Assembly: GCF_004364585.1 (NCBI RefSeq) | Contig: NZ_SOAN01000001.1 | Coordinates: 551,858 to 615,857 of the forward strand | From: Nesterenkonia aurantiaca | GTDB taxonomy: Bacteria; Actinomycetota; Actinomycetes; Actinomycetales; Micrococcaceae | Length of the DNA stretch: 64,000 bases | Direction of reading: 5' to 3' | Part shown: piece after piece, positions 1 to 64,000 of the stretch | How positions within the stretch are numbered: position 1 is the first letter of the stretch | Layout: each line of letters starts with the position of its first letter | Position numbers and translations under genes: made by a program | Notes under the pieces: generated by a model | Seen by the model: only the letters and a program-made list of their open reading frames with translations | Databases searched by the model: none | Told to the model about the DNA's origin: nothing

Positions 1-544
1 CGTGGTGCTCACGGCTGGATTGGGCCACTCGGTCCTGATCGGCGTAGAGGCCCAGCGAAGGGTAGGGCATGCCGGCCCAGAGCTGGTCGATGAAGCCCAT
101 CAGGAGGGCGTCCCTGCTGAGCCGGTAGAGCCCATAGTGGAACGCCTCGTTGCGCTGCACGACCTCCAGCGGGGTCTGGGCCTGATCGCAGGCGCGCAGG
201 AGTCCGCGCAACACTTCGAGGTCCCCCGGGCTCAGCTGCTGCCCGGCCTCGCGCACCGCGAGCGGCTCGAGCACGGTGCGCAGCCGGTAGACCTGATCGA
301 TGCGTTCCGGGGTCAGCTCGGCGATGAAGGTGCTGCCGTGCGGGTCGTGGACCACGAAGCCTTCGGACTGCAGCCGGTTCAGCGCTTCGCGCACCGGAGT
401 CAGGCTCATGCCCAGCGTCTCACTCAGGTGTTTGAGCGTGATCCGCTCACCGGGGGCGAGCTCGCCGACCTGGATGCTGCTGCGCAGGCTGGAGTAGGCG
501 GCAGCGGCCTTGCTCACCGGTCGCACCGGTAGGTTCTCCTGCAC
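1..544 (-). CDS. GntR-family transcriptional regulator, FCD type (3' end outside window)
   Basis: DNA-binding regulator, seen for its first 181 codons; the C-terminus lies beyond base 1. A GTG at 544 follows GGGAGGAG at good spacing, so the start is well supported. The N-terminal winged helix covers roughly residues 12-75 and includes the recognition stretch LGMSLTPVREALNRL, typical of GntR proteins. It is followed by an all-helical FCD-like ligand domain, with NEAFHYGLY near residues 135-145. FCD regulators usually sense small organic acids or sugar acids; the ligand cannot be read here. It lies 41 bp downstream of hpt on the same strand. In many related actinobacteria ftsH follows hpt, so this position looks rearranged. 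Confidence in family is high, in ligand none. Confidence 0.9.
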   Translation of the reverse strand, partial: MQENLPVRPVSKAAAAYSSLRSSIQVGELAPGERITLKHLSETLGMSLTPVREALNRLQSEGFVVHDPHGSTFIAELTPERIDQVYRLRTVLEPLAVREAGQQLSPGDLEVLRGLLRACDQAQTPLEVVQRNEAFHYGLYRLSRDALLMGFIDQLWAGMPYPSLGLYADQDRVAQSSREHH

Positions 545-585
545 AGCCCGGCTCCTCCCCGCCTCTGCCGCTTCGCGCGGTCAGC

Positions 586-1137
586 TCACTGGTAGACGTG
601 TGGAGCGAGGATCCCGACGCAGTCGAGGTTGCGGTACTTCTCGGCGAAGTCCAGGCCGTAGCCGACGACGAACTTGTTCGGGATGTCCATGCCGACGTAC
701 TTCACGTCGATGTCGACCTTCACGGCGTCGGGCTTGCGGAAGAGCGTGCAGATCTCCAGCGAGGCCGGGCCGCGGGATTCCAGGTTGGTCTTCAGCCAGG
801 AGAGCGTCAGTCCGGAGTCGATGATGTCTTCGACGATGAGCACGTGGCGGTTCATCAGGTCGGCATCGAGATCTTTGAGGATGCGCACCACCCCGGAGGA
901 CTTGGTGCCGGAGCCGTAGGAGGACACCGCCATCCAGTCCATGGTCACGTGTGAGCGCAGCGCGCGGGCCAGATCGGCCATGACCATGACCGCGCCCTTG
1001 AGGACACCGACTAACAAGACGTCCTTATCCGCGTAGTCACGGTCGATGACGGCTGCAAGTTCTCTGATCTTCGCGTCGATCTCGTCCTTGGTGTAGAGCA
1101 CCTCGGTGAGATCTGCTTTGACATCCTGAGCATCCAT
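586..1137 (-). CDS. hpt: Hypoxanthine phosphoribosyltransferase
   Basis: Cytosolic purine-salvage enzyme that joins hypoxanthine or guanine to PRPP to give IMP or GMP. The 183-residue length is normal. The PRPP-binding loop [14 protein letters not shown] (residues 98-111) and the [13 protein letters not shown] segment (44-56) are both intact. The start is the first of two near-adjacent ATGs at 1137, with GGAG about 13 bases upstream. It follows tilS after 39 bp on the same strand, the usual tilS-hpt order in actinobacteria, so co-transcription with tilS and the metalloprotease gene is likely. Confidence 0.97.
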
Positions 1138-1176
1138 GGGTGGTGTCCAGCTCCTAATAGATAAGTCTCGCGTTCC

Positions 1177-2277
1177 TCAGTTCAGGCGTGGAACGATGAC
1201 AAGTTTCGCATAGTCCGGACTCCCCCGCGTTCCACGGTGGGCGCGAACCCCGCCCTCCAGCTCGATCGGGCCCGCCGATCCGGTCTTGCCCAGCAGCTTC
1301 TCCACGGCCATGAGCCGCTCGAAGGAGGGATTGGCCCCACCGGCGGCGACCACGGCGAGCGCGATCACCCGGCGGCGGATCGCTGGCGGCACAGCCAGCA
1401 GCGCCGAGAGCTCCATGCGCAGCTGACTCTCCGGTCCCGGGTCGTGGAGCAGCTGCGCGAAGCGGTCCTTGGCCTGCTGATCCAGGTAGTCGGCGTCCTC
1501 GGCCGCGATCTGCGCGGTGCGCGCCAAGGACTCGCGGATGGAGCCGCTGAGCTGCGCCTCCAGGTAGGGCAGGATCTCGGTGCGGACCTTCGAGCGCAGG
1601 AACCGGGGGTCGGAGTTGGCCGGGTCCTGCCACGGGCGCAGCTGCGCGTGGGCGCAGATCTCCTCGGTCTCCTCCCGGGTCAGGCCCAGCAGCGGACGCC
1701 TGAACGGCCCGCGCACCGCCGGAATCCCGGCCAGACTGCGGGTCCCGGAGCCGCGGGCGAGGCCGAGCAGCACCTGTTCGGCCTGGTCGTCGCGGGTGTG
1801 GGCCAGCAGGATCCGGGTGGCTCCGGTCTGCGCCAGCGCCTCGGCGAAGGCCCGGTAGCGGGCGGTGCGCGCCGCCGCCTCCGGGCCCTCCCCGGAGGCG
1901 GGGTCCACGGAGGCCTGCACCGAGAGCACCGGATCCAGTCCCAGACCGCGCAGCTGGGCGGCCGCCGTGGCGGTGACTGCCTCGCTGCCCGGGTGCAGCT
2001 GATGGTCGATCACGACGGCGCCAACTCGGGCCGTTGCACCGGCACCCTCGCCCTCGGGGACGTCCTCGCTCGAGGCCTGGGCGCTGGGGCCGTCCTCGTC
2101 GGGGCGCTTGACGGGGTTCTCCCCCGCGAGGCGCCGCTGGTGGAAGGCGGCGGCTGCGGCCAGGGCGAGGGAGTCTGCCCCACCGGAGCAGGCCACCAGG
2201 TTCAGCCCCGCAGGGTCGAGGGCGGCTTCCACTGCGCGGCGCGCCCGGTTCACCGAGTCGGGGAAGCGGGGGCTCAC
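1177..2277 (-). CDS. tilS: tRNA(Ile)-lysidine synthetase
   Basis: Modifies the wobble cytidine of the CAU-anticodon isoleucine tRNA to lysidine, using ATP and lysine. The PP-loop ATP pyrophosphatase motif CSGGADSLALA lies at residues 30-40. An ATG at 2301 is possible in frame, but a GTG at 2277 overlaps the stop of the upstream metalloprotease gene by 4 bp (GTGA), which signals translational coupling and gives 366 residues. An acidic stretch of about 35 residues (around 50-85) sits just after the PP-loop where most homologues are shorter. This fits the acidic insertions seen in other proteins of the window. Confidence 0.95.
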   Translation of the reverse strand: MSPRFPDSVNRARRAVEAALDPAGLNLVACSGGADSLALAAAAAFHQRRLAGENPVKRPDEDGPSAQASSEDVPEGEGAGATARVGAVVIDHQLHPGSEAVTATAAAQLRGLGLDPVLSVQASVDPASGEGPEAAARTARYRAFAEALAQTGATRILLAHTRDDQAEQVLLGLARGSGTRSLAGIPAVRGPFRRPLLGLTREETEEICAHAQLRPWQDPANSDPRFLRSKVRTEILPYLEAQLSGSIRESLARTAQIAAEDADYLDQQAKDRFAQLLHDPGPESQLRMELSALLAVPPAIRRRVIALAVVAAGGANPSFERLMAVEKLLGKTGSAGPIELEGGVRAHRGTRGSPDYAKLVIVPRLN

Positions 2278-3344
2278 GCGAGCCCCATGCGCTCGATCCA
2301 TTCCTGCGGGTGGTGCAGCTCCTGCTCGGTGGGCAGATGCGCTGGGGACTCCCAGATGATGTTGAACGAGTCCATGCCGATGGTGTCCACGATGTGGCCC
2401 ACGAACTTCTGCCCGTCGCGGTACTGCGCGGCCTTCACATCGAGCTGGAGCAGCTTGCGGATGAACTTCTCCAGCGGGGTGCGCGTCTTGCCGCGAGCCT
2501 CGAAGCGGCGTCGGATCGTCTTCACGGTGGGCACGATCGAGGCGTCGACCCCGTCCATGATGACGTTGGCGTGACCCTCGAGCAGGCTCATCACGGCGGT
2601 CAGGTGGGACATGGTCTCGCGGTCCTGCGGAGTCTGGATGACCTCGATGAGTCCGCGGCCCGCGCGGACCTGCTCGATGACCTCCCCGAGCCGGTCCCCC
2701 AGCCCAGAGGCCATGCCCATGGTGGAGGAGCTCAGCTCGGTGATCTTGGACTTGAGGTGATCGGCAAGCCAGGGGGCGGCGGCAAACTGCACCCGGTGGG
2801 TCTGTTCATGCAGGCACACCCAGAGCCGGAAGTCCTCCGCCACCACGTTGAGCTCGGTGGTGATCTCCGCGATGTTCGGGGCCACCAGGATCAGCCGGTT
2901 CTGGGTGAACGGATCGAACTGGCCGAGCACATGGGCGGAGAGGAAGGCCAGCACCGCGCCGAGCTCTGCACCGGCGAAGGAGGAGCCGTAGACCTGCGCA
3001 CTGGAGCCCTCCTTGCCCAGCTCGGGCTTCTGCTCCAGGGCGATCTTCAGCGCCGGGCCCAGCAGCTCTCTGAAGCTCTCCACATTGGCCTTGGACCAGG
3101 TGGCGCGGTCCACCACGAGGGTCTCGGCGGGATCGGCGCCGAGGTTCCGGGCGGCATCGAGCCCGGTGATCCGGTGCACGTGGTCCACGGCCTCTGCGGC
3201 CGCGCTGCGCAGCGCGGCCACCTCCTGGCTGACCTCGGCGGCGCTGAACCGGGGTCCTGCCGGGGCCACCCGTGCCGCTGTTGTGGTGGCGAGCTCCCAG
3301 TTGATCATCAGGTCACTGGCTCGGGCCGCGGAGATGCTGTTCAT
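2274..3344 (-). CDS. Zinc-dependent metalloprotease family protein (DUF2342-like)
   Basis: Conserved actinobacterial protein of unknown substrate, annotated in databases as a zinc-dependent metalloprotease or putative F420-associated hydrolase. The 356-residue protein has an HEQTH motif at residues 179-183 that matches the HExxH zinc site, and no signal peptide, so it is probably cytosolic. The ATG at 3344 is preferred over a TTG at 3365; neither has a strong ribosome binding site. It precedes tilS with a 4-bp overlap, the conserved actinobacterial order. A peptide substrate is assumed from the motif only. Confidence 0.88.
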   Translation of the reverse strand: MNSISAARASDLMINWELATTTAARVAPAGPRFSAAEVSQEVAALRSAAAEAVDHVHRITGLDAARNLGADPAETLVVDRATWSKANVESFRELLGPALKIALEQKPELGKEGSSAQVYGSSFAGAELGAVLAFLSAHVLGQFDPFTQNRLILVAPNIAEITTELNVVAEDFRLWVCLHEQTHRVQFAAAPWLADHLKSKITELSSSTMGMASGLGDRLGEVIEQVRAGRGLIEVIQTPQDRETMSHLTAVMSLLEGHANVIMDGVDASIVPTVKTIRRRFEARGKTRTPLEKFIRKLLQLDVKAAQYRDGQKFVGHIVDTIGMDSFNIIWESPAHLPTEQELHHPQEWIERMGLA

Positions 3345-3468
3345 CGGTCCATCACACCACAACAACCGCGGCCGCGTGAGCGTCTCGCCGGCCGCGGCCG
3401 CGAAGCACCGGGCCCGTGGTGTCGGGCATCACACCGGCAGGCTGACGCTGGAGCGCGCACCTCGAGAG

Positions 3469-4299
3469 TCAGCCCATCACTCGCCCGGTGATCTGGTCCA
3501 GCAGCTTGTCGCTGAGCATCCGGCGGCCGAAGAGTCCGGCCCAGGCCAGGTGGCCCAGCGCGTAGCGGGTGCGAGGACGTGAGGAGCGCGCGGCGCGCTC
3601 GATGACCCGAGCGATCAGATCGGGCCCGGAGGCGCGGCGCTGCACGCCGTCGGGGTTGAGGATGCCGCGGGCCAGGCGCTCGACCCGGTGCGCGTAATGC
3701 CCTTCTCCCGAGGCGCTGCGCGCCGCGAGGAGCGCATTGGCGCCCCACTCGGTCTTGATCGCGCCGGGCTGGACCACGACCACGCGGATCCCGAAGGGGG
3801 CCACCTCTTGGCGCAGCGAGTCGCTGAAACCCTCCAGCGCGAACTTCGTCGCGTGATACCAGCCGCCCATCGGTCCGGCGACCCGCCCAGCGACCGAGGA
3901 GACGTTGATGATGGTGCCGGTACCGTGGGAACGCATCAGCGGCAGACTCAGCTGCACCAGTCGGGCCAGGCCGAAGAGGTTGACCTCGAACTGGCGGCGA
4001 GCCTCCTCGATCGGGACGTCCTCCACCGCTCCGAAGGCGCCGTAGCCGGCGTTGTTGACCAGCAGGTCGAGGCGTCCGGTGTCCTCGTGGATCTGCTTGA
4101 GCGCGGTGTTCAGCGAACCTTCGTCGAGCAGATCCAGAACCAGCGGCACGACGCCGTCGCCGCGCAGCTCCTCGAGGCGTTCAGCTCGGCGCGCGGCGCC
4201 GTAGACGTGGTACCCGGCGGCGGCGAGCCTGCGCGCGGTCGCGGCACCGATCCCGGAGGAGGCTCCGGTGACCAGGGCGACGGGCTGTGGGGAGGTCAT
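3469..4299 (-). CDS. Short-chain dehydrogenase/reductase (SDR)
   Basis: NAD(P)-dependent oxidoreductase of the classical SDR family, 276 residues. The Rossmann motif TGASSGIG is at 11-18, NNAG at 82-85, the catalytic Ser at 134/135 (NVSSVAG), and Tyr148 with Lys152 in the YHATK segment. The substrate cannot be predicted; the C-terminal 90 residues resemble the broad group of SDRs acting on ketones and lipids. The ATG at 4299 is chosen because the longer in-frame extension is Arg/Pro-rich and unlike an SDR N-terminus. It is separated from ppa upstream by a 73-bp palindromic repeat, so it probably has its own promoter. Confidence 0.92.
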   Translation of the reverse strand: MTSPQPVALVTGASSGIGAATARRLAAAGYHVYGAARRAERLEELRGDGVVPLVLDLLDEGSLNTALKQIHEDTGRLDLLVNNAGYGAFGAVEDVPIEEARRQFEVNLFGLARLVQLSLPLMRSHGTGTIINVSSVAGRVAGPMGGWYHATKFALEGFSDSLRQEVAPFGIRVVVVQPGAIKTEWGANALLAARSASGEGHYAHRVERLARGILNPDGVQRRASGPDLIARVIERAARSSRPRTRYALGHLAWAGLFGRRMLSDKLLDQITGRVMG

Positions 4300-4398
4300 G
4301 CGGTAGGCCTTTGCGTGAAGTGGCGGAGCGGTCTGCGAGCGCGCGGGATGAGGAAGTCGAGCACGGGGCGCTCGGGCGCGGGAAGGACCGCGGACACA

Positions 4399-4471
4399 CA
4401 TCGAGTGGGCGTTCTGAGGTGGATTCCCGGTCCAGAACGGTGGGAGAGCCCCGCAAAACGCCCACTCGATG
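4399..4471. repeat. 73-bp palindromic repeat, copy A
   Basis: The ends are perfect 13-bp inverted repeats (CATCGAGTGGGCG and CGCCCACTCGATG). The 47-bp interior shares TGAG, GATTC, CCGG and CCAGAA blocks in the same order with copy B at 9016-9088, which is also exactly 73 bp. It lies between ppa and the SDR gene. The shared interior shows common descent rather than two unrelated terminators. Confidence 0.85.
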
Positions 4472-4486
4472 AAAAGTGGGGCTGGA

Positions 4487-4972
4487 TCAGCCCTTGAAGC
4501 GCTCGATGGAGCGGGTCAGCTCGGCCTCAGCCTCGGTACGGCCGGCCCAGCCCTCGATCTTGACCCACTTGCCGGGCTCGAGGTCCTTGTAGCGGGTGAA
4601 GAAGTGCTCGATCTCCTGGCGCGTCCACTGATCCACATCCTCGAGCTCCTGGATGTGGTCGAACCGCTTGTCCTTGGGCACGCAGAGCAGCTTGGCGTCG
4701 CCGCCGCCGTCGTCGGTCATGTTCAGCACGCCCACGGGGCGGGACTCCACGACGACGCCGGGGACCAGGTCAACGCCTGGGATCCAGACCATCGCGTCCA
4801 GCGGGTCACCGTCCTCACCGAGGGTGTCATCGAAGTACCCATAGTGGGTCGGGTACTGCATGGGGGTGAAGAGCACGCGGTCGAGCCGGAGACGGTGGGT
4901 CTCATGGTCGATCTCATACTTCACGCGAGAGCCTTCGGGAATTTCGATGGTGACGTCGTGAGTCAGGGTCAC
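4487..4972 (-). CDS. ppa: Inorganic pyrophosphatase
   Basis: Soluble family I pyrophosphatase that hydrolyses PPi to two phosphates and so pulls biosynthetic reactions forward. The 161-residue length is typical of bacterial hexameric enzymes. Visible family features are the N-terminal KYEIDHET stretch, YGYFDDT and the acidic metal site [15 protein letters not shown] at 4972 is the start, with AGGAG seven bases upstream. Monocistronic: palindromic repeat copy A follows its stop and may end transcription. Confidence 0.97.
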
Positions 4973-5115
4973 GGGTTCTCCTAGTGTTGAGCGTCAAGAG
5001 CACTGTTGCGCGGCCGCGTCGGGGCCCGCGGGGGGCCTCCCGGTGCGCGTCCGCTTCCACGGCCAAGCGTACACATTGCGCCCGGTCACCGATCCTCGTG
5101 GCGCACGGTCACCGG

Positions 5116-6420
5116 TCACCGGTCCTCGATGCCGTCGGGGATCTGCATCTCGGTGCCGAGCTGGGTGCTCAGCGTCCTGGCCGCGGCGCGGACGCGGGCG
5201 GTGACGGAGCGGGTGCTGTGTCCGGGTTCGGGGAAGACCCGGTTGATCTGCAGCACCGAGCCCACGCGCTGGAGGTCCACCCGGCCCACCAGTTCGGTCC
5301 CGGAGAGCACCGCCATCACATAGTGTCCATAGCGCCGTTTATCCTTGGGCACGTAGGCCTCGAAGGTGTAGTCGAAGTCGAAGATCCGCCGCGCCCGGCC
5401 GCGATCGCGCAGCAAGGGATCGAAGGGGCCGATGAGCCGAGACTGGCCCGCCGGGGCGGTGCCAGCCGCAGCGACGGCCTGCTCGGGCAGCTCCGGAAGA
5501 CAGTAGCCGAGGTCCTTCCACCCGGGGACCTGCAGCGCGGTGAGTCCGGCCAGCTCGATCCCGCGGGCGGCGTCGGCGGTGGAGAGGTGGTAATGGTGGG
5601 CGAAGTCGGCCACGGTCATCACCGCCAGGGTGCCTGCGGCGCGGCGCGCAAGGTCCCCGCGCAGCTGTTCCGGCGGCAGCTGGGCGGCCTCCAGGATCGG
5701 GGCGGGCAGCGCGCGTTCGGGCAGGTCGAAGAGCCGGATGATGCCGTTGCGCGCGGTGATCACCAGCTCCCCGGTGCGGACCATCAGCTCCGCGGCGTGC
5801 TTGATCTCCGACCAGTTCCAACCGGTGGTGCGCGTGGCGCCCATCGCGGCTTCGATCCCGCCGATCTGGACGCCGTTGCGCGCTGCGGCGACCACCTCGC
5901 GGATCTGCGCGCGCATCCTCGGATCGAGTCGCTGCGCGTAGGTCTCGCGGACGCGTTCTCGGCGCAGCTGCAGCAGCGGCCAGTCCTCGATCGGGAACAG
6001 ACAGGCCACCTTGGTGAAGGCCTCGAAGGAGACCGGTGTCCCATGCAGCGGGGCTCCTGCGGGCCACAGCGAGGAGTCGATCTCCTCGGCCCGGGCGCTG
6101 CGCGGCAGACGGGTCAGCGTGGTGAGCCGCTGGGCGGTGGAGACCCGGGTGAGCGGGTCCAGCTGGATCAGCCCGATGCCGCGCAGCACCTCGGCCGCAT
6201 CGGCGTAGGGCCCGGGTCCGGCGGGGGCGGGGATGCGCTGAGCACCGGTGACGACGGCGCGGACCCAGTCGATGCTCACGGGCAGCGCGGACGCTTTCGG
6301 TGTCGCCGTCGCCGTCGGGCTCTTCGCTGTCGGTGTCGCCGTCGGGCTCGCCGAGATGCTCGGTGTCCTCCTGACCGCCGGAGTTCTGGCGGGTGCGGGG
6401 CTTTTCTCTGACTCAGTCAT
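5116..6420 (-). CDS. YcaQ-like winged-helix protein (interstrand crosslink DNA glycosylase family)
   Basis: Member of the HTH_42/YcaQ (AlkX) family. E. coli YcaQ unhooks DNA interstrand crosslinks; that activity is inferred here by family only. After the ATG at 6420 come about 45 residues rich in Ser, Thr, Pro and Ala with PTAT/PTAK repeats. A conserved region follows, with IGLIQLDPLTRVSTAQ, RRYGHYVM and a C-terminal LQINRVFPEPG. A longer in-frame start at 6489 would run inside the upstream GNAT gene and is rejected. The gene overlaps the end of the GNAT gene by 8 bp, so the two are probably one transcript. Confidence 0.85.
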   Translation of the reverse strand: MTESEKSPAPARTPAVRRTPSISASPTATPTAKSPTATATPKASALPVSIDWVRAVVTGAQRIPAPAGPGPYADAAEVLRGIGLIQLDPLTRVSTAQRLTTLTRLPRSARAEEIDSSLWPAGAPLHGTPVSFEAFTKVACLFPIEDWPLLQLRRERVRETYAQRLDPRMRAQIREVVAAARNGVQIGGIEAAMGATRTTGWNWSEIKHAAELMVRTGELVITARNGIIRLFDLPERALPAPILEAAQLPPEQLRGDLARRAAGTLAVMTVADFAHHYHLSTADAARGIELAGLTALQVPGWKDLGYCLPELPEQAVAAAGTAPAGQSRLIGPFDPLLRDRGRARRIFDFDYTFEAYVPKDKRRYGHYVMAVLSGTELVGRVDLQRVGSVLQINRVFPEPGHSTRSVTARVRAAARTLSTQLGTEMQIPDGIEDR

Positions 6421-7138
6421 GGCCGAAGAACGTCCTGAGCTTCTCGGTGCCGGAGACCTGGACCTGGAAGGGCGGGCGGAGCAGGTCATTCTTCGGCAGC
6501 CGGAACAGGTGCTCCCACTCAGGCTCGACTCCGTGGGCGTCGGGGACCCGCCGGGTGCCGGAGGTGAAGTAGCCCAGGGATTCGGAGACCCGCCGGGAGC
6601 GTTCGTTCCAGGTGTAGGCCCCGGATTCGGCGTATTCGGCGCCGAAGTGATCGAAGGCCCAGAGCAGCATCGCGGCCCGGGCCTCGGTGCCCAGCCCCTG
6701 GCCCTGCCGGTCCGCGCGCAGCCAGCTTCCGGAGCTGACCGTGCGCAGGATCGACCAGTCTTCGGCCTGGCAGTCCTGCATCCCGATCAGCTCCCCGGGG
6801 GCTGCATCCTCGGGGCTCCCGGAGCCGCCCGGAGGCTTGAGGAAGACGCCCAGAGGCAGGTACCAGCGATCCGGGCCGATCGCGGAGCGGGTGGACCAGA
6901 GAAACGGCAGCGAGGCCTTGACCAGCTCCTCCGGGCCCTTCTCGTTCCAGGCGAAGCGGAAGGGGTTCCTGCTGGTCTGCGTGACCCCGGAGGCCGCGGC
7001 GGCCGCGTAGGCGGGGAAGTCGGTCTCGCGCACGACCCTCAGCTCAAGCCGTGGGGATGCGATGCGCAGACCGAAGGGCGGCCAGAGCTCCTCCAAGGTT
7101 CTCGCGGGGGTCACCGAGGGCTCGCTGGGCTGAGGCAT
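6413..7138 (-). CDS. GNAT-family N-acetyltransferase
   Basis: Predicted acetyltransferase of 241 residues. The acetyl-CoA binding loop RQGQGLG is at 144-150, followed by the helix TEARAAMLLWAF and a C-terminal NERSRRVSESLGY typical of the RimJ/RimL-like subgroup that modifies protein N-termini or small amines. The acceptor is unknown. The ATG at 7138 has no ribosome binding site, but a TAGGAT -10 box (7145-7150, reverse strand) lies six bases before it, pointing to leaderless translation. It is upstream of and overlaps the YcaQ-like gene. Confidence 0.9.
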   Translation of the reverse strand: MPQPSEPSVTPARTLEELWPPFGLRIASPRLELRVVRETDFPAYAAAAASGVTQTSRNPFRFAWNEKGPEELVKASLPFLWSTRSAIGPDRWYLPLGVFLKPPGGSGSPEDAAPGELIGMQDCQAEDWSILRTVSSGSWLRADRQGQGLGTEARAAMLLWAFDHFGAEYAESGAYTWNERSRRVSESLGYFTSGTRRVPDAHGVEPEWEHLFRLPKNDLLRPPFQVQVSGTEKLRTFFGHD

Positions 7139-7275
7139 CCCACGATCCTAACCTCGGCGCGTAATCCCGCAGTGTCCCCGCTCACACGATGGCGCGTACT
7201 ATGTCTGGCATCACATCAATCGCACCGTAACCGGCGCCTGCCCGCACGCAGGCGCCCCTCAATGAGGAGGACACG

Positions 7276-8991
7276 ATGGACGGGGTCAATTCTCTGGTCA
7301 TCGCCGCTATAGGCGTCGCCATGATGCTCAGCGGCTATTTTCTGTATTCGCGGTTCCTCGCGAAGAAGGTCTACAAGCTCAATGCGGAGTTCAAGACTCC
7401 GGCACACCAGTTCAACGACGGCGTGGACTACGTCCCCACCAACCGTTACGTGCTCTGGGGTCACCATTTCACCTCGGTGGCAGGCGCAGCTCCCATCGTG
7501 GGTCCCGCCGTCGCCGTCATCTGGGGCTGGCTCCCGGCATTCATCTGGGTCACCGTCGGCACCGTGTTCATCGCCGGCATGCATGACCTGGGCGCGCTCT
7601 GGGCCTCGCAGCGCAACCGCGGCCAGTCCATCGGCACACTCTCGGGCCGCTATATCAGCGCCCGCGGCCGCAACCTGTTCCTGGTCGTGGTCTTCCTGCT
7701 GCTGCTCATGGTGGTCGCAGCCTTCGCCGTGGTGATCTCGAACCTGCTGGTCTCCCAGCCTGGCGCAGTCATACCCACCTGGGGTGCGCTGATCGTCGCA
7801 CTGCTGGTGGGCCAGGCGATCTACCGATTCCGCTGGAACCTGTTGGCGGTCACCGCCGTCGGCGTCATCGCGCTCTACAGCCTGATCATCCTGGGCAACG
7901 CGTACCCCATCGAGCTGCCGGAGAGCACCTTCGGCCTGGCGCCCAACGGCGTCTGGATCATCGTGCTCTTCGTCTACGCGGGAATCGCCTCGCTGCTGCC
8001 GGTGTGGGTGCTGCTGCAGCCGCGTGACTACATCAACGGCGTTCAGCTCTTCATCGGTCTGGGCATCCTCTACGGTGCCACCATGTTCGCCACCCCGACC
8101 ATCGTGGCACCGGCGATCAACACCAACCTGCCCGAGGGCACTCCCTCGATGGTTCCGCTGCTGTTCGTCACCATCGCCTGCGGCGCGATCTCCGGCTTCC
8201 ACGGCACCGTGGCCAGCGGCACCACATCCAAGCAGCTGGACCGTGAGACCGATGCCCGCTTCGTGGGCTACTTCGGCGCCGTCGGCGAGGGACTGCTGGC
8301 CCTGGGTGCGATCATCGCCACCACCGCCGGCTTCCAGACCCTGACCCAGTGGGAAGAGGTCTACGCCACCTTCAACGACAACCCGGTCGGGAACTTCGTC
8401 CAGGGCGGCGGCGCCATCGTCAACGCCGGCCTCGGGATCCCGGTTGGCCTCTCAGCCACCATCCTGGCCACCATGGCCGTGCTCTTCGCGGCGACCACCA
8501 TGGACACCGGTGTCCGCCTGATGCGCTTCGTGGTCCAGGAGATCGGCGAACTGGCGAAGATCCGCATCGGCGTCATCACCGCGACCATCGTGGTGATCGT
8601 CATCGGCGGCGGCCTGACCTTCTCACAGGGCGCCGACGGCTCCGGCGGCATGCTGATCTGGCCGCTGTTCGGCACCACCAACCAGCTGCTGGCCGCGCTG
8701 ACCATGGGAATCATCGTGGTGATGCTGATCCGCAAGAGGCGCCCATTCCTGCCGGTGCTGATCCCGATGGCATTCGTGCTCGTGATGAGCTCCTGGGCGG
8801 CAGTGGTCCAGGTGTTCAGCTTCTTCAACGATGGCGAGTGGCTGTTGTTCTCCATCAACGTGGTCATCATCTTCGCCGCGGTCTGGGTGTTGGCGGAGTC
8901 CATCATGTCGATGAAGCGGGCCTGGAGCGGGGAGAAGGAGCCCGAGGACGACGTCGCGCTCACCGCAGAGGAGAAGCTGCCGCTGCGCTGA
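7276..8991 (+). CDS. cstA: Carbon starvation protein CstA family transporter
   Basis: Multi-pass inner-membrane transporter of the CstA family; E. coli members take up peptides or pyruvate under carbon limitation. The 571 residues hold about 15 hydrophobic segments. The conserved early block NRYVLWGHHFTSVAGAAP and the GFHGTVASGTTSKQ segment are intact. The ATG at 7276 is preceded by GAGGAGGACACG, a strong ribosome binding site. A possible -10 hexamer TACTAT lies at 7197-7202. It is divergent from the GNAT gene and convergent with a HAD hydrolase gene, with palindromic repeat copy B between the ends. Confidence 0.95.
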   Translation: MDGVNSLVIAAIGVAMMLSGYFLYSRFLAKKVYKLNAEFKTPAHQFNDGVDYVPTNRYVLWGHHFTSVAGAAPIVGPAVAVIWGWLPAFIWVTVGTVFIAGMHDLGALWASQRNRGQSIGTLSGRYISARGRNLFLVVVFLLLLMVVAAFAVVISNLLVSQPGAVIPTWGALIVALLVGQAIYRFRWNLLAVTAVGVIALYSLIILGNAYPIELPESTFGLAPNGVWIIVLFVYAGIASLLPVWVLLQPRDYINGVQLFIGLGILYGATMFATPTIVAPAINTNLPEGTPSMVPLLFVTIACGAISGFHGTVASGTTSKQLDRETDARFVGYFGAVGEGLLALGAIIATTAGFQTLTQWEEVYATFNDNPVGNFVQGGGAIVNAGLGIPVGLSATILATMAVLFAATTMDTGVRLMRFVVQEIGELAKIRIGVITATIVVIVIGGGLTFSQGADGSGGMLIWPLFGTTNQLLAALTMGIIVVMLIRKRRPFLPVLIPMAFVLVMSSWAAVVQVFSFFNDGEWLLFSINVVIIFAAVWVLAESIMSMKRAWSGEKEPEDDVALTAEEKLPLR

Positions 8992-9015
8992 GCCAGCGAC
9001 TCAGAGCTCCATCCT

Positions 9016-9088
9016 CATCGAGTGGGCGATTTGAGTGATTCTCCGGGCCAGAATGCCCGCGGAATCCCCTCGAATCGCCCACTCGATG
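9016..9088. repeat. 73-bp palindromic repeat, copy B
   Basis: It has the same 13-bp terminal inverted repeats as copy A (4399-4471) and the same total length, and here the stem extends by two more bases (GATT/AATC side). It sits between the convergent cstA and HAD genes, where it could also act as a bidirectional terminator. Confidence 0.85.
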
Positions 9089-9164
9089 CGTTTCTGGCGA
9101 TATGCCGAGACCCCGGCGCACAGGTCCGCTGCGACTCAGCTGTGCAGACGCCTGGTCTCAGGCG

Positions 9165-10049
9165 TCAGTCCTGCTCCAGCAGACTCCGCAGAACCGGCAC
9201 CAGTCCGTCCTCCTCCACCGGGGCGGTGAGCTCATCGGCGACGTCGATGACCTCCTGGGGAGCCTGCCCCATGGCCACTCCGCGAGCCGCCCAGCCGAGC
9301 ATCTCGATGTCATTGCGCCCGTCTCCGACGGCCACGGTGTCCTCAGCCGGCACCGCAAGCCGTTCGCGCAGCGCCTCGAGCGAGGAGCCCTTGGTGACGC
9401 CGGCGGCGGCGATGTCCAGCCAAGCCGACCAGCCCACCGAGTAGGTGACTCCATGCAGCCCGATGCTCTGCACCGCGGTGGCGAACTCCTCGGCGGTGGC
9501 CTCGGTGGAGTTGACCACCAGCCGGACTGCCTCGGCTTCCTTCATCTCCTGGAAGCTCACGCCGCGGGCATCGAGGCCGAAGGACATGTCTTCGAAGCGC
9601 TCGGTGGAGAGGAAGTCCCCGACGGAGGTCTCGATGGCGTAGCGCGCGTTCGGCAGCCGGTCCATCAGCGCGTCGAGCGCGGGGGCGGGATCGAAGACCC
9701 TCCGGTCCAGGACCTCGTAGCCATCTTCCAGGGACACGTCGATCCGCACGGTGACTCCACCGTTGCTGCACACCGCGTAGCCCTGCTCGATGCCGAAGGT
9801 CTCGACCACCGGCAGCGTGGCCGGCAGGGACCGCCCGGTGGAGACCACGACCGTGTGACCCTCGGCCACCAGGGCGCGACCGGCCTGCTTCACGGCCTCG
9901 GACATCCGCCCGTCATGGAAGACGATGGTGCCGTCCACGTCGAGGCACACCATCTTCTTGCCCGGCGTATGGGAGAAGCTGCCGCCCGCACCTGCCGGCG
10001 GGATCGAGAACTCTTCAGAAGTTGTCATTGCCGATGTATTCATTGTCAT
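9165..10049 (-). CDS. Cof-type HAD-IIB phosphatase
   Basis: Haloacid dehalogenase superfamily hydrolase that probably dephosphorylates a sugar phosphate. The nucleophile motif LDVDGT is at 36-41 (Asp37, Asp39), the STGR segment follows, and the C-terminal metal motif GDGRNDIEML is intact, with a type IIB cap between. The first 30 residues are a Ser/Gly-rich extension. The start is uncertain: GTG at 10052, ATG at 10049, 10043 or 10031 are all in frame and none has a clear ribosome binding site. A second Cof-type paralogue is at 60908-61864. Confidence 0.9.
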   Translation of the reverse strand: MTMNTSAMTTSEEFSIPPAGAGGSFSHTPGKKMVCLDVDGTIVFHDGRMSEAVKQAGRALVAEGHTVVVSTGRSLPATLPVVETFGIEQGYAVCSNGGVTVRIDVSLEDGYEVLDRRVFDPAPALDALMDRLPNARYAIETSVGDFLSTERFEDMSFGLDARGVSFQEMKEAEAVRLVVNSTEATAEEFATAVQSIGLHGVTYSVGWSAWLDIAAAGVTKGSSLEALRERLAVPAEDTVAVGDGRNDIEMLGWAARGVAMGQAPQEVIDVADELTAPVEEDGLVPVLRSLLEQD

Positions 10050-10271
10050 CACACTCGCTCAGAAGGGGTAACCGGTCATTATGCCTCATCGGCCAGTCTC
10101 GCACCGTCGCACCCCCTGGTTCGGCACGAATAGGCCGAACTATGGCCTTTTGGGTACTGTTGCCCCACATGTAACTTCACGTTTCACTGCCGCGGCCCGC
10201 CCGGCCCTCAGCCGGGTCGGGGCAGTGCCAGGGGAACGCGAAGGATTGCGACCTTCGTAGGAGGCACCACA

Positions 10272-11612
10272 ATGGACGCGACGAACCCGGTATCCATTAC
10301 CGGCGGCGGATACTCGGCGCAGATCAGCCTCCTCGGCGGTCAGCTGCTGAACCTCACGCATCACGAGGACGAGCTCATCGTGCCCGCTGCCAAGACAGAG
10401 GGCGCCTTCGCCGGTGCCGTGCTGGCGCCCTGGCCCAACCGGACCAAGGGTGGGCGCTACACCTTCAACGGGGTGGAGCATCTGCTCCCGGTCAGCGAGG
10501 AGGCCACCGGGGCCGCGCTGCACGGACTGCTCATGGACCTTCCGCTGCGCGTGATCTCGCAGAAGGAGTCAGAGGTGCAGCTGGCGGGCTGGCTCGAGAG
10601 CTCGGAGGGGTACCCCTTCGGCCTGGACATCGCCCTGACCTACCGGGTCTCCGCGGACCTCGGCCTTGCCGCGACGCTGATGGCGCGCTACCGCCCCGAG
10701 GAGCTGACCGAGGATGCCACCCCGGGCCAGGATGAGCTGCCGGCCGAGCCGGAGGACACCGTCGAGCCTTCGGAAGGCCTCGAAGCCGCGGCCCCTGAGA
10801 CGCCGGAAGACGAGAGCAACGAGGACACCGGCGCAGAGCCGGCCGAGGCAGACCAGGCCGGCACAGACCAGGCCGAGGCAGCCGAGGGTGAGGGCGTGGA
10901 GCACGAGTTCGCAGCCTCTGCGAGCGAGGACCCGAGCGCCGAGGGTTCAGAGCCTGCGGGCTCTGAGGCTGCAGCCCCAGATGCTGAAGTGCCCGATGCT
11001 GAAGTGCCCGATGCCGAGGTGCCCGAGGACCCAGAGGCTGAGGCGTCTGAGCGCGATTCATCCGGGCCGTCCGAGGGCTCCGAGGCTGAGCCCACCGAGA
11101 CCGATGCATCCACTGCGTCCGAGTCGACCGAGACCGATCCGTCCCCCACGCCGGTTCCACAGACCGCGCCCTTCGGCGCCGGCTTCCATCCCTACCTGAC
11201 GGCCGGCGGGGCCTCGCTGCGGGAATGCCGACTGCGGCTCCCCGCGCGGACCATGCTCAAGACCAAGGCCGATGGCACCGTGACCGGTCGCAAGACCGTA
11301 GCTCAGGACTTCGACCTCACCAACGGTCCGCTGCTGTCAGGGCGCACCATCGATCACGCCTTCACCGACCTGCCCGAGGAGGGCTGGACCGCGGAACTCA
11401 TCCACGGCCCCTCGGGGTTCGTGGTGCGCATGATCGCTGATTCTCCCTGGGTCCAGGTCTACACCGGCGAGCGGATCGACCGCGCCGGCGTCGCCGTCGA
11501 ACCGATGACCTGCCCGCCGAATGCACTCAACAGCGGCGAGGATCTGATCCACCTGGAACCCGGGAAATGGTTCCGCATGGGCTACAGCATCGAAGCGATC
11601 CGCGCCGCCTGA
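10272..11612 (+). CDS. Aldose 1-epimerase family protein with large acidic insertion
   Basis: Mutarotase-like enzyme interconverting sugar anomers. The N-terminal part (1-140) carries APWPNR (52-57) and the catalytic-region GAALHGLL (80-87). The C-terminal part resumes at PFGAGFHPYLT (300-310) and includes VQVYTG and the GVAVEPMTCPPNA segment with the conserved Glu. Between them, residues about 141-298 are low-complexity Glu/Ala/Pro/Ser/Thr with three tandem PDAEV units (236-250). Ordinary homologues pass directly from a strand ending near ARN/ARY to the PFGAGFHPY motif at about 290-310 total residues, so about 158 residues have been inserted without breaking the frame. The start follows GTAGGAGGCACCACA. 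It is close to the xyl genes, so an intracellular role with xylose is plausible. Confidence 0.9.
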   Translation: MDATNPVSITGGGYSAQISLLGGQLLNLTHHEDELIVPAAKTEGAFAGAVLAPWPNRTKGGRYTFNGVEHLLPVSEEATGAALHGLLMDLPLRVISQKESEVQLAGWLESSEGYPFGLDIALTYRVSADLGLAATLMARYRPEELTEDATPGQDELPAEPEDTVEPSEGLEAAAPETPEDESNEDTGAEPAEADQAGTDQAEAAEGEGVEHEFAASASEDPSAEGSEPAGSEAAAPDAEVPDAEVPDAEVPEDPEAEASERDSSGPSEGSEAEPTETDASTASESTETDPSPTPVPQTAPFGAGFHPYLTAGGASLRECRLRLPARTMLKTKADGTVTGRKTVAQDFDLTNGPLLSGRTIDHAFTDLPEEGWTAELIHGPSGFVVRMIADSPWVQVYTGERIDRAGVAVEPMTCPPNALNSGEDLIHLEPGKWFRMGYSIEAIRAA

Positions 11613-11618
11613 TCCGGT

Positions 11619-12998
11619 TCACCCGGGCTGCGGGACCCACTGCAGCGGCGCGTCCACCACGCATCGCATCGCGCGCAGTGCTCCGCCGGTGGCGGCGGGG
11701 GCGGCCTGGGCCGAGGCCGTGCGCACCCTGAAGGTGCTCCATTGTGCCGAGAGCACCCGGGAGTTGAGCTCCTTCTCGATCCGGGGACGCAGCATGTCCG
11801 CCAGCGGGCCGTAGACCCCGCCGAGCACGATGTCGTGGACGTCGAGCAGGTTCATCGCGCCGGCCAAGGCCACGCCGAGCGCCCATCCGGCGCGGTCGAT
11901 CGCGTCGCAGGCGATCCGGCCGGCCTCGTCGTCGCGCTGACTGAGCTCCACGAGGTCCTGCGCGGTGGCGGTGCGCTCCATCCCGGCGGCCGCGAGCAGC
12001 GAACGCTTCCCGGCGTAGGTCTCCAGACAGCCCAGCGCCCCGCAGCTACACTGCGGGCCCTCGGGCTCCACCGAGATGTGCCCGATCTCCCCGGCCCAGC
12101 CGTGCTGGCCGACGTCGACCACTGATTCGATGACCACGGCGGCGCCGATGCCCATCTGCGCGGAGACGTAGAGGAAGGTCTGCTCCTGCTGATCTTTCGC
12201 CGCGAGCTCCTGCGCCACCGCGAGCGCGGCCAGCTTGGCCTCGTTCGCGGCGTGGATGAAGCCGCCGAAGGCATCACGGTGCTCCCCCACCAGCAGCGGC
12301 ACGGCGTCCACGCCGCGCCAGCCGAGGTTCGGGGCCAGCACCAGCGAGTGCTCATCGGCGCCGATCAGCCCGGGCAGCGCCAGGACGGTGCCGACCACGC
12401 GCGCCCCGCGGGCGGTGGCCTGCTGGGCCACGCGCAGCGCCATCGCCCCGGCCTGGGGCAGCACCGCCGAAGGATCCGAGCCGCGGAAGTCTCCGTCGAT
12501 GATCTCCTCGGCCAGGGTCTCCCCGGTCAGGTCCAGCGCACGCGCGGCCATGAAGTCCACGCTGATCTCCACGCCGAGCCCGGCCAGGGTCGCCCGCGCC
12601 GGATACAGCGGCACGGCGGGACGGCCACGGGAGCCGCCCCCCACTGCCGGGGAGCCCTCGCGGATGATCCCGGCGGCGAGCAGGTCATCGACCAGCCGGG
12701 AGACCGTGGAGCGGGTCATCCCGGTGCGCGTCGCCAGGTCGGCCCGGGAGAGCGGCTCCACGGCGGAGAAGATCTCCTCGGTGAGCAGCAGCAGGTTCGA
12801 TTCGCGCAGGGTCTCTTGACGCGCGCCGGGACGCGAGGACTGGTCACTCGGGCCGCCCTCCGCGCGCGGGGCGCGGGAGAAGTCGCCGCGGTCGTCTCCG
12901 GAGCTGCGGCCCAGACGGGCCAGCGAGCCGCGCGAGGTCACGCCGAAGGCGGTGCTGGGCCTGGGTCCTGCGGTCCTGCGGGTAGTGTCTTGGGTCAC
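11619..12998 (-). CDS. ROK-family transcriptional repressor (XylR-like)
   Basis: DNA-binding sugar-responsive repressor of 459 residues, divergent from xylA. The order is a disordered N-terminus (1-60), a winged helix (about 65-125, ATRTGMTRSTVSRLVDDLL), then a ROK sugar-kinase-like domain with the zinc-binding CSCGALGCLE motif and the preceding HISVEPEG. By position it most likely represses xylAB with xylose as inducer. The GTG at 12998 lies seven bases after a TAAGAT -10 box (13006-13011, reverse strand) that overlaps the -35 of the divergent xylA promoter, so the two promoters interfere and autoregulation is likely. It is convergent with the epimerase gene, 6 bp apart. Confidence 0.9.
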   Translation of the reverse strand: MTQDTTRRTAGPRPSTAFGVTSRGSLARLGRSSGDDRGDFSRAPRAEGGPSDQSSRPGARQETLRESNLLLLTEEIFSAVEPLSRADLATRTGMTRSTVSRLVDDLLAAGIIREGSPAVGGGSRGRPAVPLYPARATLAGLGVEISVDFMAARALDLTGETLAEEIIDGDFRGSDPSAVLPQAGAMALRVAQQATARGARVVGTVLALPGLIGADEHSLVLAPNLGWRGVDAVPLLVGEHRDAFGGFIHAANEAKLAALAVAQELAAKDQQEQTFLYVSAQMGIGAAVVIESVVDVGQHGWAGEIGHISVEPEGPQCSCGALGCLETYAGKRSLLAAAGMERTATAQDLVELSQRDDEAGRIACDAIDRAGWALGVALAGAMNLLDVHDIVLGGVYGPLADMLRPRIEKELNSRVLSAQWSTFRVRTASAQAAPAATGGALRAMRCVVDAPLQWVPQPG

Positions 12999-13002
12999 GG
13001 AC

Positions 13003-13048
13003 TTGATCTTAGCCCCAATAGGATTTAGGTTACATCTAGAAACAAAAT
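13003..13048 (+). promoter_or_regulatory. xylAB promoter with candidate ROK operator
   Basis: TTGATC (13003-13008), a 17-bp spacer and TAGGTT (13026-13031) make a plausible promoter reading to xylA. An imperfect AT-rich dyad centred on TCTAGA (about 13024-13046) covers and follows the -10 box, in the position expected for the divergently encoded ROK repressor. The promoter is inferred by eye. Confidence 0.5.
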
Positions 13049-13113
13049 GAGTGCCGGGTCACAGCCTTCCCGGTGCACCCCGGAACCACACCTTTTCCTT
13101 GCAGGAGGCCCCC

Positions 13114-14295
13114 ATGGCATCGACGCCAGCATCTGACTACAAGCTCTCCTTCGGTCTCTGGACCGTCGGATGGACCGCGCAGGACCAGTTCGGGTCGGCC
13201 TCCCGTCCCGAGTTCGAGCCCTGGGAGTACCTGCCGAAGCTGAAGGAGGCCGGCGCGTCCGGCGTCACCTTCCATGACGACGACGTCGCCCCCTTCGGCA
13301 CCGATGACTCGGCGCGGGAGAAGTACTTCACCCGTTTCAAGGAGGTCGCCGATGAGGTCGGCCTGAAGGTCGAGATGGTCACCACCAACACCTTCTCCCA
13401 CCCGGTCTTCAAGGACGGCGGGCTCACCTCGAACGATCGCTCGGTGCGCCGCTTCGGGCTGCGCAAGCTGCTGCGCAACGTCGACCGCGCCGCCGAGTTC
13501 GGCGCCGAGACCTTCGTGATGTGGGGCGGGCGTGAAGGTGCGGAGTATGACGGCTCGAAGGACCTCTTCGCCGCCCACGAGCGCTACGCCGAAGGCGTGG
13601 ACACCATCGCCAGCTACATCAAGGACAAGGGCTATGACCTGCGCATCGCCCTGGAGCCCAAGCCCAACGAGCCGCGCGGCGACATCTTCCTGCCCACCAT
13701 CGGTCACGCGCTGGGCTTCATCGCCCAGCTCGAGCACGGCGACATCGTCGGGCTGAACCCGGAGACCGGCCACGAGCAGATGGCCGGGCTGAACTTCACC
13801 CACGGCATCGCCCAGGCGCTGTGGGCCGGCAAGCTCTTCCACATCGACCTCAACGGTCAGCGCTCGATCAAGTACGACCAGGACCTGGTCTTCGGCCACG
13901 GCGAGCTGGCCTCGGCGTTCTTCACCATCGACCTGCTGGTCAACGGCTTCCCCGGCGGCGGCCCCAGCTACGACGGCTGGATGCACTTCGACTACAAGCC
14001 CTCCCGCACCGACTACGTGCAGGGCATCTGGGACTCAGCGAAGGCCAACGTCGAGATGGTCACCATGCTCGCGGACAAGTCCAAGGCCTTCCGCGCGGAC
14101 CCCGAGGTCCAGGCCGCCCTGAAGGCCTCCGGGGTCTACGAGCTCGGCGAGACCACCCTGGCCGCCGGCGAATCGCTCACCGACTTCCTGGCTGACACCT
14201 CCACCTACGAGAACTTCGACGTGGACAAGGCGGCCGAGCGCAACTACGGCTTCGTGAACCTCAACCAGCTGGCCATGAAGCACCTGATCGGCTGA
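13114..14295 (+). CDS. xylA: Xylose isomerase
   Basis: Converts D-xylose to D-xylulose in the cytosol; metal-dependent TIM barrel. The 393 residues match class I actinobacterial enzymes. The [11 protein letters not shown] active-site segment, [10 protein letters not shown] with metal-binding Glu, [11 protein letters not shown] and FHIDLNGQ are all present. The ATG at 13114 is preceded by GCAGGAGGC, while an upstream in-frame ATG at 13051 lacks one. It is first in the xylAB unit and is divergent from the ROK repressor. Confidence 0.98.
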
Positions 14296-14497
14296 CCCTC
14301 AGCAGTTCTGCCGAGGCTCGGCTGTTCCGCCGAGCCCCATCGCGTGGCCGGTCGCACCAGGACACTGGGGCGGCCGGCCACTGCTGTGAGACCCTCGACA
14401 CGACGTTTCCGACCATCCCGCCAGCTCCTCCCTCCGGTCTCCACGGCCGCCCCCGACCGGGCGGCGGGCCCGGGCGGGTGTCACGAAAGGACACTGC

Positions 14498-15943
14498 ATG
14501 CCTACTCTGGTCGCAGGTATCGACTCCTCCACCCAGTCCTGCAAGGTCGTCATCCGTGACGCGCACACCGGGGAGCTGGTGCGCACCGGCTCCGCGAAGC
14601 ACCCTGAGGGGACCGAGGTCGCCCCGGCCGCCTGGTGGGATGCCCTGCTGGACGCCATAGCGGCCGCCGGCGGGCTCGCCGACGTCGCGGCCGCCTCGGT
14701 GGGCGGGCAGCAGCACGGCATGGTCGCCCTGGACGCCGAGGGCGAGGTGATCCGTGACGCGCTGCTCTGGAACGACACCCGCTCCGCCGATGCCGCCGCC
14801 CAGCTGATCGCCGAATTCGGCGGCGGCGCCGAGGGCGCGGCGGCCTGGACCTCGATGACCGGGTCGGTGCCGGTGGCCTCATTGACCGTGACCAAGCTGC
14901 GCTGGCTCGCTGATGCTGAACCGGAGAACGCCGGCCGCGTGGCCGCCGTCGCACTCCCCCATGACTGGCTGACCTGGAAGCTTTCGGGCTCCACTGAGCT
15001 GGCGGACCTGGTCACCGACCGCTCCGACGCCTCAGGCACCGGCTACTTCGACGCCGCCACCGGCAGCTACCGCTACGACCTTCTGGCCCGCGCGCTGCGG
15101 ATCAGCGAGGATGCCGCCCGGGCGATCATCCTGCCCCGGGTCGCCGGTCCGCAGGAGCAGGTGGGCACCGGCGACGCAGCCCGCGACTGGGCGCACCTGC
15201 TCCTGGGCCCCGGCGCCGGAGACAACGCCGCCGCAGCCCTGGGGCTGGGCATGCGCACCGGCGACGTGGCGATCTCCATCGGCACCTCCGGAGTGGTGTC
15301 TGCGGTCTCGCCGAAGCCGATCCAGGACCCTTCAGGCATGGTCACCGGATTCGCCGATGCCACCGGCGAGTTCCTGCCGCTCGCGGTGACCCTCAACGGA
15401 TCCCGGGTCCTCGACGGTGCCGCGAAGATGCTCGGGGTGGACCATGCCGGTCTGGCAGACCTCGCCCTGGCCGCGGCGCCCGGTGCGAACGGGCTGACCC
15501 TGGTGCCCTATCTCGAGGGCGAGCGCACCCCGAACCTCCCTCACGCCACCGGCTCCTTCATCGGCCTGACCCTGGCCTCGATGAACCCCCAGGACGTGGC
15601 CCGTGCGGCCGTGGAGGGCCTGCTCTGCGGGCTCGCCGACGGCCTGGAGGCGATGACCTCCCAGGGCGTCCCGGTGGAATCCATCACGCTGATCGGCGGC
15701 GCCGCCCGCTCCGCGGCCGTGCAGCAGATCGCCCCGGCGATCCTGGGCCGCGAGGTCAGCGTCCCGGCCCCGGGCGAGTACGTGGCCGACGGCGCTGCGC
15801 GTCAGGCCGCCTGGGTGCTCTCCGGCGCGGCCCAGCCGCCGGCCTGGTCCACGGTAGAGACCCAGACCATCACCGGCACCCCGACCCCGGAGGTCCGCCA
15901 CGCCTATGCAGCCCGTCGCGACCTGATCGCCGAGAAGCACTGA
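14498..15943 (+). CDS. xylB: Xylulokinase
   Basis: FGGY-family kinase that phosphorylates D-xylulose to xylulose 5-phosphate for the pentose phosphate pathway. It is 481 residues long. The N-terminal phosphate-binding segment [10 protein letters not shown] (7-16), the substrate motif GGQQHGM, WNDTRS, and the C-terminal [11 protein letters not shown] segment are visible. The start has AAGGACACTGC upstream. A 202-bp gap separates it from xylA; no clear terminator or promoter was seen there, so the two are probably co-transcribed. Confidence 0.97.
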
Positions 15944-15956
15944 GGCGCTGCCCGGA

Positions 15957-15983
15957 TGTGATCAGGCCCGGGTGTGATCACAC
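15957..15983. promoter_or_regulatory. Candidate operators upstream of the LacI gene
   Basis: A perfect 12-bp palindrome GTGTGATCACAC (15972-15983) and a direct repeat of its TGTGATCA core at 15957-15964 lie 16 bp apart in the xylB-lacI gap. The core resembles a compact CRP-type half-site pair and could bind a CRP/GlxR-like regulator or the LacI protein itself. Confidence 0.45.
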
Positions 15984-16127
15984 TCTGGCTTGAATCACGG
16001 AGCCATGGCACACTGTCTGTGATCCGCCCCGCCCAGGGTGGTGTTCACGCAGGTCGGGGCCGCATCGCAGCACGGCACTGCCCGGCGCAGGGCGCTCAGC
16101 CGACGCGCTGAGCCAGGAAGGAGCTGC

Positions 16128-17165
16128 ATGGCAGCCCAACAGCGCCAGGTGACCCTGACCGAGGTGGCGCGAGCCGCCGGAGTCTCCACGGCCACGGCCT
16201 CGCGGGCGATCAACGGCAGCTCTCGACGCGTGAGCGAAGACATCGCGGCGCGGGTCAAGCGCACCGCCGAAGAGCTGGGCTATCTGCCGAACCTCTCCGC
16301 CCAGACGGTCGCCAAGGGCGCCTCCCCCACGGTGGCGGTGCTGCTCAGCGACATCGCCGACCCCTACTTCAGCGCCATCGCCTCGGGCATCATGGCCGGA
16401 GCCAGCGAGGCGGCGCTGATGGTGACCATGGCCGCCTCGGAGCGCAGCGGTGCTCGGGAGCTGCAGATGCTGCGCACCTTCCGCAGCCAGCATCCCCGGG
16501 CCATCATCGTCGCGGGCTCCCGGGATGAGGAGAACACCCATTCACCGGAGGTCACCGCCGCGCTGCGCGCCTACGCCGAGACCGGCGGGCGCGTCGTCGT
16601 GATCTCCCAGGGGCCCTCACCCTTCGATCTGGTGGACATCCAGAACCACGACGGCGCCCGGAAGCTCGCGCACGCGCTGCTCGATCGCGGCGGGGCGCAC
16701 TTCGGGGTGGTCTCCGGAAGGGTCACCCTGCACACCAACGCCGACCGGATCAACGGCTTCCGCACGGGCCTGGCCGAGCGCGGCCACACCCTGGCCGATG
16801 ACGCGATCGTGGAGGCGGAGTTCACCCGCGACGGCGGCTATGTGGGCATGCAGGAGCTCCTTGCGCGGCGCGAAGACCTCGGCGCCCCGCTGGACACCGT
16901 CTTCGTCACCTCCGACATGATGGCCTTCGGCGCCGCCACCGCCATCCGAGACCATGGGCTCAGCGTCGGAGCCGACATCTCGCTGGCCGGCTTCGACAAC
17001 GTCGGGCTGACCCAGGACGTGACCCCGGCGATGACCTCGGTGGAGATCCCGCTGCATGAGGTGGGGCGCAGCGCGGTGCGGATGGCGCTGGGATCCGGCA
17101 CGGAACCGGCGCACCTGGCAGTCCAGACCCACGTGGTGCTGCGCGCGAGCACCCCGCAGCGCTGA
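16128..17165 (+). CDS. LacI-family transcriptional regulator
   Basis: Sugar-responsive repressor, 345 residues. The N-terminal helix-turn-helix is at about 8-30 (VTLTEVARAAGVSTATASRAI) with a hinge near 55-62. A periplasmic-binding-protein-like sensor domain follows, with SDIADPYFSAI and VTSDMMAFGAA. The ATG at 16128 has GGAAGGAG upstream; the longer frame from 16038 is rejected because its first 30 residues do not fit the family. It lies just upstream of the Lpl-type importer, whose promoter contains a cre-like LacI operator (17352-17365), so it probably represses that operon and perhaps xyl genes. Confidence 0.93.
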   Translation: MAAQQRQVTLTEVARAAGVSTATASRAINGSSRRVSEDIAARVKRTAEELGYLPNLSAQTVAKGASPTVAVLLSDIADPYFSAIASGIMAGASEAALMVTMAASERSGARELQMLRTFRSQHPRAIIVAGSRDEENTHSPEVTAALRAYAETGGRVVVISQGPSPFDLVDIQNHDGARKLAHALLDRGGAHFGVVSGRVTLHTNADRINGFRTGLAERGHTLADDAIVEAEFTRDGGYVGMQELLARREDLGAPLDTVFVTSDMMAFGAATAIRDHGLSVGADISLAGFDNVGLTQDVTPAMTSVEIPLHEVGRSAVRMALGSGTEPAHLAVQTHVVLRASTPQR

Positions 17166-17192
17166 GCAGACTTCTGGGAGACTCTCCCCCGC

Positions 17193-17250
17193 ACTGCCCT
17201 GCCCCTGCCCTGCTCAGCCCTGCCCTGCCCTGCCCAGCCCCGCCCTGCTC
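17193..17250. repeat. CCCTG/CCCAG simple-sequence tract
   Basis: About 58 bp of near-tandem pentamers (CCCTG with CCCAG and CCCCTG variants) directly after the LacI gene. The top strand is almost free of A. No coding potential is seen and it has no hairpin; it is probably a slippage-grown intergenic tract. Confidence 0.8.
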
Positions 17251-17318
17251 AACCCCGTCCTGGATCCGCCGCCGATGGCGACTTTGGTGACCCAATGTGA
17301 TCTGAGCCACGCAGTTTC

Positions 17319-17382
17319 TTGACTTAAGGCGTGTGATGCAACTAAGTTCTAGGAAAACGCTTACCTTGTGACCTGGATCACG
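17319..17382 (+). promoter_or_regulatory. Promoter and operators of the Lpl-type importer operon
   Basis: TTGACT (17319-17324), an 18-bp spacer and TAAGTT (17343-17348) form the promoter. GGAAAACGCTTACC (17352-17365), at the expected transcription start, matches the LacI/CcpA operator pattern at about 12 of 14 positions. TGTGACCTGGATCACG (17367-17382) follows, a CRP/GlxR-like site with one mismatch. A site downstream of the start suggests repression by both. Confidence 0.55.
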
Positions 17383-17430
17383 GTGCATCTCCTCGCCGCA
17401 GGGTAGCTGAGTCACTCTGAGGGGAGCTGC

Positions 17431-18474
17431 ATGAGCGCCATCGGTGTCACCGAGGGGAGCAGCCAGCCGGCGCTGCGCGAAGCCGGCGTCGTGCCTGAGT
17501 TCAAGGACCCGAATTCCACGCCGAAGAAGAAGCGCCGCGCGGACCGCAAGGGCTATGCCGGGACCAACAACACCAACACCTGGAAGCATGCGTTCAAGAC
17601 CGACTGGCGGCTCTACACGCTGTTGATCCTTCCGCTGCTGTTCCTGCTGGTCTTCCGCTACCTGCCCATGGCCGGCAACGTCATCGCGTTCCGCCGATTC
17701 CGCCCCGGATCCTCGATCTTCGGCGACGAGTGGGTCGGGATGCACTACATCGAGATGTTCATCCAGGACCCCACCTTCTGGCGGGTCTTCTGGAACACGA
17801 TCATCCTGGGTGTGCTGACCCTGGCGATCTGCTTCCCGCTGCCGATCGTGCTCGCGCTGATGTTCAACGAGCTGCGCAGCAACAAGTTCAAACGGATCGC
17901 CCAGTCCATCTCCTACCTGCCGCACTTCATGTCCATTGTGATCGTCGCAGGCATGGTCCTGCAGCTGACCAGCGTGAACGGCACGATCAACCAGCTGATC
18001 AGCTCCTTGGGCGGGGAGTCCATGCCGTTCATGCAGCTGCCTGAGTGGTTCCGCACGATCTACGTCACCTCCGAGGTCTGGCAGACCGTGGGCTGGGGAA
18101 CCATCCTCTACCTGGCGGCGCTGACCACTATCGACCCCCAGCTCTACGAGGCGGCCCGGATCGACGGCGCCAACCGCTGGAAGCAGATGTGGCACGTGAC
18201 CATCCCGGGCATCACCCCGACCATGATCGTGCTGCTGATCCTCAACGTCGGCACCTTCATGGCCGTGGGCTTCGAGAAGGTGCTGCTGCTCTACAACCCG
18301 CTGATCTACGAGACAGCCGACATCATCGCCACCTACGTCTACCGGGTGGGCATCACCTCGTCGAACTTCTCCTACGCCGCCGCCATCGGTCTCTTCGAGG
18401 CGCTCATCGGCCTGGTCCTGATCCTGTCCGCCAACGGCATCGCCCGCAAGCTCGGAGGTAATTCGCTGTGGTGA
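17431..18474 (+). CDS. Sugar ABC transporter permease, LplB type
   Basis: Inner-membrane permease of an oligosaccharide importer, 347 residues. A charged cytoplasmic N-terminus of about 60 residues (with KKKRRADRK) precedes six predicted membrane segments. The EAA loop contacting the ATPase reads YEAARIDGANRWKQM. The ATG follows GAGGGGAGCTGC. It is first gene of a three-gene operon (two permeases and a binding protein) with no ATPase gene, so it likely relies on the MsiK-type ATPase at 50396. LplABC-type systems in xylan degraders import aldouronate oligosaccharides; that substrate is an inference from the xylan context. Confidence 0.92.
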   Translation: MSAIGVTEGSSQPALREAGVVPEFKDPNSTPKKKRRADRKGYAGTNNTNTWKHAFKTDWRLYTLLILPLLFLLVFRYLPMAGNVIAFRRFRPGSSIFGDEWVGMHYIEMFIQDPTFWRVFWNTIILGVLTLAICFPLPIVLALMFNELRSNKFKRIAQSISYLPHFMSIVIVAGMVLQLTSVNGTINQLISSLGGESMPFMQLPEWFRTIYVTSEVWQTVGWGTILYLAALTTIDPQLYEAARIDGANRWKQMWHVTIPGITPTMIVLLILNVGTFMAVGFEKVLLLYNPLIYETADIIATYVYRVGITSSNFSYAAAIGLFEALIGLVLILSANGIARKLGGNSLW

Positions 18475-19418
18475 CAATCCCCGCCGAACCCGGCACCACG
18501 ATCGAGAAGGACCCGCGCCTGGGTTCCCGCCCGACCCAGACCATCAAGATCAAGGACTCGAGATCCTACTCGGCGTTCCGGGTCTTCAACGGCATCGCGA
18601 TCATCGTGATCTGCGCGGTGACCCTGTACCCCTTCCTGAACATCATCGCCCAGTCGTTCTCCTCGGAGGGCTACATCAACGCCGGACAGGTCAACCTGAT
18701 CCCGCGCGGCTTCAACGTCACCACCTTCGAGGTGGTGATGAGCGATTCGATGTTCTGGCGCAACTACGCCAACACCGTGATCTACACGGTGGTGGCCACC
18801 GCGATCGCCATGGTGCTGACCACCTGCTTCGCCTATGCGCTGAGCAAACGACACCTGAAGGGACGCAGCTTCTTCATCGGGCTCGCCGTGTTCACGATGT
18901 TCTTCAACGGCGGCCTGATCCCGAACTACGTGCTGATCAACGCGATGGGCTTCACGAACACGATCTGGGCGATCGTGCTGCCCAACGCGATCAGCGTGTT
19001 CAACCTGCTGGTGATGAAGGCGTTCTTCGAAAACTTCTCCCAGGAGCTCGAGGAGGCGGCCGAGATCGACGGCCTGACCACCTACGGCATCCTGTGGCGG
19101 ATCGTGATCCCGCTCTCGAAGGCCGTCATGGCGACGATGATCCTGTTCTACGCGGTGAGCTTCTGGAACGCCTGGTTCCAGGCCTTCCTCTACCTCGACC
19201 GTCGTGAGCTCTACCCGGTGACGGTCTACCTGCGCAACCTGCTCGCCGGCGCCACCGGCACCGAGCAGATGGGCGGAGCCGCCGGTGAGGGCACGCAGAT
19301 CGCCTCCAACGTCCAGTCGGTCACGATGCTGCTGACCACGCTCCCGATCATCTGTCTCTACCCCTTCCTGCAGAAGTACTTCGTCCGCGGCATCATGCTC
19401 GGGTCCGTCAAGGCCTGA
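18468..19418 (+). CDS. Sugar ABC transporter permease, LplC/YtcP type
   Basis: Second membrane subunit of the importer, 316 residues with six predicted membrane segments and the EAA loop LEEAAEIDGLTTYGILWRIV. Tandem GTG codons at 18468 and 18471 overlap the end of the first permease gene; GGAGG at 18454 serves either. The C-terminus YFVRGIMLGSVKA is typical of the family, whose last residues contact the ATPase. The tight overlap means coupled translation with the first permease. Confidence 0.92.
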   Translation: MVTIPAEPGTTIEKDPRLGSRPTQTIKIKDSRSYSAFRVFNGIAIIVICAVTLYPFLNIIAQSFSSEGYINAGQVNLIPRGFNVTTFEVVMSDSMFWRNYANTVIYTVVATAIAMVLTTCFAYALSKRHLKGRSFFIGLAVFTMFFNGGLIPNYVLINAMGFTNTIWAIVLPNAISVFNLLVMKAFFENFSQELEEAAEIDGLTTYGILWRIVIPLSKAVMATMILFYAVSFWNAWFQAFLYLDRRELYPVTVYLRNLLAGATGTEQMGGAAGEGTQIASNVQSVTMLLTTLPIICLYPFLQKYFVRGIMLGSVKA

Positions 19419-19511
19419 TCCCTCACCGAACCCGCCGCGCAGCCCAGGCGGCCCCAGACCTCGCACCGGATCAATGATCGATCCGGTCAGGCACGAAAGG
19501 AACACTCGCAC

Positions 19512-21224
19512 ATGAAAACTCCAGTCACCCGGTCAGCCCAGGGACGACGTCGACGCATGCGGCACGCCTGGCCGATCACCTCGATCTTCGCCGCCTCGGC
19601 GCTGCTGCTGGCCTCCTGCGGCGGCGACACCGAGAGCGAGGCAGAGGCCGCAGAGATCGATATGGAAGCCTCCGGAGCCGGTGCGATGGAAGACTTCGCC
19701 GCCGGCGAGACCTTCGTGGCCACCGAACCGGTGGAGTTCTCGCTGCTCTACCGCGACCACCCGAACTACCCGATCCAGGGTGACTGGGACTTCTTCACCC
19801 AGCTTGAGGAGGAGCACGGGGTGAGCCTGGAGACCAGCAACGCTCCGCTCTCGGACTGGGCGGAGCGCCGCGCGCTGGTCATCGGCGCCGGCGACGCCCC
19901 AGATTTCATCCCGATCACCTACCCGGGAGACGAGACCCAGTTCATCGCCGGCGGAGCGCTGCTGCCGGTGAGCGACTACGTGGACCTGATGCCGAACTTC
20001 CTGGAGAAGGTCGAGGAGTGGGGCCTCGAGGAAGACCTCGCCTCGCTGTACCAGGAGGACGGCAAGTTCTATGTGCTCCCCGGCTTGCATGAGTCGCCTC
20101 AGCACCAGTACTCCTTCGCGGTGCGCGGCGACATCTGGGACGAGCTCGGCCTCGGTGAGCCGGAGAGCTTCGACGAGTTCGCCGATCAGCTGCGCGAGGT
20201 CAAGGAGGCCTACCCGGACATGATTCCGCTCTCCGACCGGTGGTCGGAGAACGGTCCGCTGGAAGCCACGCTGACCACAGCGGCTCCCAACTTCGGCACC
20301 AGCGCCGGCTGGGGCTACGGCGATGGCATGCACTACGACGCCGAGGCCGATGAGTTCGTCTACGCCGGCGCGATGGATGAGTATCGCGACCTGCTCGGCT
20401 ACTTCGCCGAACTGGTCGACGAGGGACTCATGGACTCCGAGTCACTGACCCAGGATGATGATCAGGCGGTCCAGAAGTTCGCCTCGGGCCGGTCTGCGGT
20501 CATCGGGGCCAATGACCAGACGGTGCTGGAATACCGCACCTCGGTCGAGGAGGTCGGCGACGAGGACATGGAGGTCCGCCAGATCAGGGTTCCCTCCGGG
20601 CCGGCCGGAGACATGGTCGAGGGAAGCCGCTTCGAATCAGGGATCGCGCTGTCCGCCTCCACCGCAGAGGAAGACGACTTCGTCGCCCTGATGCAGTTCC
20701 TCGACTGGCTCTACTACTCCGATGAGGGCATGGAGTTCGCGAAGTGGGGCGTGGAGGATGAGACCTACACCGTCGATGACGAAGGCACCCGCTCGCTTGC
20801 CGAGAACGTGAACATGCACGGGCTGAACCCCGAGGCCGAGGAAGAGCTCAACGTCGATTATGGATACCACAACGGCGTCTTCCTGCTCGCCCATGGCTCC
20901 TCCACCGAGCTGGTCCAGTCCATGCTGCGTGACGAGGTCATCGAGTTCCGCGACTCCATGGATGACAAGGAGCTGCTGCCCCCGGACCCCGCCCGCCCGC
21001 TGGACGAGCTCGAGCGCGAGCGCGCCTCGATCAGTCAGACCCAGCTGACCGACCAGGTCCGCACCGCCACCGCCCAGTTCATCCTGGGACAGCGCGACAT
21101 CGAGGACTGGGACGCCTTCGTCGCAGAGCTGGAGTCCTCCGGCATGGCCGAGTTCGTAGACCTGCACAATGAGGCCTACCAGCGCGCGCAGGAGAACATC
21201 GACAGTGACGTCCTCGAGGACTGA
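19512..21224 (+). CDS. Extracellular solute-binding lipoprotein, LplA type
   Basis: Membrane-anchored substrate receptor for the importer, 570 residues, long as usual for LplA-type proteins. A basic N-terminus (RRRRMRH) leads into a hydrophobic stretch and lipobox LLLASC, with lipidated Cys36. The mature N-terminus is strongly acidic (ESEAEAAEID), as is the whole protein, fitting an exposed protein of a salt-tolerant organism. GAAAGGAACACTCGCAC precedes the ATG. A 13-bp GC hairpin at 21264-21294 follows it and ends the operon. Confidence 0.93.
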   Translation: MKTPVTRSAQGRRRRMRHAWPITSIFAASALLLASCGGDTESEAEAAEIDMEASGAGAMEDFAAGETFVATEPVEFSLLYRDHPNYPIQGDWDFFTQLEEEHGVSLETSNAPLSDWAERRALVIGAGDAPDFIPITYPGDETQFIAGGALLPVSDYVDLMPNFLEKVEEWGLEEDLASLYQEDGKFYVLPGLHESPQHQYSFAVRGDIWDELGLGEPESFDEFADQLREVKEAYPDMIPLSDRWSENGPLEATLTTAAPNFGTSAGWGYGDGMHYDAEADEFVYAGAMDEYRDLLGYFAELVDEGLMDSESLTQDDDQAVQKFASGRSAVIGANDQTVLEYRTSVEEVGDEDMEVRQIRVPSGPAGDMVEGSRFESGIALSASTAEEDDFVALMQFLDWLYYSDEGMEFAKWGVEDETYTVDDEGTRSLAENVNMHGLNPEAEEELNVDYGYHNGVFLLAHGSSTELVQSMLRDEVIEFRDSMDDKELLPPDPARPLDELERERASISQTQLTDQVRTATAQFILGQRDIEDWDAFVAELESSGMAEFVDLHNEAYQRAQENIDSDVLED

Positions 21225-21263
21225 GCCTGAGGTGCTGCAGGACCGCTTCTGACGACCCACCGC

Positions 21264-21294
21264 TGCGCCCCGGCCCCTCACGGGCCGGGGCGCA
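21264..21294 (+). terminator. GC-rich hairpin terminator after the Lpl-type operon
   Basis: Perfect 13-bp stem (21264-21276 with 21282-21294), loop CTCAC, no T-tract, as is common in high-GC actinobacteria. It lies 40 bp after the binding-protein stop. Confidence 0.75.
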
Positions 21295-21309
21295 CTATCT
21301 TGGAGCTCT

Positions 21310-21966
21310 ATGGACATCGATCGCAACGGCCCGCTGAGTCGGGTCACGAACTTCGTGTACCGGCTGCTCATCATCGAGCTCGGGTTCGTGCTGGCCACCG
21401 CCCCGGCGCTGATCGGGATCTTTCTGCTCGAACCCGATGCCAGCAACATCCCGCTCTATGCGGCGTGCGCGCTGCTCTTCGGTCCTGCCATCACCGCCGG
21501 GGTCTACGCCTGGCGCACCGACCACGACGTCGTGCCCTGGCTGCGCTTCTGGAAGGGCTGGGTCGACGGCCTGGGCCAGTCCCTGCTGATCTGGGTGCCG
21601 GCCGTGGCGCTGCTCGGCCTGGCCGCCTTCAACGCCGCCTATGCCCAGGTGGGGATCGGCTTCATCGTCGCTGGCATCGTCCTCGGCGTCTCCGGGGTGA
21701 TCGCCGCTGTCACCGCCCTGGTGGTGATCGCGAACTTCTCCTTCCGCAGCCGGGACCTGTTCAAGGTCGCGCTCTACGGTGCCGCCTCCGCCCCACTCGC
21801 GGCACTGGGGATCATCTCGATGATCGTGCTCACGGGCGGTCTGATCGTGGTGGTCTCCGACTGGCTGCCGGTGTTCCTGGCCTCGTTCCTGCTGCTGCTG
21901 CTCGCCCGGACGGTGACCCCGATGCTGCACCAGATCCAGTCGGACCTGGTGGTCACGCAGAACTGA
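21310..21966 (+). CDS. DUF624 (YesL-like) membrane protein
   Basis: Small membrane protein of 218 residues with about five hydrophobic helices. It belongs to the DUF624/YesL family, whose genes usually sit beside LplABC-type importers; the biochemical role is unknown and an accessory or regulatory role in the importer is inferred from that linkage. The ATG at 21310 has GGAG close upstream and a TATCTT -10-like box at 21296-21301, just after the hairpin of the preceding operon, so it may be read from its own promoter. Confidence 0.85.
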   Translation: MDIDRNGPLSRVTNFVYRLLIIELGFVLATAPALIGIFLLEPDASNIPLYAACALLFGPAITAGVYAWRTDHDVVPWLRFWKGWVDGLGQSLLIWVPAVALLGLAAFNAAYAQVGIGFIVAGIVLGVSGVIAAVTALVVIANFSFRSRDLFKVALYGAASAPLAALGIISMIVLTGGLIVVVSDWLPVFLASFLLLLLARTVTPMLHQIQSDLVVTQN

Positions 21967-21976
21967 ATCACAGCGG

Positions 21977-22021
21977 CTCAAGCCACCTCACCTCAAGCCA
22001 CCTCGCCTCAAGCCGCCTCCG
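21977..22021. repeat. Three tandem 15-bp units
   Basis: Three consecutive copies of CTCAAGCCACCTCAC with one or two changes each, lying between the DUF624 stop and the long hairpin at 22058. Intergenic; no function evident. Confidence 0.85.
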
Positions 22022-22057
22022 GCCGCAGTGGGTCTCCGCCCGACCCCTGCCCAGATC

Positions 22058-22129
22058 TGTCGCATGCCTATGCCATGTCCCATCGCTTTGAACGGAAATA
22101 GCGATGGGACATGGCATAGGCATGCGACA
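22058..22129. repeat. Long perfect inverted repeat (30-bp arms)
   Basis: The arms are 22058-22087 and 22100-22129, with a 12-base loop. The stem is perfect and only moderately GC-rich, with no T-tract. It lies between convergent genes (DUF624 and GH3). It is longer and more perfect than the other hairpins here, so it may be a small palindromic element rather than an ordinary terminator. Confidence 0.85.
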
Positions 22130-22166
22130 AATTGCCGGAGGCTGAGCAGATCGAGCAGGCAAGGCC

Positions 22167-22192
22167 GGCTGCGCCGCGGGGGCGGCGCAGCC
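22167..22192 (-). terminator. Hairpin terminator after the GH3 gene
   Basis: 11-bp GC stem (22167-22177 with 22182-22192) and GGGG loop, starting 6 bp beyond the GH3 stop codon on the reverse strand. Confidence 0.7.
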
Positions 22193-22197
22193 TGGGC

Positions 22198-24564
22198 TCA
22201 GCTCACGCGGACCGGGGTTCGCAGCACGCGCTGGCCGCTGATCTCTCGGACCTCGCCGACCAGGGTCACCTCGGCCTGCAGCGGCAGCTCCCCGACGGAG
22301 GGACCGGCGTAGAGGTCGATCGCGCCGGGCTCCACGATCCGGCGGTAGTGCACCCCGGTGAAGGAGAACCGGTCGGCGTGGACCTCGAAGGTCACGGTGC
22401 GGCTCTGCCCCGGAGCCAGCTCCACCTTGGAGTAGCCGAGCAGCTGACGCACCGGACGGGCCACCGAGGCCACCCGGTCACCGAAGTAGAGCTGAGCGAC
22501 CTCCTCGGTGGGCCGCTCTCCGGTGTTTCTCAGCGTCACCGAGACCTCCACGGCGCCGTCCACCGGGACCTGGGCCTCGGAGACGTTGAGGTCCGAGTAC
22601 TCCACGGTGGTGTAGCTCAGGCCGTGGCCGAAGGGGTAGAGCGGGGTGGGATCGAGGTTGGACACGCCCTGGCTGTTGAGCCCGAGCGGCGCCGCGATAT
22701 AGCCCGAGGGCTGTCCGCCGGAATGCACCGGCACGCCGATGGGCAGCCGGCCGGTGGGCTCGATGGCGCCGCTGAGCAGGTCCACGATGGCGGGTCCGCC
22801 TTCCTCTCCGGGGAAGAAGCCCTGCACGATCGCGGCGCAACGCTGCGCCAGGCCGCCCAGCGCATAGGGCCGGCCGGAGATGACCACGAGCACCACCGGG
22901 GTTCCGGTGGCCAGCACGGCCTCGACCAGCTCGTGCTGGGCTCCGGGGAGCTTGAGGTCTTCGACGTCACAGCCTTCCCCGGAGGTGCCGGCACCGAACA
23001 TGCCGGCCAGGTCACCGACGGTCACCACGGCCAGGTCTGCCGCGGCGGCGGCTTCGGCGGCCGCGGCGATCTCGGAGTCGTCATAGCTCACGATGGGCGA
23101 GCCGTAGCTGTAGGTGACCTCGGCCTCGGAGTAGGTCTCGCGCAGGGATTCCAGCACCGAAGGCATCGGCACCCCGATCCCCCTGTGCGGGAAGGTCCCT
23201 GCGGGGTACTTGGCCAGCACGTGGTTGGGGAAGGAGTAGCAGCCCATCATGGTGCGCGGCTCATCGGCGGAGGGTCCGACCACGGCGATCCGCTTGCCCG
23301 CCAGCGACTCTGCGGAGGCCGGCAGGACGCCGTCGTTCTTGAGCAGCACCAGGGACTTCGCGGCCACCTTGCGGGCCAGGCTCCGGTTGCTCTCGGAGTC
23401 CAGATCCACCGTCTCGTCGATGATCGGCTCCCAGTCGGTGTCATCGGCGCGACGGTCGAGCAGCCCGAGCTCGGCCTTCTGCCGAAGCACCCGACGCACC
23501 GAGGCGTCCAGCACGGATTCCTCGAGCAGTCCATCACGGACCTGCTGGGCCAGCGTGCGGTAGCCGCCGGTGTGCGGCAGCTCCACGTCGAGTCCGGCGG
23601 AGATCGCGAGCCGGGCGGCCTCGGCCTGGTCGGCAGCCACATGGTGCATCTTCTCCAAGAACGCCACCGACCAGTAGTCCGCGACCACGGTGCCCTCGAA
23701 GCCCCACTGCTCGCGCAGCACCTCGGTGAGCAGCCAGTGCGAGGCGGCGGGCGCCTCGCCGTCGATGTCGGCGTAGGAGTTCATCACCGAGCCGACCTTG
23801 CCCTCGCGCACGGCGAGCTCGAAGGGGTAGAAGATCATGTCGATGAGTTCACGCCTGCCCATGTGCACGGGGGCGTGGTTCCGGGCGGCCCGGGAGGCGG
23901 CGTAGCCGGCGAAGTGCTTCAGTGTGGCGATGATGCCGGCCGACTGCAGTCCCTTGACGTAGGCCGTGGCCAGCGTGCCGATCACATAGGGGTCCTCGCC
24001 GATGGTCTCCTCCACGCGGCCCCAGCGGGCGTCGCGGACCACGTCGAGCACCGGCGAGAGCCCCTGCTGGACCCCGGTGGCGGCCATATCGGCGCCGATC
24101 GCGGCGGCCATCTCCTCGATGAGCTCCGGATCGAAGGTTGCGCCCCAGGCCAGTGAGGTCGGGTAGACGGTGGCCTGATATGCGGTGTAGCCGGTGAGGC
24201 ATTCCTCGTGGGCGATCGCGGGGATCCCGAACCGGTTGGCGGCGACCACTGCGGCCTGTCGCTGACGCAGATCCGCAGCACCTTCGGGCACCGAGAGCGC
24301 CACGGTGCCATAGGTGCGGGTCAGGTGCCCCTCGCCGTCGAGGATCTCGGACTCGAAGGGCAGCTTGCCCGAGGACATGGCGTCCTCCATCGGGGCCACC
24401 TCGCCCTGGGTGTCGGGGTCCTCGCGCATCTCCCAATGCGAACCGAGCTGGGAGACCTTCTCTTCGAGGGTCATCTCGGCCAGCAGCGCCTCGGCGCGCG
24501 CCGAGGCGGAGAGCGAGGTGTCGTTCCAGGGGCCGGTGGTCCGTTCTGGGTTCTGGTTGCTCAC
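22198..24564 (-). CDS. Glycoside hydrolase family 3 beta-glycosidase (beta-xylosidase or beta-glucosidase)
   Basis: Retaining exo-glycosidase that removes terminal beta-linked xylose or glucose from short oligosaccharides. It is 788 residues: (beta/alpha)8 domain with KHFAGY (216-221) and nucleophile Asp296 in VVADYWSV, a central sandwich domain with DLAVVTVGD, and a C-terminal FnIII-like domain after PLYPFGHGLSY. There is no signal peptide, so it acts in the cytosol on imported oligomers. Its place as last gene after the importer (24685-27908), and the xylanase elsewhere in the window, favour xylo-oligosaccharides, but GH3 specificity cannot be settled by eye. Confidence 0.93.
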   Translation of the reverse strand: MSNQNPERTTGPWNDTSLSASARAEALLAEMTLEEKVSQLGSHWEMREDPDTQGEVAPMEDAMSSGKLPFESEILDGEGHLTRTYGTVALSVPEGAADLRQRQAAVVAANRFGIPAIAHEECLTGYTAYQATVYPTSLAWGATFDPELIEEMAAAIGADMAATGVQQGLSPVLDVVRDARWGRVEETIGEDPYVIGTLATAYVKGLQSAGIIATLKHFAGYAASRAARNHAPVHMGRRELIDMIFYPFELAVREGKVGSVMNSYADIDGEAPAASHWLLTEVLREQWGFEGTVVADYWSVAFLEKMHHVAADQAEAARLAISAGLDVELPHTGGYRTLAQQVRDGLLEESVLDASVRRVLRQKAELGLLDRRADDTDWEPIIDETVDLDSESNRSLARKVAAKSLVLLKNDGVLPASAESLAGKRIAVVGPSADEPRTMMGCYSFPNHVLAKYPAGTFPHRGIGVPMPSVLESLRETYSEAEVTYSYGSPIVSYDDSEIAAAAEAAAAADLAVVTVGDLAGMFGAGTSGEGCDVEDLKLPGAQHELVEAVLATGTPVVLVVISGRPYALGGLAQRCAAIVQGFFPGEEGGPAIVDLLSGAIEPTGRLPIGVPVHSGGQPSGYIAAPLGLNSQGVSNLDPTPLYPFGHGLSYTTVEYSDLNVSEAQVPVDGAVEVSVTLRNTGERPTEEVAQLYFGDRVASVARPVRQLLGYSKVELAPGQSRTVTFEVHADRFSFTGVHYRRIVEPGAIDLYAGPSVGELPLQAEVTLVGEVREISGQRVLRTPVRVS

Positions 24565-24620
24565 GTGGGAACTCCTAGGGTTTACGGCGCAGCACAGCTG
24601 TCGCGGTCGGTTCGGGAACA

Positions 24621-24656
24621 GCGAAGCTGCCGGTCATGGAGGACCGGCAGCTTCGC
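24621..24656 (-). promoter_or_regulatory. Intercistronic hairpin between permease and GH3 genes
   Basis: Perfect 15-bp stem (24621-24635 with 24642-24656), loop ATGGAG, in the 120-bp gap of an otherwise continuous operon. No T-tract follows. It probably acts as a partial terminator or an mRNA-stability element that sets GH3 expression apart from transporter expression. Confidence 0.6.
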
Positions 24657-24684
24657 CGAGGGGATCAGGGTTTGGCGCCGAGGC

Positions 24685-25626
24685 TCATTTGCCGAAGCCT
24701 GCGGTCAGCCCCGCCACGATGTGACGGCGGGCGAGCATGTAGACCACCAGCAGCGGCAGCGCGGAGAGCACCACGGCGGCCAGGGTGGCCGGCACGTCGA
24801 TGCCGAACTGGCCGCTGTACTCCCAGAGCGAGAGCGGCAGCACCCGGACGTCGCTGCTCTGGGTGAGCACCAGCGGGAACAGGAATCCGTTCCAGACCTG
24901 CAGCGCCTGGTAGATGCCCACGGTCATCAGCGCCGGCTTCGCCATCGGAAGCACCAGCGCGGTGAGGATCTTCCACTCCCCGGCACCGTCGACCTTCATC
25001 GACTCGAAGAGCTCGGCAGGGATGTCGCGGACGAAGTTCACGATGATCAGCACGCTCAGCGGGATCGCGAACGCGATCTGCGGCAGGATCAGCGCCCAGA
25101 GGGTGTCATAGAGACCCAGCTGCTGAATCAGGTAGTACACCGGGATGATCGTGGCCTGCACCGGGATCGCGATGCCCAGCAGGATGATCTGGAACAGCCG
25201 CCGACCGCCCAGGGTGGTGGACCGGGCGATGTAATAGGCCGCCATCACCGAGACCGCGAGCACGACGGCGACCGTGGAGAGCGTCACGATCAGCGAGTTG
25301 GTGAAGTAGTGCAGGAAGTCGTTCTGGATCACCTTGATGAACGGCGCCAGCGTCGGGTTGGTCGTGGGCAGCAGCTGGTTGGAGGAGCGCAGGTCCTCGC
25401 TGGTGCGGAAGGAGGTGATGACGATGTAGTAGATCGGCAGGATGATGATGGCCAGCCAGAGCCAGCCGCCGAGACCGCCGAGGAGGTTCGGCTTCTCCCC
25501 CGGGGCGCCGGTGCGGCGGACCTTGTTCTGCTTCACGTCGCGGTGTTCGAAGCCGGGCACCTCAGGGTTCAGGGCCTTGCCGGCGTCGGGGGTCGCGGAT
25601 TGGGTGCTTGCGGTGTGAGTCATCAT
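24685..25626 (-). CDS. Sugar ABC transporter permease, MalG type
   Basis: Inner-membrane importer subunit of the CUT1 family, 313 residues, with a 45-residue cytoplasmic N-terminus and six predicted membrane segments. The EAA loop reads ELFESMKVDGAGEWKILTALVLP. Its ATG overlaps the MalF-type stop by 4 bp (ATGA), so translation is coupled. With the second permease and the binding proteins it forms a complete importer apart from an ATPase, which is missing here and is probably supplied by MsiK. Confidence 0.93.
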   Translation of the reverse strand: MMTHTASTQSATPDAGKALNPEVPGFEHRDVKQNKVRRTGAPGEKPNLLGGLGGWLWLAIIILPIYYIVITSFRTSEDLRSSNQLLPTTNPTLAPFIKVIQNDFLHYFTNSLIVTLSTVAVVLAVSVMAAYYIARSTTLGGRRLFQIILLGIAIPVQATIIPVYYLIQQLGLYDTLWALILPQIAFAIPLSVLIIVNFVRDIPAELFESMKVDGAGEWKILTALVLPMAKPALMTVGIYQALQVWNGFLFPLVLTQSSDVRVLPLSLWEYSGQFGIDVPATLAAVVLSALPLLVVYMLARRHIVAGLTAGFGK

Positions 25627-26534
25627 GCGCCTGCCTTGTCGCTCTCCATCTTGGATGAACCGGAGATGATGTTCAGCAAGAGGGAGAGGGTCAGTCCGAT
25701 GGCTACCAGGATCACCGCGATGACAGAGGCGTAGCCGAGGTTGTATGAGCTGAAGCCGGTCACGTACATGTCCAGCGGCAGGATGCGCACCGCGTTGGCG
25801 GGCTGGCCGCCGGTGAGCACGAAGATCAGGTCGAAGTAGGTCAGCGAACCGACCAGCATCAGCGTGGAGGAGGTGATGATCGTGTAGCGCAGCTGCGGGA
25901 TCGTGATCGAGAAGAACTGCCGGACCCGGCCGGCGCCGTCGATGGTGGCGGCCTCATACATGGACTGCGGGATCTGGCGCACGCCGGCCTGGTAGAGCAG
26001 ACCGTGGAAGGGCACGAAGCACCAGCCGACCACGAAGATCATCACCCACATGACCAGGTCCGAGTTCGACAGCCAGTCATTGGGCAGCCAGTCGAAGGGC
26101 AGCGCCGCGGAGAGCCCGTAGTTCGGGGAGAACAGCGACTGGAAGGTCAGGCCCACAGCCACCGAGGAGAACAGCAGCGGCAGGAAGTACAGGACCGCGA
26201 GTAGTGCGCGGTAGCGCTGCTGGCCCGCCATGAAGACGCCCAGCAGCAGGGCCACGGGGGCCTGGAAGAGGTAGGAGCCGATGACGAAGGTGATCGTCAG
26301 GCCCAGTGCGGTCCAGGTGAAGGGCCTGTCGAAGAGCACCGCCTGCCAGTTGCTCAGACCCACCCAGGAGGGCGAGCCCAGAACGTTCCACTCCATGAAG
26401 GAGATCACGACCACCCCGAAGAGCGGTATCAGGGCGAATATTCCGAAGAACAGAACAGCGGGCAGCGCCATCAGGAATGAAGGTCCCTTATGGCCCAATC
26501 CGGTCGTCCTGCTTCGAGCAGCGGTTTCAGTCAT
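25623..26534 (-). CDS. Sugar ABC transporter permease, MalF type
   Basis: Partner permease of the CUT1 importer, 303 residues with six predicted membrane segments and the EAA loop MYEAATIDGAGRVRQFFSITIP. Its start at 26534 lies 87 bp after the first binding-protein gene, a gap filled by an 18-bp perfect hairpin. A comparable layout is common in maltose-type operons, where it lets the binding protein be made in excess over the permeases. Confidence 0.93.
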   Translation of the reverse strand: MTETAARSRTTGLGHKGPSFLMALPAVLFFGIFALIPLFGVVVISFMEWNVLGSPSWVGLSNWQAVLFDRPFTWTALGLTITFVIGSYLFQAPVALLLGVFMAGQQRYRALLAVLYFLPLLFSSVAVGLTFQSLFSPNYGLSAALPFDWLPNDWLSNSDLVMWVMIFVVGWCFVPFHGLLYQAGVRQIPQSMYEAATIDGAGRVRQFFSITIPQLRYTIITSSTLMLVGSLTYFDLIFVLTGGQPANAVRILPLDMYVTGFSSYNLGYASVIAVILVAIGLTLSLLLNIISGSSKMESDKAGA

Positions 26535-26569
26535 GAGCTCGATTCAGATTCTTGTTGTCGGTGCAAGGC

Positions 26570-26610
26570 AATCGGTTCGGGGCGGCTTCATCAGCCGCCC
26601 CGAACCGATT
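26570..26610 (-). promoter_or_regulatory. Intercistronic hairpin between binding protein and permeases
   Basis: Perfect 18-bp stem (26570-26587 with 26593-26610), 5-base loop, no T-tract. It lies directly behind the binding-protein stop. It probably stabilises the binding-protein mRNA or attenuates read-through into the permeases. Confidence 0.65.
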
Positions 26611-26621
26611 TCAGGGGTGTA

Positions 26622-27908
26622 TCAGAGGGAGTTCATCGCTTCGACGAACTGCTCGGGGGTCATGTCCCCGCGGAGGATCTGTGACAGGTTGTCCGTCAGC
26701 GGCTGGGCCACCTCAGGAGCGACTGCCTGATCCCAGGAGAGCTGGAAGTGATTGGCCTCGCCGACCAGGTTGGAGGAGAACTCGAGGAACTCAGCATCCT
26801 CGGTCTCGGCGATCTGGTCCTCGATGTCACCCAGCGGCGGCAGCGAACCTGCCTCCAACATGGCGGTCACGGTCTCCTCGTTGTAGAGGTTCTCGCTGAT
26901 GTAGTCGAAGGCGATCTGCTGCTCCTCCTCCGAGGCGTCCGCTGAGACCGACCAGAAGTTGGCGGGGTTGCCGACGATGTTCGAGGGATCACCGGCACCG
27001 TCTTCCAGGGTCGGGAAGGAGGTGAAGCCGAAGTCACCGGATTCGGCGAACTCCGGGAAGTCCTGGTGGATCGTGGAATAGACCCAGGAGCCCTGCAGCA
27101 GCATCGCGGCCTGTCCGTCGGCCAGCAGCTGGGCATCCTCGTTCTGGTCAGCGGTCACCGAGTTGAAGGTGTCGATGTAGCCGCCGTTCTCCCCCAGGTC
27201 CTGCATGGTCTCCAGCGCGTAGAGGATGGACTCGTTGTCCCACGCCCCCTCTTCGCCTTCGACCACGGCTGCGAAGACCTCTTCGCCGCCGTGGCGATCG
27301 GTGAGGTACTGCAGCCACATCAGGGCGGGCCAGACGGAGCCTCCGGCCAGCGAGAAGGGCGCGACGTCGTTCTCGTTGAACGTGTCGATCGCAGCTTCGA
27401 CGTCTTCCCAGGTCTCGGGGATCTCGACGCCGGCCTCGTCGAAGACCGCCTGGTTGTAGTACATGACCACTGGCTGCACGTCGTTCAGGGGCACCGCGTA
27501 GGTGCTGTCGTCGATCTGACCGTTCTGCCAGACCGAGTCGAAGACCCGGGACTCCAGCTCCCCGGTGTGCTCGCTGAGGTCGACGATGCGTTCTTCCTCG
27601 GCGTACTCCAGCAGCGCGCCGCCGGTCCAGGACATGATCAGCGTCGGTGCCTCGCCGGAGCCGACGGCGGTGCGGATCTGACCCTTATAGGAGTCGTTCT
27701 CGATGGCTTCGGTGTCGATCTGGGCATCTTCGTTGGCTTCGTTCCAGCGGTCGAAGTCTTCCTGGATGGCGGGCCAGCCGCCGCCGGTGAGGATCCACGC
27801 GTCAGCGTCGGCGTCGCCGCCGTTCTCGCCTCCCCCGCCACAGGCCGAGAGCGCCAGGAGGGATGTCACGCCGAGGCCTGCAGCGGCCACTCGAGTTGTT
27901 CTGCGCAT
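26622..27908 (-). CDS. Sugar ABC transporter solute-binding lipoprotein 1
   Basis: Extracytoplasmic sugar receptor of the CUT1 family, 428 residues. It has a signal peptide with lipobox LALSAC, lipidated Cys23, then a Gly/Asp-rich linker and an acidic mature protein. It is clearly paralogous to the protein at 28275-29573: segments such as VMYYNQAVFDEAG and PFSLAGGSVWP recur there with few changes. It is first in the operon with two permeases and GH3. Its promoter (28079-28129) is nearly identical to that of the xylanase gene, which makes xylo-oligosaccharides the best substrate guess. Confidence 0.94.
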   Translation of the reverse strand: MRRTTRVAAAGLGVTSLLALSACGGGGENGGDADADAWILTGGGWPAIQEDFDRWNEANEDAQIDTEAIENDSYKGQIRTAVGSGEAPTLIMSWTGGALLEYAEEERIVDLSEHTGELESRVFDSVWQNGQIDDSTYAVPLNDVQPVVMYYNQAVFDEAGVEIPETWEDVEAAIDTFNENDVAPFSLAGGSVWPALMWLQYLTDRHGGEEVFAAVVEGEEGAWDNESILYALETMQDLGENGGYIDTFNSVTADQNEDAQLLADGQAAMLLQGSWVYSTIHQDFPEFAESGDFGFTSFPTLEDGAGDPSNIVGNPANFWSVSADASEEEQQIAFDYISENLYNEETVTAMLEAGSLPPLGDIEDQIAETEDAEFLEFSSNLVGEANHFQLSWDQAVAPEVAQPLTDNLSQILRGDMTPEQFVEAMNSL

Positions 27909-28078
27909 CGTTGCGTCCTTTTCTCATCAGTGCGAGCCCCAGCTCTGTACCGGTACATCGCCGAGGTCTTCCCAGCACTCCGGATCGGCCGGACCGGTGA
28001 CTCAGCAGCACAGCGCCAAAGTCCGAACCAGATCGCTCCTGAGGCCAGGAACGGGGCCTGGTGCAGACTGCGATCTGG

Positions 28079-28129
28079 ATTTTGTCTTGCCGTAAGACTA
28101 AATAGCCTGCAGGTGTGTGTCAAGACACA
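28079..28129 (-). promoter_or_regulatory. Promoter of binding protein 1 with palindrome over the -35 box (gap 27909-28274)
   Basis: Reverse strand: -35 TTGACA (28118-28123), 17-bp spacer, -10 TAGTCT (28095-28100). A 14-bp perfect palindrome TGTGTCAAGACACA (28116-28129), extended to a TGTG-N8-CACA site from 28114, covers the -35. A second dyad GTCTTGCCGTAAGAC (28084-28098) covers the -10. The arrangement ATTTTG-N10-AGACTA-N17-TGTCAA on the plus strand is repeated at the xylanase gene. The rest of the 366-bp gap holds nothing else recognisable. Confidence 0.7.
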
Positions 28130-28274
28130 GCACATGACCGCTGTCACACTGGCGCAACATGGTTCACCGGGTCCTCGGCGCTGCTCCAGGTCGGCGGATC
28201 GCCAGCCCGCGAGCCTGGCCGTCCACGCTGCCTGCGCGGGCGGCCAGGCCAGCAGAGCCGAGGGGATCCGGGCC

Positions 28275-29573
28275 TCAGTCGCTGGGCTGGGTCGCGTTCA
28301 TGTTCTCCGCGAACTCCTCGGGGGTGATGCTTCCTTCGAAGACCTGCCCCAGGTTCTCCAGCAGCGCGCGCTCCTGGCTCGGGTCCACGGCCTGGTCCCA
28401 GGAGAGCTGGAAGTTCGGCGCGTCCTGGACCATGCCGTAGGCGAAGTCCAGGAACTCCGGATCCTCGGTCTCGGCGATCTTGTCCTCGAGCCCGGTCAGC
28501 GGCGGAATGTTGCCCGTGGCGAGCATGCCGTCGACGTAGTCGTCGTTGAAGAGCCACTCGGAGAGATAGTCGATGCCGGCCTGCTGCTCCTCCTGCGTGG
28601 CGTTGGCCGAGACCGACCAGAAGTTCGCCGGGTTGCCCACGATGCTCTCCGGATCACCCGCACCGCCCGGGATGGACGGGAAGGTGGTCACCCCGAGATT
28701 GCCGGACTCCATGAAGTCGGGGCTCTCCTCCAGCAGTCGCGAGTAGACCCAGGACCCCTGGAGCACCATGGCCGAGAGGCCGTCGGCCACCAGGTGAGCG
28801 TCCTCGTTGTTGTCGGCCACCACGGAGGCGAAGCCCGGGTCGAAGGCCCCGGCGTCGACGAGCTCCTGGATCCGTTCCATGGCCTCGATGATCGCCGGGT
28901 GCGACCAGGCCTCCGGCTCCCCCGCCACCACGGCTTCGAAGGCCTCGGGGCCGCCGATGCGATCGGTGAGGTAGGAGGCCCACATCAGCATCGGCCAGAG
29001 CGAGCCGCCCGCCAGCGAGAACGGGTGGACACCCTGGTCCTGGAAGACCTCCACAGCCTCGAGCAGCTCGTCCCAGTCGGTGGGCACCTCGATGCCGGCC
29101 TCGTCGAAGACCTCCTGGTTGTAATACATCATCACGGGCTGCACGTTGTTCATCGGCACTGCGTAGGTGGTGCCGTCGACCTCGCCGTTGGCCACCACGG
29201 AATCGATGAGTCGCTCGCGCAGCTCCGCGGTCTCCTCGGTGATGTCGGTGACGTAGTCACCTTCGACGTACTCCAGCAGGCCGCCGCCGGTCCACCCGAC
29301 GATCAGCGTGGGGGCCTCACCGGAGCCGACCGCGGTGCGGATCCGGTCCTTGTAGATGTCGTTGGCGAAGCTCTCCACGGTGAAGGACTGCTCGGGGTTC
29401 TCCTCGTTCCAGGCCTCGAAGTCCTCTTCCACCACGGTCCACACGCCGCCGTTGAGCACCCAGGCATCGGGCTCGGCGGTCTCAGCGTCGCCTCCCCCGC
29501 CACAGGCGGAGAGTCCCAGGAGGGACCCCGCTGCCAGAACTGCGGTGCTCAGCCGTGCTTTTCTTCCCCACAT
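28275..29573 (-). CDS. Sugar ABC transporter solute-binding lipoprotein 2
   Basis: Paralogue of the 26622-27908 protein, 432 residues, with lipobox LLGLSAC and lipidated Cys24. No permease gene lies next to it other than the downstream pair, so the two receptors probably share one pair of permeases and widen the substrate range. The ATG at 29573 has only a weak GGGGAACGATT upstream and no promoter resembling that of binding protein 1 was found, so its expression is likely separate. Identity between the paralogues looks like about half by eye; this was not computed. Confidence 0.92.
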   Translation of the reverse strand: MWGRKARLSTAVLAAGSLLGLSACGGGGDAETAEPDAWVLNGGVWTVVEEDFEAWNEENPEQSFTVESFANDIYKDRIRTAVGSGEAPTLIVGWTGGGLLEYVEGDYVTDITEETAELRERLIDSVVANGEVDGTTYAVPMNNVQPVMMYYNQEVFDEAGIEVPTDWDELLEAVEVFQDQGVHPFSLAGGSLWPMLMWASYLTDRIGGPEAFEAVVAGEPEAWSHPAIIEAMERIQELVDAGAFDPGFASVVADNNEDAHLVADGLSAMVLQGSWVYSRLLEESPDFMESGNLGVTTFPSIPGGAGDPESIVGNPANFWSVSANATQEEQQAGIDYLSEWLFNDDYVDGMLATGNIPPLTGLEDKIAETEDPEFLDFAYGMVQDAPNFQLSWDQAVDPSQERALLENLGQVFEGSITPEEFAENMNATQPSD

Positions 29574-29661
29574 AGAAATCGTTCCCCTTGTCTCATCCAG
29601 CGCGAGTGATCATTCGGTGCGTGCAGCATGGTGCGTGCGGCGTGGTGCATGCCGCAGGCCG

Positions 29662-29693
29662 TGCGCGCCTCGGCGGCTTCGCCGAGGCGCGCA
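29662..29693 (-). terminator. Hairpin terminator after the GntP gene
   Basis: 14-bp GC-rich stem (29662-29675 with 29680-29693) and GCTT loop, beginning 3 bp past the permease stop codon. No T-tract. It separates the sugar-acid module from binding protein 2. Confidence 0.75.
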
Positions 29694-29696
29694 TCC

Positions 29697-31100
29697 TCAG
29701 GCGGCGAGGGCGTAGACGCCCCAGCTGAGGAAGAAGGCCATGAATCCGATGGCGGTGGCCATGACCGACCAGGTCTTCAGCGTGGTGATCGTGTCGAAGC
29801 CGCAGAAGCGACCCACCAGCCAGAACCCGGAGTCGTTGAAGTGCGAGAAGGTGATCGAGCCCGCCACGATGGCGACCACCAGGGAGGCCAGGGCGAAGCC
29901 GTCGAGCCCCAGCTCCATGACGCCGGGGGCCATGATGCCGCCGGCGGTGGTGGCGGCCACGGTGGCCGAGCCCTGCGCCACGCGGATGACCACGGCGACC
30001 AGGAAGCCGGCCAGGATGACCGGCAGTCCCATCGCGTCGAGTCCTTCGGCGATGGATCCGCCGATGCCGGTGGCGGTGAGCACGGCGCCGAAGGCGCCGC
30101 CGGCGCCGGTGATCAGGATGATCGAGCAGACCGGGGCGAGTGCGTTGTCCACCAGATCCGACATCGCGTCACCGAGCTTGCCCGTGCCCTTGCGGGGCTT
30201 GAGGAAGAGCAGGTACATCGCGATCAGCGTGGAGATCAGCAGCGCCACCGGGGTGGGGCCGATGAGCTGGGAGAGCGCGTAGCCGAAGCTGTCCTCGCTG
30301 ATTCGACCGTCGGCGGCCAGCGTGTTGGAGAGCGCGTTGTAGAAGATCAGCGCCAGCGGCAGCAGGAGCACGAAGATGACCGTGCCGAAGGCCGGACGCT
30401 CATGCTCCTCGGTGACCCTGGATTCGCCGAAGAGGTTCGGGACCGGGAAGTTCGGGTATCCCTTGGCCATCACCAGGCCGAGCCGGTAGCCGGCCAGGTA
30501 CCAGGTCGGGAGTCCGACCATCAGCGCGACGATCAGCACCAGGCCGACGTCGGCGCCCATGACCGTGGCGGCCGCCGTGGGACCGGGATGCGGCGGGGTC
30601 AGTGCATGCATCATCAGGAAGGCGCCGATGGAGGGCAGCACGTAGAGCATGAAGCTGCCCCCGAGCCGCCGCGCGACGGTGTAGATCACCGGCAGCATCA
30701 CGATGAAGCCGGCGTCGAGGAAGATCGGGAACGCGTAGAACAGCGAGGCCACGGCGAGTGCCAGCGGGGCCCGCTTCTCCCCGAAGGTGTCGAGCATCTT
30801 GTCCGCCAGGACCTGGGCGCCGCCGGAGACCTCGACGAGTCGTCCGAGCACGGCGCCGAAGCCGATCAGCAGCGCCACATTGCCCACGGTGGTGGAGAAG
30901 CCGCCGACGACCACGGAGAGCACGTCCTCCACGGCGATCCCGGCCGCCAGGGCGGTGATCAGCGAGACGATGATGAGTGAGAAGAAGGCATGCAGCTTGA
31001 CCTTCACGATCAGCACCAGGAGCAGGAGGATGGAGCCCAGCGCCAGGGCCAGCAGGGCCGGGGTCGGCAGCTCGAAGGCGAGCGTCAGTTCTTCGTTCAT
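29697..31100 (-). CDS. GntP-family sugar-acid permease
   Basis: Secondary transporter of the gluconate:H+ symporter family, 467 residues and about 12 membrane segments. The ALTPPHPGPTAAATVMGADVG block and the C-terminal SITFSHFNDSGFWLVGRF block are characteristic. Family members carry gluconate, idonate, fructuronate, glycerate and similar aldonates. The ATG overlaps the stop of the dehydrogenase gene by 4 bp. As last gene of the unit 33111-29697 it presumably imports the acid oxidised by its neighbour. Confidence 0.93.
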   Translation of the reverse strand: MNEELTLAFELPTPALLALALGSILLLLVLIVKVKLHAFFSLIIVSLITALAAGIAVEDVLSVVVGGFSTTVGNVALLIGFGAVLGRLVEVSGGAQVLADKMLDTFGEKRAPLALAVASLFYAFPIFLDAGFIVMLPVIYTVARRLGGSFMLYVLPSIGAFLMMHALTPPHPGPTAAATVMGADVGLVLIVALMVGLPTWYLAGYRLGLVMAKGYPNFPVPNLFGESRVTEEHERPAFGTVIFVLLLPLALIFYNALSNTLAADGRISEDSFGYALSQLIGPTPVALLISTLIAMYLLFLKPRKGTGKLGDAMSDLVDNALAPVCSIILITGAGGAFGAVLTATGIGGSIAEGLDAMGLPVILAGFLVAVVIRVAQGSATVAATTAGGIMAPGVMELGLDGFALASLVVAIVAGSITFSHFNDSGFWLVGRFCGFDTITTLKTWSVMATAIGFMAFFLSWGVYALAA

Positions 31101-32065
31101 TTCTTGCCCTTGGGGGCGGGTCCGAGCTCGCGCACCAGCTCACCCATGCGGGCGTAGGCCTTGTTGCGGTACGCGATGAGCTCCGCCTTGGTCTCATCGT
31201 CGAAGTCCCCGGTCCAGCCCTTGCCGTTCTTCAGACCGTGGCGTCCGGCGTCGACGTTGTGCTTGAGCAGCTCCGGTGCGGCGAGACGCTCGCCATAGGC
31301 CTCGGCGAGGGTGTTGAATCCGAGCCCATAGACGTCCAGGCCTGCCTGGTCTGCGATCGCGAACGGGCCGAAGAAGCCCAGCCGGAAGCCGAAGGTCGTG
31401 CGCACGACGGTGTCGACGTCCTCGGCGGTGGCGATGCCCTCCTCCACCACGGAGGCGGCCTCCTTGAGCAGCGCGTACTGCAGTCGGTTGAGCACCATAC
31501 CGGGGGTGTCCGCGACCTCGGCGCCCTCGCGGCCGGCGCGGGCCAGCAGCTCCTTCACCGCGTCCACGACATCGGGGGTGGTCGCCTCGCCGGAGACCAG
31601 CTCGACGCCGGGGATGAAGGGGGCGGGGTTGGAGAAGTGCACGGTGAGGAACCGCTCGGGATGCTTCACCGCGGAGACCAGGACATGCACCGGGATGGTC
31701 GAGGTGTTGGTGCCGATGATCGCGTCGGGACGGGCGTGGGCGGAGATCTTGCCCAGCACCTCCCGCTTGACCTCTGGGGATTCGAACACGGCCTCCTCGA
31801 TGAAGTCCGCCTGCGCGACGGCCTCCTCCAGGGTGCGCCCGGCGGTGAGGTTGGCCTTGATCCGTTCGGTGGAGCCGGCGGCGTAGAGCCCCTGGTCCTC
31901 GAACTCCTGGGCCTCGATGAGCAGCCGGGCGAGGCCCTTGCGGGCGGCCTCGACGTCGACGTCGACGATCTCGACCTGCAGGTCTGCCAGCGCGAGGGAC
32001 TGGGCGATGCCGCCGCCCATGTAGCCCGCGCCGACGACGGTGACAGTGTTGATGGTTCTAGTCAT
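31097..32065 (-). CDS. 3-hydroxyacyl-CoA dehydrogenase-family NAD-dependent dehydrogenase (probable hydroxy-acid 3-dehydrogenase)
   Basis: Single-module oxidoreductase, 322 residues: Rossmann motif GAGYMG (12-17) with Asp35 for NAD, then the catalytic HFSNP (His143; HFFNP in classical enzymes) and GMVLNRLQ. The C-terminal 3HCDH domain is one copy. Families of this size act on hydroxyacyl-CoAs or, as in L-gulonate 3-dehydrogenase, on free sugar acids at C3. Placed between GntP and a TIM-barrel protein with no CoA ligase or thiolase near, a sugar-acid substrate is more likely. The ATG at 32065 is chosen over 32107, whose extension does not fit. Confidence 0.85.
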   Translation of the reverse strand: MTRTINTVTVVGAGYMGGGIAQSLALADLQVEIVDVDVEAARKGLARLLIEAQEFEDQGLYAAGSTERIKANLTAGRTLEEAVAQADFIEEAVFESPEVKREVLGKISAHARPDAIIGTNTSTIPVHVLVSAVKHPERFLTVHFSNPAPFIPGVELVSGEATTPDVVDAVKELLARAGREGAEVADTPGMVLNRLQYALLKEAASVVEEGIATAEDVDTVVRTTFGFRLGFFGPFAIADQAGLDVYGLGFNTLAEAYGERLAAPELLKHNVDAGRHGLKNGKGWTGDFDDETKAELIAYRNKAYARMGELVRELGPAPKGKK

Positions 32066-32157
32066 GGGTCTGGAGTCTCTTTCGTGAGGGGGAGGTTCGG
32101 GCACCACCGTGGTGCGGTGGTGGATCAGCTGATCTGCGGACGCGAGGCCCGCGGAGC

Positions 32158-33111
32158 TCAGGGGCTCTCGGCGGCTGCGGTGCGCAGCGGACTGTCCTGG
32201 TATGAGGTCAGGACCTGCCGGATGTAGCTGCTGTTCTCGGCGCAGACTCCGATGGAGTCGGAGCCGTAGTGCTCGCAGCAGAACGGGCCGCTGTAGCCGA
32301 GCTCCAGGGCGCGAAGGATGATCTTGCGGTAGTTGATCAGCCCGTACTTCAGCGGCATCGGCGTGGAGGAGTAGCCGCCCACCGCCGGGTCCTCGTCGCG
32401 GGTGTAGTTCTTGATATGCCAGAAGTTGGCGTGGGGCAGGACCTTCTCGAACATCTCTTCGTAGTCGGGCATCGGGCGGTGCAGCCGGATGAAGTTGCCG
32501 AGGTCCGGGTTGAGCCCGACGGCGGGATGGTTCACCTCGGCGTGGAAGGCGACCGCCTCGTCGGCGGTTCCGAGGAACGTGTCCTCGTACATCTCCAGGC
32601 TCAGTTCGATGCCGTTGGCCTGGGCGTGGTCGCCCAGTTCACGGATCCGCTGCACCGCAAGAGGCCGCAGGGCCGGGTCGTCGTGGTGCCCCTCGGCCAG
32701 CCAGAACCACAGCGCCTGCTCCTGAGCGGGGGTCAGCGCCTGCATGAAGCCGGTGTTGACGATGGTGGCGCCGAACTCGGGGGCGATATCGATGAGCCGA
32801 TGGGCGTCGGCGAGATTCGCCTCGCCGTGTTCGCGGTCGACCACGGAGTTTCGGGTCATCGAGATGGACGAGATCTTGAGTCCCTCGTCGGAGAGGACCT
32901 GCTTGAACTCCTCCAGGCGGGCCGGGGAGAGCTTCTGCAGGGGCAACCATGCGTCGGTGGGGTCGATGTGATCGAACCCGAGTTCGCGCATCTGACGCAG
33001 GCAGTCGGACCAGTAGGTCGTCGATGCCTGCCAGACCGGAACACCCTCGGAGGTCTTGCCTCCGAAGGCGAGCATATTGCCGGCGATGGGCCATGAGGCT
33101 GCTGTGAACAT
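32158..33111 (-). CDS. Xylose-isomerase-like TIM-barrel protein (sugar isomerase/epimerase or beta-keto-acid decarboxylase)
   Basis: 317 residues of the AP-endonuclease-2/xylose-isomerase-like fold. Candidate metal ligands appear in ELSLEMYEDTF (Glu), NPDLGNFIRLH (Asp), ANFWHIKNYTRDED (His) and near the end CCEHYGSDS (Glu, His). The superfamily contains epimerases, isomerases, and 3-oxo-isoapionate decarboxylase, which gives L-erythrulose. It is first gene of the unit with the dehydrogenase and GntP and has a strong ribosome binding site (GAAGGGAACAA). Decarboxylation of the dehydrogenase product would best link it to the kinase genes upstream; this is inference. Confidence 0.82.
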   Translation of the reverse strand: MFTAASWPIAGNMLAFGGKTSEGVPVWQASTTYWSDCLRQMRELGFDHIDPTDAWLPLQKLSPARLEEFKQVLSDEGLKISSISMTRNSVVDREHGEANLADAHRLIDIAPEFGATIVNTGFMQALTPAQEQALWFWLAEGHHDDPALRPLAVQRIRELGDHAQANGIELSLEMYEDTFLGTADEAVAFHAEVNHPAVGLNPDLGNFIRLHRPMPDYEEMFEKVLPHANFWHIKNYTRDEDPAVGGYSSTPMPLKYGLINYRKIILRALELGYSGPFCCEHYGSDSIGVCAENSSYIRQVLTSYQDSPLRTAAAESP

Positions 33112-33140
33112 TTGTTCCCTTCAAACGTGCGTGCGGGTTC

Positions 33141-33177
33141 ATCCTGGGACAGTTGGCGATCTGTGTCAAGCATCACA
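33141..33177 (-). promoter_or_regulatory. Promoter of the TIM-barrel/dehydrogenase/GntP unit with CRP/GlxR-like site
   Basis: Reverse strand TTGACA (33164-33169), 17-bp spacer, CAGGAT (33141-33146). TGTGTCAAGCATCACA (33162-33177) spans the -35 as a TGTG-N8-CACA site. The same TGTGTCAAG core is over the -35 at 28116 and 42404. Confidence 0.6.
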
Positions 33178-33202
33178 CCTCGGGGTGGGCGTGCATGAAG
33201 GG

Positions 33203-34021
33203 CTACCCGAGCCCGCTGACGTGGGGCTTCTCGGCGGTGGAGGCGATTCTGAGAATCTCGAGATAGCCCTGCAGGGTCCAGGCGGCACGACCGACGAAGA
33301 GCCCCTGGACCCCGGGGATCAGCAGCATCTCGAGGGCGTTCTCGGGAGAGACGGATCCGCCGTAGAGCAGCGCCTGGACCTTCCCGGCGTATTCGCGGCT
33401 AAGCACCTCGAAGGGTTCGCGCAGCTCCGCAGCGGTGGCCGGGCGACCCTGGGCACCGATGGCCCAGATGGGTTCGTAGGCGATGAGCACCCGGCTCAGC
33501 TGGTCTGCGGGGAGACCGCGCAGCGCCCCACGCGCCTGCTCCAGGATGTACGCGGCGGTCTCGCCACGCTCCTGGACCTGCGCGGGTTCACCGATGCACA
33601 GCAGCGGCACCAGGCCGTGGCGCAGCACGCTCGCCACCTTCAGCCGGGTGGTCTCGATGGTCTCGCCGAAGTGCTCGCGGCGCTCGGAGTGGCCGATCTC
33701 CACCAGCTCGGCCCCGGCGTCGGCGACCTGAGGCACGGAGATCTCCCCGGTCCAGGCGCCGTCGTCCTCCCAGTGGGCGTTCTGCGCCCCGAGCCGCACG
33801 ACGCTGCCCCGCCCAGGCACATCAGGCTCCCCAGGCGCACTCTGCGCCGTCAGCTCCGCGGCCACCGCAGCCAGCGCGGTGTGCGGCGGAATGATGAAGG
33901 GCTGCACCCCGTGCAGCAGCTCAGGGCGCTCCTGGAGGGCCGAGCTCAGCCCGGCGGCATAGGCGCGCGCCTCGCTGAGCGTCTTGTTCATCTTGAAGCT
34001 CGTGCCGATCCAGCGCGTCAT
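33203..34021 (-). CDS. Triosephosphate-isomerase-like enzyme (probable tetrulose-phosphate isomerase, LerI/EryH type)
   Basis: 272-residue TIM-family isomerase. Catalytic residues are kept: Lys10 in GTSFKMNK, His111 in IGHSERREHFG, Glu183 in AYEPIWAIGA, and the phosphate-binding YGGSV. The usual housekeeping NWKMN start is replaced by TSFKMNK. Housekeeping tpiA in actinobacteria sits with gap and pgk, not here. In erythritol and threitol pathways TIM homologues interconvert L-erythrulose 1-phosphate and D-erythrulose 4-phosphate and lie next to a Dak-type kinase and an RpiB-type isomerase, exactly as seen here. Its start overlaps the kinase stop by 4 bp. Confidence 0.85.
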   Translation of the reverse strand: MTRWIGTSFKMNKTLSEARAYAAGLSSALQERPELLHGVQPFIIPPHTALAAVAAELTAQSAPGEPDVPGRGSVVRLGAQNAHWEDDGAWTGEISVPQVADAGAELVEIGHSERREHFGETIETTRLKVASVLRHGLVPLLCIGEPAQVQERGETAAYILEQARGALRGLPADQLSRVLIAYEPIWAIGAQGRPATAAELREPFEVLSREYAGKVQALLYGGSVSPENALEMLLIPGVQGLFVGRAAWTLQGYLEILRIASTAEKPHVSGLG

Positions 34022-35748
34022 CGGCTCAACGACCCCAGATGCTCGGCGAGCGCGGTCATCAGCAGCGCGAAGGAGGTGGCACCCGGGTCTGGGGTCCCCA
34101 GGGACTTCTCCCCCAGCACACGGGAGCGCCCGAGCCGGGCCTTGAGCTCGGAGGTCGAGGCCGCAGCCTCGGTGGCCACTGCGGCCGCGGATTCCAGGGC
34201 GGCCGAGAAGCCTTCCCCGGCCTGGAATCGATCCTGCAGCGCCCGCGCGAAGGGGACGGCGGCGTCGATCATGGTCTTGTCCCCGGGCTGGGCACCACCG
34301 AGTCGCTGCACCGCCTCCACGGCATTGTGCAGCGCCCTCACACCTTCGGCCTCCTCGGGGGCAGAGGTGTCCGAGAGCGCCCGGGATGCGGCGGTCAGCG
34401 CCGAGCCCCAGAGAGCGCCGGAGGTGCCACCGGCAGATTCGGCCCAGGCGGTGCCGGCATGGACCAGCAGCGTGCGGGCGCCGGCTCCACGCTCCAGGGC
34501 CTTCAGACCCGCCTCCACGGCCCCTCGGGTGCCGAGCACCATGCCCTGACCGTGGTCGCCGTCGCCGGCGACGGCGTCGAGACGACCAAGCTCAGTCTCG
34601 TGGGTGGCGCAGACCTCGGCGAAGCGTTCCAGGAGACCTTGGACCGAGGCGGCGGCGGTCTGGGACTCGCTGGAGGCCTCCGGCACCTGCTCCTCACCGG
34701 GGGTATAGAACTCTTTGCGCGGCACCCGCTCGGCGTGGGCATCAAGGCTGCGCAGATCGCCGCGACGATAGGCGGGGGTGTCCACGGCGGCGGTCCAGTG
34801 CTGCTCGAGCTCCTCATCGAGGAAGACCAGGGTCAGGGAGAGTCCTGCCATGTCCAGGCTGGTGACGAACTCTCCGACCTCGGGCGCGACGGCGGTGAGT
34901 CCGGCCTCGGAGAGTCGCTCGGCCACGCGGTGGTAGACCACGAAGAGCTCCTCGTACTTCACCCGGCCGAGCCCGTTGAGCAGCACAGCGACGCGGCCGG
35001 ACCGGCCCGCCGGCGCCTCCTCCATGAGGCCTTCGAAGAGCAGATCTGCGACCTCTTGCGCGGTTCCCATCGGAATGTCGCGGATCCCGGGCTCGCCGTG
35101 GATGCCGAGCCCGACCCCCATGGTGGCTGCGGGCACGTGGAACAGCGGCTCCTCGGCTCCGGGCAGCGTGCAGCCGTCGAAGGCCACTCCGAAGGAGCGG
35201 GTCGCGTCATTGGCCTTCCAGGCGATGCGCTCCGCCTCGTCGAGTCCGGCTCCGGCCTCGATGGCGGCTCCGGCGATCTTGAACACCGGGAGGTCTCCGG
35301 CGATGCCTCGGCGGTCTCGGTGGTTCTCCCGGGTGTTGGAGGCGACGTCGTCGCTGACTCGGATGATCCGCACGTCCACGCCCTCCGCGCGCAGCTTCTC
35401 CGCCGCGGCGCCGAAGTGCAGGACATCACCGGCGTAGTTGCCGAAGCCCATGATCACGCCGCCGCCGTTCTCGGCGTTGCGCGCCACGGAGTAGACCTGG
35501 GAGGCCGAGGGTGAGGAGAAGATGTTCCCGCAAGGGGCTCCGTGTCCCATGCCGGGCCCGACCCAGCCGGCGAAGGCCGGGTAGTGTCCGGAGCCGCCGC
35601 CGATGACCAGTGCCGGCTGGCCGGCAGGGGTCTCGGTGGATCGGACCACACCGCCGTGGACCGCCGTCACGTACTGGGGGTTGGCCGCCGCGAAGCCGAG
35701 CACGGCCTCCTGGGCGAATGCGGATGCGTCGTTGAGCAAGTAGGTCAT
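34018..35748 (-). CDS. Fused DhaK-DhaL dihydroxyacetone-type kinase (probable tetrulose kinase)
   Basis: ATP-dependent ketose kinase of 576 residues: DhaK domain about 1-335 with His217 in GLGIHGEPG, the residue that binds the ketone covalently, and DhaL nucleotide domain about 375-576 with metal-binding GDGDHG (395-400). Fused enzymes of this length phosphorylate dihydroxyacetone or, in mycobacterial tetritol pathways, L- or D-erythrulose (LerK, DerK). The coupled TIM-like gene and the nearby RpiB-like gene favour erythrulose. The ATG at 35748 has CGAGGAC upstream. It is divergent from the SorC regulator with a 26-bp operator-like palindrome between. Confidence 0.9.
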   Translation of the reverse strand: MTYLLNDASAFAQEAVLGFAAANPQYVTAVHGGVVRSTETPAGQPALVIGGGSGHYPAFAGWVGPGMGHGAPCGNIFSSPSASQVYSVARNAENGGGVIMGFGNYAGDVLHFGAAAEKLRAEGVDVRIIRVSDDVASNTRENHRDRRGIAGDLPVFKIAGAAIEAGAGLDEAERIAWKANDATRSFGVAFDGCTLPGAEEPLFHVPAATMGVGLGIHGEPGIRDIPMGTAQEVADLLFEGLMEEAPAGRSGRVAVLLNGLGRVKYEELFVVYHRVAERLSEAGLTAVAPEVGEFVTSLDMAGLSLTLVFLDEELEQHWTAAVDTPAYRRGDLRSLDAHAERVPRKEFYTPGEEQVPEASSESQTAAASVQGLLERFAEVCATHETELGRLDAVAGDGDHGQGMVLGTRGAVEAGLKALERGAGARTLLVHAGTAWAESAGGTSGALWGSALTAASRALSDTSAPEEAEGVRALHNAVEAVQRLGGAQPGDKTMIDAAVPFARALQDRFQAGEGFSAALESAAAVATEAAASTSELKARLGRSRVLGEKSLGTPDPGATSFALLMTALAEHLGSLSR

Positions 35749-35770
35749 GACTGTCCTCGGGGTCCGGGAT

Positions 35771-35800
35771 CTGTACTCCCGAGATCGGCAGTACAGATGT
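35771..35800. promoter_or_regulatory. Operator-like palindrome between kinase and SorC genes
   Basis: A 26-bp imperfect palindrome (35771-35796) with arms CTGTACT and AGTACAG and inner CCGA/TCGG, broken only at three base positions. It overlaps ACAGATGT (35793-35800), whose complement ACATCTGT recurs upstream of the RpiB-like gene (37395-37402). It is a likely SorC-regulator site. Confidence 0.6.
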
Positions 35801-35897
35801 TCTGTGACATATGTGCTGAGGCCACACTAGAGCAGGAGACGTGATCGGCACCACTTCTGCGGCAGAGTCGGTGGGCCATCCCAGATACGATGGCCCG

Positions 35898-36857
35898 ATG
35901 GAGGCAACTGAGGTCACGAAGGAGGCAGCCGCGGGCACATCCGAGCTGGAGCGCCTGTACCGCGCCGCCCAGCTCTACTACGAGCAGGGCGCCACGCAGG
36001 CTGAGGTGGCCGAGCAGCTGAAGATCTCACGCCCCTCGGTGAGTCGCATGCTGGCCGAGGCGCGCGCCCAAGGGATCGTCGAGATCCGGGTGCACCGACC
36101 CGCCTCGACCGGCATGGATGAGCTCGGCGAGCGGCTCGCACTGAAGCTCGGCCTCGACGGCGTGCATCTGGCGCCGGGGGATCAGTCCCAGCGCGTGGGA
36201 CTGGGCCTGGGACCGGTGACTCGCCAGGCCCTGGCCGAGACGAACCTGCGCGCCGGCGACGTGCTGCTGCTGGCCTCGGGAGAGACCACCTACGCACTGG
36301 CCCAGCAGCGGTTGGGAAACTTCTCCGGGGTGGTGGTGGCACCCACCGTCGGAGGCCAGGCCGAGCCGGACCCCTGGCACCAGACCAACGAGGTGGTCCG
36401 CGCCTTCGCCGCCACCTCAGGCGGCTACCCGCACTACCTCTTCGCACCCTCGATGCCCTCGGAGGCGCTGCTCTCGGCGCTGCAGGACGACCCCGGGTAT
36501 CGCCAGGTGGTCGCCGACTGGAACTCGGCAAAGGTGGCGCTGGTGGGCATCGGAGCCGCACCGCTGTCGCGAAACTCCATCGCCCAGTCGGTGCCGAGGA
36601 ATCACCCGAACCTGGCGAAGTCGATCGGTGATGTCTGCCTGGCCTTCTATGACCCGAAGGGCGATGAGGTCACCTTCCCAGGCAGCGAGCGCATGGTCCG
36701 GGTCCCGGGATCCACGCTGCGCGCGGTGCCCACGCGGATCGCCGCCGCGGTGGGCGCGCATAAGGCACCGAGCATCATCGCCGCAGCCAGCGCCGGGTGG
36801 TTCAACATCTTGGTGACCGATGAATCAACGGCTCGCGCCGTGGATCGTCAGCTCTAG
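35898..36857 (+). CDS. SorC-family transcriptional regulator
   Basis: Sugar-phosphate-responsive regulator, 319 residues from the ATG at 35898. The N-terminal helix-turn-helix ([21 protein letters not shown]) starts near residue 30, followed by a sugar-isomerase-like effector domain. A GTG at 35841 is possible but lies only two bases after AGGAG. The ATG lies six bases after a TACGAT -10 box (35886-35891), supporting leaderless translation. It is divergent from the kinase operon and convergent with the RpiB-like gene, sharing CTAG at the stops. It is analogous to EryD-type regulators of tetritol pathways. Confidence 0.88.
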
Positions 36858-37330
36858 CTGCAGCTGCCGGTGTCCTCGTAGCGGGTGATCGCGCCGACCT
36901 TCTCCGCCGAGGAGCTGGCCGGATCAAACTCATGCTTGAGCCACTCGTCCACGAGCTTGCGGGCGAGCTCCTTGCCGATCACGCGTTCACCCATGCAGAG
37001 GATCTGCGCGTTGTTCGAGAGCACCGCGCGCTCGACCGAGTAGGCGTCATGAGCGGTCACGGCGCGCACTCCCCTGACCTTGTTGGCGGAGATCGCCACG
37101 CCGAGTCCGGTGCCGCAGATCAGCACCGCGCGGTCGGCCTGGTCTGAGGCGACCCGCTCTGCCGCGGCCACGGCGATGTTCGGATAGGCCGTCTTGTCGG
37201 AGGCGTCGCCGACGCCGACATCGACCACTTCCGCCACCCGTGGATGGGCTTCGAGGTCTGCCTTCAGCGCCTGCTTATAGGAGTGACCGGCCTCATCGCT
37301 GCCGATGACGATACGAAACTGACTCTTCAT
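36854..37330 (-). CDS. RpiB-like sugar-phosphate isomerase (probable erythrose/erythrulose 4-phosphate isomerase, DerI/EryI type)
   Basis: 158-residue aldose-ketose phosphate isomerase of the RpiB/LacAB family. It keeps catalytic Cys72 in ICGTGLGV and the [14 protein letters not shown] and LCMGERVIG motifs. Homologues in erythritol and threitol clusters convert D-erythrulose 4-phosphate to D-erythrose 4-phosphate; a housekeeping ribose-5-phosphate isomerase is the alternative. The ATG at 37330 follows GGAGGAGACACC. Its promoter region carries a GAACA/TGTTC dyad sharing ACATCTGT with the kinase promoter, so SorC control is likely. Confidence 0.87.
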
Positions 37331-37380
37331 GGTGTCTCCTCCACTGGTGCCGGGGCTCTGAGTCCATGCTACGTGGAGTC

Positions 37381-37405
37381 GAACAAACGTCAAATACATC
37401 TGTTC
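37381..37405. promoter_or_regulatory. Candidate SorC site upstream of the RpiB-like gene
   Basis: A 25-bp dyad with GAACA and TGTTC ends and ACATCTGT inside, 50 bp upstream of the start codon. The 8-mer is shared with the kinase-SorC intergenic region. Confidence 0.45.
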
Positions 37406-37426
37406 ACGATCCGAGCCCTGGACGCG

Positions 37427-37473
37427 AAAGAGCCCCCCATCGGCACCGATGAGGTGCGGACGGGGGGCTCTTC
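37427..37473 (-). terminator. Intrinsic terminator after dps
   Basis: Reverse-strand hairpin with an 11-bp stem (37462-37472 with 37428-37438), an inner GCACC/GGTGC stem and a short TTT after the stem. It lies about 25 bp beyond the dps stop. Confidence 0.8.
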
Positions 37474-37496
37474 GAGCCGGCTCAGGATCTAGTCGA

Positions 37497-38000
37497 TCAG
37501 GAGGCGGTGCCTGCCTTGTCCAGGTGCGAGCGGATGAACCACTGGAAGAGCTCGAGCTCCCTGACCTGCCCGACGAGCAGGTCTTCAGTGATCGGGTCGA
37601 GCTCGCCGACCTTGTTGAGCACATCGCGGTGATCGCCGATGACGCCGTCGTAGACCTTCTCGAGCTCGGCCAGGTGGGTGGCTCCGTCGGCCTTGAACAG
37701 CGGGTAGTCCTCCCAGTGACGCTTGGAGACCAGCTCGCCGCTGAGGCCCGAGGGAGATCCGCCGAGGGTCGCGATGCGCTCTGCGACCTCGTCCGCGAAG
37801 CCGCGGACGACCTCGGTCTGCGGGTCGAGCATCTCGTGGATCGCGATGAAGTTCGGGCCCACGACGTTCCAGTGCACGTGCTTGAGCACGAGGTGGAGAT
37901 CATTCAGGGCGTACAGGCGGCTCTGCAGCAGGCCGGCGATCTCGTGGCCGTTCTCCTGCGCGAGACCTGGAGCGGTGTAGTCGGAGTACTTCTGAGTCAT
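37497..38000 (-). CDS. dps: Dps-family DNA-binding ferritin-like protein
   Basis: Dodecameric iron-storage and DNA-protection protein, 167 residues. Ferroxidase-site residues fit the Dps pattern: His43 in [12 protein letters not shown], His55, and Asp70/Glu74 in GFADEVAER. The ATG at 38000 has AAGGAGTGTCAC upstream; an upstream in-frame start at 38027 lacks one. Monocistronic with a good terminator. It is usually stress or starvation induced; no specific operator was recognised. Confidence 0.95.
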
Positions 38001-38115
38001 GTGACACTCCTTGTGCTGTTGAGGCAATTGGCGCTGTTCGGCGCCGACCCTCTTGATACTAATGATTCAGAAAAGCGCTGGCTAGGCAGATGAGCCTATC
38101 CTCAGTTGAGTTCGC

Positions 38116-39405
38116 TCACGCCACCGGCTCGATGACCTCCAGGCCTCCGAGGTAGCGGCGCAGCGCCTCGGGAACCCGGACCGTGCCGTCGGCCTGCTGG
38201 TGGTTCTCCAGGATGGCCACCAGCCAGCGCGTGGTCGCCAGGGTTCCATTCAGCGTGGCCAGCGGCCTGGTGGGCCCCTTGGATCCGTCTTCCTTGAGCG
38301 TGCGCTCGCGGATGTTGAGCCGGCGCGCCTGGAAGGTGGTGCAGTCGGAGGTCGACGTCAGCTCACGGTAGGTCTGCTGCGAGGGCACCCATGCCTCGCA
38401 GTCGAATTTTCGCGCGGCCGAGAGGCCGAGGTCTCCAGCGGCGATATCGACCACCCGGTAGGGCAGCTCCATCTTCTGAAGCATCTGCTCTTCCCAGGCC
38501 AGGAGCTTTGCATGCTCCGCGGCGGACTCCTCGGCGGTGCAGAAGATGAACATCTCCAGCTTGTTGAACTGATGCACGCGCAAAATTCCACGAGTGTCGC
38601 GTCCGTGGGAGCCGGCTTCGCGGCGGTAACACGTGGACCAGCCGGCGATCCGCTCCGGCCCCTTGTCGAGGTCGAGGATCTCGTCGGAATGATATCCGGC
38701 GATGGCCACCTCGGAGGTGCCCACCAGATAGAGGTCATCGCGCTCGAGCCGGTAGATCTCGTCGTCGTGCTCCACGTCGAACCCGGTGCCTGCCATGGTC
38801 TCCGGGCGGACCAGGGTGGGGGTGATCATCGGGGTGAAGCCGGCCTCGACCGCCTGATCCATGCCCATCTGCATCATGGCCAGCTCAAGACGTGCGCCGA
38901 TGCCCTTGAGGAAGTAGAACCGGGAGCCCGAGACCTTCGCACCGCGCTCCATGTCCAGTGCGGCGAAGGACTCGGCGAGCTCCAGGTGATCCTTGGGCGT
39001 GAAGCCCTCTGCGGCGAAGTCGCGGGCCGCGCCCTCCTCGCGCAGCACCACGAAGTCGTCCTCTCCGCCGGCGGGGACCCCCTGATGGATCAGGTTCGGG
39101 AAGGCGCCCTGGAGTCTGCGCAGCTGCTCCTCAGCCTCCTGGGACTGCGCCTCGGCGGCCTTCACCTGGTTCGAGAGCTCCTTGACCTCAGCCAGGAGCT
39201 GCTGCTTCTGCTCCCCCGCGGCCTGTGCGACCCGCTTGCCGAAGGACTTCTGCTCCGCGCGCAGGGTCTCGAAGCGCGTGATGGCGGCGCTTCGCGACTG
39301 CTGCGCGGCGATCAGCGCGTCCACGGCGGACTCCTGCGCCTGACGCGCGCGCTGGCTGGCCCGGTACTTCTCGGGATTCTCGATGAGGTCCTTGATGTCG
39401 ATCAC
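38116..39405 (-). CDS. serS: Seryl-tRNA synthetase
   Basis: Class II synthetase charging tRNA-Ser, 429 residues. The N-terminal coiled-coil arm spans about 30-105. The catalytic core shows motif 2 ([20 protein letters not shown]) and motif 3 ([18 protein letters not shown]). The GTG at 39405 lies seven bases after a TAAGCT -10 box (39413-39418, reverse strand), a likely leaderless start, although GGGGGA also precedes it. It is divergent from the lipid kinase gene. Confidence 0.98.
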
Positions 39406-39528
39406 GTCCCCCAGCTTATCGCCACCGGAGGCTGGTGGGCGCGCGAGGCTGGGCTGACGCCCACCGGCAGCTCAGCAGGCCCGGGCTGAGATCCAGCTCC
39501 GCCGGGAACTCACCGCAGTAGACTGCTG

Positions 39529-40737
39529 ATGATGACTACCGCCACGCTCAGCACCCTCTTCTGGTCCACGCTCGTCCTTGCTGCGATCCTGCTCGTCGCC
39601 GTGGTCTGGCTGGGCGTCGCCCACCACCGGCTGCGCCGCAGCACGGGCCGACTCACCCGGCAGCTTCAGGACGCCCCGGCGGAGGGCACCGCGGCGGCCC
39701 AGGCCCCGGGGCGACTGGTCGCGGTGGTCGTGAACACCATCAAGGACTCCGCCGACGACGTGGTGCGCCAGATCCACTCGGCCTGCTCCCGGGCAGGCAT
39801 GCCCGCCCCGCTGGTGATGGCATCGAGCGCAGAGGATCCCGGACATGAGATGACCCGGCGAGCCATGGAGGCCGGCGCAGTCACCGTCATCGCCGCCGGA
39901 GGTGACGGCACCGTGCGTGCCGTGGCCGCCGAGCTGGCCGGAACCGAGACCGCGCTGGGCATCGTGCCGCTGGGGACCGGCAACCTCTTCGCCCGCAATA
40001 TCGGGCTGCCGTTCCAGGATCTGCGGGCCTGCGTGGATGAAGCCCTCCACGGCCGCAGCCACCGGGTGGACACCCTTGACCTGAGCCTGGAACGACCAGA
40101 CGGCAACGTCGAGGAGGAGAACTCGCTGGTCATCGCCGGCGGCGGGCTGGATGCCGAGGTCATGGGTGACACCCGCGAGGCGTTGAAGCAGCGCGCCGGC
40201 TGGCTGGCCTACGGCGAGGCCGGGCTGCGCCACATCATGGGTTCGCGTTCCAGCGTCACCATCTCGGTCGACGACGGCGAGGCGCAGACTCACCGGGTGC
40301 GCTCGGTCCTGCTCGCCAACTGCGGCTCCCTGCAGGCCGGCATGCTGCTGGTGCCTTCGGCCAAGTTCGACGACGGGCATATGGATGCAGTGCTGTTCAC
40401 TCCGCGCCATGCGTGGGACTGGGCAAGGATCATGGCCAAGACCGTGACCCGCTTCGCAGCGGACATTCCGGTGATGACCGTGCGGCAGGCCAGGCGCGTC
40501 ACCGTCACGATGGACGAGCCGATGCCGTTCCAGATCGACGGTGACGCCGTGGGTGAGGTCATCAGCGTCTCAGCGCGGGTCCGCCCGCATGCTCTGGTGG
40601 TCAACGGCGTCTCCGTCCGCGGCATCCAGGAGCTGGAAGCCGCGAACGAAGACACCGAGTCAGACGAGGCTCCGGATCAGGGGGACGAGCCGAAGCTCAC
40701 GAAGGGGCGGATCACCAAGGCGCCCCAGGGAGCCTGA
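39529..40737 (+). CDS. Diacylglycerol/lipid kinase family protein
   Basis: DagK-like lipid kinase, 402 residues, with one N-terminal membrane helix (about 8-30). The nucleotide motif GGDGT is at 124-128, PLGTGN at 147-152, and the DGD segment near the C-terminal beta-sandwich. It probably phosphorylates diacylglycerol or a related lipid at the membrane. The C-terminal 40 residues are charged and acidic. Two adjacent ATGs (39529, 39532) follow a TAGACT -10 box (39519-39524); the second is at the usual seven-base leaderless spacing and may be the real start. Confidence 0.9.
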   Translation: MMTTATLSTLFWSTLVLAAILLVAVVWLGVAHHRLRRSTGRLTRQLQDAPAEGTAAAQAPGRLVAVVVNTIKDSADDVVRQIHSACSRAGMPAPLVMASSAEDPGHEMTRRAMEAGAVTVIAAGGDGTVRAVAAELAGTETALGIVPLGTGNLFARNIGLPFQDLRACVDEALHGRSHRVDTLDLSLERPDGNVEEENSLVIAGGGLDAEVMGDTREALKQRAGWLAYGEAGLRHIMGSRSSVTISVDDGEAQTHRVRSVLLANCGSLQAGMLLVPSAKFDDGHMDAVLFTPRHAWDWARIMAKTVTRFAADIPVMTVRQARRVTVTMDEPMPFQIDGDAVGEVISVSARVRPHALVVNGVSVRGIQELEAANEDTESDEAPDQGDEPKLTKGRITKAPQGA

Positions 40738-40755
40738 ACAGCTCCCCGGGGCACC
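40719..40755. terminator. Hairpin between convergent lipid kinase and xylanase genes
   Basis: Imperfect 15-bp GC stem (40719-40733 with 40741-40755); the lipid-kinase stop codon lies at its loop. It can serve the lipid kinase gene and, in reverse, the xylanase gene. Confidence 0.6.
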
Positions 40756-40788
40756 AGATGGTCGTTCAGCTCCGCTGACCAGAGGGGA

Positions 40789-42222
40789 TCAGACGCCTGC
40801 TTCTTCAAGGATGCCGCGGCACTCCTCGAAGCTGGCGTCATCCTCCCAGGCGGACGCACCTTCTTCATGCTCCACCAGCGTGCGCTGAAGGATGCAGTAG
40901 GTGGGCTTGCGCTCGTAGTCACCCTCATGCAGGGTCGCGTCGCCCTCACCGGGGAAGGTGTTGGGCACCCAGCTCTGCGCATCCAGGGTTCCCCAGATGG
41001 TGAAGGAGTTGCACAGGCTCACGTCCAGGCAGGCCTGCAGCACCGTGGCGTAGCGCTCTGCGGCGCCCGCGCGATCCTCCGGCGACATCATGTCGTTCTC
41101 ATCGACCTCGCCGCGCACGTCGATCTCGGTCACCGCGGTGTGGATGCCCAGGTCGTCGAAGCGCTGGAGATTCTCCTGGTAGCTGTCGTCGAACCCGTAC
41201 TGCATGGACAGATGGGTCTGGGCGCCGAAGCCGTGCACCGGGACTCCACGTTCGAGCTGCTCGCTGATCAGGTCGTAGTACCGATCGGCCTTGGCGTTGA
41301 GGCCATCCACGTTGTAGTCGTTGTAGAACAGCAGCGCGTCAGGATCCTCCTCATGCGCCCAGGTGAAGATGTCGTCAAGGATCTCGGGCCCCAGCTCGCG
41401 GATCCAGATGTTCTCGCTGTCGCGGATGCTCGCGGCCTCGTCGTCCTGGAAGATCTCATTGGCCACGTCCCACTGGTCGATGCAGCCGGCATAGCGCGAG
41501 ACCACGGTGCGGACATGGTCTTCGAGGATCTCGCGCAGCTCAGCCTCGGAGAAGTCACCCTCCTCGAGCCAGTCCGGGTTCTGCGAGTGCCAGGACAGGG
41601 CATGGCCGCGCAGATCCATACCGTTGACCTCCGCGAAGGCGACGACGGCGTCGGCCTGCTCGAAGTCGTAGACCCCCTGCTCCGGCTGGACGAACTCCCA
41701 CTTCAGGTAGTTCTCGTGGGTCACCGACGAATACTCCTGGGCGACATGATCCCGGTACTCCGGGTCCGAGGGGAACGGATCGGGGTAGTCGGCGTCGGAG
41801 TGGTGTCCGCCGCCAGCCGCGATGTTGCCGATCCGCAGATCCTCCGGAGCGACGCCGGCCAGGGAGTCGCGCTCCCAGGCGCCCTCGACGGCACCACCCT
41901 CCGGCGTGAACTGACACTGGGTCTGCCCGGGCGCGTCCGTTCCCCCGCCGTGGCCGGGTCCCTTTCCGTTGCCCTTGGCGTGATCCGGAGGTCCGGGCTG
42001 ACCCGCATGATCGGGCTTGCCGGGCTGGCCCGCGTGATCGGGGCGCCCCTGGGACTTCTGTCCCTGCTTGTCCGCGGCCTTGGCGGCGATTCCTTCATCT
42101 GCTGTCTGGCTGCTGGCCTGGTGTGCCGGGACAGCGCCTGCCATGGCGGGCGTGCCGAGCGCGAGTGCGCCCGCACAGACCACCGCGGCGGCCAACGTTC
42201 GTCGGTTCGATCGGGTGAACAT
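40789..42222 (-). CDS. Secreted endo-1,4-beta-xylanase, GH10
   Basis: Extracellular enzyme cutting internal xylan bonds, 477 residues. The signal peptide ends near AMA (about 28). A linker (about 50-100) rich in Gly, Pro, His and Lys carries repeated PDHAGQPG units, then a GH10 TIM barrel with acid/base Glu256 in WDVANEIF and nucleophile Glu366 in AVTEIDVR. No carbohydrate-binding module is seen; the linker sits before, not after, the catalytic domain. The ATG at 42222 has GAGGAGAATGC upstream. The gene lies between the lipid kinase gene and pheA, neighbours that are usually adjacent in relatives, so it looks inserted. The promoter at 42367-42419 resembles that of binding protein 1. Confidence 0.95.
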   Translation of the reverse strand: MFTRSNRRTLAAAVVCAGALALGTPAMAGAVPAHQASSQTADEGIAAKAADKQGQKSQGRPDHAGQPGKPDHAGQPGPPDHAKGNGKGPGHGGGTDAPGQTQCQFTPEGGAVEGAWERDSLAGVAPEDLRIGNIAAGGGHHSDADYPDPFPSDPEYRDHVAQEYSSVTHENYLKWEFVQPEQGVYDFEQADAVVAFAEVNGMDLRGHALSWHSQNPDWLEEGDFSEAELREILEDHVRTVVSRYAGCIDQWDVANEIFQDDEAASIRDSENIWIRELGPEILDDIFTWAHEEDPDALLFYNDYNVDGLNAKADRYYDLISEQLERGVPVHGFGAQTHLSMQYGFDDSYQENLQRFDDLGIHTAVTEIDVRGEVDENDMMSPEDRAGAAERYATVLQACLDVSLCNSFTIWGTLDAQSWVPNTFPGEGDATLHEGDYERKPTYCILQRTLVEHEEGASAWEDDASFEECRGILEEAGV

Positions 42223-42366
42223 GCATTCTCCTCGTTGTCGCCATTGACTTGCATGGACGGCGGCGTGTGCCGCGATACAAGAGGGCGGCCCGGACCCCTC
42301 GGTCCCAAGAACCCGCTGAGCAAGACTTCTACACCACGAGATATCGGAAATGTGAGTCAGGACACC

Positions 42367-42419
42367 ATTTTGTATCACGAGAAGACTAAAAAAAGATCAC
42401 AGCTGTGTCAAGGCTCACA
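42367..42419 (-). promoter_or_regulatory. Xylanase promoter with CRP/GlxR-like site over the -35 (gap 42223-42614)
   Basis: Reverse strand TTGACA (42406-42411), 17-bp spacer, TAGTCT (42383-42388). TGTGTCAAGGCTCACA (42404-42419) covers the -35. An ATTTTG block (42367-42372) lies 10 bp past the -10, at exactly the same position as in the 28079-28129 promoter. The untranslated leader would be about 150 bases. The remainder of this 392-bp gap is taken by the 83-bp tandem repeat next to pheA. Confidence 0.7.
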
Positions 42420-42445
42420 CGGCTTCCAGTCACGGGTCTGGGCGC

Positions 42446-42641
42446 GCTTACGCGTATCTGAAGCGAGCTGATCCCACTCCCCCGGCTCCCACCCTCGGCT
42501 TCGCCGAGCGCGGGGCCCGCGCCGGGCTCGCTTACGCGTGTCTCAGCGAGCTGATCCCACTCCCCCGGCTCCCGCCCTCGGCTTCGCCGAGCGCGGGGCC
42601 CGCGCCGGGCTCGCTTACGCGTGTCTCAGCGAGCTGATCCA
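42446..42641. repeat. Tandem 83-84-bp repeat containing the pheA 3' end
   Basis: Two full units (42446-42529 and 42530-42612) and a partial third (42613-42641), which is the real end of pheA. Each unit contains the pheA stop region (GCTTACGCG... on the plus strand) and then a CTCGGC-TTC-GCCGAG hairpin. The unit furthest from pheA carries a few changes and one inserted base, so it is the oldest or least constrained copy. Confidence 0.9.
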
Positions 42642-43589
42642 CGCGGCGGCGGCGGTGAAGGCTTCGTCGGAGACTTCTGCTGTGAGCAGCTGAGTCTTGC
42701 GATCCGCTCGGGGGTAGGACCCGAGGAATCGAATTCCGGGCGCGATCCGGTGGATCCCGGCCAGCGCGTCGGCCACGCGCGCCTCTTCGATATGACCCTC
42801 AATATCGATCGAGAAGTAGTAGAGCCCCAGACCGTCACCGGTGGGTCGGGATTCGATGCGACAGAGGTTCACACCCCGGGTCGCGAAGTGCTCGAGCAGC
42901 TCCATCAGGGCTCCCGCCCGGTCCTGTGGCAGCGGAATCATGATCGTCGTCTTGTCCGCCCCGGTCATCGGTGGGATGGCACCGGGCCGGGAGACCAGCA
43001 CGAACCTGGTCACCGCGCCGGTCACATCTTCGATGCCGCGCTGCACCACACTCAGGCCCAGCTGCTGGGCCACCAGCGGCGAGCAGACCGCGGCGTCGGC
43101 CACGGGAGTCTCTTCCAACAGCCCACGGGCCGCAGCGGCGGTGGATGAGGCGGGCACGAACTCGGCTTCCGGGATCGCAGAGTCGGCCCAGCGCCGCACC
43201 TGGGCCCAGCCATGAGTATGGGTGGAGACGGTGCGGATCTGCTCCAAGGCCAGAGGAGCCGCGGCCGCCAGCACGAAGCTGATCTCGACCAGCTCTTCGC
43301 GCAGGATATGCAGCTCGTGCGCCACGGATATGGCATCCAGGGTCGCCGTGACCCCACCCTCCACCGAATTCTCGATCGGCACCATCGCGGCGTCGACCTC
43401 ACCGGATTCGACCAGGTTCAGAGCGGTCAGCACCGAGCCGGCCGGCACGCGCTCCGCCTGGTCCGCACCGGGCACCTGCAGCAGGGCGGCCTCGGTGAAG
43501 GTGCCAGCGGGCCCGAGGAAGGAGTACCTCGACGCGCTGACCACGGACTGCGCGGCGACGATCGCGGCGGGGTCATTAGAGCGGCTCAT
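42615..43589 (-). CDS. pheA: Prephenate dehydratase
   Basis: Converts prephenate to phenylpyruvate for phenylalanine synthesis. It is 324 residues: periplasmic-binding-like catalytic domain with SFLGPAGTFTEAAL near the start and VTRFVLVSRPG (Thr-Arg-Phe motif), followed by an ACT regulatory domain with ESRPTGDGLGLYYF that binds phenylalanine. The ATG at 43589 overlaps the rhodanese stop by 4 bp, so the genes are coupled; an extended start at 43646 lies within the rhodanese gene and is rejected. Its 3' end has been copied twice downstream. Confidence 0.97.
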   Translation of the reverse strand: MSRSNDPAAIVAAQSVVSASRYSFLGPAGTFTEAALLQVPGADQAERVPAGSVLTALNLVESGEVDAAMVPIENSVEGGVTATLDAISVAHELHILREELVEISFVLAAAAPLALEQIRTVSTHTHGWAQVRRWADSAIPEAEFVPASSTAAAARGLLEETPVADAAVCSPLVAQQLGLSVVQRGIEDVTGAVTRFVLVSRPGAIPPMTGADKTTIMIPLPQDRAGALMELLEHFATRGVNLCRIESRPTGDGLGLYYFSIDIEGHIEEARVADALAGIHRIAPGIRFLGSYPRADRKTQLLTAEVSDEAFTAAAAWISSLRHA

Positions 43590-43915
43590 CGAACCTGAGG
43601 CGCTTCGCCGGTGGAGGACTCCATCGGACGCCCGGCCTCGAGCCAACCTCCCATGCCCTCGGCGACGAACACCGCGGAGTAACCCTGAGCGGTCAGCCAG
43701 GCCGTGATCTGCACCGAACGTCCACCGGTGCGGCAGATGACGTAGTAGTCCTCATCCGGGTCGAGTTCCGCCTCGAACCGTGCCGGGACTTCATCGACCG
43801 GCATGTGCAGGGCCCCCGGGGCGTGACCCTCGGCGAACTCATAGTCCTCGCGCACATCCAGCAGCGCGGCATCGGCGGGAACCTCTGCGGCGCGGACGGT
43901 CTCGAAATCTGCCAT
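43586..43915 (-). CDS. Rhodanese-like domain protein
   Basis: 109-residue single rhodanese domain, a probable sulfurtransferase or sulfur carrier partner in the cytosol. The active-site loop is CRTGGRS with the catalytic Cys, and the N-terminal LLDVREDYEF matches the family. The ATG at 43915 has a strong AAGGAGG upstream. It is translationally coupled to pheA. A functional link to aromatic amino-acid synthesis is not obvious. Confidence 0.93.
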   Translation of the reverse strand: MADFETVRAAEVPADAALLDVREDYEFAEGHAPGALHMPVDEVPARFEAELDPDEDYYVICRTGGRSVQITAWLTAQGYSAVFVAEGMGGWLEAGRPMESSTGEAPQVR

Positions 43916-44002
43916 CTGCGGCCTCCTTCAGTGCGGAACGATCTTCTCTGCTGCGCTGTCAAGACTAGCGCCTGCCAAGTTCCGTCCGCATAGAGTGAGC
44001 CC

Positions 44003-45529
44003 ATGGTGCATCCAGCCGATCCCGCCCCACACCGCCGAGCACCCTCTCGGCTCCCCGCGCCTGTGTTGACCGACTTCCGCGCCGCCAGCGCCCTCGCGTG
44101 GCGCCAGGACCTCGTCGCCGGTGAGGTCACCGCCGTGGAGCTCACCCGCACCGCGATCACCGCCGCTGCGGCCCAGAACCAGCTCGGCGCATACCTCCAC
44201 CTGGATCCGGAATCGGCCCTGCTGCGTGCCGCCGAGATCGATCAGGTCCGCTGCGCCGTGCTCGACTCCCGGTCGAGTTCGGCTCGGAGCGCCGCCATGG
44301 AGGAGCTCGCTGCGCGCGCGCCGCTCTTGGGGATGCCCACTGCCTTCAAGGATCTTCTCGACGTGGCCGGGATGCCCACCACCCGTGGCACAGCGGCCCT
44401 TCCCGCACGGACCCCCGCCCATGACGACCCCCTCCCCCGGCGGGTCCACGCCGCGGGGGCGATCAGCATCGGCAAGACCCAGGTCCCCGAGTTCGGGCTG
44501 CCCTGCTATTCGGAGAATGAACTCGCCCCTGCGGCACGGAACCCGCTGGCGCCGGAGCGTACTGCGGGCGGATCCACCGGAGGCGGAGCCGCCGCGGTCG
44601 CCGCGGGCATGCTCCCACTGGCGCCCGGCAGCGACGGCGGCGGTTCGGTGCGCATTCCCGCAGCCGCCTGCGGCCTGATCGGGCTGAAGCCCGGGCGCGG
44701 ACGGCTGCCTGACGATAAGCAGGTCCGCAGCGTGCGCAACCTGGCGGTGTCCGGACCGATCGCCCACACCGCAGAAGATGCAGCCCTGCTCTTCGACGTG
44801 ATGGCCGGTCACCGCTTCCGCCCCTCCGCCGAGGCGGACGGCCTCCCGGCAGGCCCGGCGCTGCGCCGGGTGCGCCATGCGCTGAACCATGGGATGGACC
44901 AGCTGAGCATCGGAGTGACCACAGAATCGCCGTTCTCCCCCGACCTGGACATCGTCCTCGCCGAATCGGCAGTCCTTGCCCTGGAACAGGGTCTGGCAGC
45001 ACTGGAACAGCGCGGACACATCGTGGAGGGGAGCAGCCACTGCACCGGCGCGGAGACCTTCTGGCCCGACGGCTACCACCGGCACTTCCAGGCGCTGTGG
45101 ACCACGCCGCTGGGCGAGCTGGATCCGTCGGTCGAACAGCTGGAGGCGATGGCCCCGCTGACGCGCTACTTCATCGAGCTCGCCAAGGATCGCCCGGAGG
45201 AGCAGACCCGGGAATCGATCGCCGCCCTGGAGGACTTCTCCACCGACGCCGAGGCCTTCATGGGCCCTTGGGACATTCTGGCCACGCCGATGCTGGCCTA
45301 CGCGCCGCCTGAGATCGGCTGGTTCGCCAGCCTCGAACCGGAGGAGAACTACCGGGAGCAGTGCAGGTTCACCCCGTACAGCTCGGTGGTCAACGTGATG
45401 GGACTCCCGGCGATCAACGTCCCGACCCACACCGACGCCGAAGGGCTGAGCTGGTCGATTCAGCTGATCGGACGCACCGGGTCGGAAGAGCAGCTGCTGG
45501 CTCTGGCCGGCACCATGACGCAAGGCTGA
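44003..45529 (+). CDS. Amidase signature family hydrolase
   Basis: Amidohydrolase of 508 residues. The catalytic triad is intact: Lys116 in TAFKDLLD, cis-Ser191 in AGGSTGGG, and nucleophile Ser215 in GSDGGGSVRIPA, with the 24-residue spacing known from the family. It is not a GatA by context, as gatC and gatB are absent; the substrate is unknown. The ATG at 44003 lies six bases after TAGAGT (43991-43996), a leaderless-type start. It is divergent from the rhodanese-pheA unit and ends before a perfect 34-bp palindrome. Confidence 0.93.
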   Translation: MVHPADPAPHRRAPSRLPAPVLTDFRAASALAWRQDLVAGEVTAVELTRTAITAAAAQNQLGAYLHLDPESALLRAAEIDQVRCAVLDSRSSSARSAAMEELAARAPLLGMPTAFKDLLDVAGMPTTRGTAALPARTPAHDDPLPRRVHAAGAISIGKTQVPEFGLPCYSENELAPAARNPLAPERTAGGSTGGGAAAVAAGMLPLAPGSDGGGSVRIPAAACGLIGLKPGRGRLPDDKQVRSVRNLAVSGPIAHTAEDAALLFDVMAGHRFRPSAEADGLPAGPALRRVRHALNHGMDQLSIGVTTESPFSPDLDIVLAESAVLALEQGLAALEQRGHIVEGSSHCTGAETFWPDGYHRHFQALWTTPLGELDPSVEQLEAMAPLTRYFIELAKDRPEEQTRESIAALEDFSTDAEAFMGPWDILATPMLAYAPPEIGWFASLEPEENYREQCRFTPYSSVVNVMGLPAINVPTHTDAEGLSWSIQLIGRTGSEEQLLALAGTMTQG

Positions 45530-45581
45530 AGGGCCAGGGACCTCGCCGGGGGCCGGCCCTCAGGGGCGCCAGCGCATACAA

Positions 45582-45615
45582 CAGCGCCGGGTTCGATGCA
45601 TCGAACCCGGCGCTG
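45582..45615. terminator. Perfect 34-bp palindrome between convergent amidase and CsbD genes
   Basis: The two 17-base halves are exact reverse complements with no separate loop bases (centre GATGCATC). Its position between convergent stops supports a bidirectional terminator. Confidence 0.75.
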
Positions 45616-45658
45616 GGAATCTCTCAACTCCGCAGTGAGCGCGGCGGTGAGGTCAGAT

Positions 45659-45859
45659 TCAGTTGTTCTTCTTCAGACCTTCAGCGAAGCCCTTGACGCT
45701 GTCCTTCGCGTCCTGAGCGACATCCTTCGCCTTCGCCTGGTTCTTCTGGCCCTTGCCTTCGGCCTCGGTCTCCCGATCGCCGGTCAGCTTGCCGAAGCCT
45801 TCTTTGGCGGAGCCGGTAGCTTCTTCGGTCTTGTTGCTCGTCTTGTCATCGAGTCCCAT
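45659..45859 (-). CDS. CsbD-family stress-response protein
   Basis: 66-residue hydrophilic, Lys/Glu/Gly-rich protein of the CsbD family (KTEEATGSAKEGFGKLTGD at the start is the family repeat). Such proteins are induced by general stress; no biochemical role is established. GAAAGGAGTCACCC precedes the ATG. Monocistronic. Confidence 0.92.
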   Translation of the reverse strand: MGLDDKTSNKTEEATGSAKEGFGKLTGDRETEAEGKGQKNQAKAKDVAQDAKDSVKGFAEGLKKNN

Positions 45860-45977
45860 GGGTGACTCCTTTCGTCGGCGGACAGGTCTCTGGTCACGCT
45901 ACCGACCGTGCTCAGGACTGTCACTCCGATTAGACACTTTCCAGGGAATTCACAGCCAACCGATGCCGCGTCGAAAT

Positions 45978-47375
45978 CTAACCGTCGCGCCGCTCCGGCT
46001 CGGCGGCGGGTGGGTGGCGATCGGCCTGGGCGGCGAGGTCCTCGGCGTTGAAGGGAGTGGCCAGGGCGTCCTCGTCCTCCGTGGCGAAGCCGACGTCGGT
46101 GCCTCGCCAACGCGCGATCGCGCTCATCACGTGATGGATGGCCAGGGCGGCGAAGCTGCCCAGCGCGATCCCCTCAAAGACGATCTCGCCGAAGACCATG
46201 GTGAAGTTCGCGATCGCGATGATCAGCGGCACACCGGCGACGGCGAGGTTGATCGGGTTCGCGAAGTCCACCCGGTTCTGCACCCAGATACGCACCCCAA
46301 GCACTCCGATCATGCCGTAGAGCACGGTGCCGGCCCCGCCGAGCACCCCGACCGGCACGGTGGCGATGACTGCGCCGACCTTCGGCAACAGGGCCAGGGC
46401 AATCGCGAAGAGACCAGCCACCCAGTAGGCGGCGGTGGAGTAGACCCGGGAGGAGGCCATGACGCCGATGTTCTCGGCGTAGGTCGTGGTGCCGGAACCG
46501 CCGCCGGTGCCGGCCAGCATGGTCGCGGCACCATCGGCCATCAGGGCGCGTCCGGTGACAGGATCGAGGTCTCGCTTGGTCATCAGCGCCACGGACTTCA
46601 CGTGCCCGACATTCTCGGCCACCAGCACCAGGACCACTGGGATGAAGAGGCCCAGCACGCCGATGTGAAAGGTCGGAGTGGTGAACTCTGGCAGGCCGAT
46701 CCAACCGGCGGAGCCGATGCCGGAGAAGTCCACCTCGCCGCGCAACACAGCCACCAGGTAGCCGATGACCACGCCGAGCAGGATGGAGAGCCGACCGAGC
46801 AGCCCACGGAAGAGCACGCCGGCCAGCAGCATCGACACGATGGTGATCGTCGCGGTCACCGGCGCCTCGTTGACGTTGTTCCAGGCGGCCGGCGCCAGGT
46901 TCAGCCCGATCAGCGCCACGATCGCGCCGGTGACCACCGGAGGCATCAACCGCTGGATCCAGTGGCTCCCGGCGAAGTGCACGATCAGGCCCACTACCGT
47001 CAGTCCGAGTCCGGTCAGGAAGATCCCGCCGAGGGCTCCCGACATCCCGTACTGCGCCGTGGCGGCGCCGACCGGGGCGAGGAAGGCGAAGGAGGATCCG
47101 AGGTAGCTGGGGATGCGACCGGCCGTGATGATCAGGAACAGCACGGTCCCGATGCCGGAGAAGAACAGCGTGGTCGAGGGCGGAAATCCGGTGATCAGCG
47201 GCACCAGGAAGGTGGCCCCGAACATCGCCACCACGTGCTGCATGCCCACGCCGGTGGTCTGCAGCCAGCCCAGCCGCTCGTCGGGGGTCACCACCGCGCC
47301 GGGTCGGACCGTCTTGCCGTCACCGTGGAGCGTCCAGCCGAAACCTGGCAGGCGGCTCTTCTTCTGCGTAGTCAT
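45978..47375 (-). CDS. Uracil/xanthine permease family transporter
   Basis: NCS2-family nucleobase symporter, 465 residues, about 14 membrane helices. The central ENVGHVKSVALMTKRDLDPVTG and GGGSGTTTYAENIGVMA segments hold the substrate-site residues of the UraA type, making uracil the likely cargo. The ATG at 47375 with AAGGTGG upstream is preferred to a GTG at 47384. It is divergent from the ectoine operon. Confidence 0.93.
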   Translation of the reverse strand: MTTQKKSRLPGFGWTLHGDGKTVRPGAVVTPDERLGWLQTTGVGMQHVVAMFGATFLVPLITGFPPSTTLFFSGIGTVLFLIITAGRIPSYLGSSFAFLAPVGAATAQYGMSGALGGIFLTGLGLTVVGLIVHFAGSHWIQRLMPPVVTGAIVALIGLNLAPAAWNNVNEAPVTATITIVSMLLAGVLFRGLLGRLSILLGVVIGYLVAVLRGEVDFSGIGSAGWIGLPEFTTPTFHIGVLGLFIPVVLVLVAENVGHVKSVALMTKRDLDPVTGRALMADGAATMLAGTGGGSGTTTYAENIGVMASSRVYSTAAYWVAGLFAIALALLPKVGAVIATVPVGVLGGAGTVLYGMIGVLGVRIWVQNRVDFANPINLAVAGVPLIIAIANFTMVFGEIVFEGIALGSFAALAIHHVMSAIARWRGTDVGFATEDEDALATPFNAEDLAAQADRHPPAAEPERRDG

Positions 47376-47441
47376 CACAGCCACCTTAGCTTCACCTGAG
47401 CACCGTCAGCGCAGGTCCTGAGCATGGGGCACATCACGTTC

Positions 47442-47495
47442 CAGTATTTAGACATTCATAAATTGGATCACATGATAATTACATTCGCAGTATTT
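47442..47495. promoter_or_regulatory. AT-rich upstream region of the ectoine operon
   Basis: The 287-bp gap between the permease gene and ectA has an AT-rich patch, rare in this window. It holds two direct CAGTATTT copies (47442-47449, 47488-47495) with AATTGGATCACATGATAATT between. Such a patch fits an osmotically controlled promoter region, but no exact promoter could be fixed. Confidence 0.4.
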
Positions 47496-47662
47496 CATCG
47501 TGAAGAAGTCGGCCATGTTCCAGTGCCCTTGGTACGCCTGGGATGCAACGGCACGGATAACCCTCGGACTAAACTTCTCCGAGCCCGCTGGGTGGGGATT
47601 TCACCACGTATTCACGAAGTTCTCGGTTGAATCTCAATGTTGGCTCACTACTGTGGAGGTCG

Positions 47663-48208
47663 ATGCCTGAGACCGCAGATACCCCTGCCCAGAACTCCAC
47701 CGACGCCTCCACGGGCTCGGAACGAGTTGAAATTCGCACGCCCACCGTGGCTGACGGCACCTCCCTGTGGAGGCTCGCCGCCGGAACCGGCGTGCTGGAT
47801 GTGAACACCCCCTACGCCTACATCCTGTGGGTGCGGGACTTCGCCGAGACCTCGGTGATCGCCGAGGTCGACGGAGTGCCCGCGGGATTCATCTCCGGAT
47901 ACCGACGTCCGAGCGACCCAGAGACCCTGTTCATCTGGCAGGTCGCCGTCGACTCCCGCTTCCGCGGCCGCCGACTGGCCTCCCGGATGCTGGGCACCCT
48001 GGTGGACTCGGTCGCCCCGCGCCGACTGGAGACGACCATCACCTCCGACAACGCGGCCTCGATCGCGTTGTTCACCGGCCTGGCACGAGACAAGGGAGCC
48101 GAGATCACCACTGCTGCGCTCTTCACCGAAGCCGACTTCCCCTCAGCCGACGAGTCTGGCGAGGTCCATGCCGCCGAGGACCTCTACACGGTGGCTCCGC
48201 TGAACTGA
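47663..48208 (+). CDS. ectA: L-2,4-diaminobutyrate acetyltransferase
   Basis: Second step of ectoine synthesis: acetylates L-2,4-diaminobutyrate using acetyl-CoA. It is a 181-residue GNAT-fold enzyme with LDVNTPYAYILWVRDFAETS and acetyl-CoA segment SRFRGRRLASRML, followed by ITSDNAASIALF, all typical of EctA. The first 22 residues are a polar Thr/Ser-rich extension. The ATG at 47663 has GTGGAGGTCG upstream; a TTG at 47627 is rejected. First gene of ectABC. Confidence 0.97.
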   Translation: MPETADTPAQNSTDASTGSERVEIRTPTVADGTSLWRLAAGTGVLDVNTPYAYILWVRDFAETSVIAEVDGVPAGFISGYRRPSDPETLFIWQVAVDSRFRGRRLASRMLGTLVDSVAPRRLETTITSDNAASIALFTGLARDKGAEITTAALFTEADFPSADESGEVHAAEDLYTVAPLN

Positions 48209-48252
48209 CCGGCTGACCGACAGACATCTATTGAGCACGCTCGCTTCGCTGC

Positions 48253-48267
48253 GCCGCCTCAGGCGGC
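48253..48267 (+). promoter_or_regulatory. Small hairpin in the ectA-ectB gap
   Basis: GCCGCC-TCA-GGCGGC in a 114-bp intercistronic gap that is long for this operon. It may tune the ectA to ectB ratio; weak evidence. Confidence 0.35.
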
Positions 48268-48322
48268 CACGCCGTCGCTCCGAGTGACTATCCCGCCCGA
48301 CTTCCCCGGAACGTAAGGACAG

Positions 48323-49618
48323 ATGAGCACCATGGCTACAGACATCTTTGACACACGCGAATCCCAGGTCCGCAGCTACTGCATGAACTGGCCCGCCACC
48401 TTTGCGAAGGCCTCCGGCCCCTACCAGTGGACCGAGGACGGCACCCGCTACCTGGACTTCTTCTCCGGTGCCGGTGCCCTGAACTACGGGCACAACCACC
48501 CCGAGCTGCGCGACCTGGTGGTGGACTATGTCGCCAACGACGGCGTCACCCACTCCATGGACATGAAGACCCCGGCCAAGCGGCGCTTCCTGGAGACATT
48601 CGAGCGGGTCATCCTGGAACCGCGCAACATGGACTACAAGGTCATGTTCCCCGGCCCGACAGGCACCAACACGGTGGAGGCGGCACTGAAGCTGGCCCGC
48701 AAGGTCACCGGCCGCCAGCACATCCTGTCCTTCACCAACGCCTTCCACGGCATGACCCTGGGTGCACTCTCGGTGACCGGCAACTCGATGAAGCGCCGCG
48801 GCGCCGGCATCCCGCTGACGAACTCCTCGAAGATCCCCTATGACGATTACTTCGACGGCGACATGCCGGACTTCCTGTGGCTGGAGAAGATCCTTGAGGA
48901 TTCCGGCTCCGGCGTGGACAAGCCCGCCGCGGTGATCGTGGAGACGGTCCAGGGCGAGGGTGGCCTCAACGCCGCGCGGATGGACTGGCTGAAGTCGCTG
49001 GCCGACCTGCTGCGCCGGCACAAGATCCTGCTGATCGTCGATGACGTCCAGGCTGGCTGCGGACGCACCGGAAAGTTCTTCTCCTTCGAGGAGGCTGGCC
49101 TCTACCCGGACATCGTCTGCGTGTCCAAGTCGATCTCCGGCTACGGTCTGGCCATGGCGCTGACCCTGTTCAAGCCCGAGCTCGACGTCTGGGAGGGCGG
49201 GGAGCACAACGGCACCTTCCGCGGCAACAACCTCGCCTTCATCACCGCCGCCCGCGCGCTGGAGCTCTTCTGGGCCGACGACAGCTTCCAGAACCAGCTC
49301 GCCGAGCGCATCACCGAGCTCAACGAGGGACTGAAGCGGATCGCCGAACACGTTCCCGGCTCCTCGATCCGGGGCCGCGGATTCCTCACCGGCATCCACT
49401 TCCCCAACCCCGACACGGCCGGCAAGGTCGCAGCCGAGGCGTATAAGCGTAATCTGCTGGTGGAGACCTCCGGACCGCAGGACGAGGTCGTCAAACTGAT
49501 GCCCGCGTTGAACATCGAGTCCGAAGATCTGCAGAAGGGCCTGGCCATCATCGAGGAGTCACTCCTCGCGGCCACCGGCAACCTCGGAGAGCCCTCCCGC
49601 CTGCGAGCACCCCGGTAA
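48323..49618 (+). CDS. ectB: L-2,4-diaminobutyrate:2-oxoglutarate aminotransferase
   Basis: First step of ectoine synthesis: PLP enzyme that aminates aspartate semialdehyde, using glutamate. The 431 residues match EctB. The PLP lysine lies in [27 protein letters not shown] and the downstream [11 protein letters not shown] are family features. Two in-frame ATGs (48323 and 48332) are possible; AAGGA lies close to the first. It is followed by ectC after 45 bp. Confidence 0.97.
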
Positions 49619-49663
49619 ACCCTTCACCCCCGCAACCTGAGCCGCCACTGATCGGAGATCTGC

Positions 49664-50062
49664 GTGTACACCTTGAACATCGACGCCCTCAACGGCACCG
49701 ACCGCGACATCCAGCAGGAGAACTGGCGCTCCCGGCGCATGGTGCTGGCCAAGGAGAAGGTCGGCTTCTCACTGCATGAGACCACGCTCTACGCCGGCAC
49801 CACCAATGAGTTCTGGTACGCCAATCACGTGGAAGCCGTCTACTGCGTGGGCGGCAAGGGCACGCTGACCGACCTGGAGACCGGAGAGAAGTACACCATC
49901 ACCGATGGCTTCCTCTACATGCTCGACGGCCAGGAGAAGCACCGGGTCGAGGTGGAGGAGGAGATCCGCGTGGTCTGCGTCTTCAACCCCCCGGTCACCG
50001 GGCGCGAGGTCCACGACGAGAACGGCGTCTACCCGCTGATCCTCGAGGACGAGAACGCCTGA
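49664..50062 (+). CDS. ectC: L-ectoine synthase
   Basis: Cyclises N-gamma-acetyl-diaminobutyrate to ectoine, a cytosolic compatible solute. It is a 132-residue cupin with [18 protein letters not shown] and [14 protein letters not shown], the EctC fingerprint. The start is GTG at 49664. No ectD hydroxylase gene follows, so ectoine rather than hydroxyectoine is the product from this locus. A large hairpin at 50106-50170 ends the operon. Confidence 0.97.
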
Positions 50063-50105
50063 TCTGCTGAACAGCTGAGCTCTTCGCTGCGCCGAGTCGC
50101 TGCGC

Positions 50106-50170
50106 ACGACGGCGCCGGCCCACCTGAACCACGCAGAACTGACGTGGATGAGGCGGACCGGCGCCGTCGT
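50106..50170 (+). terminator. Hairpin after ectC
   Basis: 13-bp GC stem (50106-50118 with 50158-50170) enclosing a 39-base loop with its own CCAC/GTGG stem; no T-tract. It begins about 45 bp beyond the ectC stop in the 333-bp gap before msiK. Confidence 0.6.
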
Positions 50171-50282
50171 CGTGTGTGGGGTGATCCACCTGGGAGGCCG
50201 TGACGCTCTGCGGGCCGACCAGGACGGCTGGAGGGTTGGAAGGTGGAAGGCGAAGATCCGGTTTTGGACTTCTGCCGGGAGC

Positions 50283-50317
50283 TGTGATGTGATGCACAAG
50301 ACATGTGACCCATCACA
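50283..50317 (+). promoter_or_regulatory. CRP/GlxR-like sites upstream of msiK (gap 50063-50395)
   Basis: TGTGATGTGATGCACA (50283-50298) is an exact TGTG-N8-CACA site. TGTGACCCATCACA (50304-50317) is a close, shorter dyad next to it. They lie 80-110 bp before the msiK start and probably bring the shared ATPase under the same carbon-source control as the importers. Confidence 0.6.
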
Positions 50318-50395
50318 CGTGAGTCTTGTGTCACCACAATCACCTTCACTACGGATCGTCGGGCACGTACCTGCCCGTGAAAGGGACATATCATC

Positions 50396-51544
<1,149 letters not shown>

Positions 51545-51652
51545 TTGAACCCAGCATCACCCCAGGTCAAAAAGGATTGACCGCCCTTGAGCCGGGGGTC
51601 GACGCCCTGGCATCCAGCAACTGCACAGGTAAAACCCCGTAGGGTGGGACTC

Positions 51653-51823
51653 ATGGCCAATAGAGCACTGTCTATTGTCATTTCCATCGTGCTGATGCTG
51701 GTGGTCCTTCGGATCGCCCTCTGGCTGTTTGGCATCGTTCTAAACCTGTTCTTCAACATCGTTCTGGCGATCCTAGTGGTGGTGGGAATCTTCTTCATCA
51801 TCCGGGCCGTCAGCAGACGTTAG
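51653..51823 (+). CDS. Small membrane protein, 56 residues, unknown function
   Basis: Starts MANRALSIVI and consists of two closely spaced hydrophobic segments ending in a basic tail (RAVSRR). No family is recognised by eye. The ATG at 51653 lies seven bases after a TAGGGT -10 box (51640-51645), so it is probably leaderless. It is followed after 51 bp by a 23-residue hydrophobic peptide gene and a terminator; the pair may be one transcript. Confidence 0.6.
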   Translation: MANRALSIVISIVLMLVVLRIALWLFGIVLNLFFNIVLAILVVVGIFFIIRAVSRR

Positions 51824-51874
51824 CGAAACACCTTATGATCGACCAGACACATCATTATCGAAAGGCAGAAAAAC

Positions 51875-51946
51875 ATGGGACGTATCCTCCCGATCAGCTT
51901 GACCGCCATCCTCCTCATCGTGATCATCGTGATCCTGGTGACGTGA
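51875..51946 (+). CDS. Candidate 23-residue hydrophobic peptide
   Basis: ATG with AAAGGCAG upstream and a TGA after 23 residues. The sequence starts MGRILPISLT and continues as an unbroken Ile/Leu/Val helix long enough to span a membrane. It lies between a small membrane protein gene and a clear terminator. It resembles small single-helix peptides that tune transporters or act as type I toxins, but no homologue is recognised. Confidence 0.4.
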   Translation: MGRILPISLTAILLIVIIVILVT

Positions 51947-51970
51947 TCCGCTGAATCTAGCAACACCTGA

Positions 51971-52009
51971 GAGGGCGGGATCCGAGTATTCGGGTCCCGC
52001 CCTCTTGCT
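51971..52009 (+). terminator. Intrinsic terminator
   Basis: GAGGGCGGGA/TCCCGCCCTC stem (51971-51980 with 51995-52004), an inner CCGA/TCGG stem, then TTGCT. It lies between the tiny genes and the convergent ABC exporter operon, and can act in both directions. Confidence 0.85.
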
Positions 52010-52055
52010 GTGCCCGGCGACTCCCCAGCGCCGCCGCAGTGCACCGGATCGAAGC

Positions 52056-54704
52056 TCAGTCCTCGCTGAGTCCCGCGGCCGGTTCCACCTTCGACAGCGC
52101 CCGAGCCGGGAGCAGCGCCGCGAGCGCGGCGGCGAGCAGCGTGATCCCCCACAGCATCACCAGCCGCAGCCACGGAATCTCCACCGCAACGGCCCAGTCC
52201 TCGCGCGCCACCATGGAGGCGACACCGGCCCAGCCAAGGAACACCGCGAGGATGGTGCCGATCAACAGCGCCGCTGAAGCCAGCAGCAGCGCCTCGATGG
52301 TGATCATCTGCCCCACCGAGCGGCGGTTCATGCCGACGGCCCGGAGCAGGGCTGCCTCACGGCGACGCTCGAGCACCGAGAGCGAGAGCGTGTTGCTCAC
52401 CCCGATCACCGCCACCAGCACTGAGGCTCCCAGCAGGACCAGCACGATCAGCAGCACCATGTCGATGGTCTGTGAGTAGCTGGCACGCATGAGTGCCCCG
52501 ACGTCGTTGAACTCCTCCGTGTGATCCTCCAGCAGCCCCGCCAGACCGTAGGACTCCTCGGGGCCGACGCCCTGGGCGAGACGGATCAGCGTGATGCCCT
52601 GCGCATCGCTGAAGGCCCAGGGAGATGCCGCCTGGGCCGGATCGTCACCGGGCAGGGATCCCGCGGTGATCAGCACCGTCTCTGCCGGAAGCCATGAGGC
52701 GATGGAGGCCTCCACGGTGATCGCCTGGTCCTTGGCACCGGAGGAGGCCGTCCCATACGGCGTGAGTTCCACCTCGGCACCGTCACCGGAGAAGACCTGA
52801 CCGTTGAACTGTTGGGCGAGGACCGCCTCACCGGAGCCCGGAGCGAGGCCCTCCGTGCGGGCCACCTCTGCGAAGGTCTCGTCATCGACAAGGATCACTC
52901 GACCCTCGGTGCTGCCCAGCTCGCCCGCCACCGTGGCGGGAGTGCCCGCGGCGCTGCTGAAGGATTCGACGAGGTCGCTCTCGGCGAGGTCTGCCTCCAG
53001 CTCCTCACCCACCGCAGACGCCGAAGCCTCCACCGGGTAGCGCTCGGCCAGCTCGTCGTAGAGCACCGTCTGCGCCGTGGAGGCCCCCACCATCATGGTG
53101 CCCACCAGGGTGACCCCGACCAGCAGGGCCGAGGCGGTCGCCGTCGTGCGTCCCGGCACCTGCTGGGCGTTGCGTCCGGCGAGCCGGGCGTTGACCCGCA
53201 GACCGGGCAGCCTGCTCAGGAGTGCGCCACCATGCGCCACCAGTGGCGGCACCACCAGGCGGGCCAGCACGAGGACTCCGCAGAAGCCGAGCATGGCGCC
53301 GGCCACCCCGACCAGCGGCGCCGGCAGGCCCAGTGGAACGTTCTCCCCTGCGGCGAGCAGCGCGGCGGTCAGCACCGCGGCGAACCCGCCCAGCGTCAGG
53401 ACCAGTCCGATGACGATGCGCGCCCTCGACGGCCGCCCCGCTGCCGGGGTCAGCCCGACCGGGCGCAGCGCGGCCATCGGTGAGACGCGTCCAGCCTTGA
53501 TCGCCGGGAGCAGGGCGGAGAGCACCGTGACCACCAGACCCAGTCCGAGCCCCACCGCGACGGCGAGCACCGTCGGGGTGGCCAGCGGGAGGTCCGGGGC
53601 GAAGGTTGCTCGGGCGATGGCCGAGAAGCCCAGCGCCGCGCCGGCGCCCAGCACGACGCCGGCCGCGCCGCCGATCAGCCCCAGCAGGCCGCCTTCGAGC
53701 AGGGTCGCGCGCTTGAGCTGCACAGAGGTGGCACCGATGGCGCGCAGCAGCGCCAGGGTGCGCGCTCGCGAGGCGACGAGCACCTGGAACGTGTTGGAGA
53801 TGACGAGCCCGGAGACGAAGACCGAGATGCTGCCAAAGCCGATGGCCAGGTAGGCCAGCCCGTTCGCGCTTCCCGACTGCTGGGCCATGCGGGCATCGAC
53901 GATCTCCTCGGTGGTCTGCACCTGCAGCGTGGTGAGGCTGGTGGCCCGATCCTCATCCATGCCCGCGGCCTGTTCGGTGATCAGCTCCTGGATCTGAGAC
54001 TGCACCGCAGTGGCCTCCCCCTCGGCAGCGAGCTGCACCCGGATCTCTTCCGGCGAGGGGCTGGCGGGCATCCGCTCCATCCCTGCGCCGGTGAGGTAGC
54101 CGCGTGGTGCACCCTGGGTGTCCAGCACGCCTACGACGGTGTAGTCCTGCTCCACCACGGTGGGCTCCGCATCCTCCGGGGCGCCCTCCTCCGCGCCCTC
54201 GGCGTAGACGAACTCCTGGGCGGTCAAGGTGTCGCCGAGCTCGAGACCTCGGCCCTCGAGCGCCGCCGAGCTGATCACGACCTCGTCCGCGGCCTGAGCC
54301 TCACGCCCCTGAGCGATCTCACCGGCCCGGGTCGCCGACTGTTCGCCCACCTGGAAGCCGATCGTGGAGCTCCCGTCCTCGGCCAGCTCGCTGAGGTAGC
54401 CGGATCCGATGGCGTCGGCCACGGCCACGCCATCAAGCTCCTGGATCGCTTCGGCGAGCGCCACGTCCTCGCGCAGCGGCTCCTGGGTCTCCTCGTCCCA
54501 GCCGGAGACCCAGTGGGTCTCGATGATCAGGTCGCTGCCGGCGGCCTCGGCCTCGATCTGCTGGGTGAGGCCGCGGGTGAAGGAGTCCAGCATCAGGATT
54601 CCTGCCACGATGAACGCCACGGAGATGGCGACGGCGGCGCCGGCGGCGAAGAGCTTCCTGCCCGCCGAACGCAGGTTGACCCGCAGCACCGGGTTGCGGC
54701 TCAT
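52056..54704 (-). CDS. ABC transporter permease, FtsX/MacB type
   Basis: Large membrane subunit of an ABC exporter, 882 residues. An N-terminal helix is followed by a large extracytoplasmic domain (about 40-270), three helices, a second domain of similar size and a final group of helices (two FtsX modules). This layout is typical of permeases linked to antimicrobial-peptide resistance, lipoprotein release or unknown lipids. The start overlaps the ATPase stop by 4 bp. The adjacent two-component genes suggest an inducible defence or envelope-stress exporter. Confidence 0.9.
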   Translation of the reverse strand: MSRNPVLRVNLRSAGRKLFAAGAAVAISVAFIVAGILMLDSFTRGLTQQIEAEAAGSDLIIETHWVSGWDEETQEPLREDVALAEAIQELDGVAVADAIGSGYLSELAEDGSSTIGFQVGEQSATRAGEIAQGREAQAADEVVISSAALEGRGLELGDTLTAQEFVYAEGAEEGAPEDAEPTVVEQDYTVVGVLDTQGAPRGYLTGAGMERMPASPSPEEIRVQLAAEGEATAVQSQIQELITEQAAGMDEDRATSLTTLQVQTTEEIVDARMAQQSGSANGLAYLAIGFGSISVFVSGLVISNTFQVLVASRARTLALLRAIGATSVQLKRATLLEGGLLGLIGGAAGVVLGAGAALGFSAIARATFAPDLPLATPTVLAVAVGLGLGLVVTVLSALLPAIKAGRVSPMAALRPVGLTPAAGRPSRARIVIGLVLTLGGFAAVLTAALLAAGENVPLGLPAPLVGVAGAMLGFCGVLVLARLVVPPLVAHGGALLSRLPGLRVNARLAGRNAQQVPGRTTATASALLVGVTLVGTMMVGASTAQTVLYDELAERYPVEASASAVGEELEADLAESDLVESFSSAAGTPATVAGELGSTEGRVILVDDETFAEVARTEGLAPGSGEAVLAQQFNGQVFSGDGAEVELTPYGTASSGAKDQAITVEASIASWLPAETVLITAGSLPGDDPAQAASPWAFSDAQGITLIRLAQGVGPEESYGLAGLLEDHTEEFNDVGALMRASYSQTIDMVLLIVLVLLGASVLVAVIGVSNTLSLSVLERRREAALLRAVGMNRRSVGQMITIEALLLASAALLIGTILAVFLGWAGVASMVAREDWAVAVEIPWLRLVMLWGITLLAAALAALLPARALSKVEPAAGLSED

Positions 54705-55450
54705 CGGCCAGCCTCGATCAGCGCGGCGGCGAGCTGTGCCGCGGTCGGACTCTCGAGTGTCCCGGCCACTCGCCCGTCGGCCAGCAGCACGGTGCGGTCG
54801 GCCTGGGCGGCGGCATTGGCGTCGTGGGTGACCATGATGACGGTCTGGGCGAATTCGTCCACCGCGGTGCGCAGCAGGCCAAGCACCTCGGCGCCGGTGG
54901 TCTGGTCCAGGTTGCCGGTGGGCTCGTCGGCGAAGATCACCGCGGGCCGACCCACCAGCGCCCTGGCCACCGCCACGCGCTGCTGCTGACCACCGGAGAG
55001 CTCGAAGGGACGGTGCTTCAACCGGTCGGCGAGCCCGAGCCGGTCGATGACCTGCTCGTAGAAGGTACGGTCCACGGATCCGCCGCCCAGGTTGGTCGGG
55101 AGCAGGATGTTCTCCTCGGCGGTCATCGCCGGGACCAGGTTGTACGCCTGGAAGATGAACCCGATGCTCTCGCGGCGGACCCGGGTGAGCTGCTTCTCGT
55201 TGAGCCCGGTCAAGGTGGTCTCGCCGCGCTCCGAGGACAGGATCACCTCGCCGTCGTCGGCGGTGTCCAGTCCGGCGAGCACATGGAGCAGGGTGGATTT
55301 CCCGGAGCCGGAGGGCCCCATCACCGCGGTGAACCTCGCGGCGGGGAACTCGATCGAGAGGTCGCGCAGCGGGTGGACCGCCGCGTCCTCGGCGCCGTAG
55401 GTCTTGTTCAGCGCCCTGGCGCGCAGCGCGGGAGTCAGTGTGGTGATCAT
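54701..55450 (-). CDS. ABC transporter ATPase, LolD/MacB type
   Basis: 249-residue ATPase partner of the FtsX-type permease. Walker A GPSGSGKSTLLH, the signature LSGGQQQR, and Walker B VIFADEPTGNLDQ are intact; the VIFADEPTGNLD form is typical of MacB/LolD. The ATG at 55450 lies seven bases after a TAGTGT -10 box (55458-55463, reverse strand), again a leaderless start; a longer start at 55495 is rejected. An 18-bp palindrome at 55510-55527 lies about 50 bp before the transcription start, where an activator would bind. Confidence 0.93.
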   Translation of the reverse strand: MITTLTPALRARALNKTYGAEDAAVHPLRDLSIEFPAARFTAVMGPSGSGKSTLLHVLAGLDTADDGEVILSSERGETTLTGLNEKQLTRVRRESIGFIFQAYNLVPAMTAEENILLPTNLGGGSVDRTFYEQVIDRLGLADRLKHRPFELSGGQQQRVAVARALVGRPAVIFADEPTGNLDQTTGAEVLGLLRTAVDEFAQTVIMVTHDANAAAQADRTVLLADGRVAGTLESPTAAQLAAALIEAGR

Positions 55451-55509
55451 GGACTTCACACTACGAACGGGCGGGGTGCTCCCACATCGGACCACAGGCC
55501 GGTCCGGAC

Positions 55510-55527
55510 CTCATCCTGCAGGATGAG
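55510..55527. promoter_or_regulatory. 18-bp perfect palindrome upstream of the exporter operon
   Basis: CTCATCCTG followed by its exact complement CAGGATGAG, with a 10-bp GGTCCGGACC palindrome directly before it (55501-55510). It is placed between the response regulator gene and the exporter promoter, a likely binding site for the regulator at 55563-56342. Confidence 0.6.
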
Positions 55528-55562
55528 CTGCGGCGGTGCGGGAGTTCGGCGGCAGCGCCGGT

Positions 55563-56342
55563 TCAGGCCACCAGCCCGGTCTCGTAGGCGAAGACCACGG
55601 CCTGGACCCGGTCGCGCACCTCCAGCTTCGCGAGCACCTGCCCCACATGGGTCTTCACGGTGGCCTCGGAAACGAATAGCCGGGCGGCGATCTCGGTGTT
55701 GGAATCTCCTGTGGCGAGCTCCAGCAGGATCTCCCGCTCCCGATTGGTCAGCCGATCCAGCCGCTGCTGCTGCCCGGCATCGGGGCTGCGCCGTCGGCCA
55801 CCCTCGCGCAGAGTGGAGTCCAGCAGCCTGCGGGTGGTGGTCGGGGCGATCACCGCTCCGCCGGTGGTGACCGTGCGGATGGAGTCCAGCAGCGCCTCGG
55901 GCTTCACGTCCTTGAGCAGGAAGCCGGAGGCCCCCGCGCGCAGCGCCTCCAGGGCGTATTCGTCGGTGTCGAAGGTGGTCAGCACAATCACCCGGGTCTT
56001 CGACAGTGCAGCATCCTCGGTGATCCTCCGGGTGGCCTCGAGTCCGTCCATGATCGGCATCCGGATGTCCATGAGCACGACATCGGGAAGGTGCACGCCG
56101 GCTGCGGTGAGCGCGTCCTGGCCGTTGGCGGCCTGTTCCACCACCTGCAGGTCCGGCTGCGAGTCGATCACCATCGCGAACCCGGCGCGCAGCAGCGCCT
56201 GATCATCGGCGAGCAGGATCCGGATCTTCGCCGGTCCGGTCTCCGCTGCAGCGCCCCATCCGGTGTTCTGCCCTGGGTTCTGCTTAGAGTTGGAGGAGGG
56301 GTTCTCCTCGGGGTTCGAGGAGGCATTCTGAGCGGTGATCAT
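55563..56342 (-). CDS. LuxR/NarL-family response regulator
   Basis: 259-residue regulator. An unusual polar N-terminal tail of about 37 residues rich in Asn, Ser and Gln precedes the receiver domain (Asp46/47 and phospho-acceptor Asp92 in VVLMDIRMP, Lys in FLLKDV). The C-terminal LuxR helix-turn-helix is at about 190-255 (LTNREREILLELATGDSNTE). It is coupled to the kinase gene by ATGA overlap. It probably controls the exporter operon downstream through the 55510-55527 palindrome. Confidence 0.94.
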   Translation of the reverse strand: MITAQNASSNPEENPSSNSKQNPGQNTGWGAAAETGPAKIRILLADDQALLRAGFAMVIDSQPDLQVVEQAANGQDALTAAGVHLPDVVLMDIRMPIMDGLEATRRITEDAALSKTRVIVLTTFDTDEYALEALRAGASGFLLKDVKPEALLDSIRTVTTGGAVIAPTTTRRLLDSTLREGGRRRSPDAGQQQRLDRLTNREREILLELATGDSNTEIAARLFVSEATVKTHVGQVLAKLEVRDRVQAVVFAYETGLVA

Positions 56343-57658
56343 GGGTTCTCCCGGCCATGGTTCGAAGGATTCGCCTCAGCGGCGGACCCTCCAGGCGATG
56401 CGGCTGCCGCAGTGCGCAGCGGGAAGCGGGCCAGCACGTCGAAGCCGCCCGCGTGCGCCCGGGTCGTCACAGTGCCGCCATAGAGCCGGGCCCGTTCGGC
56501 CATGCCGAGCAGTCCGGAGCCGGCGCCGTCGTCCGCCGTCGCCTCACCCAGGCCGGAATCGCGGATCTCCAGCATCAGTGCCGGCTCGGACTCCGCCGCC
56601 GTGGCGACCCAGACCTCGGCCTGGGCCTGCGGGCCAGCGTGCTTGAGCGTGTTGGTCAGCGCCTCCTGGACGATCCGGTAGGCCGCGAGGCCCACACCCT
56701 CGGGCAGCCGGGGGATGGACTCGCTGAGCATGTGCAGTCGGACCGGGAGGCCCGAGGCGGTGACATCGTCGATGAGCTGGGGCAGGTCGTCGACTCCCGG
56801 CGCGGGGCGCTTCTGGAGGGCACCCTCCTCCTCGCGCAGCACTCCGAGCATCCGGCGCATCTCGGTCAGCGCCTCGCGTCCGGTATCGCTGATCGTTGCG
56901 AAGGCGGCCTCGGCGCGGTCCGGGTGCTGCTGCAGCACGTACCTTCCGCCGTCTGCCTGGGCGATCATCACCGACATCGAATGCGAGACCACATCGTGGA
57001 GCTCCCGGGCGATGCGCATCCGCTCGGCGTCGACGGCCAGCCGCGCCTCCTGGTCCCGCTCACGGATGAGCAGCTGGTTGCGCTCCGAGATGGCCTCGAG
57101 CTCTCGACGACGACGGCCGGCCAGGTGCCCGGCGAGCCAGAAGACCAGAGCGATGGCGCCGGCGAAGCCGCCGGTGAGTCCGGCTCCGCCCAGCGAGTCT
57201 GTCCACTCGCCGCCATAGTCGTACTGCTGCATGTAGTACAGGTCCAGGTACACGAAATAGGCGCCCAGTGCCGCGGCCCCGAGCAGCGCCACGGCGAGAT
57301 AGCTCCAAGAGACGCGCGGTGTGCCGTATTTCGCGCACGCATAGACCGCCAGCGGCACGGCGAGTGCGGAGACTCCCGGCGCCGCGCCGATCACCAGCTG
57401 CCCGGCGCAGAAGACCGCCATGAACCCGGCGGCCGCTCCGGGGTTGGTGCGTGAGAAGGCGAGCGGCAGGATGCACAGGGTCTCGACGATGATCCCCGCA
57501 TACCAGGGGACCTCGATCCCGATCTCGCTGAAGGAGCGCCTGCCGCCGGAGTGCGAGAACAGCATCAGCACCAGCAGCGGCAAGACCTTGACCAGGGCAT
57601 CGATCAACCGCTGCCGGGTGCGGGTCCTGGCCCCCTGGGGATCAGTCAGCGGCGGCAT
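56339..57658 (-). CDS. Sensor histidine kinase, HisKA_3 type
   Basis: Membrane kinase of 439 residues with about six helices in the first 180 residues (no large external domain, as in intramembrane-sensing kinases). The phosphorylated His221 is in RIARELHDVVSHSMSV and the HATPase domain has EALTNTLKHAG and GLGEA. The ATG at 57658 lies inside the last codons of the upstream gene (17-bp overlap). A longer frame to 57829 would be a Lys/Arg/Gly/Pro repeat that is the other-frame reading of the neighbour's charged tail and is rejected. Confidence 0.92.
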   Translation of the reverse strand: MPPLTDPQGARTRTRQRLIDALVKVLPLLVLMLFSHSGGRRSFSEIGIEVPWYAGIIVETLCILPLAFSRTNPGAAAGFMAVFCAGQLVIGAAPGVSALAVPLAVYACAKYGTPRVSWSYLAVALLGAAALGAYFVYLDLYYMQQYDYGGEWTDSLGGAGLTGGFAGAIALVFWLAGHLAGRRRRELEAISERNQLLIRERDQEARLAVDAERMRIARELHDVVSHSMSVMIAQADGGRYVLQQHPDRAEAAFATISDTGREALTEMRRMLGVLREEEGALQKRPAPGVDDLPQLIDDVTASGLPVRLHMLSESIPRLPEGVGLAAYRIVQEALTNTLKHAGPQAQAEVWVATAAESEPALMLEIRDSGLGEATADDGAGSGLLGMAERARLYGGTVTTRAHAGGFDVLARFPLRTAAAASPGGSAAEANPSNHGRENP

Positions 57659-58067
57659 CGCGGCCTCTGCCCCGTTCCGCCGGCCCGGCTTCTTCCTGCC
57701 CGGCTTCTTCCCGCCCGGTTTCTTCCTGCCGGGCTGCTTCCTGCCCGGCTGCTCGCCGGGCCTCCTCACGGCGCTGCGCCACCTCCTCGGGCGCGTACTT
57801 CTCCACCATGCCCTTCTCCGGGCGGCCATGTTCGCGGCGGTAGCGCACGGTCTCCGAGACCAGGTAGATCGCAGGCCCGATGATCGGCAGCAGGAAGATC
57901 ACCGCGCCCCAGATCGTGGTGTGTCTGCCGGTCTTGCCCGAGTCCTGGACCAGCACCATCAGTGCCGCCACCAGCAGCCCTACTGCGGTGACCGCAATCG
58001 CCCAGGCCCAGACGGGGTTGCTCTCGGTCAGGAGGCGGAGCGCGACCGCGGAGTTGAAGGGATTCAC
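57642..58067 (-). CDS. PLDc_N-domain small membrane protein with charged tail
   Basis: 141 residues: two hydrophobic segments with the PLDc_N motif (WGAVIFLLPIIGPAIYLV), then a hydrophilic tail with repeated EEAGQEEAG/EETGREE units. Function unknown; PLDc_N proteins are small membrane proteins often near envelope genes. The GTG at 58067 lies six bases after a TAGACT -10 box (58074-58079, reverse strand), so the transcript for this gene, the kinase and the regulator probably starts at the start codon. Confidence 0.82.
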   Translation of the reverse strand: MNPFNSAVALRLLTESNPVWAWAIAVTAVGLLVAALMVLVQDSGKTGRHTTIWGAVIFLLPIIGPAIYLVSETVRYRREHGRPEKGMVEKYAPEEVAQRREEARRAAGQEAARQEETGREEAGQEEAGPAERGRGRDAAAD

Positions 58068-58275
58068 AGTCTCAGTCTAGAAGCCGCGCCTGGGCAGGGC
58101 CTCCTCCTGCGGGACCAGATCAGCGCCGGTGAGGCAATGCCTCGCCAGGTCAGACCCGGCTCTGCCGCAATGGACCCTGGCACGCTTAGACTTCGCTCAC
58201 GGATCGACGTGGTGGGCCGGCACAGCCCGGTCCAGGGCCGCGCCGTGGTGGATCGGGAACCGAGAGGTGGACGGC

Positions 58276-60033
58276 ATGGCGAAGCTCTCTGCACGCGGTG
58301 CCGCCTTCCTGCGAGCACACCTGATCCACCTGATCTGCGCCCTGGCACTGGCCTCCCTCGCGCTGACTCCATCGCTGGTGCCCCGCCCGACGGTCTTCCA
58401 GGGCGTCATGGCCGGGCTGTGGTTCATGGTCGGCTTCCAGCTCGGGTTCGCGGTGCGCGCCGCGGTCCGGGCTCTGGCTCGGCGTCTCTCCGGCAGATGG
58501 CCCAGGTCGATGGCAGGCCCGGACGCTCCTGCCGACTCCACTCGCGGCGGGCGGGAAGGGCGCTCACCGCTTCGCGCGGGGGGCCTCGCCGCTGCCATCG
58601 GCGTGGGGCTGTTCATCTACGTGATGGGCTACGGGGCGCTGGTGGTCTCTTGGCAGAACGAGGTCCGCGAACTGGTGGAGATGGAACCGGTCGACGGCCC
58701 CGGGCACGCCGCGTTCCTGGTGAGCATGGCCACGACGATGCTCCTGGTCTTCGGGATCGCCAAGGCGATCACCGCGCTGCGCGACGCGGTGGGACGCTGG
58801 GTGGCACGCCGAGGGGGTTCCGCGCGACGGACCCGCTGGGCCTCGCGGACCACGGCCGTCGCCGCGGTGCTCGCCCTGGTCCTGGGCCTGATCGGCGGTG
58901 GGCTCGGCGTCGTCGGGCGGATCTATCAGGACCGCGATGCCGGCACGCTTGAGGGCAGCTCGCCCCCGGTGCTGCCCGGCCGCTCCGGCGGACCTGGATC
59001 GGCCGCGGACTGGGACGGGCTGGGCCGACAGGGCCGCGCCTTCACCGGTGGCGGTCCCAGCGCGGCGCATATCGCGCAGGTCACCGGCACTTCGGCAGAG
59101 GAACCGGTCCGGGCCTACGCCGGACTGTCGCAGGGAGCAGACATGCAGGCCCGGGCGGAGCTGGTCGTCGAGGAGCTCGAGCGCCACGGCGGGTTCGACC
59201 GTGAGGTGCTGCTCGTCGCCACGCCCACCGGTTCCGGCTGGCTCGAGCCGCAGGCGATCGCGGCTCTGGAGTACCTCTATGCCGGGGACACCGCCGCCGC
59301 GTCGATGCAGTACTCGGTGCAGCCCAGCTGGGTCTCGTTCCTGTTCGACCCCGAACTTCCCCAGAATTCGAGCCAGGCGCTGTTCGACGCGGTCCACGCG
59401 CGGTGGCAGGCGCTGCCCGAGGCGGAGCGGCCCCGGCTGGTGGTCTACGGGCTGAGTCTGGGCGCCCTGGGCATGTCTGGCAGCTTCGAGAGTCTGGAGG
59501 ACCTGCTGGCGCGCACCGACGCGGCGCTGTTCACCGGTCCGCCGGCGACCTCCGAGCCGTGGCGAACCCTGCAGGCGAACCGGGATCCCGGGAGTCCCGT
59601 CTGGCAGCCGATCTATCGGGACGGAGAGCGGGTGCGCTGGCAGTCCAAGCCCGGCGACTTCGCCGCGCCGGAGGGTTCATGGCGAGAGCCTCGCCTTGGC
59701 TATCTCCAGCACGCCACCGACCCGATCACCTGGCTGGATCCAGCGGTGATCTATCGCTCCCCCGAATGGCTGAGCGGGCCAGCGGACTCCGGTGGACGCG
59801 GCGCCGATGTCAGCGATTCGATGCGCTGGATCCCCGGTGTCACGTTCATGCATCTGGTGGCGGACATGCTGGTCAGCGAGGCGGTGCCGCCCAGCCACGG
59901 TCACAACTTCGGCGACGTCGCGGTGGACGGCTGGGCGCAGGTGCTTCCGGGCCATGAGCGCAGCCAGGCGCAGCTGGATGAGATCCAGTCCGTCATCGAA
60001 GGCATCGACACACACGACCCGACCTGGGAGTGA
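58276..60033 (+). CDS. Membrane-anchored alpha/beta hydrolase (Abhydrolase_9 type)
   Basis: 585 residues: four N-terminal membrane helices (within about 15-215, with a polar loop at about 75-95) and a C-terminal alpha/beta-hydrolase domain with nucleophile Ser in VVYGLSLGALG and a candidate His in PPSHGHNFGDV. Actinobacterial family of unknown substrate, perhaps lipids or envelope esters. The ATG at 58276 has GAGAGGTGG upstream; the longer frame from 58129 lacks support. It is divergent from the PLDc_N gene. Confidence 0.87.
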   Translation: MAKLSARGAAFLRAHLIHLICALALASLALTPSLVPRPTVFQGVMAGLWFMVGFQLGFAVRAAVRALARRLSGRWPRSMAGPDAPADSTRGGREGRSPLRAGGLAAAIGVGLFIYVMGYGALVVSWQNEVRELVEMEPVDGPGHAAFLVSMATTMLLVFGIAKAITALRDAVGRWVARRGGSARRTRWASRTTAVAAVLALVLGLIGGGLGVVGRIYQDRDAGTLEGSSPPVLPGRSGGPGSAADWDGLGRQGRAFTGGGPSAAHIAQVTGTSAEEPVRAYAGLSQGADMQARAELVVEELERHGGFDREVLLVATPTGSGWLEPQAIAALEYLYAGDTAAASMQYSVQPSWVSFLFDPELPQNSSQALFDAVHARWQALPEAERPRLVVYGLSLGALGMSGSFESLEDLLARTDAALFTGPPATSEPWRTLQANRDPGSPVWQPIYRDGERVRWQSKPGDFAAPEGSWREPRLGYLQHATDPITWLDPAVIYRSPEWLSGPADSGGRGADVSDSMRWIPGVTFMHLVADMLVSEAVPPSHGHNFGDVAVDGWAQVLPGHERSQAQLDEIQSVIEGIDTHDPTWE

Positions 60034-60073
60034 GGCTTGCACCGACCTGCGCTGACCTGCCCTCCGGAGTGGA

Positions 60074-60907
60074 TCAGCGCTGCGGCCAGACGGAGCGCTC
60101 CCGCATGACCTCGGCGAGCGCCTCGGCGTCGTCGGTGATCAGTCCGTCCACGCCCATGTCCAAGAGCTCGCGCATCTCGGCAGGCTCATCGACCACCCAG
60201 ACGTGGACCTGAAGGCCCGCCCGGTGGCAGCGCTGCACGAAGCGCGGGGTCACGACCCGGACCCGGCCCTGGGAGACCGGGACCTGTACGCAGTCGATCT
60301 CGGCGATGCGACCGCCGAGCCGGCCGATCAGCCCCAGCGGGCCCAGCAGCACGATCAGCGCGGTGGCCGCCCAGCCACCGGAGGCGGTGACCGGCCGGGT
60401 CAGCCGACGTCGGACACGGTGGCGTCGAGCATCGTTGAAGCTGGCGACGAGCACCCGGTCGTGAGCCTGGTGCTCCTCCACGAGACGCACGAACTCGGTG
60501 ACCGCGGCGGCGTCCTTGAGGTCGACGTTGAGATGGACGTCGTCCCAGGCGTCCAGCAGCTCCTCAAAGCGCACCAGAGGTTCGCTGACGTCGTCTCCGG
60601 TGCCTACCCGCAGCTCGGCGAGCTCCGCCCAGGTCTTCTCGCTCAGCCGGCCACTTCCGGTGGTAGCGCGGTCCAGCTCCTCGTCGTGGAAGACCACCAG
60701 GGTGCCGTCGGCGGCCGTGCGGACGTCGATCTCCAGGTAGCGATAGCCGAGTTCGACCGCGTGGCGAAACGCGCCCATGGTGTTCTCCCGGCGCGGATCG
60801 GCGCCGCGGTGCGCGAAGGCCAGCGGCCGATGGTGCAGCGGGCCGGGCCGGGAGTTCAACAGGTACGGAACATCCCGGTAGGCGGGCCGGCGGTAGAGCC
60901 TGGGCAT
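60074..60907 (-). CDS. Glycerophosphodiester phosphodiesterase
   Basis: GDPD-family hydrolase that releases glycerol 3-phosphate from phospholipid head groups, 277 residues. The HRGADPRRENT motif (His33, Glu41), EIDV (Glu59, Asp61) and FHDEELDR (His74) give the metal and catalytic residues. There is one hydrophobic stretch (about 165-190, near ALIVLLGPLGLIGRLG) that may associate with the membrane. Its ATG directly follows the HAD gene's TAG, so the genes are one transcript. Confidence 0.94.
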   Translation of the reverse strand: MPRLYRRPAYRDVPYLLNSRPGPLHHRPLAFAHRGADPRRENTMGAFRHAVELGYRYLEIDVRTAADGTLVVFHDEELDRATTGSGRLSEKTWAELAELRVGTGDDVSEPLVRFEELLDAWDDVHLNVDLKDAAAVTEFVRLVEEHQAHDRVLVASFNDARRHRVRRRLTRPVTASGGWAATALIVLLGPLGLIGRLGGRIAEIDCVQVPVSQGRVRVVTPRFVQRCHRAGLQVHVWVVDEPAEMRELLDMGVDGLITDDAEALAEVMRERSVWPQR

Positions 60908-61864
60908 CTAGAGCTCTCCGGCGAGCAGCTTCTCGATCACCTGCGCCACGCCGTCCTCGTCACAGGAGGCTGCGGTGTGGTTCGCAGCAGAGCGCGCCTC
61001 CGGGTGGGCCGAGCCGACGGCCCACGAGGTGCCGGCCCAGCGGAGCATCTCGATGTCATTGGGCATGTCCCCGAAGGCGACGACACGTTCCTGATCGATC
61101 TGCTGGGAGGCGGCGTAGCGGGCCAGGCCGGCTGCCTTGTTCACCCCGGGGGCGGAGAGCTCCAGCAGGCTCACCCCGGGAGCGGAATGGGTGACGGTGA
61201 GCAGGTCCCCGACCATCCCCTGGACCCGGCCCAGGAACTCATCCGGGGCCATGGTGTCGGTCTTGCAGAGCAGCTTCACGACCCGGTCGGTCACGTGGGC
61301 GCTGGTGACGTCACTTCCCGGGGTCTGGGCCGCGTTGCTGAGCCCGTCGCGCTCCAGGGTCTCGTCCAGCGGTCCGAGCCGCAGGTCCTCCTCGGTGACG
61401 CCGGCGGCGCGGCGGCGGTCGGCTTCGAAGAACAGCGAGCCGGCGATGAAGGGCTCCTCCATGTGCAGGTGCTGGAGGGTCTCGGCCGCGAAGGAGGCGC
61501 GGGGATCAATCTGGCTGATCATGTCCTTGACGCTGAACAGCGCCTCGGCGTCCAGCGCGGACTCGTGGATCAGCCGGTCGGCGGCGAGGTCGTAGATGAC
61601 CGCTCCGTTGGAGGCGATCACGGTCCCCGGCGCCCCGAGGGTCTGGCTGATGTGCTTGAGCCAGCGCACCGGGCGTCCGGTGACGAGCACCACCCGGACC
61701 CCTGCCGACTGGGCGGCCTGAAACGCCTCGACGGTGCGCATCGAGACCGTGCCGGAGTGGGTGTGGGTGTAGCTGAGGATGGTCCCATCGATGTCGCTGG
61801 CGATCAGGTGCACCGGTCCGCCGGTGAGCGTCGGAACGGAGGCGGGGAAGGAGAGCTCGGTCAT
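60908..61864 (-). CDS. Cof-type HAD-IIB phosphatase (second paralogue)
   Basis: 318-residue sugar-phosphatase-like HAD enzyme with nucleophile motif SDIDGT (Asp24, Asp26), VTGRPVRWL, and the final GDMPNDIEMLRWAG. The ATG at 61864 is chosen; an extension to 62008 is Pro/Arg-rich and lies inside the neighbouring kinase gene. It sits between the PfkB kinase and GDPD genes, 4 bp after the former, so probably one operon; a phosphosugar or glycerol-phosphate substrate is plausible. Confidence 0.92.
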   Translation of the reverse strand: MTELSFPASVPTLTGGPVHLIASDIDGTILSYTHTHSGTVSMRTVEAFQAAQSAGVRVVLVTGRPVRWLKHISQTLGAPGTVIASNGAVIYDLAADRLIHESALDAEALFSVKDMISQIDPRASFAAETLQHLHMEEPFIAGSLFFEADRRRAAGVTEEDLRLGPLDETLERDGLSNAAQTPGSDVTSAHVTDRVVKLLCKTDTMAPDEFLGRVQGMVGDLLTVTHSAPGVSLLELSAPGVNKAAGLARYAASQQIDQERVVAFGDMPNDIEMLRWAGTSWAVGSAHPEARSAANHTAASCDEDGVAQVIEKLLAGEL

Positions 61865-61868
61865 CGGC

Positions 61869-62915
61869 TCAGCTCTCGAGCGCCTGGGCAAGCTCGTCCG
61901 CGGTGGGCGGCTGGGCACCGAAGCGGGAGGAGTTGATCGCCGCGGCACGGGCGGCGGTGCGCAGCACGGTGGCCAGCTGGTCGGTGCTGATCTCCCGCAG
62001 CGCTTCACGCCGGGAGGCGCCGAGCAGATGCATTCCGCGCAGCGTGGAGAGCGTGGCGGCCATGAAGGAGTCCCCGGCGCCGACCGTGTCGGCCACCTCG
62101 ATGGAGAAGGCCTCCTGCTCGGCGAAGCCGGCTCGGGTCAGCCCCATCGCCCCGGAAGGCCCGCGGGTGACGGTGACCAGGGCGGGCCCCAGCTGCATCC
62201 AGGCCTCCATGGTCTCGCGGTGGCTGCGCTCGGGGTAGAGCAGATCGAGATCATCGGTGGAGGCCTGGATGACGTCGGCGCGGGCGATGAACTCCTCGGC
62301 CTGCCGCCGGGCCTCTTCGCGGTTGGGCACCAGGGTGGGGCGGTAGTTCGGGTCATAGGAGATGGTCGCGACGACCCGCGCCCGATCCAGCACCCCCTTG
62401 ACCGTCTCCGCGCCAGGCTGGAGCATCGCCCCGATCGAGCCGGCATGGAGGTGCTCCAGCGGACCGGCCTGGACCGGGTCACCGCGCTCCGGGCCTGCGT
62501 GTTCCGAGTCTGCGTGTTCCGGGCCTGCGTGTTCCGGGCCTGCGGCGGCAGGCTTGGTCTCCCGGGCCAGGGCGCAGAACTTGTTCTCCAGCTCCTCGGC
62601 GCTGGGAAGCGTCCAGTCCAGGGTGAATTCGTAGCTGGCCTGCCCGGTGGGGTCCAAGGTGGCCCGAGCCACCGAGGTCGGGGAGGCGTCGGCGTCGAGC
62701 AGGGCGGTGATGCCCTGGGCTCGCAGGCTGCGCGCGATCATCCGGCCGTAGTCGTCGTCGCCGCGGCGACCGGCGAAGACCACGTCGTGCTCCAGCCGGG
62801 CGAGTCCCACCGCGACATTGAACGGCGAGCCCCCGACGTGCGCTTTAGGGGCAGATGTCTCCGAATGGACGACATCTACCAGGCATTCTCCGATGACCGC
62901 CAGGTATGCACTCAC
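61869..62915 (-). CDS. PfkB-family carbohydrate kinase with His/Glu/Gly repeat insertion
   Basis: 348-residue sugar kinase (fructokinase-like by size). The N-terminal GGSPFNVAVGLARL binds sugar; the C-terminal DTVGAGDSF with catalytic Asp282 binds ATP. Residues 126-144 repeat GPEHA-like units, encoded by a tandem 15-bp repeat, in a loop between the lid region and the core. The GTG at 62915 lies six bases after TACTTT (62922-62927, reverse strand), a leaderless start; a frame extension to 63083 is not plausible. First gene of the kinase-HAD-GDPD unit. Confidence 0.9.
   Translation of the reverse strand: MSAYLAVIGECLVDVVHSETSAPKAHVGGSPFNVAVGLARLEHDVVFAGRRGDDDYGRMIARSLRAQGITALLDADASPTSVARATLDPTGQASYEFTLDWTLPSAEELENKFCALARETKPAAAGPEHAGPEHADSEHAGPERGDPVQAGPLEHLHAGSIGAMLQPGAETVKGVLDRARVVATISYDPNYRPTLVPNREEARRQAEEFIARADVIQASTDDLDLLYPERSHRETMEAWMQLGPALVTVTRGPSGAMGLTRAGFAEQEAFSIEVADTVGAGDSFMAATLSTLRGMHLLGASRREALREISTDQLATVLRTAARAAAINSSRFGAQPPTADELAQALES
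62491..62545. repeat. 15-bp tandem repeat inside the PfkB gene
   Basis: Units GGGCCTGCGTGTTCC at 62491 and 62521, a GAGTCTGCGTGTTCC variant at 62506, and a partial unit at 62536. In-frame (15 bp = 5 residues), so copy number can change without loss of the protein. Confidence 0.9.
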
Positions 62916-62943
62916 GCTACTAAAGTACCGCACCGGGGAAGGC

Positions 62944-64000
62944 TTAGAGCTGTCTGTAAAGCTCATAGCCCCCGATGAGGTTGCGCAGCTGCGCCTGCGG
63001 GTGGCGCTGGCGCAGCACTTCCAGCGCCTGACGGGAGCGGACCCCGATCTTGCAGTAGAGCACCACAGGTCTTCCGGCGTCATCCTCGAGGCCCGAGACT
63101 CCGGCGTCGTCGGCCCAGAGATCGCGCAGCGGGACGTTCACCGCGCCCTCGATGGTGCCCATCTGGTGCTCCCAGGGCTCCCGGACATCAACGATCCCAC
63201 CGATCGCTCCGGCGTCGATGAGCTCACGCAGCTCCTTCGGGGTGAGCTCGTCCGCGAGCTTGGGATCCCCGGTGAAGGGGTTGAAGTCGAGGTCCTCGAC
63301 GTCGGCGGGCTGATCTGCTGCGGGCTCCGATTCAGGCTGCTCGACGGCGTCCGGGGCTGGGGCGGCAGGAGCCTGGGCGACTGGGGCGGCTGGGGCGGCT
63401 GCCGCGGCGGGGGCATCCTCGCTGAACCCGCCGAGTCCCGCGACGTCGGCGCCGATGCTGGTCACCGGCACCCGCTCAGGATCCGGGTGCAGGCTGATCT
63501 CGCGGAAGCTGGCATCCAGCGCGTCATAGATCAACACCCGGCCCAGCAGGGTCTCACCGATGCCGGTGAGGAACTTGATCGTCTCGGTGGCCATGATCGA
63601 GCCGATCACCCCGGGCAGCACGCCGAGCACCCCGGCCTGAGCACAGGTGGGGACCTCCCCGGCGTCGGGAGCCTCGGGGTAGAGATCACGGTAGGCGGGA
63701 CCGTGACCGGCCCAGAAGAGACTGACCTGGCCGGCGAAGCGCAGGATCGACCCGGAGACCATCGGCTTATCGGCGATCTCACAGGCATCGGCGACCACAT
63801 AGCGGGTCGTGAAGTTGTCCGAGCCGTCCACCACGATATCGGCCTCGTTGATCAGCTCCAGCGCATTGGCGGCCGTGATCGGCTCCCGGTGCTCATGGAT
63901 GACGATCTCGGGGTGCAGCCCGCGCATCACCGCCGCGGCGGAGGCGGTCTTGGGCTCCCCGATGCTGCCCTCGGAGTGGATCACCTGACGGTGCAGGTTG
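62944..64000 (-). CDS. moeZ: MoeB/ThiF-type adenylyltransferase with C-terminal rhodanese domain (5' end outside window)
   Basis: Activates a small sulfur-carrier protein and transfers sulfur to it, for molybdopterin or thiocarboxylate-dependent synthesis. 351 codons are visible; the first half of the adenylation domain, including the nucleotide loop, lies outside. At the window edge the frame reads NLHRQV, the conserved MoeB sequence, followed by DGSDNF and the GVLPGVIGSIMATE segment. A 45-residue Ala/Pro-rich acidic linker joins a rhodanese domain with catalytic Cys in LYCKIGVRS. The fused architecture is typical of actinobacterial MoeZ. Confidence 0.92.
   Translation of the reverse strand, partial: NLHRQVIHSEGSIGEPKTASAAAVMRGLHPEIVIHEHREPITAANALELINEADIVVDGSDNFTTRYVVADACEIADKPMVSGSILRFAGQVSLFWAGHGPAYRDLYPEAPDAGEVPTCAQAGVLGVLPGVIGSIMATETIKFLTGIGETLLGRVLIYDALDASFREISLHPDPERVPVTSIGADVAGLGGFSEDAPAAAAAPAAPVAQAPAAPAPDAVEQPESEPAADQPADVEDLDFNPFTGDPKLADELTPKELRELIDAGAIGGIVDVREPWEHQMGTIEGAVNVPLRDLWADDAGVSGLEDDAGRPVVLYCKIGVRSRQALEVLRQRHPQAQLRNLIGGYELYRQL

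Follow-up and report, generated by a model that had tools for sequence, protein, structure and literature searches.

Clade-shared, fast-evolving acidic loop expansion within an aldose 1-epimerase of Nesterenkonia

The aldose 1-epimerase encoded in the window analyzed here, a stretch of 64,000 nucleotides from Nesterenkonia aurantiaca, is interrupted between the two halves of its catalytic domain by 157 acidic, partly repetitive residues, and comparison with orthologous genes reveals a real expansion of a single loop, shared by a clade of Nesterenkonia species and turning over rapidly within an enzyme that has conserved its catalytic residues. The explanation that we favor, and to which we would give an even chance, is that the insert is a solvent-exposed, disordered loop that has grown by duplication and acts as an entropic or hydration bristle on an intact epimerase. 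The gene and its parts are as follows.

10272-11612, plus strand: aldose 1-epimerase gene, 446 amino acids (open reading frame; PF01263)
10272-10691, plus strand: N-terminal half of the catalytic domain, residues 1-140, with H84 (alignment of 27 orthologues)
10692-11162, plus strand: acidic, low-hydrophobic, probably disordered insert, residues 141-297, 157 amino acids (alignment and composition)
10833-10881, plus strand: tandem array of 3.3 copies of a 15-bp unit, within the insert (TRF)
10977-11021, plus strand: three PDAEV units, 15-bp tandem array (TRF 10980-11026, 93% matches)
11163-11609, plus strand: C-terminal half of the catalytic domain, residues 298-446, with the GFHPY histidine H306, D361 and E410 (alignment; NF011719 match)

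The unbroken frame through an acidic insert that the initial annotation had described is borne out by the open frame at 10272-11612, the product of which matches the PF01263 (Aldose_epim) profile with 126.6 bits (cut-off 27), split in two stretches. The insert limits are likewise in agreement, save that the end formerly given, 11165, takes in T298. The N-terminal half closes with LMARY (residue 140) and the C-terminal half opens with TAPFGAGFHPY (residue 298), so that eight residues lie between the insert and H306 in sequence. H84, H306, D361 and E410, which by analogy with GalM we take to be the catalytic His, His, Asp and Glu, are all present in the protein; the first three are invariant in the alignment of 27 orthologues and E410 is nearly so, one row (L010) stopping at a contig edge ahead of it. 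The profile NF011719, an equivalog of PRK15172-like aldose-1-epimerases, also matches in two stretches, its positions 152-297 corresponding to residues 297-442, and gives 208.1 bits, below its cut-off of 251, a score that the insert may have lowered. The protein is thus similar to PF01263 and PRK15172-like enzymes in possessing both domain halves and the catalytic residues, and differs from them in that some 150 extra residues split the domain and in falling under the NF011719 cut-off. The Leloir-type profile TIGR02636 (galM_Leloir) gives 24.1 bits, far under its cut-off of 397.65. In a profile search of the PDB with the short-loop orthologues, the loop in question sits just ahead of PFGTGWHPYF of 3nre_A (E-value 1.2e-05). 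No export signal was seen by eye at the N terminus.

The epimerase gene is embedded in the following neighborhood.

9168-10052, minus strand: HAD-family hydrolase, divergent neighbor of the epimerase gene (PF08282)
11622-12998, minus strand: ROK-family regulator, convergent neighbor of the epimerase gene (PF00480)
13051-14292, plus strand: xylose isomerase XylA (TIGR02631, 587.7 bits, cut-off 447)
14498-15940, plus strand: xylulokinase XylB (TIGR01312, 392.7 bits, cut-off 380.25)

Beyond xylB lie a LacI-type regulator and then ABC sugar-transporter genes. A relative of the HAD protein adjoins the epimerase gene in all 28 loci of the genus (L001-L028), and a relative of XylB (54-56% identity) is found near it in 5 of the 8 loci compared outside the genus. 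Because the gene stands in a xylose locus, the epimerase is probably the xylose mutarotase of that locus, an activity that is here predicted.

The composition of the insert sets it apart from the enzyme that carries it. Asp and Glu make up 33% of its residues, Lys and Arg 1.3% and the order-promoting residues (W, C, F, I, Y, V and L) 6%, compared with 11%, 8% and 30%, respectively, in the catalytic core. The three PDAEV units and the acidic, repeat-bearing character reported at first inspection are therefore confirmed. Under the boundary formula of the charge-hydropathy rule, each of the 11 inserts of at least 46 residues found in the genus falls on the disordered side. Tandem units were detected by TRF in 10 of these 11 inserts, all except that of G021, and they cover 8-41% of each; among the 31 TRF rows involved, the period is 15 bp in 17 and 30 bp in 4, and the inserts of G011 and G008 present only other periods (6, 18 and 24). 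Two of the interpretations first offered, an exposed disordered domain and a grown simple-sequence tract, hence fit the data and fit together, and a role in solubility in salt would be plausible; a localization or binding tag, the third, is taken up below. An AlphaFold model built from a four-row alignment has a mean pLDDT of 32 over the whole protein and says nothing on the insert. Open frames in other phases overlap the insert (10688-11149, minus strand, and 10714-11199, plus strand), and these are presumed to be a by-product of a stop-poor, GC-rich repeat. The 15-bp period that prevails in the epimerase inserts is also the most frequent one in the window as a whole, where it accounts for 9 of 27 TRF rows; arrays lie, for example, at 10833, 10980, 21977, 26070, 57683 and 62488. 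The window also contains an 83-bp direct tandem repeat (42440-42640; 2.4 copies, 95% matches), located upstream of the called gene at 40792-42378 on the minus strand.

The epimerase gene was found in 28 of the 30 Nesterenkonia genomes searched, the source genome (G000) included, and no match was obtained in the other two (G007 and G012). Loop length at the insert site can be measured in 27 orthologues, and amounts to 85-168 residues in 10 of them, to 46 in one (G021) and to 9-20 in the remaining 16. These 27 leave aside the orthologue of G014 (L028, G014:C1:475993-476878), which is split over frames with an internal stop, through either breakage of the gene or faulty assembly, also has a short loop and was kept out of the trees; a 47-residue match at a contig end in G027 was not counted either. 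The longest insert, of 168 residues, belongs to G028, where the contig stops within the gene, past the insert. Acidic residues outnumber basic ones in 15 of the 16 short loops, as in VPENPGDDEATNAPA and TPIEEDGDDSVLP, G015 being the exception. Two short-loop relatives present extra residues in other loops of the epimerase: L027 has a small insert, TAGGDDDGAATPS, near the C terminus, and L016 has about 18 extra residues ahead of GFLGAVLAPWPNR.

Outside the genus, the two epimerase matches are separated by 18-24 nt in all 8 loci examined, and by 9-54 nt in the 22 genomes of the family that show both halves among the matches listed; judged by eye, no more than 63 nt lie between the halves in 53 of 54 pairs among the matches listed, a set that overlaps with the previous one. 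In G350, the exception among the 54 pairs, direct reading gives a loop of about 20 residues. Three weak matches to genome contigs that cover only the insert (L042-L044) were not counted. The sampled genomes outside the genus, then, have loops of about 5-20 residues at this site and lack the acid-rich insert, and short-loop species also occur within Nesterenkonia itself. The statement of the initial annotation that homologues have no such insertion consequently stands for the genomes sampled outside the genus and fails within it, where 10 of the 27 measurable orthologues carry 85-168 residues; the comparison with close relatives that it had proposed uncovered long inserts at the same point in nine genomes besides the source, so that the general absence among close relatives which it had named as a refutation is not what is seen.

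In a tree of the epimerase core and the neighboring HAD protein, nine long-insert species form a single clade (support 100/99), with inserts of 85-167 residues and no reversion to a short loop. G028 falls elsewhere, and the tree requires three changes between long and short loops. The AU test does not reject a union of G028 with the main clade (p-AU 0.29) and is marginal for a union with G021 (0.036 together with G028, 0.050 alone), but these values serve only as a guide, since the groups were named after the first tree had been inspected and G028, G021 and G015 are long branches. A second, separate growth of the loop in G021 is moderately supported. The tree was computed without an outgroup because the only row from outside the genus in the first tree, L037, stood on an absurdly long branch; being unrooted, it leaves the direction of change to be read from the short loops of genomes outside the genus, and the simplest account is that an acidic short turn has grown, on one occasion or several.

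The mechanism that we propose would start from such a turn, short (9-20 residues) and mostly acidic, which in one Nesterenkonia clade would have been lengthened to 85-167 residues as short units, often of 15 bp (five codons), were duplicated in frame again and again, accompanied by fast substitution. The bulk character of the insert, strongly negative and poor in hydrophobic and basic residues, would have been kept while its sequence was not, and the charged, unfolded chain would keep the enzyme soluble and repel aggregation in a salty or crowded cytoplasm, leaving catalysis untouched. The disordered bristle is suggested by the composition, which places 11 of 11 inserts in the disordered class of the charge-hydropathy rule, together with a turnover that proceeds without loss of character.

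That turnover is considerable. N. aurantiaca and its sister species (G022) share 96% identity in the core (dS 0.16), whereas their inserts, of 157 and 123 residues, are 57% identical over the part that can be aligned; for the four members of the nine-species clade that lie farthest from N. aurantiaca, the values are 81-82% for the core and 29-38% for the insert. All 11 inserts nevertheless contain 31-39% Asp/Glu and 0-4% Lys/Arg, and in the ten longest the Asp/Glu fraction outside the detected tandem arrays is 0.29-0.36. When the insert DNA is shuffled by codon position, the Asp/Glu fraction is lower than observed (0.23-0.31) and that of Lys/Arg is 0.01-0.05, so that the scarcity of basic residues is largely a matter of base composition at the codon positions. 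Neutral simulations starting from the N. aurantiaca insert (40 runs per setting) reach Asp/Glu fractions of 0.325, near the observed values, at t=0.1, give means of 0.17-0.22 with a highest run of 0.27 at t=0.25, and give means of 0.10-0.15 at t=0.5, the deepest split of the clade having a core dS of 0.62-0.73, that is, 0.31-0.37 per lineage; since these simulations start from an observed insert and include no slippage, renewal by duplication could equally hold the composition. Close pairs give a mixed picture. Charge-changing substitutions in the insert number 2 against 6.1 expected between G000 and G022, and 6 against 6.1 expected, 4 of them involving basic residues, between G023 and G026, and three other close pairs present merely 6, 2 and 3 changed residues. 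The ratio of nonsynonymous to synonymous codons in the insert is 3.0 against a neutral 2.81 in the alignable part of the former pair, and 1.30 against 2.87 in the latter. Selection is thus likely, and graded no higher than that, to keep the bulk charge of the insert, because the long-range composition speaks for it while the close-pair counts are mixed and the simulation lacks slippage.

The main rival to a bristle is neutral growth, which would posit a loop tolerant of length that replication slippage of acidic-codon repeats goes on extending to no useful end, with selection removing only frameshifts, stops and sticky or positively charged stretches. We regard this as a real possibility, though one that falls short of an even chance. 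The tandem units present in 10 of the 11 inserts, covering up to 41%, speak for it; so do the wide range of lengths (46-168 residues), the near-neutral substitution between the G000 and G022 inserts and the fact that charge changes are not depleted between G023 and G026. It accounts less readily for a composition that stays in a narrow band across lineages, also outside the detected arrays, for the nine species of the clade showing no return to a short loop, and for the insert of G021, where this loop probably grew a second time, being acidic as well.

A specific binding or localization module, for instance a tether to XylA, to a transporter or to the nucleoid, or a site for cations, seems improbable to us, even if the gene sits in a xylose locus and an AASASED-like motif is common to the inserts of G000, G019, G018 and G024. 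This motif, the only internal one looked for, is missing from the other 7 of the 11 inserts, and little else lines up in the middle of the insert in the four-row alignment; the tag first suggested for this region accordingly finds little support. Less probable still, by analogy with the cysteinyl-tRNA synthetase (CysRS) of Halobacterium, would be a halophile-type catalytic insertion, an acidic peptide near the active site that raises turnover or stability at low salt. PMC3787623 describes the CysRS insertion as an acidic one close to the active site, and eight residues separate the epimerase insert from the GFHPY histidine, but the epimerase insert exceeds the 20 residues of CysRS many times over and its extreme sequence turnover runs counter to a fitted catalytic role. 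Nothing was found in favor of an assembly error or a miscalled frame, which is very unlikely indeed, since nine genomes besides the source carry long, in-frame inserts at the same point.

Returning to the disordered bristle, the insert stands out within its own genome. A simple script of our own called 365 genes in about 460 kb of the N. aurantiaca genome (20 stretches, the last two of which overlap by 4 kb); some of the low-scoring calls may be false frames. None of the other acidic, low-hydrophobic tracts in these genes, 29 with the insert included, is as long as the insert; by position, 11 of the 29 are internal, 9 lie close to an N terminus and 7 close to a C terminus, and 2 extend over short proteins. 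Low-hydrophobic segments of this genome are not in general so acidic: of 298 such segments, kept of 372 after a coding-score filter, 29 have a net charge per residue of -0.15 or below, and the median Asp/Glu fraction is 0.14. In a second long-insert species, G018, the epimerase insert ranks second of 37 acidic tracts. The proteome sample of N. aurantiaca is only mildly acidic (12.1% D+E, 8.8% K+R) and does not, for this reason, indicate a salt-in lifestyle.

Acidic tracts were also observed in other proteins. An HtrA-like protease of the same genome (Trypsin_2 and PDZ; L046:16605-18353, minus strand) has a 60-residue acidic tract within its trypsin-domain match, and a comparable tract occurs in a protein of the short-loop species G015 (L074:1710-3314) that looks similar, a likeness noted without alignment. 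Two ABC-transporter ATPases, of 764 residues in G018 (L099:2236-4527) and of 400 residues in G015 (L075:4258-5457), have acidic, low-complexity C-terminal regions and both match PF00005 at 19-166; if orthologous, they would constitute a second case of lineage-specific acidic growth.

The nearest known kind of element is the acidic halophilic peptide insertion. Such insertions, typically acid-rich, are known from archaeal proteins according to PMC3787623, which names the CysRS of Halobacterium sp. NRC-1 and the seryl-tRNA synthetase and ferredoxin of Haloarcula, and may sit within the protein or at one end; the CysRS insertion, of 20 residues near the active site, is reported in PMC3787623 and PMC3988381 to raise turnover. 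The epimerase insert is similar in being an acid-rich peptide added within an otherwise ordinary enzyme. It differs in its length (85-168 residues), in being hypervariable between sister species and made partly of tandem units, and in residing in a bacterium, the proteome sample of which is only mildly acidic. A second parallel is offered by yeast, where highly diverged disordered regions keep bulk features, termed evolutionary signatures in PMC6634968. The epimerase insert shares with these regions a poorly alignable sequence with retained bulk features, and departs from them in lying inside a single bacterial enzyme domain and in that the constraint on its features is, in our case, inferred. 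In the literature searched we found no report of the epimerase insert, the term matches in PMC5466422 and PMC7764121 being passages on unrelated matters.

Entropic bristles and acidic solubility tags consist of a charged, unfolded chain joined to a folded protein. The insert would have the same design, a charged and predictedly unfolded chain on a folded enzyme, with the difference that it is natural and internal to the catalytic domain. We may even speculate, while considering it rather unlikely, that Nesterenkonia species use this loop as a module of quickly adjustable charge: in-frame duplications, often of 15 bp, would act as a length dial for the solubility or salt response of one metabolic enzyme, net charge and disorder would be all that selection sees, and the loop would have been put to this use on two or more independent occasions.

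The epimerase also illustrates that family searches may reveal a large insertion within a catalytic domain only as a split match. With a well-kept epimerase core, acidic inserts of 85 to 168 residues and short-loop relatives, the genus Nesterenkonia provides a natural length series, which makes it possible to test directly whether a disordered insert sets the solubility, salt response or activity of the enzyme through its length and bulk charge rather than through its sequence.
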